Source of the DNA: Spiroplasma attinicola
GTDB lineage: Bacteria > Bacillota_I > Bacilli_A > Mycoplasmatales > VBWQ01
Assembly (NCBI RefSeq): GCF_023509825.1
Contig: NZ_JAKQXY010000002.1
Location: 124,001-188,000 of the forward strand
Direction: 5' to 3'
Length of the DNA: 64,000 nt
This document shows, in pieces, positions 1 to 64,000 of this stretch (within the stretch, counting starts at the first letter, position 1; each line of letters opens with the position of its first letter). The notes beneath the pieces were generated by a model, which worked only from the letters and a program-made list of their open reading frames with translations, ran no database searches and was not told where the DNA came from. The position numbers and the translations under genes were made by a program.

Positions 1-1356
1 TTAGATGCTTTTCTTTATTATTATATTGATGCTTTAAATGATGGCATTAAAACTCATAGTGAAACATTAAAAATTTTGGCCGAAAATAACTTTAATATTA
101 ATAAAGAATGAAAATTATGTCAGAGTATTAATCAAGTTTGAACTTATATTACTAAATATCAAAAAATTCGTAATAATTTATCTTATGAAATTGATGGAAT
201 TGTGATTAAAGTTAATGATTTAACAACTTATGAAGTTTTAGGTAATACTAATAAAGCACCAAGATGAGCGATTGCTTATAAATTTCCTGCAGCAACAACA
301 GTGACAAAATTATTAGAAATCTTTCCAACTGTTGGTCGTACAGGTCGGATTACTTATAATGCTCGTTTAGAACCGGTTGGATTATCAGGTAGCACAATTA
401 CTTATGCAACACTTCATAATGGTGATTATATTATTGAACGTGATTTACGAGTTGGTGATACGGTTGAAATTAAAAAGGCCGGCGATATTATTCCAGAAGT
501 CATTAAAACAATTATTAAAGATCGTAAGAAAAATAGTCACCAATTTAAAAAAGCAACTAATTGTCCAAAGTGTCATGGTATTTTAGAACAAGTTGATGAT
601 GAAGTTGATCAATATTGTGTTAATACTAATTGTCCGGCACGAATTTTAAAGTCATTAATTCATTTTTGTTCACGAAATGCCATGGATATTACTGGTTTAA
701 AGGATAAAAATTTAGCACGATTTGTTGAGTTAGGATGAATTCATAATGTTGCTGATATTTATCAATTGGTTAATTATCGTCAAGAAATTATTAATTTAGA
801 AAAATTTGGTGAAAAATCATTTCATAACTTAAGTACAATGATTCTGAAATCAAAAGATAATTCTTTGGAACGATTATTATTTGCTTTAGGAATTAGACAT
901 GTTGGTGAAAAGACTGCTGAAGTCTTAGCGAAAAATTTTAAAACCTTAGATAATTTAATGAAAACAAAATATCAAGTTTTAGCAGAGATTAATGATGTTG
1001 GTCCAGTAATTGCAACAAGCATTGTTGATTATTTTGCTAATCAAAATAATAAAAAATTAATTACTAAGTTAAAAACAGCAAAACTTAATTTTACTTATAC
1101 AACTAAAACAAGTCGAGAAAAACAAATTTTTGCTAATATGACTTTTGTTATTACGGGTGCTTTATCAAGATCACGAGATTATTTTGCTAATTTATTAAAA
1201 AATTATGGTGCTAATGTTACAAATACTATTAGTAAAAATACGACTTATTTATTAGTTGGCGATGAACCTGGCTCAAAACTTGATAAAGCTAAGATGTTAG
1301 ATGTTAAAATTATTAATGAAGAAGAATTAATGGTATTAATTAAAAATGGTAATTAG
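1..1356 (+). CDS. ligA: NAD-dependent DNA ligase LigA (5' end missing)
   Basis: Seals nicks in duplex DNA using NAD+ during replication and repair. The window holds the last 451 residues; about 215 N-terminal residues, including the catalytic KxDG lysine, lie upstream. Visible in order (window residue numbers): nucleotidyltransferase motifs [10 protein letters not shown] (63-72) and WAIAYKFPA (89-97), the OB fold, a Cys4 zinc finger (C188, C191, C206, C211), helix-hairpin-helix repeats, and a C-terminal BRCT domain from about residue 375 ([11 protein letters not shown]). Trp89 and others are coded by TGA. The frame is open from base 1 to a TAG stop. The gatCAB genes follow after a 66-base gap containing an AAAGG-type ribosome site, so co-transcription is possible. 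Confidence 0.97.
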
Positions 1357-1422
1357 TTTCTTTCTTTCATTTATTCTAATGATAGAATTAAAACAAAATT
1401 AAAGATGAAAGGAATTTAAGTT

Positions 1423-1737
1423 ATGGTCAAATTAAAAACTAAAATTACTAAAATTGATTTACAACAATTTTCTGAAGATTTATTTTTTCAATTGGATAAA
1501 AAACAAACAAAAGCCTTATTATTAGAATTTGCAGTAATTACAAAACAAATGGCATTAGTACAAAAGATTAATACTAATAATATTTTGCCATTAGATTTTC
1601 CTTTTGATATTACTAGTCAATATTTACGAGAAGATATTATTACGGATTCCTTAGATAAGAAATTAGTTTTAGATAATGCTCCAAAAGTGAAAGGCGATTA
1701 TATTGTGATAAATCGAGTGATTAATGATGAAAATTAA
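1423..1737 (+). CDS. gatC: Asp/Glu-tRNA amidotransferase subunit GatC
   Basis: Small subunit of the GatCAB complex, which converts misacylated Glu-tRNA(Gln) (and Asp-tRNA(Asn) where present) to the amidated form in the cytoplasm. The 104-residue product has the usual GatC size, with an N-terminal helical stretch and a C-terminal PFD...R.D sequence before 'NAPKVKGDYIVINRVI', typical of the family. The start is preceded by AAAGGAATTTAAG. The stop overlaps the start of gatA by 14 bases, so translation of the two is probably coupled. Identification rests on short motifs plus the gatA and gatB neighbours. Confidence 0.92.
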   Translation: MVKLKTKITKIDLQQFSEDLFFQLDKKQTKALLLEFAVITKQMALVQKINTNNILPLDFPFDITSQYLREDIITDSLDKKLVLDNAPKVKGDYIVINRVINDEN

Positions 1738-3202
1738 TTATCAACAGTTTTCAATTGAGCAATTGCATCAATTATTAGTTAAAGGCGATATTACTCCAGA
1801 AACTTTAATTGATTCAGCACTAAAAAGATTAAAAAAGTTTAGTAATTTGAATGCTGTTGTTACTTCTCTTCATAAAGATGCTGAAAAAAAAGCAAAAAAA
1901 TTAGCAAATTGAACTGTTGAACAAGATAATCTTTTGTTTGCAATTCCATTTGTTTTAAAAGATAATATTGCAACAATTGGTCAAAAAACTACTGCTTCAT
2001 CAAATATTTTGGCTAATTTTGTTCCTAGTTATGATAGTACTGTTAATAGCTTATTAAAAAATCGTCAAGCAATTAATCTTGCTAAAACTACTTTAGATGA
2101 GTTAGGAATGGGTGGTGATGGTCTTTATGCTAATACAGGATATGTTTATAATCCATGAAATAGAGAACATATTACTGGAGGTAGTTCTAGTGGTTCGGCT
2201 GCTTTAGTTGCTGCTGGTGTTGTCCCTTTTGCGATTGGGACTGATACTGGTGATTCAATTCGTAAACCTGCTGCTTTTTGCGGTATTGTTGGTTATAAAC
2301 CAACTTATGGTTTAATTTCTCGCAATGGAGTTTTTCCTTATGCTCCTAGTTTAGATACAGTTGGAATTTTTACTAATCATGTTGCTGATGTTGCAATTGT
2401 TTTAGATACTTTAGTAAAGCAAGATTTAAATGATTTTACTAGTGTTGCTAGTAACGAAACTAATTACTTTAAGAATTTAACTAATGATGTTAGTGGTTTA
2501 AAAGTTGCTGTTTTAAATTATGATTCTTATCATTGAGATAAATCAGTTAAAGCATCATTTGATCATTTAATGAAAACGCTATCTGGCTACCAAGTAAAAG
2601 TAGATTATCTTGATTTTGATCAAGAGTTATTAAAAGCATTATTACCAGTATATATGATTATTTCTTTCGCTGAAGCAACTAGTTGTCATGCTAATTTAGA
2701 TGGCATTAATTTTGGTGTTCGTAAACCAGGAAAAAATTATCGTGAAACAATGATTAAAACAAGAACTGCTGGCTTTGGTAATGTTGTGAAGCGACGTTAT
2801 GTAATTGGTAGTTATGCTTTATCAGAAGGGCATCAAAAAGAATTATTTGTTAAAGCAAAGAAAATTAGAAGATTAATTGTTCAAGAATTAGCAAAAATCT
2901 TTGCTGAGTATGATGCATTTATTGTTATGCCTTCTAGTAATCCAGCACCGGAAATTAAAACAATTTTAAAAAAGACAAAAACCTTACCAAAAAAACATGA
3001 TTATTTAGAAGATTTATTATTATTAGCTAATTTTAATGGTTCTGCTTCAATTACTATTCCTTTAACAATCGTTGATGGGTTACCAATTGGCATTAATATT
3101 AATTCAGCACCATTTAAAGATCAAACTGTTCTTAATCTTGCAAAATTTTTAAGTGATAAAATCAATTTTAAAAATAAATTATTAGGAGAAAAAGATGAGT
3201 AA
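1724..3202 (+). CDS. gatA: Asp/Glu-tRNA amidotransferase subunit GatA
   Basis: Glutaminase subunit of GatCAB; an amidase-signature enzyme that releases ammonia from glutamine and feeds it to GatB. The product is 492 residues, normal for GatA. The Ser-cisSer-Lys triad can be placed at Lys79 (VLKDNI), Ser154 (TGGSSSGSAA) and Ser178 (TDTGDSIRKPA). The second glycine in the usual TGGSIR sequence is Asp177 here, a small departure from the consensus. Several Trp codons are TGA. It overlaps gatC by 14 bases and gatB by 8, so the three subunits are likely made from one message. Confidence 0.97.
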
Positions 3203-4637
3203 TTATCAAGTTACAATTGGTGTTGAAGTTCATATTGAATTAAAAACTAAAACTAAATGCTTTTCTGGTGCTGCTAATACTTTTGCTGCAACACCAAATA
3301 GTCAAACTAGTGCGATTGATTGTGGTTATCCTGGAACAATGCCAGTTTTAAATCAAGCAGTAGTAGTTGCTGCTGTTAAATTGGCTCATGCTTTAAAAAT
3401 GGAAATTGATTCGTTGTTACGATTTGATCGTAAGAATTATTTTTATTCTGATTTACCAAAAGGTTATCAAATTACTCAGTATTACCATCCTTTTGGTCGT
3501 GATGGTCAATTAAAGATTGTTATTAATGATCAACCATTTTTAGTTGAATTTGAACGCGTTCATATTGAAGAAGACACAGCAAAACAAATTCATGAAGGTG
3601 ATGCTACTTTTTTAGATTATAATCGGGCTGGAATTCCTTTGTTAGAATTAGTAACAAAACCAATTTTTACTAGTTCTGAACAAGTAGTTGCTTATATTAA
3701 AGCTTTAAGAAAACTTTTAGTTGCCTTAGATATTAGTGATGCTGATATGAGTCAAGGTTCATTGCGATGTGATTTAAATATTTCTTTAAAGCAACCAGAT
3801 GCAAAAGTATTAGGAACAAAAATTGAAGTTAAAAATCTTAATTCTTTACATAATATTACTTTAGCTGTTGATGATGAAATTACTCGCCAAACAAAGTTGT
3901 TAGATGCTAAAACAAAAATAGTTTCACAAACAAGAAGATTTGATGAAAAAACAAAACAAACAGTTTTAATGCGAGAAAAAACATCAATTGTTGATTATAA
4001 ATACTTTCGTGAGCCTAATATTTTACCAATTCAATTAGATCAAAGATGAATTAATCAAATTATTGCTGATATGCCATTTTTGCCAGAGCAAATTGTTAAT
4101 TATTTAAAGACACAATATCATTTGTCTGATGCAGAAATTAATATTTTGTTAGATCGTGAAGATTTACGCTTAATGTTTGAATTGATTGTTAAAGATAATA
4201 ACATGACAAAAGCAACAATTAACTTTCTTTTAGGGCCAGTTTTAAAATATCTTAGTCAAAATAATATTAATAATATTAATGATACAAGAATTAATTATCG
4301 ACATTTATCAGAGTTGATTAAGTTAATTAGTCAAGAAAAAGTTAATAATAAACAAAGTCAAAAAATTTTAGCAACAATTTTTACTTCAAATGAAAATAGT
4401 CCTCAACAATTATTAGCAATTTGAGATGTAAAAGTTATTAGTAATGAAACAGAAATTAAACCAATAATTGAACAGTTATTTCAGGAACATCCACTTCGTG
4501 TTGAAGAATATTTTAATAATCCTGTTAGAGCTAATAAGTTTTTTATGGGTCAAATTATGAAGATTACTAAAGGTCAAGTTAATCCTAAACTTGCTCAAGC
4601 ATTAATTGATAAAGTTATTGTTGGTTATAAAAAATAA
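3195..4637 (+). CDS. gatB: Asp/Glu-tRNA amidotransferase subunit GatB
   Basis: tRNA-binding and kinase subunit of GatCAB: phosphorylates the Glu moiety of misacylated tRNA and transfers ammonia to it. The 480-residue product starts with the characteristic YQVTIGVEVHIELKT, then RFDRKNYFYSDLPKGYQITQ and the D/E-rich metal-binding cradle (HIEEDTAK near residue 120). It ends in a helical YqeY-like tail domain (GQVNPKLAQALIDKVI). The ATG sits 8 bases inside the gatA end, with AGGAG ahead of it in the gatA coding region. It is the last gene of the operon, closed by a strong hairpin. Internal TGA codons are Trp. Confidence 0.97.
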
Positions 4638-4638
4638 A

Positions 4639-4675
4639 AAATAGTGGAATATGCTTTTCATATTCCACTATTTTT
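4639..4675 (+). terminator. Intrinsic terminator after gatB
   Basis: A perfect 15-base stem (AAATAGTGGAATATG / CATATTCCACTATTT) with a 5-base loop, followed by T residues, begins right after the gatB stop. The T/A symmetry means it could also act on minus-strand transcripts. Confidence 0.9.
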
Positions 4676-4699
4676 ATGGTAAATTTTAGTCTCACCATT

Positions 4700-5250
4700 A
4701 TTTTGTAGTTAATTTAATTGAGAAATTATTTATTTGCTTTCTATTACAGTAATAGAAATTTCTAGTAAGTCTTAAAGCACTTCAGTTTCTACTATTCATA
4801 TCAAATCTTGATGGTGTTCAGAAAGTTCTTACTCTATTTAATTGTTCTTGAGTAAGATATTCTATTGCAGCAATATTGCTTTCAAAAGAACCATCGGAAT
4901 TTAGATATAATGTTTTAATTTCTTTTATAAAAATTCCAATTAAATATTTTTGTTTAGTATTTAGTGGAATTTTAAAGTCATATAATCGTAATATTCCTAA
5001 AACATAAAATGTTTTTGCTAGGTTTGTTTATTAACAATATATTTAATAGTTATTGTAATAGTTCCACTGTATTTGCTGTTTGATTTTGCATTAAATTAAT
5101 GAACCAAAAACTGCATAATTTGATGATATAAATGTTCCAGCTTCAACATTATTTGCTAGATCGGATATTTTGTCAAATTTTCTTGGGTAAATAAATTAAA
5201 TGCTTTTTCTTGAGTATCAACTGTTTGTGGAATATCTTTTTTAAGATTTA
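4700..5250 (-). pseudogene. Decayed member of the repeat-protein family
   Basis: Translating the minus strand in shifting frames recovers pieces of the local repeat-protein family. These are a type 1 unit (DIPQTVDTQEKAFNLF, then NNVEAGTF and SKYTGTITITI-like pieces), then a version of the C-terminal domain seen in the 513-aa and 283-aa neighbours (DFKIPLNTKQ..L and EYLTQEQLNRVRTFWTP). Stops and frame changes separate the pieces, and the membrane anchor is gone. It sits just downstream of its own copy of the family's leader hairpin. I see no way to read it as an intact gene. Boundaries are approximate. Confidence 0.75.
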
Positions 5251-5283
5251 AACAATTAGAATTTTATTAACTAAATTTTCATT

Positions 5284-5310
5284 AAAAAAGTTCAAATTAA
5301 GAACTTTTAA
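5284..5310 (-). promoter_or_regulatory. Leader hairpin copy ahead of the pseudogene
   Basis: On the minus strand, AAAAGTTCTTAATTTGAACTTTTTT forms a short stem-loop followed by T residues. The same element precedes the 513-aa gene (7051-7077) and, on the other strand, the propeller gene (48294-48320). Here the promoter and gene it once served are eroded. Confidence 0.6.
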
Positions 5311-5380
5311 CTAATTATTAAACTTGTTCAATTATTATTTTAACACTCTTTTAGGAAAATAATTTTCTTTATTCATTTAT

Positions 5381-5425
5381 AAAAAAAACAGTGACATATG
5401 AATTTTTCATATACCACTGCTTTTA
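5381..5425 (-). terminator. Intrinsic terminator of the 513-aa repeat gene
   Basis: Minus-strand stem AAAGCAGTGGTATATG / CATATGTCACTGTTTT with a short AAAAATT loop and a run of T. It lies 20 bases past the stop of the gene at 5445-6986. Confidence 0.85.
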
Positions 5426-5444
5426 CAATAAAATTAATTTTTTA

Positions 5445-6986
5445 CTATATCATTGTAATAGTTGCATCTAAGTTTCAAGCAATTAAAACAGAATTACTAT
5501 GATGATATCCATCTTTATCGACAGGACCTTGACTAGGTGTTTTAATTGTCCCATCTTTATAAGTTACAGTGAAACCAAGTCATAAATAACTTATACCAAG
5601 ATTCGCTTGATCTGTATGTTTAGGTGGAATTCACACAAAATCTTTAGTGTCTAATTGTTCTTGAGTAGGTTCATACCTTGGTGTAGTAACATCAATACTT
5701 TCAATATCATCGGCATAAACATAATAATCACTCAATTTAGCTCTAAAGTCTTCAGTTAATAATTTCATTAATTCAGATTGTTTAGTTCCTGTTGGAATTT
5801 GAAAGTTAAGCATCTTATTATCTGATAAATAAGTTATCATTTCAATTATAGTTTCTTCATCTAAAAGGTATTTAAGTGTAATATTAATTGATCCAGTATA
5901 TTTACTATTGATTCCTTCTTTAACAGTAATTGTTAATGTTCCATTTTGTCCGATTTTAATACCATTAAAATTAGATAATTGAATTTGCTCACGAGTTAAG
6001 TTTTCATCAAAAATATTTTTATTTTTATCTAAAAATATTTGAAAGAACTGTTCATCTGTTGTATCTTCTGTTCCTGGAATTGTTGTGTTAAGTTCAAGAG
6101 TATTTAAATCTATTAATTCTACTTTAGTAATAGTTATAATTAAACTTCCAATAAAGCCAGTATTTGCTTTAGCATTAATTGTTAATGAACCATTAGCTAT
6201 GTAAGTTGCTGCTTTATATGAACTATATTCAACGAAATCACTTAAGTTTAAAAAACTACTGTTTGCATTTAAGAAGGCATTAAATGCGTCTTCTTTTGTC
6301 ATGTTTTCTTTACCTTGAATTATTGTGTTAGATATAAGCATATTTAAGTTTGTTTTCTTTTTTTCAGGAATAGTTATCATAATATTTCCTGTATATTTAC
6401 CATCTGTTTTTCCTTGAATTTCTAATGATCCAAGTTTGTTATAATCTGATGCTACATAATTCATAACTTCAATATTTTCTTTTAAATCAGTAATATTTGC
6501 ATTAGACTTAATGAATAAATCAAAAGCTGCTTGTTGACTTACAACTGGAATTGTTAATATTGTATTAAGTTTAAGAGTACTTAAATTTATTTGTTCTAAT
6601 TTAGTAATAGTTACTGTAATAGTTCCAATATATTTTTTACTATTTGTTTTAGCATTAATTGTTAATGAACCATTAGCTGTATAATCTGGTTTTACAAATG
6701 AATTAGTTTCAATTTCAACATTGTTTTTTAATTCATTAAAACTTTCATTTTTATTTAAGAAGATATTAAATGCGTCTTCTTCTGACATATTTTCTTTACC
6801 TGAAATTGTTTTTTCAAGATTAAGAGTATTTAAATCTATTTTAGCTACTTCAGAATGATTTATAGTTCCATAGTAAATTCCTAGTCCTGTACCGGCACCA
6901 ATTAACATAATTGCTAATGCAGCAGCATAAAGTTTTCAGTTTTTATATAGTTTTTTGTTTTCTTTTTTTCTAATATTTTTTTTCAT
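5445..6986 (-). CDS. Repeat protein B: anchored, type 1 repeats plus shared C-terminal domain (513 aa)
   Basis: Unknown function. The N terminus (MKKNIRKKENKKLYKNWKL) is Lys-rich, followed by a glycine-rich membrane helix (AIMLIGAGTGLGIYYG, about residues 25-40). There is no lipobox cysteine, so it is probably a signal anchor with the rest outside (inference). Then come five type 1 units of about 75 residues, each with the pattern (T)I.G.E.M..EDAF..FL..N...L...V......Y...GSLTINAK...YTG.ITIT. The C-terminal ~120 residues (from about DEETIIEMITYLSDN to ATITMI) are almost identical to the end of the 283-aa neighbour. The start follows an AAAGGTATG ribosome site. TGA codes the Trp of KNWK and the Trp after KDFV. 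Confidence 0.88.
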
Positions 6987-7050
6987 AATTTAATACATAC
7001 CTTTATTGGGTTAATAATTTTTTAAATCTTATTAAATAAATTTTTTCATT

Positions 7051-7137
7051 AAAAAAAGTTCAAATTAAGAACTTTTAATCAATTATTAAATTTATTAATT
7101 TATAATATAATTATAGCAAAAAATCTTAATATTTCAA
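7051..7137 (-). promoter_or_regulatory. Promoter and terminator-like leader hairpin of repeat protein B
   Basis: Minus-strand -35 TTGAAA (7132-7137), 16-base spacer, -10 TATAAT (7110-7115). About 35 bases after the -10 the transcript meets AAAAGTTCTTAATTTGAACTTTTTTT (7051-7077), a stem-loop with a T run, still 65 bases ahead of the ATG at 6986. The same promoter, spacing and hairpin are found upstream of the gene at 48395. The position is what a transcription attenuator would occupy; that role is an inference. Confidence 0.7.
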
Positions 7138-7202
7138 TATTTTTTTTAAGAAAATTGGATTTTTTTCTGTTTTTAAAAATTTAAATTATTAGTTGTAAAG
7201 AT

Positions 7203-7238
7203 AAAAAAAGCAGTGATAGATTTTAAAAATCACTGCTT
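7203..7238 (-). terminator. Intrinsic terminator of the 283-aa repeat gene
   Basis: Minus-strand stem AAGCAGTGAT / ATCACTGCTT followed by seven T residues, 17 bases past the stop at 7255. Confidence 0.85.
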
Positions 7239-7254
7239 GTATAATGAAAGAATG

Positions 7255-8106
7255 TTATACCATTGTAATAGTTGCATTTAAGTTTCAAGCAATTAAAACA
7301 GAATTACTATGATGATATCCATCTTCATCGAGAGGACCTTCACTAGGTGTTTTAATTGTGCCATCTTTATAAGTTACAGTGAAACCAAGTCATAAATAAC
7401 TTATACCAAGATTTGCTTGATCTGTATGTTTAGGTGGAATTCACACAAAATCTTTAGTGTCTAATTGTTCTTGCGTAGGTTGATATCTTGGTGTACTAAC
7501 ATCAATACTTTCAATATCATCGGCATAAACATAATAATCACTCATTTTAGTTCTAAAGTCTTCAGTTAATATTTTCATTAATTCAGATTGTTTAGTTCCT
7601 GTTGGAATTTGAAAATTAAGCTGATTATTATCTGATAAAAAAGTCATTATATCAATTATAGTTTCATCATCTAAACGATATTTAAGTGTAATATCAACTG
7701 AACCAGTGAATTTATCGTTAGTTCCTTCTTTAATAGTAATTGTTAAGGTTCCATTTTGTCCAACTTTAACTGCTTCAAAATTAGTTAATTCAACTTGATT
7801 AAGAGTCAGATTGTCACCAAAAATATTTTTATTTTCATATAAAAATGTTTGAAAAAATTGTTCATCTGATGAATCTTCTGTTCCTGAAATTGTTGTATTA
7901 AGTTCAAGATTGTTTAGATTTACTGGTGTTGTTGCTGCAGAATGTTGGGCATATAGTCCATAGTAAATTCCTAAGCCTGTACCAGTTCCAATTACGATAA
8001 TTCCTAAGGCACTAGTGTAAAGTTTTCAATTTTTATATAGTTTTTTCTTTTCTTTTTTTTGTTTTGCTCCTAAAAGAAGTTCGCTTTTTATTAAATTTTC
8101 AGCCAT
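7255..8106 (-). CDS. Repeat protein C: anchored, one type 1 repeat plus shared C-terminal domain (283 aa)
   Basis: Unknown function. N terminus MAENLIKSELLLGAKQ, Lys-rich stretch, KKLYKNWKLY and a glycine-rich helix (IVIGTGTGLGIYYG), without a lipobox. It has one type 1 unit (LNTTISGTEDSSDEQFFQTF onward) followed by the same C-terminal domain as the 513-aa neighbour. The two C-terminal domains differ at only a handful of residues and the DNA at 5445-5830 and 7255-7640 is nearly identical, so one block was copied from the other recently. The start has AAGGAGAAAAAA ahead of it. Its promoter contains a C-rich spacer (8201-8227). Confidence 0.88.
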
Positions 8107-8200
8107 TTTTTTCTCCTTATAAGTGTTGTATTAAAAATAATATAACATAAATATCAACCTTTTTAATATTTTATAAAAAATAATTTTGATTACTTAAATT

Positions 8201-8227
8201 ATTTTATCATGGGGAAAGGGCAAGCAA
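8201..8227 (-). promoter_or_regulatory. Candidate promoter with C-rich spacer, gene C
   Basis: Minus strand: -35-like TTGCTT (8222-8227), a 15-base spacer containing CCCTTTCCCC, then TGA and -10-like TAAAAT (8201-8206). The flanks (TTGCTT and TGATAAAAT) match those of the promoter at 51326-51354, where the spacer is 17 bases with an unbroken C11 tract. The transcript leader to the ATG would be about 90 bases. Confidence 0.55.
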
Positions 8228-8252
8228 TAATTTTTTATTTTTCTACTTTTTA

Positions 8253-8286
8253 ACAAAAAAATTCAGTTTATTAAAACTGAATTTCT
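8253..8286 (-). terminator. Intrinsic terminator of the giant repeat gene
   Basis: Minus-strand AAATTCAGTTTTAATAAACTGAATTTTTTTG: 9-base stem, short loop and T run, about 25 bases past the stop at 8312. Confidence 0.85.
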
Positions 8287-8311
8287 TTCTTTAAGTTACA
8301 TTGATAACAAT

Positions 8312-11300
8312 CTAAGCAGTAACTTTAATTTTTAAGTTAGTTGTTTGTTTTTTCATTGTGTCATAATTGTAAGTAATTTTAGCTTGAACAACTGCAACTT
8401 TATCAAATTTCTTTCATTCACCATTGACAGTAATTGAAATTAATTCAAATAAGTCAACTGAAAACATATCTTTTATACTATCAGATAATGCTTCTCTAAT
8501 AAATTGTGGGCTAATTCAAGGTTTAATATTGTCAGTTGTTGCTCCAACTTTAACTGATATTTGATAAGTTTTACTATTAATTGCATTAGTAATTTTTTCA
8601 TCTTCAATGTTTGGTAGAACTTTAATTGCTAAATTAGTTGTTTGATTCTTATATTTTTCATAATTATAGTTAATTTTTGCATTAGTTGTTTCAACTTCAT
8701 TGAAGATTTTTTCGGTAAAATCATTAATTGTAATTGACATTAAACTAAAGAAGTTAGCTTTAAAAACTTTTTTAAATTCTTCTGGTAATTGTGCTTGAAT
8801 AAAGTCACCAGTAATTAATGGTTTTAGGTCAGAAATCTTTGAAGGAACTCTAGTTTCAATTTGATAACTTGTTTCATTAATTTTATTAGCAACTTGTTCT
8901 TCATTAATGCTAGTAGTAATTGTTAAGTTAATTGTTTGATTTAGCATTGCAGCATAATCATAGTTGATTTTACCAGTGTAAGTTCCAGGTTTACTGAAAT
9001 TACCATTAGCAGTAATTGTGTTTAACTTAAATAAATTAATATTAAAAGTTTCTTTAAGATCAACTGGTAGTTTTTCTTTAATAAATTCTTCATTAATTAA
9101 TGGTTTCAAATCATTAGTTGTTGAACCAACTTGATTTGCAATTGTATAATTTGCACCATTAATTGCCCCAGTAATTTTTTCATCGACAAGATTAGGAGTA
9201 GTTTTAATTGTTAAATCAGCTTTTTGACTTTTAATTAAACCATAATCATAGTAGATTTTAGCATCAAAAGTTCCTGTTTTATCAAAATGATAACTTAAAT
9301 CATTGCCTACTGCGATTGATATTACTTTAAATAAACTAATATTAAATGAATCTTTAGTTTCACCTGAAAGTTTTTCTTTAATAAATTGTTCAGTAATTAA
9401 TGGTTTAATACTATTAGTTGTTGACCCTGTTTGATTTGCAATTGAATAAGTTGCAGCATTAATAGCATCAGCAATTTCTTTATGACTAATTCCTGTTAGT
9501 TCAATTTTTAAAGTTGTTTCTTGGTTAGCAATTAAATCGTAATTATAATTAATTTTTGCATTAACTTCACCACGCTTAATTAAATCAGTATCTTGTAACT
9601 CAATGCCTTTAATAGTAACTTTATTAAATTTATATAGTTTACTGTCTAAAGCATAACGATAAGCGTTACCATTAAGATTTGTTTTAATAAATTCACCAGT
9701 AGTTAAAACAGTAATACTTTTTGCTTCACTATTAACTTTAGTTGTTATTTTGTAAATTGTATTATTAATTGCTTCAACAATTTGTTGACTAGTTGCAGTA
9801 ACTTTAATTGTTAATTTAGTTTTTTGATTTGGCATTGAATCATAATCATAATTAATTTTAGCTTGATATGAATCAGCAATTTCAAATTGGTTTATTTTTC
9901 AATCATGGTTAGTACAATCAACAATTTTGACAAATTTAAATGATTTATTTTTAAAATGTTTTGCAAATTCGCCAGTTAATTGCTTTTTAATAAAATCACC
10001 TGTCATTAAATTATTAAGATCTTGGATACTACTGTTAATTGGCAGACTTTTTTCATAAATGATTTTATTAATTTGAGTAATCATTTGTTCATCGCTAACT
10101 GAAAGATCAATTGTTAAAATTGTTTCTTGATTACTAATTGAACCATAGTTGTAATTAATTTTTGCATTAAGTGTCTTAACTGTTAATAAATCACTATCTT
10201 TTAAATTGTGACCAGCAACAGTAATTCTTTTAAATTTAAATGATCTCAAATTAAAGTTTCTAGCAATTTCACCAGTTAAGTTATTACTAATAAAAGCACC
10301 ATTAATTAATTCATTAATACTTTTTGCACTATGATTAATTGTTGTTTTTAGTTCGTATTTTGTTAATTTAATGGCATCGACAATTTGTTGATCGCTAGCA
10401 ACAACATCAATGATTAAATTCATTGTTTGATTTTTGATTGCTCCATAATTGTAGTTAATCTTAGCCGCAACTGTTCGTGCAGTTGCTAAATCATTATTCG
10501 TTAAATCAACTTCATTAACGGTAATTTTATTAAATTTAAATAATTTAATATCAAAAGCTTTTTTAATTTCAGATGGGAATTTTTCTAAAATGAATTCGTT
10601 AGTAACTAATTCCATAATGTTACTAATTTTGCTATTAATTGTAATTGTAATTTGATATTTAATTTTACTAATTGCTTCAACAGTTTCTTTTTGACTAACT
10701 CCTGTTAATTTAATTGCTAAATTAGTTTCTTGATTTTTAATTCTAGCATAGTCATAACTAATTTTAGCTCTAACTGTTCCAGGGTTAATTAAATCACTAT
10801 CTTTTAAATCAGTACCATTATTAATAATTTTATGGAAAGTAAAAGCACTCATATCAAATGGTTTGGCAATATCATGACTTAGTTCATTTTTAATAAAATT
10901 ACCGGTAATTAAAGCACTAATATTTTTAGCATGACTATCAACTGGTGTAATTATTTCATATCTTGTATCATTAATTGCAGCAACAGTTTGCTTTTGACTA
11001 ACTCCTGTTAATTTAATTGTTAAATTTGCTTTTTGGTTTTTGATTTTTGCATAATCATAATTAATTATTCCAGTAATTGTTTTTGGAGTTGTTAAATCAT
11101 GATCTTGTAAATCATTTTCATCAATTGTAATTTTATGAAAAGCAAAAGAACTAATATTAAATGCTTTGGCAATTTCACCAGTTAAGTTACTTTTAATAAA
11201 GTTGCCAGTAATTAAAGCATTAATATTTTTAGTAGTACTATCAACTTTAGTTATTAATTGATAATCAACTTTTTTAATGGCAGTTGCAATTTGTTCTTCA

Positions 11301-13765
11301 CCAACATTTAATTCAATTTTTAAACTAGCTGCTTGATTAAGAAGTGAACCATAATCGTAGTTAATTTTAGCAGCAATTGGTTTTGCGGTCGCTAAATCAC
11401 TTTCTTTTAAAGTATGACCAGCAACGGTAATTTTTTTAAATTTAAATTCTTTTGGATTAAATGCTTTGGCAATTTCTCCCATTAATTTGTTAACAATGAA
11501 TTGATCAGTAATAATATCATTAATTTTTTCTACTTTATTATCAACAGTACTTGAAAGTCTTAATTCATCAGTTGGACTATTAATAGCATCAACAATTTGT
11601 TTGTCACTAACAACAACTTTAATTGTTAAATTAGTTTCTTTATCAACAACTGTGTCATAGTTATAATTAATTGTTGTATTAATAATACCAGCAGTCACTA
11701 AATCACTATCAGCTAAATTATCACCGCTAACTGTTATTTTATTGAATTTATAAAACTTTGGATTAAATACTTTGGCAATATCACCTGTTAATGATTCATG
11801 AATAAATTCACCATTAATTAATGAAGCAAAACTACTTGCTTTAGTATTAATTGTTGTTGTAATTCGGTAATTAATTTTATTAATAAATTCACTAACTTGT
11901 TTTTTACTAATTCCTGTTAATTTAATTGTCAAATTAGTTTTTTGATTTTTTATTGCACCATAATTATAGTTAATTTCAGTATTAACTATTTCAGGATTCA
12001 TTAAATCACGATTTTGCAAATCTTTGTCATTAATAGTAATTTTTTGGAAAGTAAAACTTTTCATATCAAAAAATTTCGCAAATTCACCGCTTAATTGTTT
12101 TTTAATAAAATCAGGATTGATTAAATCACTAATAGTTTTTGCTTCAGCATCAACTTTTGTTGTTATTTGATAATTTGCTACTTTAATAGCATCAACAATT
12201 TGTTGTTGACTTACTGTTAGTTCAATTTTTAAATTAGTTTCTTGACCAGTAAGTGCGCCATAACGATAATTAATTTTTGCGTTAATTGTTCGAGCAGTTT
12301 TTAAATCACTATTTGTTAAATTATGACCACTAACTGTTATCATACTAAATTTAAATAGTTTAGCATCATAAGATTTGGCAATTTCACCAGTTAGTTTTTC
12401 AGCAATAAAATCACTAGTAATTAATTCTCCTAAAGTAGTGTTTTTAGTATTAATTGTTGATTTAATTTCATAATTTAAGTTTTTAATTTCATTAACAATT
12501 TGTTCTTTGCTGACAGTTAATTTAATTTTTAAATTTGCTTCTTGATTAATAAGAGCATCATAATCATAGTTTATTTTAGTATCAATGGTTTTAGTTAATA
12601 GTAAATCATTATCTTTTAAGTTATTTTTATTAATTGTTATTTTTTTGAATTTGAATGATTTTAAATTGAAAGCTCTAGCAATATCACCACTTAATTGTTT
12701 TTTAATAAATTTAGCATTAATTTCACTATTAATATTATTAACTTTAGTTTTAATTTCAGATTCAATTTGATAGTTAGCTTTATTAATAGCATCAATAACT
12801 TGTTGTTTACCAACACCTGTAAGTGTCATTGTTAAATTAGTACTTTGGTTTTTAATTGTTCCATAATTAAAATTAATTTTAACATTTAATATTCCATCTT
12901 TTATTAAATCATTATCTTGTAAATCTTTACCATTAAAGACAATTTTTTGGAAAATAAAAGATTTAGTTTTAAAAGCTTTAGCAACATCATTACTTAATTG
13001 TTTAGCAATAAAATTTCCTTTAATTAAAGGATTAATATTTTTAACTTGAGTATCAACTGGAGCTGATAATTTATAATTTTTTTCTTTAATTTCTTCAACA
13101 ATTTGTTGATCACTCACTGCAAGATTAATTGTTAAATGAGTTTCTTGATTTTTCATTTGTCCATAATCGTAATTAATTTTAGTAGTAATTGTGCCATTTT
13201 GAATTAAGTCATTATAGCGTAAAGGTTGGTTATTAATTAAAACTTGATTAAAATTAAATGATTTAAGATCAAAAGCATTTTTAAAATCTGTTGGAAGTTC
13301 TTCTTTAATAAAATTGCCAGTAATTTTATCATTAATATTTTCTTCACTACTATAACTAATAGTTGCAATTTCATAAGTTACTTTTTTAATAGCATCAACA
13401 ATTTGTTGATCACTAACTGTAAGATCAATTTCTAAATTAGTTTTTTGTCTTTTCATTGAACCATAAGTATAGTTAATTTTAGCCTTAATTAAACCATTTT
13501 CTGTTAAATTGTGATCTTGTAAAGCTTTATCATTAATAGTTATTTTTAAAAATTTAAATGAACCAATATTAAACATTTTATTAACTTTGTTATTTAATTT
13601 TGATTGAATGAATTTTCAATTAATTAGTTCATTAATATTTTTTGCTACTACCCCCGCTGTAGTTTTGATTTTATAACTTGCTTGATTAATTTCTCGAGCA
13701 ATTTCTTTTTCGTTAGCTTTAAGATCAATACTTGCCTTTTGCTTTCCTTTAGTTTTATTTTTCAT
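8312..13765 (-). CDS. Repeat protein D: giant protein of ~18 tandem 100-aa repeats (1817 aa)
   Basis: Unknown function. Almost the whole protein is tandem type 2 units of about 100 residues; I count 18 copies of the KINYNYG..KNQ.TNLTIKL core. Each unit reads roughly: QQIVDAI...NY.I (helix), a polar K-N-I..LI stretch, GNFIK..L.GEIAKAFN (helix), FKF.KITING..L.D.DL, then INAKINYNYG and TNLTIKL (likely strands). Units are clearly diverged from each other. Unlike its relatives it starts MKNKTKGKQKASIDLKANE with no membrane helix or signal peptide, so its location is unclear. The frame is continuous through two TGA Trp codons near each end (9899, 8516); it stops at TAG 8312. AGAAGGGGAAATC precedes the ATG. 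An alternative view as several genes fails because no other stops occur. Confidence 0.88.
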
Positions 13766-13904
13766 ATATAAGATTTCCCCTTCTATTTATTTTCATAAAA
13801 ATAAATTTTGTTATTTTTTCCCTCTTTTTTTATTATACATTTTTTTATTTTTAGTTTATTATTTATGCTATCAAGCACCAGTAGTGATTGTTAATTATCA
13901 AAAA

Positions 13905-13938
13905 TAAAAAAAGTTCAGTTTATAAACTGAACTTTTTC
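13905..13938 (-). terminator. Intrinsic terminator between repeat genes E and D
   Basis: AAAAAAGTTCAGTTTATAAACTGAACTTTTTC is a near-perfect palindrome with T run, placed between the stop of the 487-aa gene (13966) and the start of the giant gene. A TATAAT box for the giant gene follows downstream at about 13828-13840. Confidence 0.85.
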
Positions 13939-13965
13939 ATTTTGAACAAATCTTTTATTAATTAT

Positions 13966-15429
13966 TTAATTTGGATAAAGACGCAGTGTAATAACTTTAC
14001 TTTCTGCTTCATTAATTCCAAGAATACATTTTGTTAATAAATATTCATAATCACCAGTTGTTTCACCATTACTTAATCTTTCATCTGTGACATCAGTTTG
14101 TATTGTTTGTCCATCTACTCGTGCTGATGTATATAACCGAGCAATTGTTAAATTTTCGTTAAGATAATTTTGAATTTTTTCACTAGTAATACTATTAATT
14201 ACGATATTTAACATTTGGTTTTTAATTGAATCAATCTTTACTGTTGCTTTATCATAAGTAATTGTTGTTGAATTATTTGTGCTACTTAAATAATTAAGTA
14301 AAGTTGCATCAATAATAACAGGATTAAGATGGACAATTTTAGTGCTACTTAATAATATATTTTTAAAAGTAAGATTGAATCAAGTTGTACCACTAGTTGC
14401 TCCATTTCTTAAGTCATCATCTGTTCATGGAGTATGAGTACCACTTATACTACGATTTAAATTAGAAATTATTAAATTTTCTTTAATTTCATTTTGAATC
14501 TTAATGCTCGTAAAAGTATCAACATACATAGTTTTTAATTGGTCTGTAACTGTTGTAATTGTTGCTATTGTTTGATCATAATTAACTGTAAAACCTGTTA
14601 ATGTATTTAATTGCTTAGTTATTACATCTTCAGATCAAACATTAGTACCGACTGTCATTGTTAAGTTTGTTGTTTGGTTTGCAATATTATCATAATTGTA
14701 ATTAATCTTAGCATTAATTGTTTGTTCTGTTGTTAAATCACTATTTTGTAAATCATTACCATTAACAGTAATTTTATTAAAAGTAAACAAATTAGCATTA
14801 AATCCTGTTTTATTTTGGAATGTTAATTTTGATTGAATGAATAAAGGCATAAATATTAAATCATCAATTGTGCTATTAATTTCAACATTTGTTTCATAAG
14901 TAGTAATATTAATTTGATTAACTATATCAGTAGTATTTTTATCTGAAATTGTAATTATTAGATTGGTTGTTTGATTTTTAATTGAGTCATAATTATAAAT
15001 AAGTTTAGCATTAATTGTTCCAATTGTTTTTAGATTATTATCTACTAAATCATTTTTACCAACAGTAATTTTTACAAGTGCAAATTTATTTTTATTAGCT
15101 TCAAATGTAGTTTTATTGTCACCTGTTAATTTTGCACTAATAAAATCACTAGTAATTAGATTATTAATAGATGTTGCTGTGCTATCAGTAGTATTTGCTA
15201 TTACTTCAAGATTTGTGATCTTGTTAATTTCATTAACAATTTTCTGTGTTGGAGTAATAGTATTATGAGAACTATTTTCAATACCTAATCCTATTCCTAA
15301 ACCAACAGCTAAACCAACCGTTATGATTCCTAATGCTGTAGCATAAAATTTTCAATTCTTATATAATATTTTCTTTGTTTGTTTTTGTTCTTCAATTGGA
15401 AGAATTTCTTTTGTTAAATCTTGTGCCAT
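13966..15429 (-). CDS. Repeat protein E: anchored, diverged type 2 repeats (487 aa)
   Basis: Unknown function. Starts MAQDLTKEILPIEEQKQ, then KKILYKNWKFYATALG and a glycine-rich helix (VGLAVGLGIGLGI), no lipobox. The outer part holds about four type 2 units. The first two are clear (KLIYNYDSIKNQTTNLIIT and KINYNYDNIANQTTNLTMT); the last two are strongly diverged and shorter. The Trp codons in KNWK, TTWF, TPWTD and after DV are TGA, which would otherwise break the gene into pieces. The ribosome site is AAAGGAGAT, the stop TAA. Its promoter carries a C/T-rich spacer (15458-15488). Confidence 0.88.
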
Positions 15430-15457
15430 TTTAGGTTATCTCCTTTATTTTTTTAAA

Positions 15458-15488
15458 ATTATATCACTCTCAGGAGGAGGGGGAGCAA
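15458..15488 (-). promoter_or_regulatory. Candidate promoter with C/T-rich spacer, gene E
   Basis: Minus strand: TTGCTC (15483-15488), a 19-base spacer beginning CCCCTCCTCCTGAG and ending GTGA, then TATAAT (15458-15463). The same TTGCT...(C-rich)...TGA(-10) layout is seen at 8201-8227 and 51326-51354 with other spacer lengths. Confidence 0.55.
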
Positions 15489-15507
15489 TATTTTTGAAAA
15501 TAATGAT

Positions 15508-15537
15508 AAAAAAACAGTGAATATTTAAAATTCACTG
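15508..15537 (-). terminator. Intrinsic terminator of the MgtA-type gene
   Basis: Minus-strand CAGTGAATTTTAAATATTCACTG followed by seven T, 30 bases past the stop at 15567. Confidence 0.85.
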
Positions 15538-15566
15538 CCGTTAAATTAACAATTTTTAATTACTTA

Positions 15567-18218
15567 TTAAATTCAAATTTTAAATTTTTTTGTCATTACT
15601 GCTTTTGTTGATTCAACTAAAATTCAATTAACAATTATTAATCCTGGTAATACTGGTAGTCATAATAATGGTGGTTTTGATAATTGAAAGACATTTGCAA
15701 TCGGATTAACAAAGGTAAATAAGAAAGGGATTATTAAAAAACTTAGCATACTAAATAAGAAAGTAATTGCCGGTCATGATTGAATAAATGATATTTTTGC
15801 TGTTCGAGCAAAGAAAATAAAGAAAATATGACTGACCATTGATTCAATAAAGAACATTGTTTGAAATTGTTTAATATATAAGGCTCTTGATAGCTCATTA
15901 TGATTAATATGTTCAAAAAAATTAAAACCATAACCAACGATTAAGAAATTAGTAATACTAATAATTGACATTAAAATACTATTAATAAGCACGAAAGGAA
16001 ATATTGTTTTAATATTTCATTTTAATGGTTTTTTAATTGCTTGGTTATCAACTTTATCAATAACAAACAATAAATTAGCTAAATCAAAAGTTAAGTTTTG
16101 CATTAATAACTGAATTGGTGACATAGTAGCAAAGTCAAATCAAATTGATCCAATTAATAAAGTTAACATTAAACCAAAGTTTGAAGCAACAGTTAATTTA
16201 ATATACTTAAGAGCATTATAAAAAATTTCTCTTCCTTTAATAAATGATTTTTCTAACACATCTAAATCTTTTTTTAATAAGATAACATCAGAAGCATATT
16301 TGGCAATTGGCGTACCATTATTAACTGAAATTCCAACATCTGCTAATTTTAAAGCACCGGCATCGTTAACACCATCACCCAAAAAAGCAACAACATGATT
16401 TGATTTTAAAGTTTCAACAATTTTTGCTTTTTCAAAGGGTGATAATTTAGCAAAAATATTTGCTGTTATAAGTTGTTGATATAGTTTTTCATTATTACTA
16501 ATTGCTAAATCTTGACCAAGTACAGCATTTTCTTTTTTCATTGCTAATTTATTAGCAATAGTTTGTGAAACTTCTAAGGCATCTCCTGTTAAAATTTTTA
16601 AATCAATTCCTGACTCATAAATGGTTTTAATGACTTTTTTGATATCATCTTTTAATTTATCTTCAAACGAAATAATTCCTTCAAAAACTAAATTGTTAGT
16701 TGTAATTTTACTTGTTTTTTTTGAAGCAACAAGAATTACTCGAAAACCTTTTTGAGCTAAATTATTAACTAATTGATTAATTTTATTTTTATGTTGATCA
16801 TTTAAAGTAACAATTTTGTTATCAATTTTAACTTTGGCAATGATATTCATCATTTCAGTAAAAGAACCTTTAGTAATTTGTTTTGTTTTATTATCTTCTT
16901 TAATTAAAACTGTACTAATTTTCGTTTCATGATCAAATTGGATATCAGCAATTAATTGGATTTTGTTAGTATTAAATTTTTTATTAAGTTTATGATAAAT
17001 TGCTTCATCAATTTTATTAATTAAATTTCTTTCAAAAAAAGCATTAATATAAGCACATTTTGCAATACATTCAGAACTGTTACCATTAATATCAATGATA
17101 TCTGCAACTTCAATTTCATCAACTGTTAAAGTTCCTGTTTTATCAGTTGTTAAGATATTAACACTCCCCATATTTTGAATTACTTCATTATTTTTAACAA
17201 CAACATTTTCTTTAACAAGTTTTTTACTACCAATTTTTAAGTTAGTAGCAATAACGGCTGGTAATGCCTCGGGTGTTAAAGAAACAACAATTGATAAAGT
17301 GAATACTAAAGCTGCAATTCATTGTGAAGTTCGTAAACCATTAGCAATAAAAATAAACGGAATTACTGCTAAAATTGCAATAACTAGCATTATTGTTAGT
17401 TTACTTATTCCTTTACTGAAATCAGATTTAGTTGCAATTTGTTCGGCCATAGTTAAAATTGATTGTGAGTAATTACTATCACCAATGTTAATAATTACCG
17501 CATAACATTTACCTGAAGTAATAATTGTTTGCGCAAATAGAATATTGTTATATTCAACAATTTTTTTACTTTTATTAGTAATACTTTTTTTAATTGGATT
17601 ATTTTCGCCAGTTAATGTTGATTGATCAACTGATAAATTATCTTCTCAAATAATTCTAGCATCAGCAGGAATTAAATCACCTTGTTTTAAAACAATAACA
17701 TCACCAATTACTAAATCATTTTGATTAATTTGAATTAAATTTTTGTTTGTTTCATTAAAATTAAAAGTATTAATATTATCAATTTTTTGATTTAGAACAA
17801 AAAAGTTATCAGTAACTAATACTTTTAATTTTTGATTTAAATTATATGCTCGATGCTCTTGAATATAATTAACAAAGACAGCTAAAATTATCATAAAAAA
17901 TACAATTAATGAAGAAACTAAATCAATTGCTTTTCTACCATTAAATCAGAAAATAAAAAATTCAGTTAAAGCAACTACTCATAATAATAGATTAAAAGGT
18001 TCAATTATTGCCGAAAAGAATTTTTTAAAATGGTTAAATTTTTTGACTGAAATTTTATTAGTTCCAAACTTGGCAACTTGATTTTTTCTTTGTTCACTTG
18101 CAATCCCAATATCTGAATTAAGTTTTTTGCTAATTAAAGATAAATCTGAATTAGCAATATTTTTAACTTTGTTTGCTTCATGATATTTAAATTGCATATT
18201 GACTTTTTCTTGCTTCAT
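15567..18218 (-). CDS. mgtA: Magnesium-transporting P-type ATPase, MgtA type
   Basis: Membrane P-type ATPase predicted to import Mg2+. The 883-residue product has the full P-ATPase layout. There is an N-terminal cytoplasmic segment, TM pair, actuator domain (DLVIGDVIVLKQGDLIPADAR), and the phosphorylation site LTTDKTGTL with Asp359. The hinge motif FLGDGVNDAGALKLADVGIS precedes C-terminal TM helices. The type III (MgtA) assignment rests on the PFNLLL sequence before TM1 and the C-terminal FIESMVSHIFFIFFARTAKISFIQSWP region, which resembles E. coli MgtA; Ca2+ ATPases look different there. The start at MKQEKVNMQ is chosen over an upstream ATG because AGGTGAAAA precedes it. It lies alone between repeat genes with its own terminator. 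Confidence 0.9.
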
Positions 18219-18264
18219 TTTTTCACCTATTTTAATATTATTATAAAGGAAAGCATTGAAAAAC

Positions 18265-18310
18265 AAAAATAAAATGAGAAAACATATTTAATTATATTTT
18301 TCTCATTTTA
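18265..18310 (-). terminator. Intrinsic terminator of the 664-aa repeat gene
   Basis: Minus-strand stem AAAATGAGAAAA / TTTTCTCATTTTA with a longer AT loop, followed by T residues, 20 bases past the stop at 18331. Confidence 0.75.
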
Positions 18311-18330
18311 TTTGATTTTATTAATTAATA

Positions 18331-20325
18331 TTATTCAATAATAATTATTAAGTTAGTTTCAAAGGTAGAATTATTATAAGCAAAATTGAGTTTAGTATTA
18401 ATTATGCCAATTGTTGCTAAATTACTATCTTTTAAATCATTACCATTAATTGTAACTGTATTAAGTTTAAATTTATTACTATCAAATTTTGCCGCAACTG
18501 CTTCCATTAATTCTTCTTGGATAAATTCACTAGTAATTTGATTAGTAATACTTTTAGCAGAACTGCCTTTAGTTGTTTTTATTACATATTTTATATTTCT
18601 AATTGTTTGAATGACATCTTGATCTAATACTTCAGGGATAAGATTAATTTTTAAGTTAGTTTCAAGATTAGATATCGTACTATAATTATAATTAATTTTT
18701 ACATTAACTAGCTTATTACTTATTAAGTCACTATCTTGTAAATCTTTGCCATTAATTGTAACTTTATTAAATTTAAATAAATCATTATTAAATGATTTTC
18801 TAGCATTACCAGTTAATTGTTGTTGCATGAATTTAGTATTAATTTGTTTAGTAATACTTTCTGCAGTAGTACCATTTATTGCTGTTAATGTATAATTTTC
18901 ATTGCTGTTGATTTGATTGACAATTTGTTCGTCACTAGTTGTAACTATGATTGTTAAATTTGTTACTTGATTGACAATTGAATCGTAACTATAGTTGATT
19001 TTGGCATTAATTGTTTGTTCTCTTGTTAAATCGCTATCTTGTAAATCATTACCATTAATTGTAACTTTATTAAATTTAAATAATTCAGAATTAAATTCAT
19101 TTGCAATGTCTTCACTTAATTGAGTTTTAATAAATTCACCATCTAATTGATTAGTAATACTTTGTGTTGTATCACCAATAGTAGCAAATAAATTATATGT
19201 TGTTACATTATTAATAGCATTAACAATTTCTTGGTTATTTACCGAAATTGTAATTATTAAGTTAGTTTCTTGGTTAGTGATTGAATTATAATTATAATTA
19301 ATTTTAGTATTGATTTTTGTAATTGTTGTTAAATCGTTATCTTGTAAATCATTGCCATTAATTGTAATTTTATTAAGTTTAAATAGCTCAGGATTAAATG
19401 GTTGTTCAAATTCACTAGGCAAACGGTTTTGAATAAATTCACTAGTAATTTGATTAGTAACACTTGCTGCTGATGAATTCATTATCGTTGCAATTGAAAA
19501 ACTAGTATTGTTGATTGCATCAACGATTTGTTGATCACTAGCTATAATTACAATTGTTAGGTTAGTTTCTTGATTAATAATTGTGTCATAGTTATAGTTG
19601 ATTTTGGCATTAATTGTTTGTTCTCTTGTTAAATCGCTATCTTGTAAATCATTACCATTAATTGTAACTTTATTAAATTTAAATAATTCAGAATTAAATT
19701 CATTTGCAATGTCTTCACTTAATTGAGTTTTAATAAATTCACCATCTAATTGATTAATAATTACTGCTGTTTTATCATTAATAGCAGCTGTTATATGTGT
19801 TGATGTCTTATTAATTGCGTCAACAATTTGTTGAGTACTAGTTTTAACGGTAATTGTTAGATTAGATTCTTGATTACTAATAGAACCATAATTGTAATTA
19901 ATTTTTGCATTAATTGTTTGGATTACTGATAAATCAGTATCGCTTAATTCAGTATTATTATTTCCTATTGTAATTTTGTTAAGTTTAAATAATTCAATGT
20001 TGAATGTCTTAGCAATTGTACCAGTTAATTTTGTTTGAATGAAATCAGCATTAACTTGATTAATAATACTTTGTGTTGATGAATTTATTCTTGTTTCAGC
20101 TGTATAACTTGCATTATTAATTGCTTTTGCAATATCTTGATCAGTTATATTAATCTCAGTAGGAACTTTATTAGCATTAACTCCTAGTCCAACGCCTAAT
20201 CCTATTCCTAATCCAACACCAATGATTCCTAATGTAATAGCGTAAAGTTTTCAACTTTTATATAGTTTTTTCTTCCCTTTCTTTTCATCTAGAAGAAGTT
20301 TGTTTTTTGATAAATTTTCTGCCAT
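18331..20325 (-). CDS. Repeat protein F: anchored, six type 2 repeats (664 aa)
   Basis: Unknown function. MAENLSKNKLLLDEKKGK, then KKLYKSWKLYAITLG and a glycine-rich helix (GVGLGIGLGVGLGV), no lipobox. Six type 2 units of about 100 residues follow (the KINYNYGSISNQESNL core and relatives); the last ends right at the stop. Two units, one unit apart, share a ~164-bp identical DNA block (18990-19153 and 19593-19756), pointing to recent internal copying. GGGGTATAAAG precedes the ATG. The -10 is probably TATAAT near 20359-20364 on the minus strand. The only TGA Trp is in KSWK. Confidence 0.9.
18990..19153 (-). repeat. Internal identical block in repeat gene F, copy 1
   Basis: About 164 bp matching 19593-19756 base for base by eye, with an offset of 603 bases (201 codons, i.e. 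two repeat units). It codes the segment from GEFIKTQLSEDIANEF to TREQTINAKINY. Confidence 0.8.
19593..19756 (-). repeat. Internal identical block in repeat gene F, copy 2
   Basis: Second copy of the 18990-19153 block. The sequences on each side diverge normally, so the identity is limited to this stretch, as after gene conversion or unequal exchange. Confidence 0.8.
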
Positions 20326-20430
20326 CTTTATACCCCTTTTTTAGCATAATTTTTAAATATTATAACATTTTTGGCAGAAAATGGGGTAAATTAGCAATAA
20401 TTTCATAAATTTTATTTTTAATCAATCAAT

Positions 20431-20458
20431 TTTAAAAATAACAGAAATACGATATAAT
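20431..20458 (+). promoter_or_regulatory. Promoter of ruvX-udk, probably giving a leaderless transcript
   Basis: TTTAAA (20431-20436), 16-base spacer, TATAAT (20453-20458). The ruvX ATG is only 6 bases beyond the -10 box, at about the expected transcription start, and there is no Shine-Dalgarno sequence ahead of it. Confidence 0.6.
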
Positions 20459-20464
20459 AAAATT

Positions 20465-20899
20465 ATGAAATATTTAGGCATTGATTTAGGAAGCAAAACA
20501 TTAGGATTAGCAACAGGAACAGGGATTATTGCTTCACCCTGAAAAACTTTAAGATTTAAAGAACATGATTTTGATTTAGCATTAGATATGTTATTAATGG
20601 CGATTGGTGATTATCAACCAAATGAGGTAATTATTGGTTATCCGCTTAATATGGATGGATCAGTTGGTGAAAGTGCTCAAGTTGTTTTGGAATTTAAGAA
20701 ATTATTAGAAAATAAAGTTAGCAAAGATTTAACAGTTGTTCTTTTTGATGAAAGAAGAACAACTTTTAGCGCCAATCAAGCTTTAATTCAAGGGAATGTT
20801 AAACGAGCTAAACGCAAAGAACTTAAAGACCAATTAGCAGCGACAATTATTTTACAAACATATTTTGATAAGTTAAAATTTGAATTTCAAGGAAGGTAA
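20465..20899 (+). CDS. ruvX: RuvX/YqgF family putative Holliday junction resolvase
   Basis: RNase H-fold nuclease of the YqgF family, linked to pre-16S rRNA end processing and proposed as a Holliday junction resolvase. The product is 144 residues, the usual size. It has the acidic residue in MKYLGIDLGSKTLGLA, the GYPLNMDGSVGESA loop, and DERRTTFSA near residue 97. One Trp (ASPWKTLRF) is TGA. The start is fixed by family homology at MKYLGID, immediately after the promoter. Downstream udk begins after 10 bases. Confidence 0.93.
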
Positions 20900-20909
20900 A
20901 CTAAATTAA

Positions 20910-21539
20910 ATGAAAAATAAAAACCATAAAGTTAGTTTAATCGTCATTGCTGGTGGTAGTGCTTCGGGTAAAACTACTGTTGCCAATAAAATTGCTGAAG
21001 CGTGTACTGGTAAAGATGTTGTTTTTATTGAAATGGATAATTATTATAAAGATTTGAGTCATTTATTGCCTGAAGCAAGAAAACAAACTAACTTTGATCA
21101 TCCTAATGCTTTTGATTACCCATTATTAATTCATAATTTAGAACAATTATTGCTAGGAAATAAAATTGAAGAACCAATTTATGATTTTAAAGTTAATAGT
21201 CGTAGTAAAGAAGTAAAAATTATTAAACCTGGTGATGTCATTATTTTTGATGGAATTTTTGCTTTAGAAAATCAAGAAATTCGTAATCGAGCAGCAATTA
21301 AAATTTTTGTTGATACTGATAGTGATATTAGATTATTAAGAAGAATTACTCGTGATGTTGAAACTCGTGGTCGCACTTTAGATAGTGTTTTAAAACAATA
21401 TACTGCAACTGTTAAACCAATGCATGATGCTTTTGTTGAACCAACTAAACGCTTTGCTGATATTATTGTGCCATTTGACTTTCATAATGTTGTTGCAATT
21501 GATGTCCTTGTTACTAAAATTAAAACTTTGATTAAATAA
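20910..21539 (+). CDS. udk: Uridine kinase
   Basis: Phosphorylates uridine (and usually cytidine) to the monophosphate with ATP or GTP in pyrimidine salvage. The 209-residue product matches the family length. P-loop GGSASGKTTVA is at residues 15-25, followed by EMDNYYKDLSHL, the substrate-binding DHPNAFDYPLL, YDFKVNSR, IIFDGIFAL and RRITRDVETRGR. AAGGAAGGTAAA in the end of ruvX serves as ribosome site, so the two genes form an operon. Confidence 0.95.
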   Translation: MKNKNHKVSLIVIAGGSASGKTTVANKIAEACTGKDVVFIEMDNYYKDLSHLLPEARKQTNFDHPNAFDYPLLIHNLEQLLLGNKIEEPIYDFKVNSRSKEVKIIKPGDVIIFDGIFALENQEIRNRAAIKIFVDTDSDIRLLRRITRDVETRGRTLDSVLKQYTATVKPMHDAFVEPTKRFADIIVPFDFHNVVAIDVLVTKIKTLIK

Positions 21540-21585
21540 AAAAACCTAGTCTACTTTATTGTAGGTTAATACTAGGTTTTTTATT
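21538..21585. terminator. Bidirectional terminator between udk and dnaE
   Basis: AAAAAACCTAGT / ACTAGGTTTTTT stem with an internal imperfect arm between the convergent udk and dnaE stops; A run on one side and T run on the other serve both strands. Confidence 0.88.
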
Positions 21586-24500
21586 TTATAAACTATTGAG
21601 GATTTTATTTAGTACTAATTTAACTTTCCCTTGATACATTTCAATCTTAGTTTCCATTAAAACTACTTTATCAACTTGTAGTTTGTCTTGATATGATTGG
21701 TAAGTATGATTAAAGACTGTAACATCAACAATATTATTGTTATTTTGAACCATTAAGAAAGCCATTAATTGATTATTTTTTGTTTTAATAACTTTAACGG
21801 CATTAATTTTTGCAACTACTTTAATAACTTGATTAATGTGATTATTAATATCTGCTAAACTAATTGATTCATTTTTCTTATCTAATGTTTTTTTTCATTT
21901 TATTTCAGGATTATATTTTAAGTATAAACCTAATGCTTTATATTCATTAATACTATTTGCTGTTCAATTGTTTTCATATGTAACTAATCTTGGCTTTTCA
22001 AAATTAAGATTTAATTTTACTAAATTTTGTTTTTGATCTTTAATTTGGACAATATTAGCATATTTAATGGCACTATCAAGATTTTTTATTAGCATTGTTC
22101 GATTATCATTAATTTCATCTAAAGCGCCAGCAGCAATTAGATATTCTAAATTTTTACGAGTAAATCCAATAAAAATAGTTCTAGCACAAAAATTAAAGAA
22201 ATCAGTAAATAAACCATTTTTTGTTCGTTCATTAACTAGTGCTTGACAATTTACTTGAGTTATTTGTTTGACTGCTAATAAACTATAAATTAAAGCATTG
22301 TTTTTTTTATCAATTAAAAATTCAGTTGTTGATTGATTAATGTTTGGTGGCACAATTTTAATATGATATTTTTGACATTCATATAAATATTGCGTCAATT
22401 TTTGGTTATTTCCAATAATACTAATTAATAAACATGACATGAAAGCTAAAGGATAATTGGCTTTTAAATAAGCTAATCAATAACTAATTAATGAATAAGC
22501 AACAGCATGAGAACGATTAAACCCATAACCAGCAAATTGTTTAATATCATTTCAAATTTTTTCAGCAATAGTACGGTTATATCCTTGTTTTATTGCGCTA
22601 TTAATAAATAATGTTTCTTGTTGTTCCATTTCGTAAATGTCTTTTTTACTAATTGCTCTACGAATTAAATCGGCTTTTGCTAAAGAAAAACCAGCAATTT
22701 TTTGTAAAATTAATAAAATTTGTTCTTGATAAAGAATAATGCCATAAGTTGATGCTAAAAATGGTTTTAAATCTTCAGTAAGATAAGTAACTTTTTCTTT
22801 TCCTAACTTTCTTTTAATATAAGTTGTTACATAATCTTGTGGACCTGGACGAAATAAAGCATTTGTTGCAACAATATCTTCAAAACTATTAGCTTTCATA
22901 TCTTTTAAAATTTCACGCATACCTGGTGACTCTAATTGAAAAATTCCAGTTGTATCACCATTAGCAATAATTTTAAAAGTTGCTTGATCAGTTAATGGTA
23001 AAGCATTTAAATTAATTGATTTTTGATAATATTTATTAATTTTTTCTAAAATATTATTTAAAATTGTTAAATTTCTTAATCCTAAAATATCCATTTTTAT
23101 TAAGCCAATTGCTTCTAAATCTTGCATTGAATATTGAGTTTGAAAAATATTATTAAAGCCAGTTTGTAATGGAACAAGATTAATTAATGGTTCTTTTGTT
23201 AAAATAATTCCCGCAGCATGAGTACTAGTTTGGCGAGGAAAGCCGATAATTTTTTGTGCTAATTGAAAGACTATTGGGTATTTTTTTGCATAAATACTTA
23301 ATTTTGGTGAAGCGTTAATTGCTTGTTGTAAATCAAAATTGTATTGCATTAAAATTAATTTACTAATTTCATTAATTTCATCTAAACTAATATTAAAAAT
23401 TCGACCTAAATCTCTAATTGCCATTTTGCTAGCAATTGTTTGAAAAGTGATAATATGACTAACATGCTCAATTCCATATTTTTCTGCTAAATATTGAATT
23501 ACTTCTTCTCTTCTTTCATCTTGAAAATCAATATCAATGTCAGGCAATGATGCTCTTTCAGCATTTAAAAATCGTTCAAAAATTAAATCATATTTAATTG
23601 GATCAACATCAGTAATTTCTAAAACATAAGCAACTAAACTACCAGCAACACTACCTCGTCCAGGACCAACAATAATTTTTTTACTTTTAGCAAATTGAAT
23701 ATAATCTTGAACAATTAAAAAATAATCATTAAAATTCATATTATTAATGATTGTTAATTCTGAAAGAAGTCTTTCAACATAAGATTTTGGCACTGATTTA
23801 CTATTAAATCTTTTTTCTAAACCTTTTTTACAAAGTAATTTTAGGTATTCAGTATTACTAATATTATTTGGAATTGGGAATATTGGTAATTGTTGTAATT
23901 TTTCTTGGTTTGTTAAATTAGGAAAAACTAAATTACATTTATTAATAATGTTATTATTATTCTCTAAAATTCAATTAGGAAAAACTTTTATTAGTTGTTC
24001 TTCATTGTAATAATAGTTATTGCCACTTTTAACTAATTGTTCTTTTGTTAAAGTTTGATTTTCTTTAATTGCTGTTAATATTTGAACAATTTGAGCTTCG
24101 TCTTCAGTTAAATAAGTAACAATATTAGTTGCTAAAATGTTTTTTGTAATTTTAGTTAACTCTGAAATAGTCTGAATATTAGTTGCTTTAACACCAAAAA
24201 AAATCGTTGTTTGTATTTTTACTGTTAATAACTCTCAGATTTGTTGTAAAAATTCTAGTTTATGATTATCAATTTTAATAATAGTAATTAAATTATCATT
24301 ATTTAATAAATTTTCTTTAATTTCTTGATTATTTAAGACAAGATTTTTAGTATTAATAATTGTTGAAAGTTTAATTAGTGTTTTATACCCTTGATAATTA
24401 ATTGCTAATAAAGTTAAATTAATTATTTCATTGCCGTTTTGTCACTGACAATCTAAACCAATGATTGGTTTGATTTTATTATTAAGGCATAATTGGTAAA

Positions 24501-24651
24501 ATTCATGAGCACCATACATAACATTCTTGTCAGTTAGAACAAGAGTTGGCAAATTGTTAGTTTTGGCAAATGAAACATAGTCTTTTAATTTAATACTTGA
24601 TGATAAAAATGAATAATTAGAACGAACATTTAAATTAACAAGATATTTCAT
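21586..24651 (-). CDS. dnaE: DNA polymerase III alpha subunit, DnaE type
   Basis: Replicative DNA polymerase of the DnaE (not PolC) class: 1021 residues, N-terminal PHP domain, PVGRGSVAGS-like GPGRGSVAGSL, and catalytic aspartates in SLPDIDIDFQDERR. It also has the HAAGI motif, YQEQILLIL, helix-hairpin-helix and a C-terminal OB-like region. There is no embedded 3'-5' exonuclease. The PHP metal site looks lost: the usual HxHSxYS start is NVRSNYSF and the DH in the next motif is DKN, so I expect no PHP exonuclease activity (inference). Trp codons are mostly TGA. It starts at MKYLVNLN after TAGGAGC, 43 bases behind ezrA. Confidence 0.96.
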
Positions 24652-24694
24652 TTTAGCTCCTAATATTTTTGCTTAATAATATTATAACGAACAT

Positions 24695-26410
24695 TTATTG
24701 CATTAAATTAATCAAATTAATTAAAGCTTCTTGATAATTTTGCTCTTTAATATTATTTTCAATATTTTGAAATTGAAACTTTGCTTGTTCATTTTGATTT
24801 TGACGATAACGATTAGCATAAACTAAAGTAGAATTTGCTAGTTGATGAAAAGCAATGGCAATTTTAATTTGTTGATATAATTGAAAACTCTGATTTTGTA
24901 ATAAATTTAATTCATTAATAATTTGATTCAAATCTAAATCAATTTCATTTGATAATTTATTAGTTAAATTTTTAATTTGTGTTTCTAAATTAAGGAAATT
25001 TTGATGGTGTTGGTTTTCTAAATATTGATAATTAAAGTTTGAAAGAATATTTTCAATTTGTAACATTGTTGAATTTAATTTATTAAGTGAAGTGTTAATA
25101 ATAATTTTTGGTTTAATTTCTTCAATTAATAGTTGATTGTATTTTGTTAAACTATTAAAAGCAATAATATTGTTTTCAATTAAATCTCTTAATAACATTA
25201 AAAGTTGTTGATAAGTTAAATCTTTATCATTTTTATCAATTTCAACGGTAATTTGATTTTCAATATAATTAATAGTTTGGATTTCATCTTCAATGATATT
25301 TTTTAACTTATTAATTTTTTGGTCATTAATTAGAGTTTGACCATTCTTAATTAAGATATCAAAGTCTTGCTTTAAATTTTCATAAATTTGATTTAAGTTT
25401 AATGATAATTCCGAAAATTCTTGATAATATTGATTGAAGATTTTAACAAAATTTTCTTCTTCTTTTAAATCAGCATTAAATTTGTTTAGTCAGGATAAAA
25501 TTTCTAATATTTTATTTTTTGATTTTTTATATTGTAAGTTGTTAATTAACTGTTTTATTGAAATTAATTGGTTATTAATGTTAATTTCTAAAGTATTAAA
25601 ACTTACTAAAAGATTATGATCGTAAGATTGATATGCTAGTTGTTTTTTAATTAGACTAAGTCGTGCTGGAATTAAATGATAAACTTGATGACTTAAACTT
25701 GGTAAATTCATTAAAATTTCAGCTAAAACAGTTGTACCAATTGCAATCTCACTAAGGATGCTAATAACAGCAGAAAATTGTGCTTGGTTAATGAAGTTTT
25801 CTAAATCTTTAAATTTAATTTCTAAAACATTAATAATTTCATTTAGTTGTTCTTGATTAATTTCATTTTGTAGTTTTGTTTTGATAATTTCTGATTGTAA
25901 ATAATTAAAATTTTGTTTAAAAAATAATTGATATTCACGAATTAATTGATCAATACTAATAAAATAATCAATTTCAATTAATAATTTTCTAATTTGCTCT
26001 TTTGTATCAATGCTTTTATGGTAAGTTATTGTAATTAATTTATTACGAAGATGATATTCTTTTTTATTTTCTAAATTAATAATTTTTCAAAAAGATTTTA
26101 CTAAATCTTGACAATCTTTTTTTAGTAATTTTTGATAACGATTAATTCAAATGTTAAAAATATTAGTATATTGAGTATTGGTTTTGATAATACCATTAAT
26201 TCGTTTTAAGCGGTCTTTTAAATTAATATTTTGACAATATTCTAAATTTTTTAAAATTTGATTTTTTTTATTTTTAATATTACTAATGACGATTAAAATT
26301 ATTGTCGCACTAATTAAAATTATAAAAAGTAAGCTGATAAGAATTAATAACGAAATATTAAGTTTATTAAATTCAATTAAACTACTACTATTTAATCAGT
26401 GTTTGGACAT
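24695..26410 (-). CDS. ezrA: EzrA-like septation ring regulator
   Basis: Predicted single-pass membrane protein with a long helical cytoplasmic part, like EzrA, which in Firmicutes binds FtsZ and restrains Z-ring formation. The 571-residue product starts MSKHWLNSSSL, has one TM helix (about residues 16-45, rich in I/L), then long amphipathic helices with Gln/Asn/Lys runs. The LMNLPSLSHQVYHLIPARL segment near residue 235 resembles EzrA's ELP.L...I...P..L motif. Sequence support elsewhere is weak, so this is a family-level call. It lies 13 bases after coaX and ahead of dnaE. AGGAGGAAAAA is the ribosome site. Confidence 0.72.
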
Positions 26411-26423
26411 TTTTTCCTCCAAT

Positions 26424-27194
26424 TTAATTATTAATAAGTTTATTATTTTTTTGATAATTTTGGTAAATAATCATTAAACCATGCATTAAAATATCTTGAT
26501 CATATTGATATTGAAATTGTAAAAATGGTTTTAGTTCGTGAAAATTGCCACCAGTAATAATAACAGGTAAATTAATTTTTAATTCTTGCTTAATTGCTTT
26601 TATTGTACCATCAATCATATAATTAAAACCATTACCATAACCAATACTTAAAGCATGATGGGTTGTATTTCCTAAAAGTGAGGAATAGGGTTTAATAGTA
26701 AAAGGTTTAATTAAAGCAGCATTAGTTGTTAATGAACTTTTTGCATCATTAAAACCAGGACTAATAATTACACCAGCTATCATATCATCTTTAATAATTG
26801 TATAAGTTGTTGCTGTACCTAAACTAATAACAATACAATCATGATATTTATTATGACTACCAATTGCTAAAGCAATTAAATCAGTGCCAATTTCTTTTGT
26901 GTCAGTATTAATTTTCATTGATAAAGATTTGATTAAGCTTGGATTAATAATTTTTGGTTTAATTTTTAAGGTTGTTCTAATAATTTTGGTAATATCTTTT
27001 ATTTTTTTCGGAATAACGGTGCTAATAATTGCATCATTGACTTTATTTTTTATTTTTGTGATTAATTGTTTAACATCTTTATTTCAATTTTTATTCTTAC
27101 TAATAATAGGTTGTAATAAAGTAATTTTTTGATTTTCTAAATCGGCTAACGCAACTTTTGTTAAACTATTACCAATATCAATTAATAAAATCAT
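26424..27194 (-). CDS. coaX: Type III pantothenate kinase
   Basis: First step of coenzyme A synthesis, pantothenate to 4'-phosphopantothenate; an ASKHA-fold, feedback-insensitive kinase. The product is 256 residues. The N-terminal phosphate loop is ILLIDIGNSLTKVA, the second motif VISLGTATTYTII with GVIISPGFNDA, then VIITGGNFHEL near the C terminus. The stretch before KEIGTDLIALAI corresponds to the family's usual GxDR region but reads MKINTDTKEIGTD. It sits 25 bases after cdaM and 13 before ezrA on the same strand. One Trp is TGA. Confidence 0.88.
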
Positions 27195-27219
27195 TTTTCA
27201 ATCCTATTCTTTATGATAA

Positions 27220-27882
27220 TTATTGCATTTGATTAGTCATTTCCTTAGTTGAAGCCATTTCATCGAATAATGTTCGAACTAAATTATTAAGATTTTCAAT
27301 TTGCAAAAATTTGCCATCACGAGCAATTGAAACTTGTCCGGTAGTTTCACTAACAATAACTGATACTGAATCAGTTATTTCTGAAATTCCTAAAGCAGCA
27401 CGATGTCTACTACCATATTGACTAGAAATCTTTTTATTAGTTAAAGGAAAATAAGTTGAAGCACACTGAATCCGTCCTAAGCGAATGATAACTGCTCCGT
27501 CATGTAGTGGTGATTCTTTTAAGAATATTGCTTGTAATAATTGTGGACTAACTTCGCTATCAATTTTAATTCCTAAATCAATATATTGCGCTAAAGACAT
27601 ATTTCTTTCAATTGTCACTAAAGCACCAACTTTTGCTTCAGATAGTTTAATAATTGCTTCAGATAGCAAACTAGATAACATTCTTTTTTCTGATGATGTT
27701 AAAACTGTAACATGAGATTTACGATTAATTGTTCATCAGGTTTTTCTATTTCTGAAGATAATTATTAATATTACTAAAACCATTAATATTACTAGTAAAC
27801 CAATTGTTATTCCAAAAAGAATTGAAACTTCATTAATTAATGATTGGTTATTATCAGCATTTATTACTAAATTAGTAAGCAT
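27220..27882 (-). CDS. cdaM: Membrane diadenylate cyclase (c-di-AMP synthase), CdaM type
   Basis: Makes the second messenger c-di-AMP from two ATP. The product is 220 residues: one N-terminal membrane helix (about residues 20-45, ITIGLLVILMVLVILIIIF), then a DisA_N domain with the DGA motif at 128-130 (PLHDGAVIIRLGRI) and RHR at 159-161 (GSRHRAALGISE). A single TM helix before the catalytic domain is the layout described for the mycoplasma enzyme CdaM, against three in CdaA. The ATG has GGTGAAAATAA ahead of it. First gene of the run cdaM-coaX-ezrA-dnaE. Confidence 0.92.
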
Positions 27883-28207
27883 TTATTTTCACCATTTCTA
27901 TTTCTTATTTTAATTAATTATAAAATAAAAATTTAAAAAAATATAAAGAAAGAATAAATTATTATTGCAATAATTTATAAAAATAAAGATTTTTAAATCT
28001 TTTAAATTTTTTGTTTTTGATAATAAAAATGATACATGAAAAACTTCATATATCATTTGTATTTATAATATAACTATTTTTACTTATTTGTATCATTAGA
28101 CGAAAAGCAAGAGCATATTTTGTCTAAAATTAAATTAAAAACATTTGATTATTTAAAAAATAGCAACATAATTTAAATCACGCTTAAGTAATAATTTATA
28201 AAATTAT
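27883..28207. other. Intergenic region between cdaM and repeat gene G
   Basis: 325 bases without a gene I can support. It holds the minus-strand hairpin at 28024-28060, an AT-rich stretch with the palindrome AATTATTATTGCAATAATT near 27957-27975, and the probable cdaM promoter (minus strand, 27900-27960, no box I trust). The 28070-28200 part is very AT-rich and may be worn-out coding sequence, but no family motif is readable. Confidence 0.5.
28024..28060 (-). terminator. Intrinsic terminator, probably of repeat gene G
   Basis: Minus-strand AAATGATATATGAAG / CTTCATGTATCATTTTT-like stem (one or two mismatches) with T residues after it. It is about 150 bases past the stop at 28208, farther than usual, suggesting sequence was inserted or lost in between. 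Confidence 0.65.
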
Positions 28208-29479
28208 TTATTGCTTGAAAGATAGATTAAAATTAATGTATTGATTTTTTACTGTGCCATAATTGAAATTAATTTGAAAGGTAATAGTTTCACCTATTAT
28301 TGAATGATTATCAAGATAATCATCAGTTAATGGTGTATGATTACTATCTTTAAGACAAAATTTGATGAATTGATATTTATTAACATCAGCAAATCTTAAA
28401 ATTGGATAAGAATTAATATGATTTTTAAGTTGTCCCTTAATGTATCAAAGTGGATCGTTATCTGGATTATATGGATTACCTTGTCCACGAAGAACTGAAT
28501 TAATAAAATGTTGTAAAGTTTCATTAACTGATTTTACAGCATCAAAAACTATACTAGAATTTATAACTGCATCAACTATATCTTGATCTGTTGGTATTAT
28601 ACCATTAATAGTTATTGTAAGAATTCCAGTATATTTATTTATACCATTAATTATTAACGAACCATCTTGACCATAATTTGGTCGATTGAATGAGTCAATT
28701 TTAACATTGGCTTTTAACTCAGGATGTTTTTCATTATTAGCATTTAAAAATGTTTCTAATGCTATGCTTCCTGAGTTATCATTTATGATTGCGATAGTTC
28801 CATTAATGTTTGTTACAAGACCTAATGTTGCTATATTTGTTTGTGTAATTGCGTTGATAGATATTGTAAGAATTCCAGTATATTTATTTATACCATTAAT
28901 TACTAATGAACCATCTTGACCATAATTTGGTCGATTGAATGAGTCAATTTTAACATTAGTTTCTAAGTCAGATACTTGTGAATTTAGCTTAATAAATGCT
29001 TGAAATGCTTCTGTTTGCTCTGTGTATGGTTGTGTAAGTGTTTGCTTAAGGTTAAGTTCACTTAGGTTTTTTTGTGTAATTGCGTTGATAGATATTGTAA
29101 TGCTTCCTGTGTATTTAGTATCTGCTTTAGCAATAATAGTTAATGAACCTGTTGTTATATAACTTGGTTTAATAAATGTTAAATCAACATTATCTCTTAA
29201 ATTAGTAAGATTTTTATTTTTATTATTATTTAAAAAAGCATTAAATGCGTCATCTACTGACATATTTTCACTACCAATAATTGCAGTTTTATTAAAATTA
29301 CTTAAATTTGTTTTATTTATTTCAGAATGATTTGCATTAATTCCGTAGTAAATTCCTAATCCTGCTCCAATGCCAATTAAAATAATTGCTAACATTAGCA
29401 TAAAGGTTTCGCTTTTTAGATATTTTTTTCTTTCTTTGTTTTTTTCCTTTGAAAGAAGTTCATTTTTTACATTTGCCAT
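28208..29479 (-). CDS. Repeat protein G: anchored, type 1 repeats ending in a type 2 unit (423 aa)
   Basis: Unknown function. MANVKNELLSKEKNKERKKY, then KSETFMLMLAIILIGIGAGL and GIYYG as glycine-rich helix; here the usual KNWK motif is replaced by KSET, the one family member without the Trp. Four type 1 units follow. The first (GSENMSVDDAFNAFLNNNKN) is close to that of the propeller gene at 48395. Two others share an almost identical ~93-bp block. A single diverged type 2 unit ends the protein (QDIVDAVINSSIVF to INFNYGTVKNQ). The ATG at 29479 is chosen over one 18 bases upstream because AAAGGAGAAAAT sits right before it. Confidence 0.87.
28618..28709 (-). repeat. Internal repeat in gene G, copy 1
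   Basis: About 92 bp matching 28867-28958 apart from two or three bases, offset 249 bases (83 codons, one type 1 unit). Codes NVKIDSFNRPNYGQDGSL and the following INGINKYTGIL. Confidence 0.8.
28867..28958 (-). repeat. Internal repeat in gene G, copy 2
   Basis: Second copy of the 28618-28709 block, one type 1 unit away, with the differences confined to synonymous positions in the SLVINGI/SLIINGI codons. Confidence 0.8.
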
Positions 29480-29702
29480 ATATTTTCTCCTTTGCAATTA
29501 TTTTTTATTAAAGGTGTTAATAATACAGCACGACATTATTTAATTTTTATGTAATTTTTTGAAAAGTCTCTTCTTATTTTTATTGTATCACTTGATAAGA
29601 AAAAATAGCATTTTTATTAATTTAGTATAATGATTATATTAATAAAATTTTTAATGATACTATAATAAAGGATATTAATTAAGGAAAACAGGAGAAAAAT
29701 TA

Positions 29703-31007
29703 ATGTTTGGCAATCAAAATAATAGTGATCGAGATAATAATCAATCTACTAATAAATCTAGTTCTAAAGCGGAAAAGTTAAAAATAAAAACTAAAGCTTA
29801 TGCTCGAGTGCGTAAAATTTTAGGATTTAAATATTTTGTTTTAACTTTTTTTTGATTAATCTTTTTTGGATTATTATTAACTGTTGTCATTTTATTTACC
29901 ATTGAAAGAACAAACGTTAATAATGCTAATCATGTTAATGATATTTTAAAGCAAATTGCTGGTGCTAGTGCCTCAGAGAAAGTTGATTTGTATCAACAAC
30001 TATTAAATATTAAATATCCAATTATTGATTTTTCATTATTAACATTTCTTTTGTTTACTAGTTCATGAAATTCAAAACCAATTAGTGGTGATTACTCTAC
30101 ATCTTGAAATCAAAGAGTGACTAATATTAATGTTGCTTATTCTTATGTTTTTATTACTGCTTTAGTAGCTCTAATTGCTCTTATTTTTTATTTTGTTATT
30201 ATTGTGAAACTTTATCTACGATCAGCATTTGAAAGAAAATATGATTTACAGCGAAAATTTGATAATCATTATGATCTTTTTAATGTCAAAATTTATTTAA
30301 ATTTTATTAGTAGCTTAGCAATTTTACTTTGTTTCTTTAATTTTTTATCAACATTAGTTGCAATTACTTATGGGATTATTCTTTTAATTGCTTCTGGAAT
30401 TTTTCGTTATTTTTTTAAACAAAAAAATGTTATTTTATTAAATCATAAATGATGAAAATCACCGAATTTTATTTTATATTTTTCAATTGCTTTAATTCAA
30501 AATGGTTATAATATTTTAAAAACTTTATTTGCTAATCAATTTGGAGTTGATTTAGATTTAATTTTAACGATTTTGTTCCCAGTTGGAACAATTACAATTT
30601 TTTTAGTTATTTTAATTCGTAATTTATTAAATACTAATATTACTCAAGTTAAAAAGGCAATTAAAAATATTAATACTCGGATTGATTCTTTTCGCATTTT
30701 TTTCTATTCTCAAAAAGAAAAATCTTTAGAAGACTTTACTTTTGTTGAAGCATTACCAATTTTAATTAGAACTCCCTTAAAGAAGAATTTAATTTCGGCA
30801 CAAGAAGCCTATGCTTTGATGATTAAAATTAATGAAGCAGCGCTTTTTATTGAAAAGAATTTTGAAAAAAAGAATGAAAGAAATTATATGTTGTATCATT
30901 TATTTAATGAAATAACTGATATTGCAGAAATTGATGATATTAAAACTAATGTTTTAAAAGTTCAAGCAGCTAAAAAATCAACATCAAATATAAGATCTAT
31001 TTTATAA
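29703..31007 (+). CDS. Multi-pass membrane protein of unknown function (434 aa)
   Basis: I do not recognise a family. The product opens with a polar, Asn/Ser/Lys-rich 40 residues (MFGNQNNSDRDNNQSTNKSS), then has about six membrane helices: one near residues 50-75, a second pair around 100-165, two around 195-245, and one near 290. It finishes with a cytoplasmic-looking helical tail of ~110 residues (SLEDFTFVEALPILIRTPLK onward). Four Trp are TGA. The start ATG follows AACAGGAGAAAAATTA; the promoter is probably TATAAT at about 29663-29668. Divergent from repeat gene G, convergent with the 157-aa gene; shares no obvious operon. Confidence 0.85.
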
Positions 31008-31069
31008 TAAAAATCATTTTCATAATTTTGATTTTCATTACTATTTAATATTTAAAAAAATTGAATAGT

Positions 31070-31106
31070 AAAATCCCATTTATAAACTATTCATAAATGG
31101 GATTTA
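31070..31106. terminator. Bidirectional terminator between convergent genes
   Basis: AAATCCCATTTAT / ATAAATGGGATTT stem, 9-base loop, with A and T runs on both sides, between the stops at 31007 (+) and 31112 (-). Confidence 0.88.
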
Positions 31107-31111
31107 ATTTA

Positions 31112-31585
31112 TTAGCTAATTTTATAATTATCACTAATTTTTTTATAAATCATCATCTGAGGGTTTTCGTTTTGATAATCTTCAAAGACAAAGACACCAA
31201 CAAAATGAAATCCGATTCCTTTTGATTTATCATTTATTTTAGCAAAAGTGACAAATTGGATTTTATTTTTATGATATTTTTCTGCTAATACTTTTCTTCT
31301 TGCAATTGGTTTTGTACTATCAAATTGATAAATATAATTTCAATCATCTGAAAGAAAATTTCCATAACCATTTTTCATTGCTATTGCTTTTTTATTATTA
31401 GGAGTAATATTTGGAAATCAAATTTGTTGTTGGTCATTTATTTTATATCCAACTTTTAATAATGAAATATGATTTTCATCAGTAAAAAGTGAACTTAAAA
31501 CATCAAAGATTGTTCTAAATTTAATAGGATCATTAAGCGTTATTGCTTTTTTAGTTAAAATTTTTGTTAATACTTCATTGCTCAT
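31112..31585 (-). CDS. Conserved-looking protein of unknown function (157 aa)
   Basis: Not recognised. MSNEVLTKILTKKAITLNDP, a helical N-terminal third, then a probably all-beta part with NGYGNFLSDDWNYIYQFD and KGIGFHFVGVFVFEDY, ending MIYKKISDNYKIS. The G.HF.GVF..... sequence recalls barrel-like domains that sit beside nucleases or nucleic-acid-binding proteins, but I cannot name one with confidence. Two Trp are TGA. Its ATG starts one base past the stop of the zinc-ribbon gene, so the two are almost certainly co-translated. No ribosome site of its own is visible. Confidence 0.75.
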
Positions 31586-31586
31586 A

Positions 31587-31871
31587 TTATTTATTTTTAT
31601 CCATTCAACGAGACAACTTTGCAATTGCTTTAAAATAAGATTTTCTAAAAAAGAATGCTTTAATTGGATGCTGTTTTTTAAAGAAACTAAATGAAATTTG
31701 TTGCATTTCATCACAATTAATATTTGGTTGAGTAAATTGACCATTTTTGTAACAATGTCAACAATATTTAGTACTTAAAGTACCATCTTCATTTGTTCCA
31801 CGATTTTTATCATTATTAATTGCTAAAGCACAACTTTGGCATTTCTTATAATTTTTATTGCCATCACTCAT
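31587..31871 (-). CDS. Small zinc-ribbon protein (94 aa)
   Basis: Begins MSDGNKNYKKCQSCALAI, then GTNEDGTLSTKYCWHCYKNG, giving CxxC...CxxC, the pattern of the putative zinc-ribbon family in which CQSC..., GTN.DG and YC..CY.NG.F recur. Role unknown; those proteins are often short and stand alone. The C-terminal half is basic and aromatic-rich (FSFFKKQHPIKAFFFRK). The Trp in YCWHC and in SRWMD are TGA; read with the standard code it would look like a 45-residue fragment. AAGGAGAAAAAA precedes the start. It sits between pcrA and the unknown 157-aa gene on the minus strand. Confidence 0.85.
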
Positions 31872-31924
31872 TTTTTTCTCCTTAATTAAATTTATTTCTT
31901 ATAATTTTATCTTATATTTTATAA

Positions 31925-34150
31925 TTAAAAGGAATTTTTAATTACTTTTGTAATTCCTTTATGATTAGCATCAAGGATTTTAACACCACCAGAATTGTTA
32001 TGAAAAGCAACTTGAATTTTATTACCAATAGTTTTTACAACAATACCATTGCCAAAAATTTTATGAAATAATAAATCGTTTACTTGTCAATGATTTTTAG
32101 AACTATTTGCTTTTTCTAATTCTTTTGTTGCTGGTTTAGTTATTATTTGATTAAATTTATAATTTTTTGGATAGAATTTTTCGTTTGAATTTTGATTTGA
32201 AGGATTTAAAGTAATGATTTTTAAATTGTCTGGGTCTAATTCTTGGAAAAATCGTGATGGATAAAGTTGTCTTTTTAAAACATGTGAAAAACCATCGTTG
32301 CTTGTTAAAAATAAAAGTTTTTTAGCTCTAGTAATAGCAACATATAATAATCGTCTTTCCTCTTCAAGTTTTTCTTTTTCTTTACTTGTTAAATTATCAA
32401 TATGATTAATACCAGGTAAAATCCCTTCATTAAGTCCGATTACAAAAACAACTGGGAATTCTAACCCTTTAGCACTATGAATTGTCATAAAACTAACGGC
32501 ATCAATCCCTTTTTCTTCTTTTAAATCACTATATAAACTTACTTCTTGTAAATAATTAGTTAATAATTCTTCACCTTGAAGTTCTTGATTATTATTATCA
32601 AATTCAACTAAATGCCCTAAAAATTGTTGAACATTTTCAACTCTTTCATTTTCATAATTGTCTTTTAATTTTTTAATATAATCAATATCTTGTAATAATT
32701 CAACAACTAATTTTTCGATTGAAGTTAATTCTCGAATTTGGTTTTGAAATTTTTCAATTAAATTAATCACAGGTTGCAGTATTAATTTATGGTTTTTTGT
32801 TAAGTTATGTTGAAATAAGAAGAGATATTCACTTAAAGTTAAGTTATTTTCATTAGTTTTTTCTAAAAGTGTTTCAATTGTTTTAGCACCAATCTTTGGT
32901 GTGGCATTTAAAACTCTAATCATTGATAAATTATCATTTCAAGCAATAACTTTTAAATAAGCTAAAATGTCTTTAATTTCTTTACGATCAAAAAATTTAA
33001 AACCGCCAATAATTTTGTAATTTAAATTGTGATTAATAAATGCTTCTTCTAAATCTTTTGATAAATAGTTATTACGATATAAAACAGCAATTTGATTTAG
33101 TTTAACATCTTGTAAAACTAATTTATTTTTAATTACATTTGCAATTCAATTTGCTTCTTGATTTGCATTTCAACCATGAAAAATATGAATATCTTCACCA
33201 AGTTTATTAGTAGTAAATAAGTTTTTTTCAATTCTTAATTGATTTTGAGCAATTAAACTATTAGCAGTACTAAGAATTTTTGTTGTTGAACGGTAGTTTT
33301 GATTTAAAATAAATGTTTTTGCTTCTGGAAATCTTTCAGTAAACTTTAAAATTAAATTAATATTGGCACCTCTTCAAGTGTAAATCGTTTGATCAGGGTC
33401 ACCAACAACTGTTAGATTTTGATGTTTTTTAGTTAAATTTAATAAAATTTGATATTGTAAATCATTAGTATCTTGAAATTCATCAACTAAAACAAATTTA
33501 AAACGATTTTGTCATTTAGCTAAAATATCAGGAAAATCTTTAAAAATTTTAGCAACCATTAATAATAAATCATCAAAATCTAAACAACTATTTAATTTTA
33601 AATAATCTTGATATTTTTCATAAGCTTTAGCTCGTAAAACTCAATCTTCTTGTTCATAATAATCAGTAATTACATCATCTTTTGTTAAGTGATGATTTTT
33701 TCATTCTGAAATATAACTATTTAATAATCTTAATTCACTTGCTTCAACTTTAGTATCAAAATCACGGTTGTAAATATCTTTTAAAATCTGTCTTTGATCA
33801 GCAGCATCAATAATATTAAAGTTTTTATTAATGTTTAAAACTGCAATTTCTTGTCTTAAAATTTGTGCACAAAGTGAATGGTAAGTCGCAATTCTAACTT
33901 TTGTTTCGTTATCATTTAATATTTCTTGGACACGACTTTTCATTTCTTTAGCAGCTTTGTTAGTGAAAGTTACAGCTAAAATTTTTTCACTAGGAATTTT
34001 TAAAGCAGCAATTAAATAAGCAATTTTATGTGTTAAAACTCTAGTTTTACCAACTCCTGCTCCGGCAACAATAATTGATGGTCCTTCATTATAAAGAATC
34101 GCTGCTAATTGTTGATCATTTAAATTTTTTAATAAATTGTTGTCACTCAC
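31925..34150 (-). CDS. pcrA: UvrD/PcrA-type DNA helicase
   Basis: 3'-5' superfamily 1A helicase for repair and removal of stalled complexes. The 741-residue product starts [19 protein letters not shown] (Q motif), with Walker [12 protein letters not shown]; the usual AGAGSGKT serine is Val. Motif Ia [21 protein letters not shown]-type motif II, QNYRST-like [10 protein letters not shown], motif [20 protein letters not shown] and motif [16 protein letters not shown] follow. The C-terminal ~100 residues end with a small barrel ([20 protein letters not shown]) as in PcrA. Many TGA Trp codons. AAGGAGCAAATT is the ribosome site, 31 bases after the RDD gene. Confidence 0.95.
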
Positions 34151-34181
34151 AATTTGCTCCTTTAAAGAGTTTTAGTAATGT

Positions 34182-34886
34182 TTATGATAAGTCTTGAATA
34201 TTATCTAACTCTTCTTGATTAATTTTACCTGGTTGATCTTTACCTAAGTGAACATGAATAATTATTTCTTGTTGCTTTGAACTTGATTCTGAAGTTTTTC
34301 TTTTAAGAACTGGATATTTATTAATAACATAAAGTTGATTTTTTCGATCAAAGAAAAGTTGATGTTTTTTATCAATTTTAACAATAATCATAATTCCTAA
34401 ATATCAAGCAAAAACAAAACTAAAAATCACACGAGTTAAAACACTAATTCAAAATCCTGAACTTGTTTTATCATTAATATTGTTAATATTAGTTTTTAAA
34501 ACAACAGTAGTAATAAAAATTGCAATCATAGTTAAGATAACAGGAATAAAAACTAAGAATGTTTCTCTGATTAAAATACTTTTAAAAGTAATTGCTTGAT
34601 TGTTTTCATAAGTTAGTTTGATTAGGCAAATCTTTTTTCCTAAAGTTTGACCATTAAATTTTCATGGAATTATTAAAAAATAAATTCCCAAAATTAAAAA
34701 ATTAATTAAAATCATGACTAATAAACTAATTCAGTTATTAATCATTTTTTTATCAATAAAATATCAAACTAGGGTGATAATTGCTGGAATTAAACTAACA
34801 ATTATGATATCAATAAATCTTGCCAGAATTCTTTTTCATGTTCGAGCAAGTGAATAACTTTCAATATTATCAAAATCACCATTCAT
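34182..34886 (-). CDS. RDD-family membrane protein (234 aa)
   Basis: Integral membrane protein of the RDD family; specific substrate unknown. It starts MNGDFDNIESYSLARTWKR, with the signature ARTWKRILARFIDIIIV. Membrane helices follow at about residues 25-45, 55-80 and 110-155, with the conserved loop WKFNGQTLGKKICLIKL between. The ~70-residue tail (from MIIVKIDKKHQLFF) is soluble, with Ser/Gln and acidic residues. Several Trp are TGA, so only the tail is visible with the standard code. It lies in a minus-strand run with the membrane protein upstream and pcrA downstream. Confidence 0.85.
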
Positions 34887-34943
34887 AATATTTTAATAAT
34901 ACCATATTTTGGCACATTATAAAATGGTGATTTGACTGATATT

Positions 34944-35756
34944 TTAATTACTTGGTATTGTTTTAGCTGCTTTTTCTTGATTTTTAATTATTTTTTTCTG
35001 ATTTCATTGGTATTTTCAATTATTGTAGTAATAGTAGATAGTAAATAAAGCTAAAAATAATACTAAAATAATTCCTAAATACATAAAGAATGTTCCAAGG
35101 CTTTCTTTAACATTTAAAAAGAAATACGGATAAGAATAATCAATTTCATTTTTATTAACAATTTGACCAACAAAAGTTCCTTTAATCAAAATATAAGTTA
35201 AGTAAATAAACAAATAACTAATAGATATTGGCAAAGTTTTAGTTAGTGTTGGTTTAATTGCTCATTTTTTTATTCCTGAAGTTACAAAATAAAAAATAAC
35301 CATAATTATCGGAGTAAATAAATGTAATAAAAAAGTATTAACAAAATTCATAAGATCAATTGGATTGCTAAAATCAGTCGTTGCAATTAATATTTTAAAT
35401 AAACTTACTCAGAAAATAACAAATGTAATCGTAATATAAATTGTTACAGTAAATTTAAAACGGCCTTGATTAATTGTTGTAAACTTATTTTTCTTAAAGT
35501 AATTAATTAATGCTAAAACAAAAAATACTAAAACTAAAATATTACTTTGAATTGTAAATGTTGATAAAGAATTTCAAATATTTGCTCAAAATCCAGTGGG
35601 ATATCATAAATGATGAGGATTTTGAATAATAGTTTCTGATGATGCTTTAAGTGCTGCATTAACAATTGTAATGATTAAAGCTATAGTAACAACAACAATC
35701 CCTAATCAGATTAAATTTCTTACTAAGGTTGATTTATTTCTTGTTCTTATCTTCAT
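34944..35756 (-). CDS. Six-helix membrane protein, Pr6Pr-like (270 aa)
   Basis: Predicted integral membrane protein with about six helices, a short basic start (MKIRTRNKSTLVRN) and a charged end (KYQWNQKKIIKNQEKAAK). The FTIQSNILVLVFFVLALINY segment (residues ~65-85) and the NTFLLHLFTPI...F sequence resemble the Pr6Pr/FAR-17a-like six-TM proteins found in many Mollicutes, whose function is unknown. Trp codons are mostly TGA. AGGTGAGAAAAA precedes the ATG. It is divergent from tsaB and 57 bases ahead of the RDD gene. Confidence 0.8.
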
Positions 35757-35928
35757 TTTTTCTCACCTCTTATTGTCGATTTTTCTTTTTCAGAAGAAAC
35801 TTTTTAATATTACTAATTATATCTATGTTATTATACATACATAAAAAGATAAAAGTGAATATTTAAATCTTTATCTATATTACTTTTAAATAAAAACTTA
35901 GTATTTTTATTTAGGTGGAGGGAAATTA

Positions 35929-36501
35929 GTGTATAAATTATACTTGGATTGTTCGGGGTCAATTTTAACAACCATTGTTGCAAAAGACAATCAAGTTTTA
36001 GCAAGTTTTTCTGGTTCAGCAATTCAAAGGCAAACTGAATTAGCAGTAGAAACAATTAATAATTTATTAATTAAAGTGAAAATTTCACTAAAACAGATTG
36101 ACCAGGTAATAGTTACAATTGGACCTGGCAGTTATACGGGGATACGAGTGGGAATTAGTTTTGTTAAAACATTAGCAGTTCTTAATCCAAAAGTTAAAAT
36201 ATTTACAATTAATACTTTATTATTACAAGCTGGATTAAAAAAGGTAGTTAGTGTTCTTACAGGTTACAATCAAAAAAGTTATTTAGCAGTTTACAACCAA
36301 GGCAAAGAAATAATTGCACCGCAATTAGTAACTGAAGTTGCTAAACAAGGAATTATTAATGATTTAAAAGGATTTGACTTACTAACAGACTTTAAAACAA
36401 TTAATATTATTGATAATTTTTTGCTATTGACTTCAAAATTAAAGCAAATTAATAAACTTGAAGAATTAAAACCATTATATCTAAGTGATAGCTTTCATTA
36501 A
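35929..36501 (+). CDS. tsaB: tRNA t6A modification protein TsaB
   Basis: Partner of TsaD in making N6-threonylcarbamoyladenosine at position 37 of ANN-decoding tRNAs. The 190-residue product has the ASKHA-like N-terminal half: YKLYLDCSGSILTT, SLKQIDQVIVTIGPGSYTGI and RVGISFVKTLA. The start is GTG at 35929, with AGGTGGAGGGAAATTA ahead of it; no ATG fits. The C-terminal half is short and diverged, as often in Mollicutes. Confidence 0.92.
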   Translation: MYKLYLDCSGSILTTIVAKDNQVLASFSGSAIQRQTELAVETINNLLIKVKISLKQIDQVIVTIGPGSYTGIRVGISFVKTLAVLNPKVKIFTINTLLLQAGLKKVVSVLTGYNQKSYLAVYNQGKEIIAPQLVTEVAKQGIINDLKGFDLLTDFKTINIIDNFLLLTSKLKQINKLEELKPLYLSDSFH

Positions 36502-36558
36502 TTTATTTATCTAAATTAGTATGTTTTTATAATCTAAATTTAAAGGGAGCAAACAAAT

Positions 36559-37389
36559 ATGCAGATTAATGATAATTTTTGAGTACGAGTATCAAAAGAG
36601 CAAAATAACTTTACAAAAAAAGAAAAAATTATTATTGACTATATTAATAATAATAGTCAAAATATGAATAATTGTACTATTAGTGATTTATCAAAAGCAA
36701 ACAATGTTGGTTATAGTGTCGTTTATAAATTAATTAAAAAATTAGGTTTTAATGGTTATCGCGATTTCATTATTAATATTGTTGCTCAAGAAACAACTTT
36801 TAAAGCACTAAACAATGAATTTTTTGGTTCTCGTAGGATTTTAAAAGAAACTTATCGCAAAGTATTAGATTTAAATGATGCAGCAATTGATTATAATAAA
36901 TTAAGAGATTTTGTTATTTGATTAAATAACAATCGTCATCAATTAATTTATATTGCAGGAATTGGTCAGTCCGCTTTAGGAGCAAGAGATTTAACATTAA
37001 AACTTTATCGTTTTGGTTTTAAAGCAGTTTGTTTAAAACAAGATGATGAAAATTTGTTAATTCATAGTACTTTATTATCAAAAAATGAAATTTTAATTTT
37101 ATTTTCATTATCAGGTAAGACTGAAGTAATTATTAAGGCAGCTGAATTGGCAAAAGCAAATGGTGCAACAGTTGTTGTTATTACTTCGCAAAATAAATCG
37201 TTGTTAAATAATTATTCTGATTGATTTTTTACAATTATTGCACTTGATTTAACTGATGAAAAAGATATTTTAATTTCACCATTATTTTCAATCACTTATT
37301 TTAATGATTTAATTACTAGTTATATTTTACAGTTACCAAATAAAGACTTATATTTAGCAAATTATCATAAGAGCAAGCAAAGTAATTAA
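36559..37389 (+). CDS. RpiR-family transcriptional regulator (HTH + SIS)
   Basis: Predicted repressor or activator sensing a sugar phosphate. 276 residues. An N-terminal RpiR helix-turn-helix (about residues 20-80; NNCTISDLSKANNVGYSVVY then KLIKKLGFNGYRDF) is followed by a SIS domain from residue ~125 (YIAGIGQSALGARDLTLKLY; ILILFSLSGKTEVIIKAAEL). GGGAGCAAACAAAT precedes the ATG. It is 58 bases after tsaB and 64 before a stand-alone PTS EIIA gene, so regulation of a sugar PTS is the likely job (inference). Trp are TGA. Confidence 0.92.
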
Positions 37390-37453
37390 AAAAACCACTT
37401 AAAAAAGTTTTTTTCCGTTATAATTTAAAGAGAAAAAATATAAGGAGAAAAAT

Positions 37454-37903
37454 ATGGAAAGTATAAAAATTATCGTGCCTGAACAAGTTATTTTTGATAC
37501 TGATGCAAGTTCTCAAAAAGAAGTGTTTTCAAAAATTGCTGATCTTGCAAAGCAACTTAACTTTATTCATAAAGAAAAAAAATTAATTAAGGCATTTAAG
37601 AAAAGAGAGAAAGAAAGTACTACTGGGTTTGGTGATGGTTTTGCTATTCCTCATGCTCGTACTAAAGATATTCTTAAACCAGGAGTATTTTTTGTTAGAT
37701 TAAATCAAGGTGTTGAATGAGACGCTCTTGATGGAAATCCAGTAAAGATTGTTATTGCTTTGATTGTACCAACTGATAAAGCTGCTGATACTCATTTAGA
37801 CTTGTTATCAAAAATTGCTCAGAAAATTGTTAAACCTGACATTCAAAAAGTTTTAAGTGATTCAAAAGATCCAAAACAAGTTATTAAAGCATTGATTGGT
37901 TAA
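37454..37903 (+). CDS. PTS EIIA component, fructose/mannitol type
   Basis: Phosphocarrier protein taking phosphate from HPr and passing it to EIIB. 149 residues, a single PTS_EIIA_2 domain; the active histidine is His67 in GFGDGFAIPHART. The membrane parts (EIIB, EIIC) are not adjacent, so it must serve permease components coded elsewhere or act in regulation. It has its own promoter (TTTTTT...TATAAT, -10 at 37419-37424), an AAGGAGAAAAAT ribosome site and its own terminator, right behind the RpiR regulator. Trp in GVEWDALDG is TGA. Confidence 0.92.
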
Positions 37904-37933
37904 TTTATAATTATTTTAATTATTATTTGTTAA

Positions 37934-37962
37934 AAACGTCTAGTTATTAGACGTTTTTGATT
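37934..37962 (+). terminator. Intrinsic terminator after EIIA
   Basis: AAAAACGTCTA / TAGACGTTTTT stem with a short loop and T run, 30 bases after the EIIA stop. Confidence 0.88.
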
Positions 37963-38073
37963 TAATAGTTTCTGTTTGGTAATTATCGTACTTTAAAGTG
38001 TGTACTTGTAAAAAAAATAGCAAATAACTAAAATAATAATATAATAAAATTACTCAAGGAGAAAATCAAAATT

Positions 38074-38724
38074 ATGACTGTCAAAGAAGCAATTCAAAAA
38101 CGAAAAACTACTAAAAGATATAAAGATGGAAAAGAAATTACCGAAGCACAAATTGCAACTTTAATTGATGCAGGACATTTAGCACCTAGTGCTAATAATT
38201 TACAAAACTCAAAAATTATTGTTGTTAAATCAGCAGCAGCACGCAAAGAATATGCTCAAGGCTTTGAAGGATTTAATCAATTAAATATTAATCAATCTCA
38301 AGCATTATTTATTTTAGTTGGAACACCATGAAAAATGGAAATGTTAAATAACGGACAAAGAATTTATGATGCTGATATTCATGCTTATGATGTTAGTGAA
38401 GCAAAAAAACGAGAATTCATTAATGGCATAATGACTTATTATGCAACATTTTCAGGTTATGCTGATAGTCTTGATATTTATTCGTCAGCAATTCAATTTT
38501 CATTTATGGTATTACAAGCAACAGAATTAGGATTTGATTCAACACCAATGTTAGGAATCAAAAAGAATGCTTTAGAAAAATTCTTATTAGATAAAGGTGA
38601 TATAAAACAAGGCGAAAGAGTTAATATGGCTTTTACAATTGGTTATGCCGATTCTGATGCTCCTGAAAACAAAATGCATGGAAGAATTAGAGTTCCAAAA
38701 GAGCAAATCTATAAAATTGTTTAA
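38074..38724 (+). CDS. Nitroreductase-family flavoprotein
   Basis: FMN-dependent NAD(P)H oxidoreductase of the nitroreductase fold; natural substrate not predictable. 216 residues: TVKEAIQKRKTTKRYKDGKE with the FMN-binding Arg/Lys cluster, HLAPSANNLQNSKIIVV, a central insert, VLQATELGFDSTPMLGI, and FTIGYADSDAPENK near the end. The Trp at residue 87 (GTPWKMEML) is TGA. The start ATG follows CAAGGAGAAAATCAA. It is flanked by terminators and transcribed alone, with a -10-like TATAAT at about 38040-38045. Confidence 0.9.
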
Positions 38725-38737
38725 TTTAATCTAAATT

Positions 38738-38773
38738 AAAAAAATCTAAACTTTTATCTTTAGATTTTTTATT
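38738..38773 (+). terminator. Intrinsic terminator after the nitroreductase gene
   Basis: AAAAAATCTAAA / TTTAGATTTTTT stem, short loop, T run. Confidence 0.85.
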
Positions 38774-38827
38774 TATTTAAAATTAGTTATAATATTAAAA
38801 ATGTTAATTTAGAATTCAGGAGCAAAT

Positions 38828-39643
38828 ATGATTGAAATAATTTTTACCGATCTTGATGGTACTTTATTAAATTCGTCAAGTAAGATTAGTAATAATAATC
38901 TTGCAGCCTGTATTAAAGCACAAGAACAAGGAATTCCTGTTGTTATTAATACTGGTAGATACGGTGAAAATGCAGTAGAGATGGCAAAAAAAATTAAGGC
39001 TGATCAATATCAAGGTTATGCAATTGGTAATGATGGTGCAGAAATTTGGTCATTTAAAGAAAATAAATGAATTTATTTATCACAACTAAACAGTGATGAA
39101 ACTAATAAGTTAACAAAATGATTGCTTGAATATGATTCAGAATTACTTTTAAATTTTGGTTGTAGTGATGGTTTCTATGTTAATAATTTATCGCAAAGAT
39201 GAGAACAATGATTAGCACAATTACAAATTAAAATCATTGAAATTAAAAATCTTGCTAAATTTGATAATATTGTTTCAAGAATTATGGTAGTTTTAAAAAA
39301 TCCTTGAGATGATGAAAAAATTAAACAATTCATTAATAATTTTAACCAGCAATTTCCTAATTTAACAATTGTTCAATACCATCAAAATACTTTTTCAATT
39401 AGTCAAAAAAATACTAATAAAGGTTCAGCAATTATTTGATTATGTCATCGTTTAGGTTTTAATGTTAAAAAAGCAGTAGCTATTGGTGATAGTGCCAATG
39501 ATTTGTCAATGTTAAAAGTCGTTGGTTATCCTGTAGTAATGACTAATGCTAATGAAAAATATAAAGGTCATGGTAAGCGAATTGCTCCCGATAATAATGA
39601 TCATGGTGTTGCTGAAACAATTGAATATTATTTATCTAAATAA
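38828..39643 (+). CDS. HAD-superfamily phosphatase, Cof type
   Basis: Predicted Mg-dependent hydrolase of sugar phosphates or similar small phosphorylated metabolites. 271 residues: catalytic DxD in IFTDLDGTLLNSSSKIS, motif II VVINTGRYGENA, cap domain (residues ~85-190), then Lys (NKGSAIIWLCHRLG) and motif IV VAIGDSANDLSMLKVVGYPV. Seven or more Trp are TGA, clustered in the cap. TTCAGGAGCAAAT is the ribosome site. A second Cof-type HAD gene lies at 54638-55459. Confidence 0.92.
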
Positions 39644-39679
39644 AAGCAACAAAGATAATAAATTTGTTGCTTTTTTATT
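39642..39679 (+). terminator. Intrinsic terminator after the HAD gene
   Basis: AAAAGCAACAAA / TTTGTTGCTTTT stem, about 9-base loop, T run; its A side overlaps the HAD stop codon. Confidence 0.88.
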
Positions 39680-39799
39680 AATTAAAAAATAGTATTTTTT
39701 GTTGCTTTTAATTTTTTTTCTGTATAATTCTAATTATTATAAAACTAATTGTTTAGAATTAGTAAACGAATTTACGAAAATAAAGGGAATAGATTAAAA

Positions 39800-40336
39800 A
39801 TGAAAATTGGAAAAAAGTTAAAGAACTTAAGAGTTAAACATAATTTAACAATGCAAGAATTAGCAAATCGGTGTGATTTATCAAAAGGTTTTATTAGTCA
39901 ATTAGAACATGATTTAGCATCGCCAAGTATTGAAACTTTAATTAGTATTTTAGAAGTTTATGATATTGACTTAGCTAATTTTTTCAATGAACAAGAACGA
40001 GAAACAAAATTTGTTTTTAAAAGTCATGAAGTGAGTATTTTGGATGAAGATAAATATCAAGTTAAATGATTAATTCCAAAAGCACAAAAATTGAAATTGG
40101 AACCAATTATTGTTACTTTAAAACCATTTGGCACCTCACAAATAATTAACCCTTTTCAAGGACAAATGTTTGGTTATGTTTTAAGTGGCAAGGTAATTGT
40201 TCACTATGGTAATCAAAGTAACAAAATTGATCAATCTGAAACATTTTATATTGAAGGCAATGCTAAACATTATTTAGAAAATCCAACTAATAAAGATACT
40301 GAAATTCTTTGAGTTTCTAATCCACCAATTTTTTAA
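39800..40336 (+). CDS. XRE-family regulator with cupin domain, likely of polyamine uptake
   Basis: 178-residue DNA-binding protein. A Xre helix-turn-helix (KIGKKLKNLRVKHNLTMQEL, LSKGFISQLEHDLASPS; residues 1-65) is followed by a C-terminal cupin fold (about residues 100-178; FQGQMFGYVLSGKVIVHYG). This layout is known in regulators of polyamine genes (PuuR-like, and PotR-like proteins ahead of potABCD in Firmicutes). The start at MKIGKK is chosen for AAAGGGAATAG ahead of it; an upstream in-frame ATG would add 17 residues over the promoter region. It is 20 bases ahead of potA and likely first gene of the operon. Confidence 0.88.
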
Positions 40337-40356
40337 GAAAATAAAGGAGAATTATT

Positions 40357-41409
40357 ATGGCTAATAATATATTAGAATTACGAAATGTTGCAAAAGAATA
40401 CGACGGAAAAATTGTTTTACGAGGAATTAGTTTAAATATTCACGAAGGTGAATTTATGACAATCCTTGGACCAAGTGGTTGTGGTAAAACAACTTTATTG
40501 CGTTTAATTGCTGGTTTTGAAAAACCAAGTAGTGGCCAAATTCTCTTTCAAGGAAAAGATTTAATTAAAATTCCGATTTATAAAAGACAAATTAATACTA
40601 TTTTTCAAAGTTATGCCTTATTTCCTCACTTAAATGTTTTTGATAATATTGCTTATGGCTTAAAACTGAAAAAAATTAATAAAGATCGAATTAGAAAAGA
40701 AGTTTTAAAAGCTTTAAGTTTAGTAAAACTTGAGGGTATGGAAGATAAGGATATTAATGATTTATCTGGTGGTCAAAAACAAAGAGTAGCAGTGGCACGA
40801 GCATTAGTATTAAATCCAAAAATTTTACTATTAGATGAACCTTTTGCTGCTTTAGATTTAAAATTACGCCAACAAATGCAATTAGAATTAAAAAAAATTC
40901 AACGAGAAGTTGAAATTACTTTTATTTTCATTACTCATGATCAAGAAGAAGCCTTCACTATGTCTGATCGGGTTGTTGTTTTAAACAATGGTCAAATGCA
41001 ACAAATTGGTAGTTCACAAGATATTTATAATGAACCAGAAAATAAATGAACAGCACAATTTGTTGGTAGTTCTAATGTAATTGAAAATGCAACTTTTTTA
41101 AAAGATAATTTAGTATTTTTTGATGGACAAAAGTTTAAATGCGTTGATCGTGGTTTTGGAACTAATGAAAAAAATATTGATCTTATTATTCGTCCTGAAG
41201 ATATTGATTTAGGTAAACCAGATCATGGATTTTTTAATGGTATTGTTAGAAGTGTTATTTTCAAAGGCGTTGTTTGAGAAATTTCTGTCCGGGTTAATCG
41301 TAGAAAATGATTAATTCATACAACAGATTTTTTTGCTGTTGGCGATATTGTTAGTTTACGATGAAATGTTGAAGATATTCATGTTATGTGAAAGGAAATT
41401 GAAGAATAG
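40357..41409 (+). CDS. potA: Spermidine/putrescine ABC transporter ATP-binding protein PotA
   Basis: ATPase that powers polyamine import on the inner face of the membrane. 350 residues: Walker [13 protein letters not shown] (about residues 38-46), Q-loop [20 protein letters not shown], signature [16 protein letters not shown], Walker [14 protein letters not shown]-loop [17 protein letters not shown]-type C-terminal domain follows from residue ~240 ([14 protein letters not shown]). AAAGGAGAATTATT is the ribosome site. It is joined to potB by a 1-base overlap. TGA codes the Trp in the TOBE part. Confidence 0.96.
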
Positions 41410-42389
41410 TGAAAATTGATAAAAAAGTGAAAACTAGGGAAGTCAAAGTAATTACTAAAGACACTCCTAATAAAGCAATCATCAAGAAAAAGAAACCGAA
41501 GAAATACAAAAGACATAGTAAATTTATTCGCTGATTTAAAAAATTTAGAAGTAAAACTAAAAATAAATTGGTTAATTTTCGTTTTAAAACTTGAGCTAGT
41601 TTAAGTTATCCATACATTGTTTTGATGATTTTATTAATTGTCTTTCCGTTATTAATTGTTTTATTATATTCAATTGTTATTGCAACTAATAATGCTTTTA
41701 TTTTTCATTTTACTTTTGAAAACTATGGTGCTTTCTTTAGTGAAAGTAGTTTTGTTATTGTACTACTAACTTCAATTACTTATGGCTTTTTTGCCGCTTT
41801 GATTGCTGCTTTTCTAGCATATCCTGTTGCTTATATTATGGCTTTTAAAGTTAGTAAACTAGTATCAAAAAATGTTTGAATTTTAGTAACATTACCAATT
41901 TGAATTAATATGCTCTTAAGAACAATTGGTTTATCAATTATCTTTTCCATTCTTGGCGATAATGTTTTAATTGGCACACCAATTGGAATTATTTTAGCAA
42001 TGACTTATATGTTTTTACCATTTATGATTTTGCCAATTTATAATGCCTTAGAAAAAACTGATCATACTTTACTAGAAGCAAGCCAAGATTTAGGTGCTTC
42101 ACCAATTAAAACTTTTTGAAAAGTAACTTTTCGTTTTTCTTTGCCTGGAGTTTTCTCTGGTTTTACTTTAACAATGTTAAGTGCTATGACTTCACTAGTT
42201 GTTGTTAAATATATTGGTGGTGGTAAAAGTATTTTAATTTCCAATATTATTGAATCTTATTTTTATCGTGGTTCTAACTTTTCACTTGGGGCAGCAATTT
42301 CCGTTATTTTAGGAATTATTGTTTTATTAATTATTTTACTTTTAAAATTATTAGGAAAATGAGCCACAGGTAAAAAAATATGAGCATAG
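41409..42389 (+). CDS. potB: Spermidine/putrescine permease PotB
   Basis: Membrane permease subunit. 326 residues beginning at GTG 41409, whose G is the last base of the potA TAG stop. No other start keeps the basic leader, and a later ATG (41622) would fall inside TM1. The N-terminal ~65 residues are strongly basic (KKKKPKKYKRHSKFIRWFKK) and longer than in E. coli PotB. Then six TM helices and the ABC permease loop (EASQDLGASPIKTFWKVTFR), with EAA motif. The basic extension is perhaps for membrane orientation (inference). Confidence 0.93.
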
Positions 42390-42408
42390 TTAGAAAGGTA
42401 TAGCAGCA

Positions 42409-44880
42409 ATGAAAAAATTTCTTCGTAGTAGTTATTTAGCTTTCATCTTTATTCTTCTATATTTACCAATTGGTGTTTTAATGTTATTTTCTTTCAATAA
42501 CGGGTCATCAGTTCGAAATTTTAGAGGTTGAGGATTTGAAGCTTATGCTGATTTATTTAAACAAGCAGCATTATGACAATCTTTTAGTGTCACTTTAATC
42601 GTTGCTTTAATTTCAACAATTATTGCTGTTATTATTGGAACTTTTGCTGCTTTAGGATTAAGTAGTACTAATAAATTAACTCGGAATATGACTTTAACAA
42701 TTACTAATATTCCTTTGGTTAATGCTGACATTGTTACTGCTGTTTCATTAATGTTATTATTTATGGCTTTTGCTTTTAATTTTGGAATTATTACTTTGAT
42801 TTTAGCTCATATTTCTTTTAATATTCCTTATGTTATTATTACAGTCTTACCAAAAGTTAAATCAATTAGTAAAGAACAAATTGAAGCAAGTCAAGATTTA
42901 GGTGCTTCTTCTTGATATACTTTAAGAAAAGTTGTTTTACCAACTTTAAAACCAGCAATTCTTGCTGGAGCAGCAATTGCTTTTGCTATGAGTTTTGATG
43001 ACTTCATTATTTCTTACTTTACCGGTGGTAATACTGCCAATCTTTCAACTTATATTTATTCTTTAAAAAGAATTAAACCTTATATTAATGCTTTTTCAAC
43101 TTTATTAATTGTTATTATTGCCTTAGTAATCATTGGTTGAAATGGTTATAAAATCATTAAAAAACAAGTTGCCATTCGAAATGAAAGAATTATTAATGAA
43201 ACTTACCGTGATAAACGCATTAATCGTTTAGAAAAAAACTTAAATAAAAATTATTTAATATTAAATAATGTTAAAGAAATCAAAAGTACCAAAAGAAGAG
43301 CAAAAAAACAAATTTCATTCCGACCAATAACAGAACCTGAAGAATTTTATTATATTAATTTTTTTGAAAATAAAATTATCAAAAATAAAAATATTACTAA
43401 GAAAATTATTCATTTAGAAGCAAAATTAAATCAAGAACAAAATTGAGTCTATGATATTAAAAAGAAAATCACTCGTAAAAAGAAAATTAAAGAACGAGTT
43501 TCAAGAATTAGACGAGAAAAGTTTCATTTTTTACGCTGACCTTGAAAATTAATTTTTATTTCTGGTTTAGTTGTTGCTGTTTTCGCTGGCTCTCTTGCTT
43601 TTTATATTAATAGTAGTAGTTATGATTTATCAGTTGCCAATTGGGGTGAATATATTTCTCCAGAAATTCTAAAAGGATTTGAAAAAGAATACGGTGTTAA
43701 AGTAAATTACACAACTTATGAAGATAATGAAACATTATATGCAAAATTATCAACTACTAATTATGATGTTATGGTTCCAAGTGATTATATGGCAGCACAA
43801 TTAGCTAGTGAAGATCGTTTAGAACTATTAGATAAAGCTAGCATATTAAAAGATTTAGGACTTAATAGTACTTTAGAAGCAATGTTACAAGATTATCAAT
43901 TTACGATGCTTAATGGTACTGAAAAAGGTACTATTAGAAATTTAAATCAATATGCTGTGCCTTATTTCTGAGGTGATTTAGTTTTAGTTTTTAATACCGT
44001 TGCCAATCCGAATTTATTAACAGACTTAGGAATTACTAATCTTAATCAAACTAATTGAGATATTTTGCAAAAAGCAGTTAATTTAAATAAAAAAATTGTT
44101 TTAAATAGTGATATGCATAATCTCTTTATGTTAGGTTTAGTCACTTTACATTATCAAAATCAATGAGGCGAAAATAATGGTACTGGTCAATATAATCAGC
44201 AAGGTAACACTTTTGGTCATGATACTCCAGAAAAATATGTTAATGCTCATAGTAATAAAGAAATTGATGATGTTGCTAAATGACTAGAACCAATTATTCG
44301 TAATTCTAATACAAAAATTCAAAGTGATGAAATCATTGATACTGTTGCTGTTTCACAAGGATGAGATATTGCTTATATGTATAATGGTGATTTATTAGCA
44401 GCAATTAGAGAAGATTTTAATCATACTAATTACCAAATTGCTCGGCCATTTCAAGGCATTAATATGTGAAATGATGACTTAGTAATTAGTAAAAAAAGTA
44501 AACACAAAGCTTTAGCTTATAATTTTATTAAATATATTATGAAGCCAAAAGTTCAAGTTGCTTTAAGTACAGAGTTTGGTTATACTTCACCAGTTCAATC
44601 AGCAATTGATGAAGTAAGTCAACTTAATCCAAATACAATTTGGGCAGATACTTACAATCCTGGTCAAGGTCAAATTGCGCCACCAGATAATTCAGATGCT
44701 ACTGCAGGATATTATAATGGTTTATATACTCGTACTTTTGATCCTTATATGCAAGATCAATATAATAAACTATTGGCAGGACAAGGTAAAAGTAGTAGTC
44801 TTACTAGTTTAATTGTTCAATTAGCTTTTGTTTTAGTTGTTATTATTGGTTTTGTTGTTGTGATGATTTTCATTCGTTAA
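42409..44880 (+). CDS. potCD: PotCD fusion: polyamine permease joined to its binding protein
   Basis: One 823-residue protein combining PotC and PotD. Residues 1-265: six-TM permease with EASQDLGASSWYTLRKVVLP and FDDFIISYFTGG. Then a basic, charged linker (~265-375, with many K/R/N), a further membrane helix (LIFISGLVVAVFAGSLAFYI, ~380-400), and a periplasmic-binding-protein domain from ~405 (LSVANWGEYISPEILKGFEK, DVMVPSDYMAAQL). A final TM helix lies at the very C terminus (LVIQ-like, FVLVVIIGFVVVMIF). A membrane-tethered binding domain suits a cell without an outer wall. GAAAGGTATAGCAGCA precedes the ATG. Reading through the junction needs no frameshift. Confidence 0.95.
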
Positions 44881-44894
44881 ATATTAATCAATAT

Positions 44895-44927
44895 AAAAAA
44901 GAGCAAATGAATTTAATTTGCTCTTTT
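44895..44927. terminator. Bidirectional terminator after potCD
   Basis: AAAAGAGCAAAT / ATTTGCTCTTTT stem with A and T flanks, between the potCD stop and the convergent nucleotidyltransferase stop at 44929. Confidence 0.9.
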
Positions 44928-44928
44928 A

Positions 44929-45636
44929 TTATGAATTAAAATCGGTTTTAATTCGTTCTAAATCAGTTTTATCATCTAAATCTCAGAAATTATGATAATC
45001 AATTAAATAAGGTTTTAATAAAATTTGATCTTTAATACTACGATTAATCAAATATTTACCAATCATTGTTGTTTTTAAAACTTCTAATTCATCAGAATTA
45101 GTTAAATGATTAACAATTTTCTCTGCTCATTGCTGTGTAATATGCACTCATTCACTAGCTAATAAATAGTCAAAATTATTACTTTCAATAATATCAATAA
45201 TATTACCTTTAATATTTAATTGATAACTTCAGTCTTTTTTATCTGATGTTCTTTCCATTGCAGCCATAACATTATCATTAATATCATCGGTAAAACAATT
45301 ACTTTTCATCACAAAATCACCAGAAATTAAAAACAAATCATGATTAAAAATTTCTTTTGGTAATAATGTTAAAGCAAAAGCACTTTGATCTTGTAAATAA
45401 TTTTCATTATAAATGATTTTTAAATTATCATATTTATCTTGTAAGTATAAAAAGTTTTCGTGTTTATAACCGGTAATAACAATAATTTCTTGTAAATTTT
45501 TTAATTGCAATAAATTATTAATTAAATGTTCAATTAATGGTGTGCCATCAATTTTAATTAAAGATTTATGAGTTTTTTTTGTTAAAGAATGTAATCTTTT
45601 GCCTTGTCCAGCAGCAAAAATAACTGCAACTTTCAT
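44929..45636 (-). CDS. Nucleotidyltransferase of the sugar/choline-phosphate type
   Basis: Predicted NTP-transferase making a nucleotide-activated sugar or choline. 235 residues: the signature AVIFAAGQGKRLHSLTKKTH with Lys at SLIKIDGTPLIEHL, then IVITGYKHENF and DLFLISGDFVMKSN. LicC-like choline-phosphate cytidylyltransferases have this length and shape, but the motifs do not settle the substrate. It is transcribed 24 bases after leuS; AAAGATAAAAAAC precedes the ATG. Four Trp near the C terminus are TGA. Confidence 0.85.
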
Positions 45637-45660
45637 GTTTTTTATCTTTTCTCCAATAGT

Positions 45661-48099
45661 TTACTTGATAACAAAATTGACAATTTTATTAACAACACAA
45701 ATTTTCTTAATTATTTTTTTATTTGCTAAAATATTTTTGACTTTTTCGTTTTTTTCAACAATTTTTAAAGTTTCTTCACTTGTTAAGTTATTATCTACTG
45801 TCAAAATTAATTTTGTTTTACCATTAATTTGAACTGCAAGATTAACTTGTTCAGTAATTAAAGCTTTTTTATCATATTTTGGTCAATCACTATTACTAAT
45901 ACTATTTTTATTACCTAATAAAAATCATAATTCTTCACTCAAATGTGGAGCAAAAGGATTTAACAATTTTAAAAAATTGGTCAAATATTCATGATAAATT
46001 TTTGTTGCTTTATAGCAATGATTAATAAAAATCATTAATTGCGAAATTGCCGTATTAAAATCTAAATTAGCAATATCACTCGTTACTTTAGCAACAGTTT
46101 GATGATAAATATAATCAAGAATATGATCATTTTCTTTAATAACTTTTATTTGATAATCTTTATCAGTATATAAACGATAGATTCGTGTTAAAAATTTATG
46201 AATTCCAACTAAACCATTTTCTTGTCAAGGTAATGAAGCAGTAATTGGTCCCATAAACATTTCATAAACTCTTAAAGTATCAGCCCCATATTGGTTAATA
46301 ATCACATCAGGATTGATAACATTACCTCTTGATTTTGACATTTTTTCATTATTTGGTCCCAAAATCATACCTTGATTAACTAATTTTGCAAATGGTTCTG
46401 GCTTAGGCACTAACTTTAAATCATATAATACTAAGTGTCAAAAACGAGCATATAACAAATGTAATACTGCATGCTCTTGGCCACCAATATATAAATCAAC
46501 TGGTAATCAATATTTAAAACGCTTTTTAGCAATAGCACTATCAAAATCATAATAATCGCCCTGATTATTTTTTAATAGATAAGCTAAATAATATCAACAA
46601 CTACCAGCTCATTGTGGCATTGTATTAATTTCTCTTCGACCTTTAACACCATCTTTTCTTGTTACTTGTAATCACGATTGATTAGCATTAGCAAGTGGTG
46701 CTAAACCAGTTTTTGAAGGTTTAATATTATCAATTTTTGGTAATATTAATGGTAGTTCTTTTTCATCTAAAGTAGTAATAGTATTATCGTCTCAATAAAT
46801 AATTGGAAATGGTTCGCCTCAATAGCGTTGACGCGAAAATAATCAGTCTCGTAATTTATAATTAGTTTTTGGTTGCGCAATATTTAGTTTTTCTAATTTT
46901 TCTAAGACAATTTGTTTAGCATTTGCTTCACTTTTTTTATTAAGAAAGTCAGAATTAATATATACTTTTGCTCCAATAAATGCTTTTGTATGATCTTTTG
47001 TTGCAAAAATTCATGGAATGGGTAATTTATGATTTTTTGCAAAAAGAAAATCTCTTTGATCACCACAAGGAACAGCCATAATTGCTCCAGTACCATAACT
47101 ATTTAAAACATAATCACCAATTCAAATTGGAATTTGTGCTTTAGTTAAAGGATGAATTGCATAACTACCGGTAAAGATACCAGTTTTTAAAGTGTTATCT
47201 TCTTGTCGCATTAAGTTAGTTTTACTTTTTGTCTCAAGAATATACTTTTGGCCAGCATCTCAATATACTTCTGTTAACAAATGTGGCACTAAATAATGTT
47301 CGGGACTAATAACAAGAAAACTAACACCAAAAATTGTATCAATTTGTGATGTAAAAACTTTAATCGTTTGACTTTGATTTGCCACTTGAAAATTAACAAC
47401 AGCACCTTCACGCTTGCCAATTCAGTTTCTTTGTAATTCTTTCACTGAATTTGGTCAGTCAAGATTATCTAAACCTTGTAATAACTTTTCAGCATAGTGA
47501 GTAATTTTTAATACTCATTGTCGCATTGGTTTTTTAATTACAGGATGGTGACCTCGTTCGGAAACCATCTTGCCATTAAGATTTAATACTTCTTCATTTG
47601 CTAATACTGTTCCTAATTCAGGAGCAAAATTTACTTCAACATCTTCTAAACTAGCTAAACCTTGTTGGTATAACTTAATAAAAATTCATTGCGTTCAGCG
47701 ATAATATTCAGGATCAGTTGTATTAACTTCTTTAGTATAATCAAAAGAAAAACCAATTTTCTTTAATTGTTTACGAAAATTATCAATGTTTTGTTTAGTA
47801 AAAGTAGCTGGATTATTACCAGTTTTTAAAGCATATTGTTCTGCTGGTAAACCAAAAGCATCTCAACCAATTGGATGTAATACTTGATAACCTTGCATCA
47901 TTTTAGTTCGAGCAATAATATCAGTTGCACAATAACCCTTGGGATGACCAACATGTAAACCATCACCCGATGGATATGGAAACATATCTAATAAGTAAGT
48001 TTTTGGCTTGTGATGATTATCAAGATTAGTAATAAAAGTCTTTTTATCTTCTCAATATTTTTGTCACTTTTTTTCAATGTCTTTATAGGGATAACTCAT
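45661..48099 (-). CDS. leuS: Leucyl-tRNA synthetase
   Basis: Charges tRNA(Leu). 812 residues, the bacterial length. HIGH-type motif [16 protein letters not shown] is near residue 40, and KMSKS is in [15 protein letters not shown] near residue 575. The CP1 editing domain is present ([18 protein letters not shown]; the usual HDERD histidine is Gly here), unlike LeuRS of a few mycoplasmas that have lost it. It ends in a normal anticodon-binding and C-terminal domain. Trp codons are mostly TGA. TAAGGAGTAATA precedes the ATG. Confidence 0.96.
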
Positions 48100-48232
48100 T
48101 ATTACTCCTTAGTTATTTCTATAAAAATCATATCATAAATTATTTTTTTTGGTTTTAAATAAAAAGTAATTTTTACTAAAATTGAAGAATAAGAATAAAT
48201 TGGTAAAATTTTTAAATTTCCTAAAAAGAGTG

Positions 48233-48320
48233 TTGAAATGATAAAATTTTCTGATATAATTAAATTATGAATTAACAAATTTAATAATTAATTAAAAGTT
48301 CTCAATTTGAACTTTTTTTA
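48233..48320 (+). promoter_or_regulatory. Promoter and terminator-like leader hairpin of repeat protein H
   Basis: -35 TTGAAA (48233-48238), 16-base spacer, -10 TATAAT (48255-48260). Thirty-odd bases on, AAAAGTTCTCAATTTGAACTTTTTTT (48294-48320) forms a stem-loop with a T run, 75 bases ahead of the ATG. The sequence from there to the start codon (ending AGAGGTATGTATTAAAATT) also parallels the minus-strand leader at 6987-7137. Confidence 0.72.
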
Positions 48321-48394
48321 ATGAAAAACAAATACTTTGTTAATTAAATAAAATTTAAAAATTATTAACCTAATTAGAGGTATGTATTAAAATT

Positions 48395-49942
48395 ATGAAA
48401 AAAAATATTACAGAACAAAAAAAGAAAAAACTATACAAAAATTGAAAACTTTACGCTACGGCATTAGCAATCATCTTAATTGGTGCTGCTACAGGATTAG
48501 GAATTTATTTTGGAACTGCCAATCACTCTGAGATATCTAAAACAGTTTTAAATGATCTTAACACAGAAGCCATTACTGGTAGTGAAAATATGTCAGAAGC
48601 AGATGCATTTAATGCTTTTTTAGATAATAATAAAAATAAAAATCTTACTGATTTAAGAGATAGTGTTGATTTAACATTTATTAAACCAACTTATACAAGT
48701 ACAGGTTTATTAACTATTACTGCTAAAACAAATAGTAAATACACAGGAAGCATTGAAGTAACTATTACTCATCTTGAAATAACTAGTCAAGAAATTGTTA
48801 CAGCAATTAATCAAATTCAATATACAGAAAAAGTTAATTTTAAAAGTTCAATTGCTGAATTAAAAGCAACAATCGTAACTGAATTTATTGACACAAAATT
48901 AACTGGTGAAATTAAAAAAGCATACAAAGCAGATAACTTTACTTTAAATGACATTTTTAATGAAGATAATACCGGATTAACAAATGAAAATTTTGAACAT
49001 GTTGGAACTATTAATGCAAAAATTAATTACAATTACGATAATATTACAAATCAAACAACAAACTTAACAATTACAGTTGCTGAAGCTGAAATTAATGATA
49101 AATTTGAATTAAACGATGGTAATATAAATACTTTAATCCAAGCTTCAAATGATAAATTATATCTTGGAACAACTAATGGCAATGTTTGAGAAATTAATTT
49201 AAGCGATAATAAAGCTAATAAAAAATTTGAATTGAATGATGGTAATGTAAATACTTTAATCCAAGCTTCAAATGGTAAGTTGTATGCGGGAACAATTAAA
49301 AATGATGTTTGAGAAATTGATTTAGAAAATGATTCTACAGTATTAAAATTTAAAGACTATGGTGATAATTATGATACTACAGTATTAATTGAAGGAAACA
49401 ATGGTAAGTTGTATGCTGGAACTGGGATTGGTAATGTTTATGAACTTGACTTAGAAACAAATCAAATCTATAAATATCGTCTTGAAGATTGAGGCAATGT
49501 AAACGGTTTACTTCAATCTGAAAATGGTAAGTTGTATGCTGGAACAACTGAAGGAAAAATATGAGAAATTGATTTAGAAACTCAAACAAATAAAATCCTA
49601 GTTGATAATGGCAGAGATAATGCTATTTTAGATATGAAAGAAATTGAAGCTAATAAACTAGTTTTAACATCAAAAGATAAAGTTTATCAGTTTGATCTAA
49701 ATACTAATGAACTATCAGAAATAATTAATTTAGAAGATGGAGAAATATTCGCTTTAGTTGAAGGTTCAAATAAAGAATTATATGTTTCAACAGTAAATGG
49801 TAATATTTATGAACTTGACTTAGTAAAACATGAAATAAAAAATAAGTATGAAATAAATACTTCAGTATATTCATTAATAATTATTGACAAAAAGATTTAT
49901 GCTGGTACAAAAACTAGTGTTTGAGAATTAGCTATTGTCTAA
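48395..49942 (+). CDS. Repeat protein H: anchored, type 1 + type 2 units and a seven-blade propeller (515 aa)
   Basis: Unknown function. MKKNITEQKKKKLYKNWKL, glycine-rich helix (IILIGAATGLGIYFG), no lipobox. One type 1 unit (GSENMSEADAFNAFLDNNKN) resembles that of gene G, and one type 2 unit follows (QEIVTAINQIQYTEKVNF to INAKINYNYDNITNQ). The C-terminal ~290 residues hold seven units of ~40 with the pattern (N)GKLYAGT..GNVWEIDLE.., which predicts a closed seven-blade beta-propeller facing outward (inference). From codon ~112 to the stop the gene is ~98% identical to the gene at 51403. AGAGGTATGTATTAAAATT precedes the ATG. Trp in WEI are TGA. Confidence 0.88.
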
Positions 49943-49945
49943 ACT
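48728..49945 (+). repeat. Long direct repeat, copy 1
   Basis: About 1.2 kb matching 52240-53457 at a constant offset of 3512 bases with no insertion or deletion and roughly 20 substitutions by eye. It covers the end of the type 1 unit, the type 2 unit, the whole propeller and the stop codon. The last ~300 bp are almost unchanged. Confidence 0.92.
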
Positions 49946-49969
49946 TTATTAATCAATTTAATTACTTAT

Positions 49970-50011
49970 AAAAATAGTGATAATGAGAAATTCATATATC
50001 ACTATTTTTTA
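49970..50011 (+). terminator. Intrinsic terminator after repeat gene H
   Basis: AAAAATAGTGATA / TATCACTATTTTTT stem with a longer loop containing ATGAGAAATTCATA, T run after. Confidence 0.85.
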
Positions 50012-50109
50012 TTTTTTCAAAAATCGATCTGAAGCAAATTTTAAGTGCTTTAAGCAAGCATTTTCCTGACACTTACAATCTAATAACTACAGAGTAGTTT
50101 TTAATTAAT

Positions 50110-51102
50110 TTACAAATAATATCTCTTTAAACTACGATAAAGAATTGGAGTTAATAGTTGAATGACTGGATAAGTAAAAAGAAAAATATTAATAAAGTTA
50201 TAAATTAAAGCATATCAAATCGCACTATAACCAGTTCAAATATTATTAGGAAAAAATGTTGTTCATAAAAAATAACCTGATAAAAATTGACAAAAATATA
50301 TTAATAATAAAACTAAAAAACAATGATAAAAATAAGTAAGATAAGTAAAAAGAGATTTTTTACCATTAAAAGGAGAAGGAAAAAAAGCAACAATCGCTGG
50401 GATAGTCATCGGTAAAAAGTAATCTAAAATAAAACTTCAAGGACTAATAATATTACTTGCTGGAATAAATAATAATGTCATTAAAGCGCTAATAAAACCA
50501 GTTAATCAGCCATGTAAAAATGAAATTAAAAAACTAATTAAAATTAAAGGTAGATATTTAATTCCTAAACCACCACCAAAAGGTAAATGTGGTAATAAAT
50601 TTTCTTCAATAAAACTAAAAATAATTGTTAAAGCACAAAAAAAAGCAATCAAAACATAATCAATCGTTAATCACTTTTTAATTCCTAGATTTCTTTTAAA
50701 ATTAGCAAAATAATTTTTTGCTTTCAAAGTAAAATTTTTATTTTGATAGCAGTTGTTAATTACAAATCAACTACCATAAAAATTCAATGTTGAAAATACT
50801 AACAATAAACTAAGAAAAAAATTATCATTAATTGCTAAAATTCAATCCTTTTGAAAACTAATCATTGTTCATAAACTAGCAATAATGATAATTAAAGTTA
50901 GAATTAATAATAAAAAAATTTTTAAAGCAAAAAATGTTCAATTATTACTAGTTTGATTAATATTAAAAATATTATTTAGTGTTTGATTATTAATAATGGT
51001 TACTGTAAAAAATAAACTTGTAAAAAGTATTATATTAAAAATACTAGTAATTTTTAATCAAAGATATTTTTGATTAGAATTTGTAATAATTTCTTTAGTC
51101 AT
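50110..51102 (-). CDS. thiT: Predicted thiamine transporter, ThiT-like, with N-terminal extension
   Basis: Membrane protein predicted to take up thiamine with an ECF module coded elsewhere. The 330-residue product is longer than ThiT (about 190). Roughly the last 200 residues carry the ThiT-like run LPFGGGLGIKYLPLILISFL, HGWLTGFISALMTLLFIP and WSFILDYFLPMTIPAIVAFF. The first ~130 residues add two or three helices. Control by the TPP riboswitch just upstream is strong independent support. AAAGGAGTTTTTA precedes the ATG. Many Trp are TGA. I see no clear terminator of its own; the hairpin at 49970-50011 may serve both strands. Confidence 0.85.
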
Positions 51103-51132
51103 TAAAAACTCCTTTATTTTTAAAATGCTAAA

Positions 51133-51222
51133 GAAGTCTAAAACTAATTAAGACTTCCTCCGTTAGGATTAACTAAATCAGGTTCTAAGGGTATTTCTCA
51201 AGCACTTGCTACCCCTGCTTAA
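51133..51222 (-). promoter_or_regulatory. TPP riboswitch with overlapping hairpin
   Basis: The minus strand carries the THI-box core: GGGGTAGCAAGTGCTTGAGA, then AATACCCTTAGAACCTGATT, TAGTTAAT and CTAACGGAGGAAG (51155-51220). The CTGAGA-like TTGAGA, ACCCTTAGAACCTGAT and CGGAGGAAG elements are the conserved TPP-binding parts. Its 3' end, GAAGTCTTAATT, also pairs with AATTAGTTTTAGACTTC (51133-51157) to form a second hairpin followed by T-rich sequence, so ligand-bound and hairpin states should exclude each other. Predicted to switch off the transporter when TPP is plentiful. Confidence 0.93.
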
Positions 51223-51325
51223 TCAAAATAAATTGAATTTATTTAATTTTAAATTTATTTTAACAAAGAAAAGTTAATTAGATAACAATTAATTAATTTA
51301 AAAAAACGAAAAATCTTCAAAAAAT

Positions 51326-51354
51326 ATGCTTTGCCCCCCCCCCCGTGATAAAAT
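51326..51354 (+). promoter_or_regulatory. Candidate phase-variable promoter with C11 tract, gene I
   Basis: -35-like ATGCTT (51326-51331), a 17-base spacer TG, eleven C (51334-51344), GTGA, then -10-like TAAAAT (51349-51354). A run of eleven C is extreme for an AT-rich genome and lies wholly between the promoter boxes. Gain or loss of C by slippage would change spacer length and hence promoter strength. The ATG is 49 bases past the -10. Confidence 0.6.
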
Positions 51355-51402
51355 ATGGTAGAAAATTAAAGCAAATATTAAACAATTGACAGGGAGAAAA
51401 AC

Positions 51403-53454
51403 ATGGCTGAAAATTTATTAAAAAATGAATTTATGTGAGAAGAACAACAAAAAAAGAAAAAACTATATAAAAATTGAAAACTTTATGCTGTAGCATTGGG
51501 AATTATCGTAATTGGATTAGGTGTTGGTTTAGGAGTAGGATTAAGTACTTCTCATAATCAACAAACAACTCCAATAAACTTAAACACTCTTAATAATGTT
51601 ATTTCAGGTAGAGAAGACATGACAGAAGAAGATGTATTTCAAGCATTTGTATCTAATTCAAAAATTACTTTAAAACAAGATAATGTTGAAATTAGTAACT
51701 TTACAAAACCAACTTATACAAATGATGGTGCATTAACTATTACTGTAAAAGAAAATAGTAAAAAATATACAGGAAGTATTACATTAACTATTAGTGCAAT
51801 CGGACAAAAAAATTTAAGTACTCTTGATCTTAAGTTTCCAACAATTCCTGGTACAGAAAATATGAACATAGAAAGTGTATTTGGAATATTTACTTACTAT
51901 AATCCAACAATTGCAAAATATGTTGAAGCTGGAACATTTACGAAACCAACTTATACAACTGATGGTTCATTAATTATTAATGCCATTAAAGATAGCAAAT
52001 ATACTGGCAATGTCACAGTTAAAATTAATGCCATTGGACAAACAAAACTAAGTGATTTAGAACTTAACATAAATCTTACAGGAACAGAAGCAATCCAAAA
52101 TGATGAAACAGGTAACATAGCATTTAATGCTTTTTTAGACGCAAATTCAACTATTAGCGACTTAAAAGATAACCTTGAAATTGGAACATTCGTAGCACCA
52201 ACTGAAACAACTGATGGTTCATTAATTATTAATGCTATAACAAATAGTAAATACACAGGAAGCATTGAAGTAACTATTACTCATCTTGAAATAACTAGTC
52301 AAGAAATTGTTACAGCAATTAATCAAATTCAATATACAGAAAAAGTTAATTTTAAAAGTTCAATTGCTGAATTAAAAGCAACAATCGTAACTGAATTTAT
52401 TGACACAAAATTAACTGGTGAAATTAAAAAAGCATACAAAGCAGATAACTTTACTTTAAATGGCATTTTTAATGAAGATAATACCGGATTAACAAATGAA
52501 AATTTTGAACATGTTGGAACTATTAATGCAAAAATTAATTACAATTACGATAATATTACAAATCAAACAACAAACTTAACAATTACAGTTGCTGAAGCTG
52601 AAATTAATGATAAATTTGAGTTAAACGATGGTAATGTAAATAGTTTAATTCAAGCTTCAAATGATAAATTATATCTTGGAACAACTAATGGCAATGTTTG
52701 AGAAATTAATTTAAGCGATAATAAAACTAATAAAAAATTTGAATTGAATGATGGTAATGTAAATACTTTAATCCAAGCTTCAAATGGTAAGTTGTATGCG
52801 GGAACAACTAATAACGATGTTTGAGAAATTGATTTAGAAAGTGATTCTACAGTATTAAAATTTAAAGACTATGGTGATAATTATGATACTACAGTATTAA
52901 TTGAAGGAAACAATGGTAAGTTGTATGCTGGAACTGGGATTGGTAATGTTTATGAACTTAACTTAGAAACAAATCAAACCTATAAATATCGTCTTGCAGA
53001 TTGGGGCAATGTAAATGGTTTACTTCAATCTGAAAATGGTAAGTTATATGCTGGAACAACTGAAGGAAAAATATGAGAAATTGATTTAGAAACTCAAACA
53101 AACAAAAACCTATTTGATAATGGCACAGATAATGCTATTTTAGATATGAAAGAAATTGAAGCTAATAAACTAGTTTTAACATCAAAAGATAAAGTTTATC
53201 AGTTTGATCTAAATACTAATGAACTATCAGAAATAATTAATTTAGAAGATGGAGAAATATTCGCTTTAGTTGAAGGTTCAAATAAAGAATTATATGTTTC
53301 AACAGTAAATGGTAATATTTATGAACTTGACTTAGTAAAACATGAAATAAAAAATAAGTATGAAATAAATACTTCAGTATATTCATTAATAATTATTGAC
53401 AAAAAGATTTATGCTGGTACAAAAACTAGTGTTTGAGAATTAGCTATTGTCTAA
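51403..53454 (+). CDS. Repeat protein I: anchored, three to four type 1 units, type 2 unit and propeller (683 aa)
   Basis: Unknown function. MAENLLKNEFMWEEQQKKKK, LYKNWKLYAVALG and a glycine-rich helix (IVIGLGVGLGVGLS), no lipobox. Type 1 units start at NNVISGREDMTEEDVF, TIPGTENMNIESVF and NLTGTEAIQNDETG; the third fuses into the shared block at codon ~280. From there to the stop it equals the 48395 gene at ~98%: one type 2 unit and a seven-blade propeller. One propeller Trp is TGG here and TGA in the other copy. ACAGGGAGAAAAAC precedes the ATG. Its promoter holds the C11 tract. Confidence 0.9.
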
Positions 53455-53457
53455 ATT
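52240..53457 (+). repeat. Long direct repeat, copy 2
   Basis: Second copy of 48728-49945, same orientation. Differences cluster in the middle (type 2 end and first four blades); the final ~300 bp code the same 96 residues in both copies. Confidence 0.92.
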
Positions 53458-53469
53458 TTATTAATCAAG

Positions 53470-53660
53470 GATTAACAAAAAAAATTACTAAAGATTTTAT
53501 TTAAAAATAACTAACACCAAGATTAATTATATAACTATGGTTCAATGACAAAAAAGAAACCAATCTAACAGTTAATGTTAATCAATATAAATTACAAGAT
53601 ATATTAAAAAATCTCCAATTTAGAAATAGTGCAACAATTCAAAAGTCAAAAAATCACTGC
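53470..53660 (+). pseudogene. Relic of a type 2 repeat
   Basis: In the 346-base gap after gene I, a frame reads FNDKKETNLTVNVNQ, matching the Q.TNLTI core that closes type 2 units. It is preceded by a remnant resembling INY..Y in another frame and followed by stops. No start or continuous frame remains, so it is a leftover piece of a deleted family member. The rest of the gap (53660-53800) holds only the promoter region of the next gene. Confidence 0.55.
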
Positions 53661-53800
53661 TGATATAAATCTATTTTTAGAATTTTTATTATGAGTTAAA
53701 ACATATCAAGTAATTTAAAAGCAAAATAGTAGAAAAAAATTATATTTGTGTTATATTACTTAATGAAAAATGTTAAACAATTGATAAGGAGAAAAAGACT

Positions 53801-54586
53801 ATGTCAGATATAAAAAATGAAGTGCTTTTAGAAGCAGAGCAAACAACGAAAAAAGTATCTAAAAACTGAAAAATTTATGCTAGTGTCTTAGGAATTATGG
53901 TAATTGGCGCAGGAACAGGTTTAGGGGTTTATTATGGGGTTAATGCAAACCATCATTCATTAAATAAAATAAATTTAAGTAAGCTTAACCTTGACATTGT
54001 AATTTCAAAAGCAGGTATTACAAATGCTAATCAAGCATTTGAAGCATTTTTAAAAGCAAATACCAATTTATCAAATTTAAATAATTATCTTCAGTATGAC
54101 TTTAGTTCGTTTATTGCTCCAACTGAAACAACTAATGGTTCTTTAACAATTAATGCTAAAGCAGATGGTAAATATACTGGTACTATTACAGTAAGTTTTG
54201 TTAATATTATTGATGAAAATAATTTTGAAAGTATTGTCTGAGATTTATCAAAAAAAGAAATTTTAATTTTACAAATTCCATCAGGAACAACTAAAGGCGA
54301 CGGAACTGATAAAAGTACTTATGCTCAAGCATTAAAAAAATCTTTTATTAAACTTGTTACTACTTTAGGTTATAAATTAAAATTAAAAGATATTGTTATT
54401 GACAAACAATGAATGGGTAATAATGGTGAAGCTCCAAATGATGAACAATTAGCAAGTGATTACTATGATTGACATACAACCAACGGCATAACTATTGAAG
54501 GTTATGTTGTAACAAATAATGATCAACAAATAAGAATAGCATTTTCTAAACTTCAATGTGAAATCATTATTGGAGAGAAAAAATAA
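53801..54586 (+). CDS. Repeat protein J: anchored, one type 1 unit plus distant C-terminal domain (261 aa)
   Basis: Unknown function. MSDIKNEVLLEAEQTTKKVS, KNWKIYASVLG and a glycine-rich helix (IMVIGAGTGLGVYYG), no lipobox. One type 1 unit (LNLDIVISKAGITNANQAFE to GSLTINAKADGKYTG). The last ~115 residues (WDLSKKEILILQIPSGTTKG onward) look like a diverged version of the C-terminal domain of proteins B and C (LNFQIPTGTKQSELMK; later a conserved DEQL / QEQL patch before the D.Y..W region). TAAGGAGAAAAAGACT precedes the ATG. Trp are TGA. The promoter (TTATAT region, 53745-53760) has no C tract. Confidence 0.87.
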
Positions 54587-54597
54587 AATAAAATAAA

Positions 54598-54632
54598 AAA
54601 AATGAACAGTTTTAAATGTTCATTTTTTTTAA
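54598..54632. terminator. Bidirectional terminator between gene J and HAD gene
   Basis: AAAAAATGAACAG / ATGTTCATTTTTTT stem-loop between convergent stops at 54586 and 54638. Confidence 0.85.
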
Positions 54633-54637
54633 TTCTT

Positions 54638-55459
54638 TTAACTAGAAAAGACATATTTTTCAATTGCTTGAGCAACACCAGCTTTTTTATTTGTTTTGCT
54701 TGTAACTTCATAAGCAACTGTTTTTAATTCTGGATTAGCATTTTTCATAGCAATGCCATACTTAACTCACTGAAGCATTTTATAATCATTCATACTATCA
54801 CCACAAGCAAGAATTTCTTCAGGTTTAATATTTCATTTTTCAGCAAGAAATTTTAAACCATTAGCTTTATTAATTCCCACCGGAGTAACTTCAATTAATA
54901 AATGTGATGATGATGCTACTTCTAAATCTTGATACTTTGCCATTTTTTTTAACATTTCTGCTAATTGTTTTTTACTTTTACAAAAAAATAAAACTTTATA
55001 AAAAGAAACAATTTGATTTTCAGATATTTTTTTGACTTTTAATTTTTGAAAATGTTCTAAAATATATCCTCTAAGAGAGTAGCGATCAACATAAGCTGTT
55101 TTATTGTCGGTACCATAAGCTCAAAATCTTAAATTATTTTTTCTGGCAAATTCTAATATTACTTTTGTTTGACTTGGTAATAAAACTGATTCAAATAATA
55201 ATTTTTGTTTATCATCAATAAAATCAATAATATTACCACCATTATAACAAATGACTTGACCTGGTGTTTTTGGATTTATTAAACATTTTTTTGCATGTTT
55301 AATTGTTGAAAGTGGAGCACGACCAGTAGCAATAACAATTTTAATCTCTGGTTTTTCTTGATATACACGATGAACCATTGCCAAATTTTTTGGATGAATC
55401 TTTCTTTTTGATTTTAATAAAGTTCCATCTAAATCAAGTGCAATTAATTTAATTGCCAT
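54638..55459 (-). CDS. HAD-superfamily phosphatase, Cof type
   Basis: Second Cof-like hydrolase in the window, 273 residues: motif I LIALDLDGTLLKSKRKIHP, motif II KIVIATGRAPLSTIKHA, a cap domain with the FWAYGTDN.TAYVDRYSLRG sequence, Lys in GINKANGLKFLAEKW, and motif IV EILACGDSMNDYKMLQWV. Substrate unknown; about 30% like the one at 38828 by eye at the motifs only. It ends a probable operon glpX-trxA-HAD, 30 bases after trxA. AAGGAGTTTATTAT is the ribosome site. Confidence 0.92.
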
Positions 55460-55489
55460 ATAATAAACTCCTTAATTTTTAGTTTTGAT

Positions 55490-55813
55490 TTATTTTTTTA
55501 AATTGTTTAAATGACTTAATAAAGTTGGTTTTGGAACAAATCCAAAAGTTTTAGTAGCTTCTTGATCATCTTTAAAATAAATTAAAGTTGGAATTGAACT
55601 AATTTTAAATTTATCTTTTAGTTCTTCACTATGATCAACATTAATTTTAATAAATGTTACATCATCTACTTCTTTTGATAAGTCCTCAAAAATTGGTGCT
55701 AAAGCTTTACATGGTGGACATCAGTCAGCATAAAAATCAACAATAGCATATTTGTTTGCTTTAAGAATTTTATTTAATTCTTCAACTTTATTAACTGTAA
55801 TAATTTTACTCAT
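55490..55813 (-). CDS. trxA: Thioredoxin with CPPC active site
   Basis: 107-residue single-domain thioredoxin; cytoplasmic disulfide reductase partner of TrxB and peroxide-detoxifying enzymes. The fold markers are all there: VDFYADWC, the cis-Pro in KISSIPTLIYFKD, and GFVPK near the end. The active site is W31-C32-P-P-C35 rather than the usual WCGPC. AAGGAGAAACAA precedes the ATG. The gene lies 60 bases after glpX and 30 before the HAD gene. Confidence 0.93.
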
Positions 55814-55873
55814 TTGTTTCTCCTTATTAGTTTTCTCTGATATTAATTTTACACTATATCTAAAATCTTATAC

Positions 55874-56902
55874 TTATTTTTGTTTATGATAATCTCTCTG
55901 ATAATTATCAATGACAGTTTTAATCTCTGGTCGTAATTTTTTAATTTGTTCAATACTATATGTTACTTGCATATTACGATAAATACCATGTGATGAAAAA
56001 AAACTATTAAGATTATAAATTCCATGTTGGTATTTAATTGGTTTTAAACTACCACCAGCTGTTAAACCAGTTGCAATGAAGCGTACTTCTTTATCTTTAA
56101 TTAAATCATTACTTGTTAAGGATTGATTGTAATGTAAATGATATTTTGCTAATGCTTTAGTTTCAATTGTCATTCTTGTTTGAGTTTCAGGTTCATTTGG
56201 TCAAATTTCATCATAAGCAAGCAATCGTGATTCCATATTTCCTGAACAACTAATTGCTAAAGCAGCCATTAAAAGACCTTCAGGTGCACCACCAATGCCA
56301 TAAACAAAATCTGCTTCACGATTAACAACATCAATTGCTGCTAAAACATCACCATCACCTATTAATCGAACAATTACTCCTGATTTTCGTAATAAATTAA
56401 TTGCTGTTTCATTCCTTGGTTTATCTAAAACAATTGCAATCAAATCACGATAAGACTTTTCTTTTTGCATTTGTTTAATATTTCAGTCTAATCCTTTGCT
56501 TAAATCAATTACATCTGCTAAATCTTGATTAACAAATAGTTTTTCCATATACATTTCTGGTAAAGGCAAAATTGTCCCTGGTTTAGCAGCTGCTAAACAA
56601 GCAATACTACCGGCAATATTATAGGCTGCTGGATAAGTTCCTTCGACAGGATCAACAGCAAGATCAAATGTTTCTTTAACAGATTTATTTCCTAACTTTT
56701 GTCCAACATATAACATTGGTGCTTGATCTAATTCACCTTCACCAATCACTACTGTTGTTCTCATTGGCGCAGAATTTAACATTATTTGTAATGCTTCCAC
56801 TGCTGCTAAATCAACAGCATTTTTGTCTTTACTGCCAATATATTTATAAGCTGCAATTGCTGCCATTTCTACTGCTCTAATTAGATGCATATCTTTATTC
56901 AT
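55874..56902 (-). CDS. glpX: Fructose-1,6-bisphosphatase, class II (GlpX)
   Basis: Hydrolyses fructose 1,6-bisphosphate (some homologues also sedoheptulose bisphosphate). 342 residues: MNKDMHLIRAVEMAAIAAYK, VVIGEGELDQAPML with metal ligands, FDLAVDPVEGTYPAAYNIAG (the typical VDPIEGT), VRLIGDGDVLAAI, YGIGGAPEGLLMAAL, and VRFIATGLTAGGSLKPI. The two Trp between the segments are TGA. AAGGACTATGAATTA precedes the ATG. First gene of a run with trxA and a HAD gene. Confidence 0.94.
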
Positions 56903-57040
56903 TAATTCATAGTCCTTATATTTTATCTATAATAATTATAAACTTTTTTAGAGTAAAAGGAAAGAGTGAAAAAATTGCCATAAGTCACTCGACCCACCTC
57001 ATTAAAAATATCCTAATATATTATAAAACTATTTTTTAAT

Positions 57041-57068
57041 AAAAAAACTTAGACTAAATCTAAGTTTA
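57041..57068 (-). terminator. Intrinsic terminator of the tRNA cluster
   Basis: Minus-strand AAACTTAGATTTAGTCTAAGTTTTTTT, 9-base stem with T run, just past tRNA-Leu. The 57000-56903 stretch between it and glpX holds nothing I can name. Confidence 0.88.
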
Positions 57069-57073
57069 TCAAA

Positions 57074-57158
<85 letters not shown>

Positions 57159-57167
57159 ATGTGTCAA

Positions 57168-57244
57168 TGGTGCCCCGTATAGGACTCGAACCTATAACCC
57201 CCAGATTAAGAGTCTGATGCTCTAACCAATTGAGCTAACGAGGC
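57168..57244 (-). tRNA. tRNA-Lys (anticodon CUU)
   Basis: 77 bases with encoded CCA. Acceptor GCCTCGT pairs with ACGGGGC (one T-G pair); D arm AGCTCAATTGGTTAGAGC; anticodon stem CAGA / TCTG around CT-CTT-AA; T arm TATAGGTTCGAGTCCTATA. Confidence 0.96.
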
Positions 57245-57290
57245 AAAAAATTAAAAAACAAGTATTAATACTTGATTGTTAATAACTATA

Positions 57291-57366
57291 TGGTGACTCG
57301 GACGGGATTCGAACCCGCGCGTATCGGATAGAAAGTCCGACGTGTTAACCGCTTCACCACCGAGCC
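57291..57366 (-). tRNA. tRNA-Glu (anticodon UUC)
   Basis: 76 bases with encoded CCA. Acceptor GGCTCGG pairs with CCGAGTC; D arm TGGTGAAGCGGTTAACACG-like; anticodon stem CGGA / TCCG around CT-TTC-TA; T arm GCGGGTTCGAATCCCGT. Needed for both Glu decoding and, via GatCAB, as the type of substrate misacylation starts from (Glu on tRNA-Gln). Confidence 0.95.
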
Positions 57367-57391
57367 GTAGTGAAAAAAATCTATTAATTAA

Positions 57392-57468
57392 TGGCGCCTG
57401 CTGTAGGATTTGAACCTACGACCTCTCGGTTAACAGCCGAACGCTCTAACCAACTGAGCTAAGCAGGC
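57392..57468 (-). tRNA. tRNA-Asn (anticodon GUU)
   Basis: 77 bases with encoded CCA (discriminator G). Acceptor GCCTGCT pairs with AGCAGGC; D arm AGCTCAGTTGGTTAGAGC; anticodon stem TCGG / CCGA around CT-GTT-AA; T arm GTAGGTTCAAATCCTAC. First gene of the four-tRNA cluster by direction of transcription. Confidence 0.96.
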
Positions 57469-57556
57469 ATTTATTAAACCTTATTTATTATAAAAGTATT
57501 TGTTAAAATTTTCAATAAGTATTTAAAAATAATCATTAAATATTTATTAATAAATT

Positions 57557-57588
57557 AAAAGTCTTATTAACTAGTAATAAGACTTTTT
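57557..57588 (-). terminator. Terminator overlapping the end of folD
   Basis: Minus-strand AAAAGTCTTATTACTAGTTAATAAGACTTTT: a 12-base stem whose loop side contains the last folD codons and stop, with a short T run after it. Translation to the stop would cover the stem, so it may only form on free mRNA. Confidence 0.65.
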
Positions 57589-58427
57589 TGATGATATAAA
57601 ATCATTAAATTTTCTAATAACATCGCAATTGTCATTGGTCCAACACCACCAGGAACAGGAGTGATTGCTTTAGTTTTAGCTTTCATTGCTTGGAAATCAA
57701 CATCACCAACAAGTTTTTGATTTTTATTAGTATTAATTGCAACATCAATAATAACAACACCTTCTTTAACCATTTTGGCATCAAAAAGATCATGAACGCC
57801 AGCAGCACTAACAATAATATCAGCAGTTTTTAAATATAATGATAAATCATTTGTCATTTTATTAGCGATAGTAACAGTTGCTCCAAGATTAGATAATAAC
57901 ATCGCTAATGGTTTACCAACAATATTACTATTATTAACAATCACAATATCTTTACTACGAACTGATAAATTATAAGCATCTAATAAAGCAATAATCCCCT
58001 TGACAGTACAAGGAACAATTGCATTATTATTACCTTGTAATAATTTTCCAGCATTAATACTAGTCAAACCATCAACATCTTTGTTTACAGCAATCTTATT
58101 TAAAATTGTAAATTCATTTAAATGTTTTGCTAGTGGTAATTGTACTAATATACCATCAATTGTTGAATTTTGATTTAACTTTTCAATCGTTTCAATAACT
58201 TCTGCTTGACTAATTGTTTCAGCAAAGTTAATTACTTGACCTTTAATACCACACTCTTCACATGCTTTAATTTTATTTTTTACATAAATATGTGAAGCAT
58301 AATCATCACCAACAATAATAACTACTAATTGTGGTACTCGTTTTTTTGCTTTAATTAATTGATTAACATTATTTTTAACATTTATTTTAATTTTTTGACT
58401 AATTTTTTTTCCATCAAGAAGAATCAT
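57567..58427 (-). CDS. folD: Bifunctional methylenetetrahydrofolate dehydrogenase/cyclohydrolase
   Basis: Interconverts 5,10-methylene-THF and 10-formyl-THF in the cytoplasm, supplying formyl groups and C1 units. 286 residues: MILLDGKKISQKIK, active Lys in ASHIYVKNKIKACEE, DGILVQLPLAKHLN, KDVDGLTSINAGKL, the Rossmann IVIVNNSNIVGKPLAMLLSN (the usual GRSxxVGxP is NNSNIVGKP), and ITPVPGGVGPMTIAMLL. The start at MILLDG is preferred over an ATG 18 bases upstream, which overlaps the potassium transporter's stop region; GTAGGTGCTTT lies ahead. Ten bases after ktrB. Confidence 0.94.
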   Translation of the reverse strand: MILLDGKKISQKIKINVKNNVNQLIKAKKRVPQLVVIIVGDDYASHIYVKNKIKACEECGIKGQVINFAETISQAEVIETIEKLNQNSTIDGILVQLPLAKHLNEFTILNKIAVNKDVDGLTSINAGKLLQGNNNAIVPCTVKGIIALLDAYNLSVRSKDIVIVNNSNIVGKPLAMLLSNLGATVTIANKMTNDLSLYLKTADIIVSAAGVHDLFDAKMVKEGVVIIDVAINTNKNQKLVGDVDFQAMKAKTKAITPVPGGVGPMTIAMLLENLMILYHQKSLITS

Positions 58428-58437
58428 AAAGCACCTA

Positions 58438-59943
58438 CTATCCAATTAATATATCTTCTGCAACTCTTTTAACAGTAACCTTTCGCTTACGATCACTTCA
58501 AGCTAATAATGTCGTTGATACACCTAATTGTCCTGCAAACATTGAAACAATTAAAAAGAGCTTGCTAACAACACCTAACCGAGCATTATCAAATAACGTT
58601 AATCCTGTCGTTCCAAAAGCACTAGCCGCATCATAAAATGCCTGGAGAAAACCAATATCTTCATTACGATTCATAATAACATTTTCAAATAAAATTACTA
58701 ATGTGATAAAGAACATCATAAAAGTACCAAGAAAAGCAACAGCAAAAGCCATTTTTACTTTTTGTGAAGGAATCTTCCGCTTGAACATATTAACACTATC
58801 ACGACCACGAGCAAGACTAAAAATTGAAACAATAATAATTGCTAAGGTTGTTGTTCTAATCCCCCCAACAGTTGAAGCAGGTGAACCACCAATTCACATC
58901 ATAATTGCTTGAACAGTTTGTGAAGTAGAATGGAAACGATTTAAATCAATTGTATAAAATCCAGAACTTCTCGTTGACATCGTATTAAAGATAATTGCCA
59001 TCATTGCTCGGCCATTACTCATATTGCCTCAAATTGACTCTGAATCTTTGGGTGAAACAAGTTCAACTAAGATAACAGAACCTAAACCAAGCAAAGCAAC
59101 AATGAAATATGTTGCAACAGTTACTTTAGTAAATAAACTAAAACGAAATCTTTTATGATGTACTTTTGCTTTAAAATAACTATATATATCATAAAAAACT
59201 GGAAAACCAATCCCTCCAATTACTAATTGAATCATAAATACTCATTGGACAAAATAATCACCTTGAAATGGAATTAAAGAATTACGACCAATAATATCAA
59301 AACCAGCATTATTAACACCAGAAATTGAATGGAAAACGCCAGCTCATAATGACAATCAAAAATTACCATGATAAACCATAGTACCATTAACACCATAATG
59401 AACTTCACTATTACGAACAAAGAAAAAATGTAATGTTAAAGCAATAGTGCCAAGAAATTCAGTAATTGTCATGACAAGGATTCCAAATTTTAAAACATCA
59501 ATGTTATTACCTAATTTTGGTGCTCCTCTTTCCCCTTGAATTAATAATCGTTCTTTCAAGTTAGAATTACGAGTAATATTAAATAAAGACAATAAAAACA
59601 GTTTAACAGTAATTAAACCAATTCCACCAAATTTAATTAATAATAAAATTACTAACTGTCCAAAAAAAGTAAAATCATTAGCAGTACTTTTAACATTTAA
59701 ACCAGTATCAGAAAAAGCACTAGATGCAGTAAATAATGCTTGGAGAAAATTTCAATGACCTTTTACCGTTGCTCAAGGACTCATTAGTAAAATTGTTGCT
59801 ACTAATAAAGTATAAAGATATAAATTAAACAATTGTCGAGGTCTAGTTTTACCAACAAAAACAATTTTAAAGAAACTTTTTATTGCTAAAAAAAACTTTT
59901 TTCAACTATAATCACGAAATAAATTTTTCGAGCTTTTAGACAT
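58438..59943 (-). CDS. ktrB: Potassium uptake membrane subunit, KtrB/TrkH type
   Basis: K+ (or Na+/K+) translocating subunit with four repeated M1-P-M2 units in 501 residues. Three pore-loop sequences are readable: FSDTGLNV (residue ~75), SGVNNAGFDIIG (~220) and GTTGLTLFDNAR (~450), plus MWIGGSPASTVGGIRTT (~350) preceding the fourth. The N terminus is basic (MSKSSKNLFRDYSWKK). It would need a KtrA-type regulator, which is not next to it. c-di-AMP made by CdaM (27220-27882) controls such transporters in relatives; a link here is inference. TGAAATGGAGTTTTTA precedes the ATG. Trp are mainly TGA. Confidence 0.92.
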
Positions 59944-60051
59944 TAAAAACTCCATTTCAAACATTTTAGTTATTTTTTATATTTCTACATTTTATTATAT
60001 TATAACTAATAATATTTTTTCTTTATTACATTTTAATAAAATTAAACAAAG

Positions 60052-60077
60052 AAAAAATAGTTTTATAAAACTATTTC
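60052..60077 (-). terminator. Intrinsic terminator of the pepV operon
   Basis: Minus-strand AAATAGTTTTATAAAACTATTTTTTC: palindromic stem with T run, its 5' arm including the stop codon of the 151-aa gene. Confidence 0.82.
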
Positions 60078-60526
60078 TTGATTTGAGTTTTATTTTCTTC
60101 AAATTCTTGTAATTTTGCTCTTGCTTCAATTAACAAAACTTTTTTAGTTAATTCTCTGATTTTATCTTCTTTTTTACTATGTCTTTGACAAAATTTAACA
60201 GTTTCTATTGCTTTTCATAATAATTTACCAGTTTTAAAATTATTTACATTAATCATTGTTAATTCTTCAGTATCATTACTATTACTTAATAAAAAACTAT
60301 TACATATTTTATTAGTTTCAGCAGTTAAGTTGGAAATTTGAATTTTTAAATGACTTCTTGATTTTTCAATCGCATTTTTACAATCGTTACATTGTCGTGC
60401 TATTTTTTGAATTTTACTTTCAATCTTCATTGCCTTTGTCATTTCTAATTGATAGAAATCACTTGCAGTCATTTTATTTTTCTTTAAATTAATATTAATC
60501 ACAAAATTTTTAATAATACTAAACAT
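60071..60526 (-). CDS. Small coiled-coil protein of unknown function (151 aa)
   Basis: Not recognised. A hydrophobic start (MFSIIKNFVININLKK) that is too short for a clear membrane helix, then long charged helices with Lys/Glu/Gln and a CNDCKNAI pair of cysteines near residue 46. It ends RELTKKVLLIEARAKLQEFE. Likely coiled coil. Its ATG lies 8 bases inside the end of pepV, so it is translated with that gene. One Trp is TGA. No homologue comes to mind. Confidence 0.78.
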
Positions 60527-61916
60527 GATTTAAACTACCTAAAGTAGCAATTGTTTGAAGATAAATTAACATTGCTTGTCATAAATCTTTCAAACTAATT
60601 GCTTCATTATATTGGTGCTCAGTTGAAATGCTATCATCAAAAATTGCACCAAATGCAACACAATTAGGCATTGATCGAGCATAAGTTCCACCACCAATGG
60701 CAATTGGTTTTGCTGTTTTATCTTTAGTTACTGTTTGATAAATACCCATTAAAGCAGTAACTAGTGGTGAATCAATTGGGATATACAATGCTTTATCATA
60801 TTTTTTAACTTCAACTGTTAAATGATAAGGTATTAATAATTCTTTGATTTTATTTAAAATCACTTCTTGCTTTGTATGAACGGGAAATCTAATATTACAT
60901 CCTAATTTTGAAATATTTTCATTAATTATTACAATCCCAACATTAATCGTAAAACTACCTGATTCATCATCATATTGACCAAAATATTTTGTTAAAGCAG
61001 TATCTTCTTGTAAAACATCACTAACAAAATTAATTAATGGATGGTCATAACCTAATGCTTTTAAAATTAATAAAGTTCTTAAACCAGCATTAATGCCATC
61101 TTTTGGTTTTGAACCATGAGCAGATTTTCCATGAATAATTATTTGTTGATTTTGTTTTTCAACACGATAACCTTTTGTTTGAGCAAGTTGATAAAACTTA
61201 TCTAAATTAATATTCTCTGTTGTACAAGTTGAACAAGTAACATTATAGGCTTCACCACCATTAACTTTGATTTTTTTATTACCAGCACCAACAATATCAA
61301 GATTAATAATGCCTTTTTCAGCATAAGTTAAAGGAAATAAACCATCTGGTGTAAAACCAAAGTTAGGTGTTCCTTCTTTTGTCATATAAGTTTTAATTGA
61401 ATCTCAAGTTGTTTCTTCAGTCAAACCAAAGATTAGTCTAATTCGTCTTTTTGGTTGATAATTATGATCTTTTAAGTATTTTAAACAATATAAAACAATA
61501 ATTGTTGGTCCTTTATCATCTAAAACACCACGACCATATAAAATATCATTAATAATTTTCGGTTGAAATGGTGGTATTTCTCATTCTTCAAGGTTACCAG
61601 GCGGTACAACATCTAAATGACCCAAAATTGCAAAGATTTCTTGACCTTGACCATACTCAACATAACCATATTTATTATTTGAATCACAATAAATTTTAAA
61701 TCCTAATGATTTAGCTAAATCAAGGGCATAATGTAATACTTGTTTAACTCCTTGACCATAAGGAGCATCCTTTGTTTTAGTCCCAGAATATGATGGAATA
61801 CTAACAATTGCTTTAATTTTTTCAATTGCTGCTGGAAAATATTTATCTTTCAATAATTGTTCATCAATTTTTATTGTTTGTTTAAAATCTTTTGCTTTTC
61901 TTGCAATAGAACTCAT
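60519..61916 (-). CDS. pepV: Dipeptidase PepV-like (M20 family)
   Basis: Zinc dipeptidase of the M20 family, expected to split dipeptides imported as amino-acid source. 465 residues. Metal and catalytic motifs: ILGHLDVVPPG (residue ~120), YGRGVLDDKGPTII, and FGLTEETTWDSIKTY (the usual TDEE is TEET). A dimerisation domain lies in the middle, and STEHQYNEAISLKDL near the end contains the last His ligand. The start MSSIARK follows AGAGGATAGAAAT; a longer reading from an upstream ATG would overlap the previous gene. Trp are TGA. Confidence 0.92.
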
Positions 61917-61939
61917 ATTTCTATCCTCTTTCATAAAAC

Positions 61940-62944
61940 CTATACATTTATGATAGCAAGCAAAATATCGTTTAACAAGTTTCACCCTTGATTTGTTGCT
62001 TGTAAAGCATTGTTTTCAATTATTAATTTATTAGCTTTAATTAATTTATTAAGTATTTTTGAAAAACTATTAAAAGCTAATAAATTATCATTTTCTAAAA
62101 CTAAACCAGTTTTTAACATTAGACCTTGAATAATTAATAATTGATAATACTGATTTTTATTTAAAGTTTGCTTGATTTTTTTTCAATTAATTTCATTAGT
62201 ATTATTAATTGTCATTATTTTATCTTTTATAATAAAAAAACTACCGGCATTTGGACCTAAACCATATCAATTTTTCAACTGTAAATAAGCTAAAGTTTGT
62301 TGTGAATAATAATTATTACTTAATGCGAAACTAAAAAATTCATAATTATTATAGTGATATTTACTTAAAAAATTATTTATTAATTTTTTATTATTTAAAT
62401 TATGAACATCATTATGACTTTGATAACTAATATGAGGAGCATTTAATGATCAAGCAATATTTAAATCATTAATAATATCTCTTTCTGTTTGTGATTTAAG
62501 ATTATCTTCAAAGTCACAAGAAAAATTATTGAAACCAAGTTCTAAACTAGTATTAATTAATGACAAAATTTCATTAGCATTAAAACTTTGATTAACACCT
62601 TTTAATAAATTATTATTAAAAGTTCTAATTTTTCAAATTAAACGGTTAATTTTAAATCTTTTTAAAAGTTCTAATTGTTCGTTTTTTAAAGTTTGATAAC
62701 CAATCTCAAAACTATATTCAATTAAATCACTACCAATAATTGAATTAATTAAAGTCAAAAATTCTCTTAATTGTTCATTAGTTAAAAAAATACTATCATT
62801 TGTTGCAATATAAATTGTTTTAACTGCTAAATGATAGTCATTTTTTAATTTTGAAAATTCTTTTTTAAAATGTGAAAAATAATTAATAAAATTTAGCTCT
62901 TGATCAAGAGCTAAATTGATAAATAAGTGTTCAATATCATTCAT
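61940..62944 (-). CDS. HemW-like protein lacking the radical-SAM cysteines
   Basis: 334 residues aligning by eye over most of the length of HemW/HemN-like coproporphyrinogen oxidase-type proteins. KTIYIATNDSIFLTNEQLRE matches the IYiGGGTPS..L...QL stretch. IEYSFEIGYQTLKNEQLELL matches EyTiE.nP..lt.e.l..l, RFKINRLIWKIRTFNNNLL matches ..GvnRiSlGvQSf.d..L, and QLKNWYGLGPNAGSFF matches the W....Y.GlGp.AhSf motif. The CxxxCxxC cluster-binding site is absent: the start reads MNDIEHLFINLALDQEL where HIPFCxxxCxYC belongs, and GGGTP is lost. So it cannot be a normal radical-SAM enzyme. A GTG 12 bases upstream (62956) is an alternative start. Overlaps no neighbour but is nearly contiguous with both. 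Confidence 0.75.
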
Positions 62945-62948
62945 TCAA

Positions 62949-63722
62949 TTATTCACTAATGTTAAAATCTAAATTAACATTTTCTTCATTTTGATAAATT
63001 TTAATATTATCTGTTATTTCTTTAGTGTTCTTAATACTTGAAGCTGGCACAATTACTCTAATTGTTGCTAAAGTTTTAGGAACTAAATTATTAGTACTAG
63101 GACTTACAATCTTATTTTCAACAATAGGTTGAGATTTTAAATTAGTATTAGCAGCAATTTGAACTGGTTTAATTAATTCTTTTGCTACTTTTTTTTCTTC
63201 TTTAATTTTTACTTTATTGCTAACAAAAATTAAATTAACTAAACTAGCAATAATCCCAATTAATGAGAATAACATTATTAAATAAAATGGAATAACAACA
63301 ATTAAATTTTCTTTGGCAAAGAAGGAAATATCACCAATTAAAACATGTTTTTTAATAATATAAAGGTTAGCAAATAATCCAAATCCAAAAATTCCCATTG
63401 TTAAAATTAAATTTAAGAAAGAAAAAATATTATTAGTAGTATTTTTATGTTTAATAAAAATTAATGGTAAAGAAAAAGATAATGCAAGACCGGCGAAAGT
63501 AAAAATAATTGCACTAAATCCTCAAAAACCAAGAACAAATAAATCATTTTGTAAAAAACTTAGAAACTTTTCAAGAGTATCACGAGCATGATTAAGATTA
63601 AATCACAGTAATCAACTAACAATTAAAGTTACACAAACTAATAATAATGACGAAATTAATAATCAACGAATAAAAGCATTAGTCTTTGGTAATTCAATTA
63701 ATTTTTTTTCATTTTTTTCCAT
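62949..63722 (-). CDS. Four-helix membrane protein with C-terminal tail (257 aa)
   Basis: Not recognised. MEKNEKKLIELPKTNAF, then TM helices at about residues 18-42, 60-85, 98-125 and 140-168. A soluble tail of ~85 residues, rich in Lys, Val and Asn (KIKEEKKVAKELIKPVQ..., TIRVIVPASSIKNTKE) ends with NVNLDFNISE. Trp are TGA. The stop lies 4 bases from the ATG of the HemW-like gene. First gene of the operon membrane protein, HemW-like, pepV, 151-aa protein. The leader CGGGGCCTTTAT has no standard ribosome site. Confidence 0.8.
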
Positions 63723-63770
63723 ATAAAGGCCCCGTTTCATATTTTTCTAAATTATACACCTGAAAAAGAA

Positions 63771-63820
63771 AAAACCATAAATAATTTTCAAAAAAAACTA
63801 ACTTTATTTATGATTTTTTT
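63771..63820 (-). terminator. Probable terminator of the agmatine-deiminase-family gene
   Basis: CATAAATA / TATTTATG stem with a long AT loop and runs of A and T on both sides, a few bases past the stop at 63826 on the minus strand. Weaker than others in the window because of its loop. Confidence 0.6.
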
Positions 63821-63825
63821 GCTTT

Positions 63826-64000
63826 TTATGTATATTTATTTTGATGGCAAATAATACTATGAAGATTAGCATGACCAAGAATTAATTCTCGTGTGTTAAT
63901 TAAAATAATTCTTCTGTCAGGAAACACTTTTGATAAAACATTCAATGCTTGTTCTTCTGATTCTTTATCATTAAAAGTTGGAACTAAAACTGCTTTATTA
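63826..64000 (-). CDS. aguA: Agmatine deiminase family protein, C-terminal part only
   Basis: The last 57 residues of a gene that continues past the window. AVLVPTFNDKESEEQALNVL, KVFPDRRIILINTRELILG and HANLHSIICHQNKYT match the end of agmatine deiminases (..vlvPtyn...D..Al..l...FP.r.vvgi...elv.GGGniHCiTqq). Where those enzymes have GGGNIHC with the nucleophilic Cys, this one has GHANLHS: two glycines and the cysteine are changed. It may be an inactive or repurposed paralogue. The identification rests on 57 residues and is not certain. Confidence 0.7.
   Translation of the reverse strand, partial: NKAVLVPTFNDKESEEQALNVLSKVFPDRRIILINTRELILGHANLHSIICHQNKYT

Follow-up and report, generated by a model that had tools for sequence, protein, structure and literature searches.

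A Poly-C Tract in a Likely Surface-Gene Promoter of Spiroplasma

An uninterrupted run of eleven C residues (C11) separates the likely promoter boxes of P0001, a gene for a predicted surface protein of Spiroplasma attinicola, and is probably the length-variable element of a promoter contingency locus that acts through spacer length, in the manner of the opc gene of Neisseria. The run lies in a 64-kb window (the whole stretch of DNA that was analysed, referred to here as the window) of a genome of 835,706 bp, assembled in 4 contigs and with a GC content of about 25%. Spiroplasma attinicola from Trachymyrmex ants has been described with genomes of 835–884 kb, a GC content of 25.5–25.8% and a type III system (PMC12239587).

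The anatomy of the promoter can be read directly from the sequence of the window. On the forward strand, a -35-like hexamer, ATGCTT, occupies 51326–51331 and is followed by a 17-bp spacer (51332–51348) consisting of TG, the C11 tract (51334–51344) and GTGA, and then by the hexamer TAAAAT at 51349–51354. An earlier, first-pass annotation of this DNA had placed the tract between these same two hexamers with a spacer of 17 bases, and that description is exact. The -10 region is better than was claimed, since the hexamer is preceded by TGA to give an extended -10 (51346–51354), in the TGN-TANAAT arrangement that is common to the other poly-C loci described below. The -35-like hexamer is weak, however, matching TTGACA at only two of six positions, and a mechanical scan for the sigma-70 consensus did not call the P0001 promoter. 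The hallmark of opc/vlp-type loci, an uninterrupted simple repeat in the promoter spacer, is thus present as C11 next to TGATAAAAT, with a weak -35 element. Downstream, TAAAAT is separated by 48 bp from the ATG at 51403, and a GGGAG sequence is located upstream of this start codon. A perfect TTGACA also occurs just 5′ of the ATG (window 51386–51391), without a usable -10 before the start codon, and is likely a coincidence.

Long C/G runs are rare in this DNA. The window contains no C/G run of 7 or more apart from C11, and a first-order Markov model trained on about 157 kb of the genome predicts, for 835,706 bp of the same composition, 0.016 runs of at least 9 and 0.0003 runs of at least 11. 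For any one intergenic position, TGNTANAAT has a chance of about 0.014 of starting within 13 nt.

The P0001 Gene, Its Family and Its Neighbours

Read with TGA as Trp, the P0001 open reading frame (51403–53454, plus strand) encodes 683 amino acids, with a Lys-rich N terminus, one transmembrane segment and C-terminal beta-propeller repeats. Domain searches gave a weak match to the Spiralin domain (E = 0.0039, under the curated cut-off). From these features the product is predicted to be a membrane-anchored surface protein, which is the kind of product encoded by opc/vlp-type loci.

P0001 belongs to a large family, with 63 matches to it in its own genome. For example, sequence comparison identified a tandem paralogue at 48395–49942 (plus strand) whose C-terminal part is 92% identical to that of P0001, while its N terminus differs and its upstream region is different and devoid of a C tract. 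Of those members of the family for which the upstream sequence was inspected, P0001 alone has a poly-C run, whereas in the vlp system a tract is found at every vlp gene. One other member (ORF 13966–15429, minus strand) possesses a C-rich promoter spacer, CCCCCTCCTCCTGAGAGTGATATAAT, at 15458–15483, but this spacer is imperfect (CCCCCTCCTCCT) and possibly represents a decayed tract. With poly-C runs absent from the other members inspected, the tract belongs to the P0001 gene and does not characterize the family, and the original proposal that it controls the family as a whole was rejected.

The divergent neighbour of P0001 is a gene for a ThiT/YuaJ-type thiamine transporter (50110–51102, minus strand; Pfam PF09515, E = 1.4e-15). 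Its TPP riboswitch (51137–51226, minus strand; Rfam RF00059, 62.3 bits) forms the far-side boundary of the intergenic region in which the C11 tract resides. In the region of the nearest relative (congener G002) that is syntenic to the P0001 locus, the riboswitch side is kept, a different gene is present, and there is no C tract.

A Second Poly-C Promoter and Other Long Runs in the Genome

Runs of nine or more C or G residues occur at only six places in the genome: two surface-gene promoters, a G13 run in a methyltransferase gene (mod), and three CRISPR spacers. All six are either of the contingency type or within CRISPR spacers.

The second promoter, at C1:686, comprises TTGTCT, a 17-bp spacer containing C9, and TACAAT, and is located 58 bp upstream of the gene for P0002, a lipoprotein unrelated to P0001. 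The two promoters differ in tract length (C11 versus C9) and in the length of the downstream flank (4 versus 6 bp), yet both have a spacer of 17 bp and a TGA extended -10. In both congeners, the P0002 orthologue has an ordinary promoter, similarly distant from the start codon and free of C-runs, indicating that the C tract at C1:686 is derived. A run of five or more C's followed within 13 nt by TGNTANAAT was found at just three sites genome-wide, each of them upstream of a surface-protein gene, and a reversed-pattern control gave 0 matches in the same genome. In congener G002, the same pattern occurs at two sites, both within genes.

The mod gene (L011, G000:C1:617187-618861; N6_N4_Mtase, E = 5.6e-36) encodes a type III methyltransferase and is followed by a res-like gene. 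Its G13 run is in frame, a homopolymer within the reading frame being typical of phase-variable type III mod genes, and the locus is a probable phase-variable restriction-modification system. No homologue of this methyltransferase gene was found in the two congeners. Nearby, a C8...G6 hairpin, CCCCCCCCAGTTTTCTGGAGGGGGG, is situated upstream of a membrane-protein gene on the minus strand (L011, G000:C1:about 615700-615730).

Poly-C Promoters in Other Species

A search for TTG-C9-N2-12-TANAAT in 320 genomes of the order returned four matches, each preceding a gene for a surface protein or lipoprotein, and the reversed-pattern control returned 0 in the same 320 genomes. These matches represent the two sites in the present genome and one orthologous lipoprotein promoter shared by two Mycoplasmopsis species, in which the tract is C10 in M. 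agalactiae 14628 and C9 in the other species. Like the P0001 promoter, the promoters of M. agalactiae 14628 and its sister species (L099, L100, L152) have an extended -10, within the arrangement TTG-Cn-N8-TATAAT; unlike P0001, the lipoprotein of M. agalactiae 14628 is unrelated and appears DUF285-like by eye. No report of its promoter tract was found in the literature searched. The congener Spiroplasma platyhelix has a similar arrangement, TTG-C13-GAGAAAATGATAAAAT, at another locus, in front of a lipoprotein gene.

A broader search of the 320 genomes, for C9-N1-13-TGNTANAAT, was less clean and produced 17 matches at 9 loci as compared to 6 control matches, with some of the 9 loci not being promoters of a same-strand gene. 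One of the sites, in genome G255, looks like a real promoter, with TTGTCA, a 15-bp spacer containing C9, and TATAAT; a surface-type gene lies farther downstream.

The Proposed Switch and Its Alternatives

In the proposed mechanism, slipped-strand mispairing at replication would add C's to the C11 tract or remove them, and the number of C's would alter the distance between the -10 region and the upstream promoter contacts. Provided that the two hexamers are the boxes in use, such changes in spacing would result in random on/off or graded transcription of P0001 among sister cells. Because C11 yields a spacer of 17 bp, the sequenced state is probably, and most simply, ON. The C9 tract at C1:686, also within 17 bp, would serve as the same switch for the unrelated lipoprotein P0002. 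As a switch for one gene, the idea put forward in the first-pass annotation is favoured by the position of the tract in the spacer of a plausible surface-gene promoter, by the recurrence of this geometry in the same genome and in other Mollicutes, and by the C-run lengths of CRISPR spacers discussed below; it is the extension to family-wide control that did not hold.

A close rival, though an unlikely one, agrees that the tract varies and matters but assigns the role of true -35 to TTGCCC, an invariant hexamer with which the tract begins. Tract length would then determine how far TTGCCC lies from the -10, so that the 12 bp seen here would correspond to OFF and a tract of about C16 to ON. TTG does directly adjoin the C-run at each of the four independent TTG-C loci (the window, C1:686, S. 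platyhelix and Mycoplasmopsis), and TTGCCC matches TTGACA at four of six positions, compared to two of six for ATGCTT. However, some of these loci came from a search pattern that required TTG. Moreover, both loci of the present genome maintain exactly 17 bp to the upstream hexamer despite having C11 in one case and C9 in the other, and the upstream hexamer at the second, TTGTCT, itself scores four of six.

A spacer-length switch is also favoured over a purely structural role, in which poly-C would be an element of fixed length (a template-strand G-quadruplex, an i-motif or rigid DNA) with no switching at all. The G11 of the template strand could form a non-B structure, and C-runs do recur at a fixed promoter position. 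Against this, tract length varies with locus and species (9, 9/10, 11, 13), flank length varies inversely with that of the tract in the present genome, and two tracts are pure, lacking the interruptions that would permit structure yet block slippage. A structural role is considered improbable.

Apparent Slippage Recorded in CRISPR Spacers

The genome carries a Cas9-type CRISPR array of 80 spacers (L010 4992-10317; G000:C1:404991-410316) that adjoins the cas9 gene. Spacer length is exactly 30 nt in 75 of the 80, and three of the five exceptions are found among the four spacers with C7 or more: C12 in 35 nt, C13 in 35 nt and C7 in 29 nt (hypergeometric P = 4.8e-4 for the association). One more off-length spacer holds T9. 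The four poly-C spacers, together with a fifth that ends in C6, appear to derive from one site of a mobile element. This source element had no match in viral contigs or, outside the array, in genomes of the family; one irrelevant match turned up, and phage records gave nothing convincing. Viral contigs likewise contained no copy of the exact C11 tract with a different length.

The coincidence of off-length spacers with long C-runs suggests slippage after acquisition. If the spacers entered at 30 nt, their tracts would have started at about C7–C9 and undergone changes of +5, +5 and -1 afterwards. This interpretation depends on a fixed acquisition length, in support of which stand the other 75 spacers. 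With entry at 30 nt, subsequent changes in length would become readable, and the array could serve as a record of slippage. C-runs appear to have changed length in this very lineage, which is the strongest internal support for slippage of C-runs in this genome. CRISPR spacers would also provide an independent, promoter-free gauge of how unstable poly-C is in this genome, and one that is usable in other organisms.

The same spacers lend something to a neutral explanation, namely that in this lineage every C-run expands once it has arisen and that those near promoters are there by chance, since those in the array apparently grew by 5 without any promoter role. Outside the array, however, there are just three runs of at least 9. 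Two of these occupy surface-gene promoter spacers of identical length, and the mod gene carries the third in frame. An extended -10 accompanies both intergenic runs, for which the chance is about 0.014 squared. Neutral expansion, like a structural role, is therefore less likely than the TTGCCC alternative and has little probability. Least likely of all, and hardly credible, is that the length or presence of the tract is an artefact of sequencing or assembly: homopolymers are error-prone and the assembly is in 4 contigs, but C11 has unique flanks on both sides, the genome has no general excess of runs, and the reads would be PCR-free MiSeq 2x250 should the genome be among the S. attinicola isolates described (PMC12239587).

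Comparison with Known Systems

The closest known counterpart is the opc (opcA) gene of Neisseria meningitidis, whose poly-C promoter tract is C11 in a parental strain and C12 in high-expressing variants (PMC3447861). Both loci have a poly-C run of about equal length in the promoter of a surface-protein gene. They differ in that opc encodes an unrelated outer-membrane protein of a Gram-negative host and its switch was shown by experiment, whereas that of P0001 we infer from sequence.

Within the Mollicutes, simple repeats in the promoters of surface lipoprotein genes mediate transcriptional ON/OFF switching in the vlp system of Mycoplasma hyorhinis (poly-A) and in vmm of M. mycoides (a dinucleotide) (PMC10502178). 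The P0001 tract is similar in being a simple repeat in a surface-gene promoter of a member of the Mollicutes. It is poly-C, in contrast to the poly-A or dinucleotide repeats of these systems, that of vmm being TA.

In relevant passages of Nouvel et al. (PMC2824730), the spma genes of M. agalactiae are described as having, in their 5′ untranslated region, poly-G tracts as long as 13, with slippage of poly-G (or C) proposed, and the poly-G tracts of P48-like/P68 in M. agalactiae and M. bovis as acting by frameshift. These genes, which like P0001 encode surface proteins, share with it a mollicute host, long G/C runs at the 5′ end and suspected slippage. The spma tracts differ in being poly-G, and the same passages (PMC2824730) report no placement in a promoter.

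Presentation of the poly-C switch as a new case was accordingly overstated, given that opc is established and poly-G upstream of spma is described in those passages. The kind of switch is already known, and the P0001 locus adds to that kind. No report of a poly-C promoter switch in Spiroplasma was found in the literature searched, a search with most subscription journals outside its scope. If the proposed switch is real, the range of simple-repeat promoter switching would widen to include Spiroplasma, here a presumed ant gut symbiont, and poly-C would join poly-A and dinucleotide repeats among the promoter switches known in Mollicutes. A more tentative generalization, and one that may well not hold, is that surface genes across Mollicutes (Spiroplasma, Mycoplasmopsis and others) have repeatedly evolved poly-C/poly-G promoter spacers as a recurring transcriptional switch, with the CRISPR array of the present lineage recording poly-C slippage.

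Other G-Runs near Surface-Protein Genes

Several candidates from other genomes were rejected as poly-C promoters. In G157, the run is poly-G within the frame of a lipoprotein signal peptide, and in G212 and G274 it is poly-G that precedes a surface gene of the opposite strand. As an observation in its own right, the poly-G runs of these three genomes (L183, L184 and L186, respectively) range from 9 to 18 and are located in a signal peptide or upstream of surface-protein genes. S. platyhelix has a G12 run (L044, C1:about 312027-312038) early in a short ORF whose translation begins with MKRLLVSFSLF, which is a possible translational switch or pseudogene. Finally, a genome of the same family (G008; L067, L069-L071, L073-L075) contains repeated membrane-protein-like genes with G7, G8 or G9 near the N terminus, and run lengths of 7, 8 and 9 would shift the reading frame.
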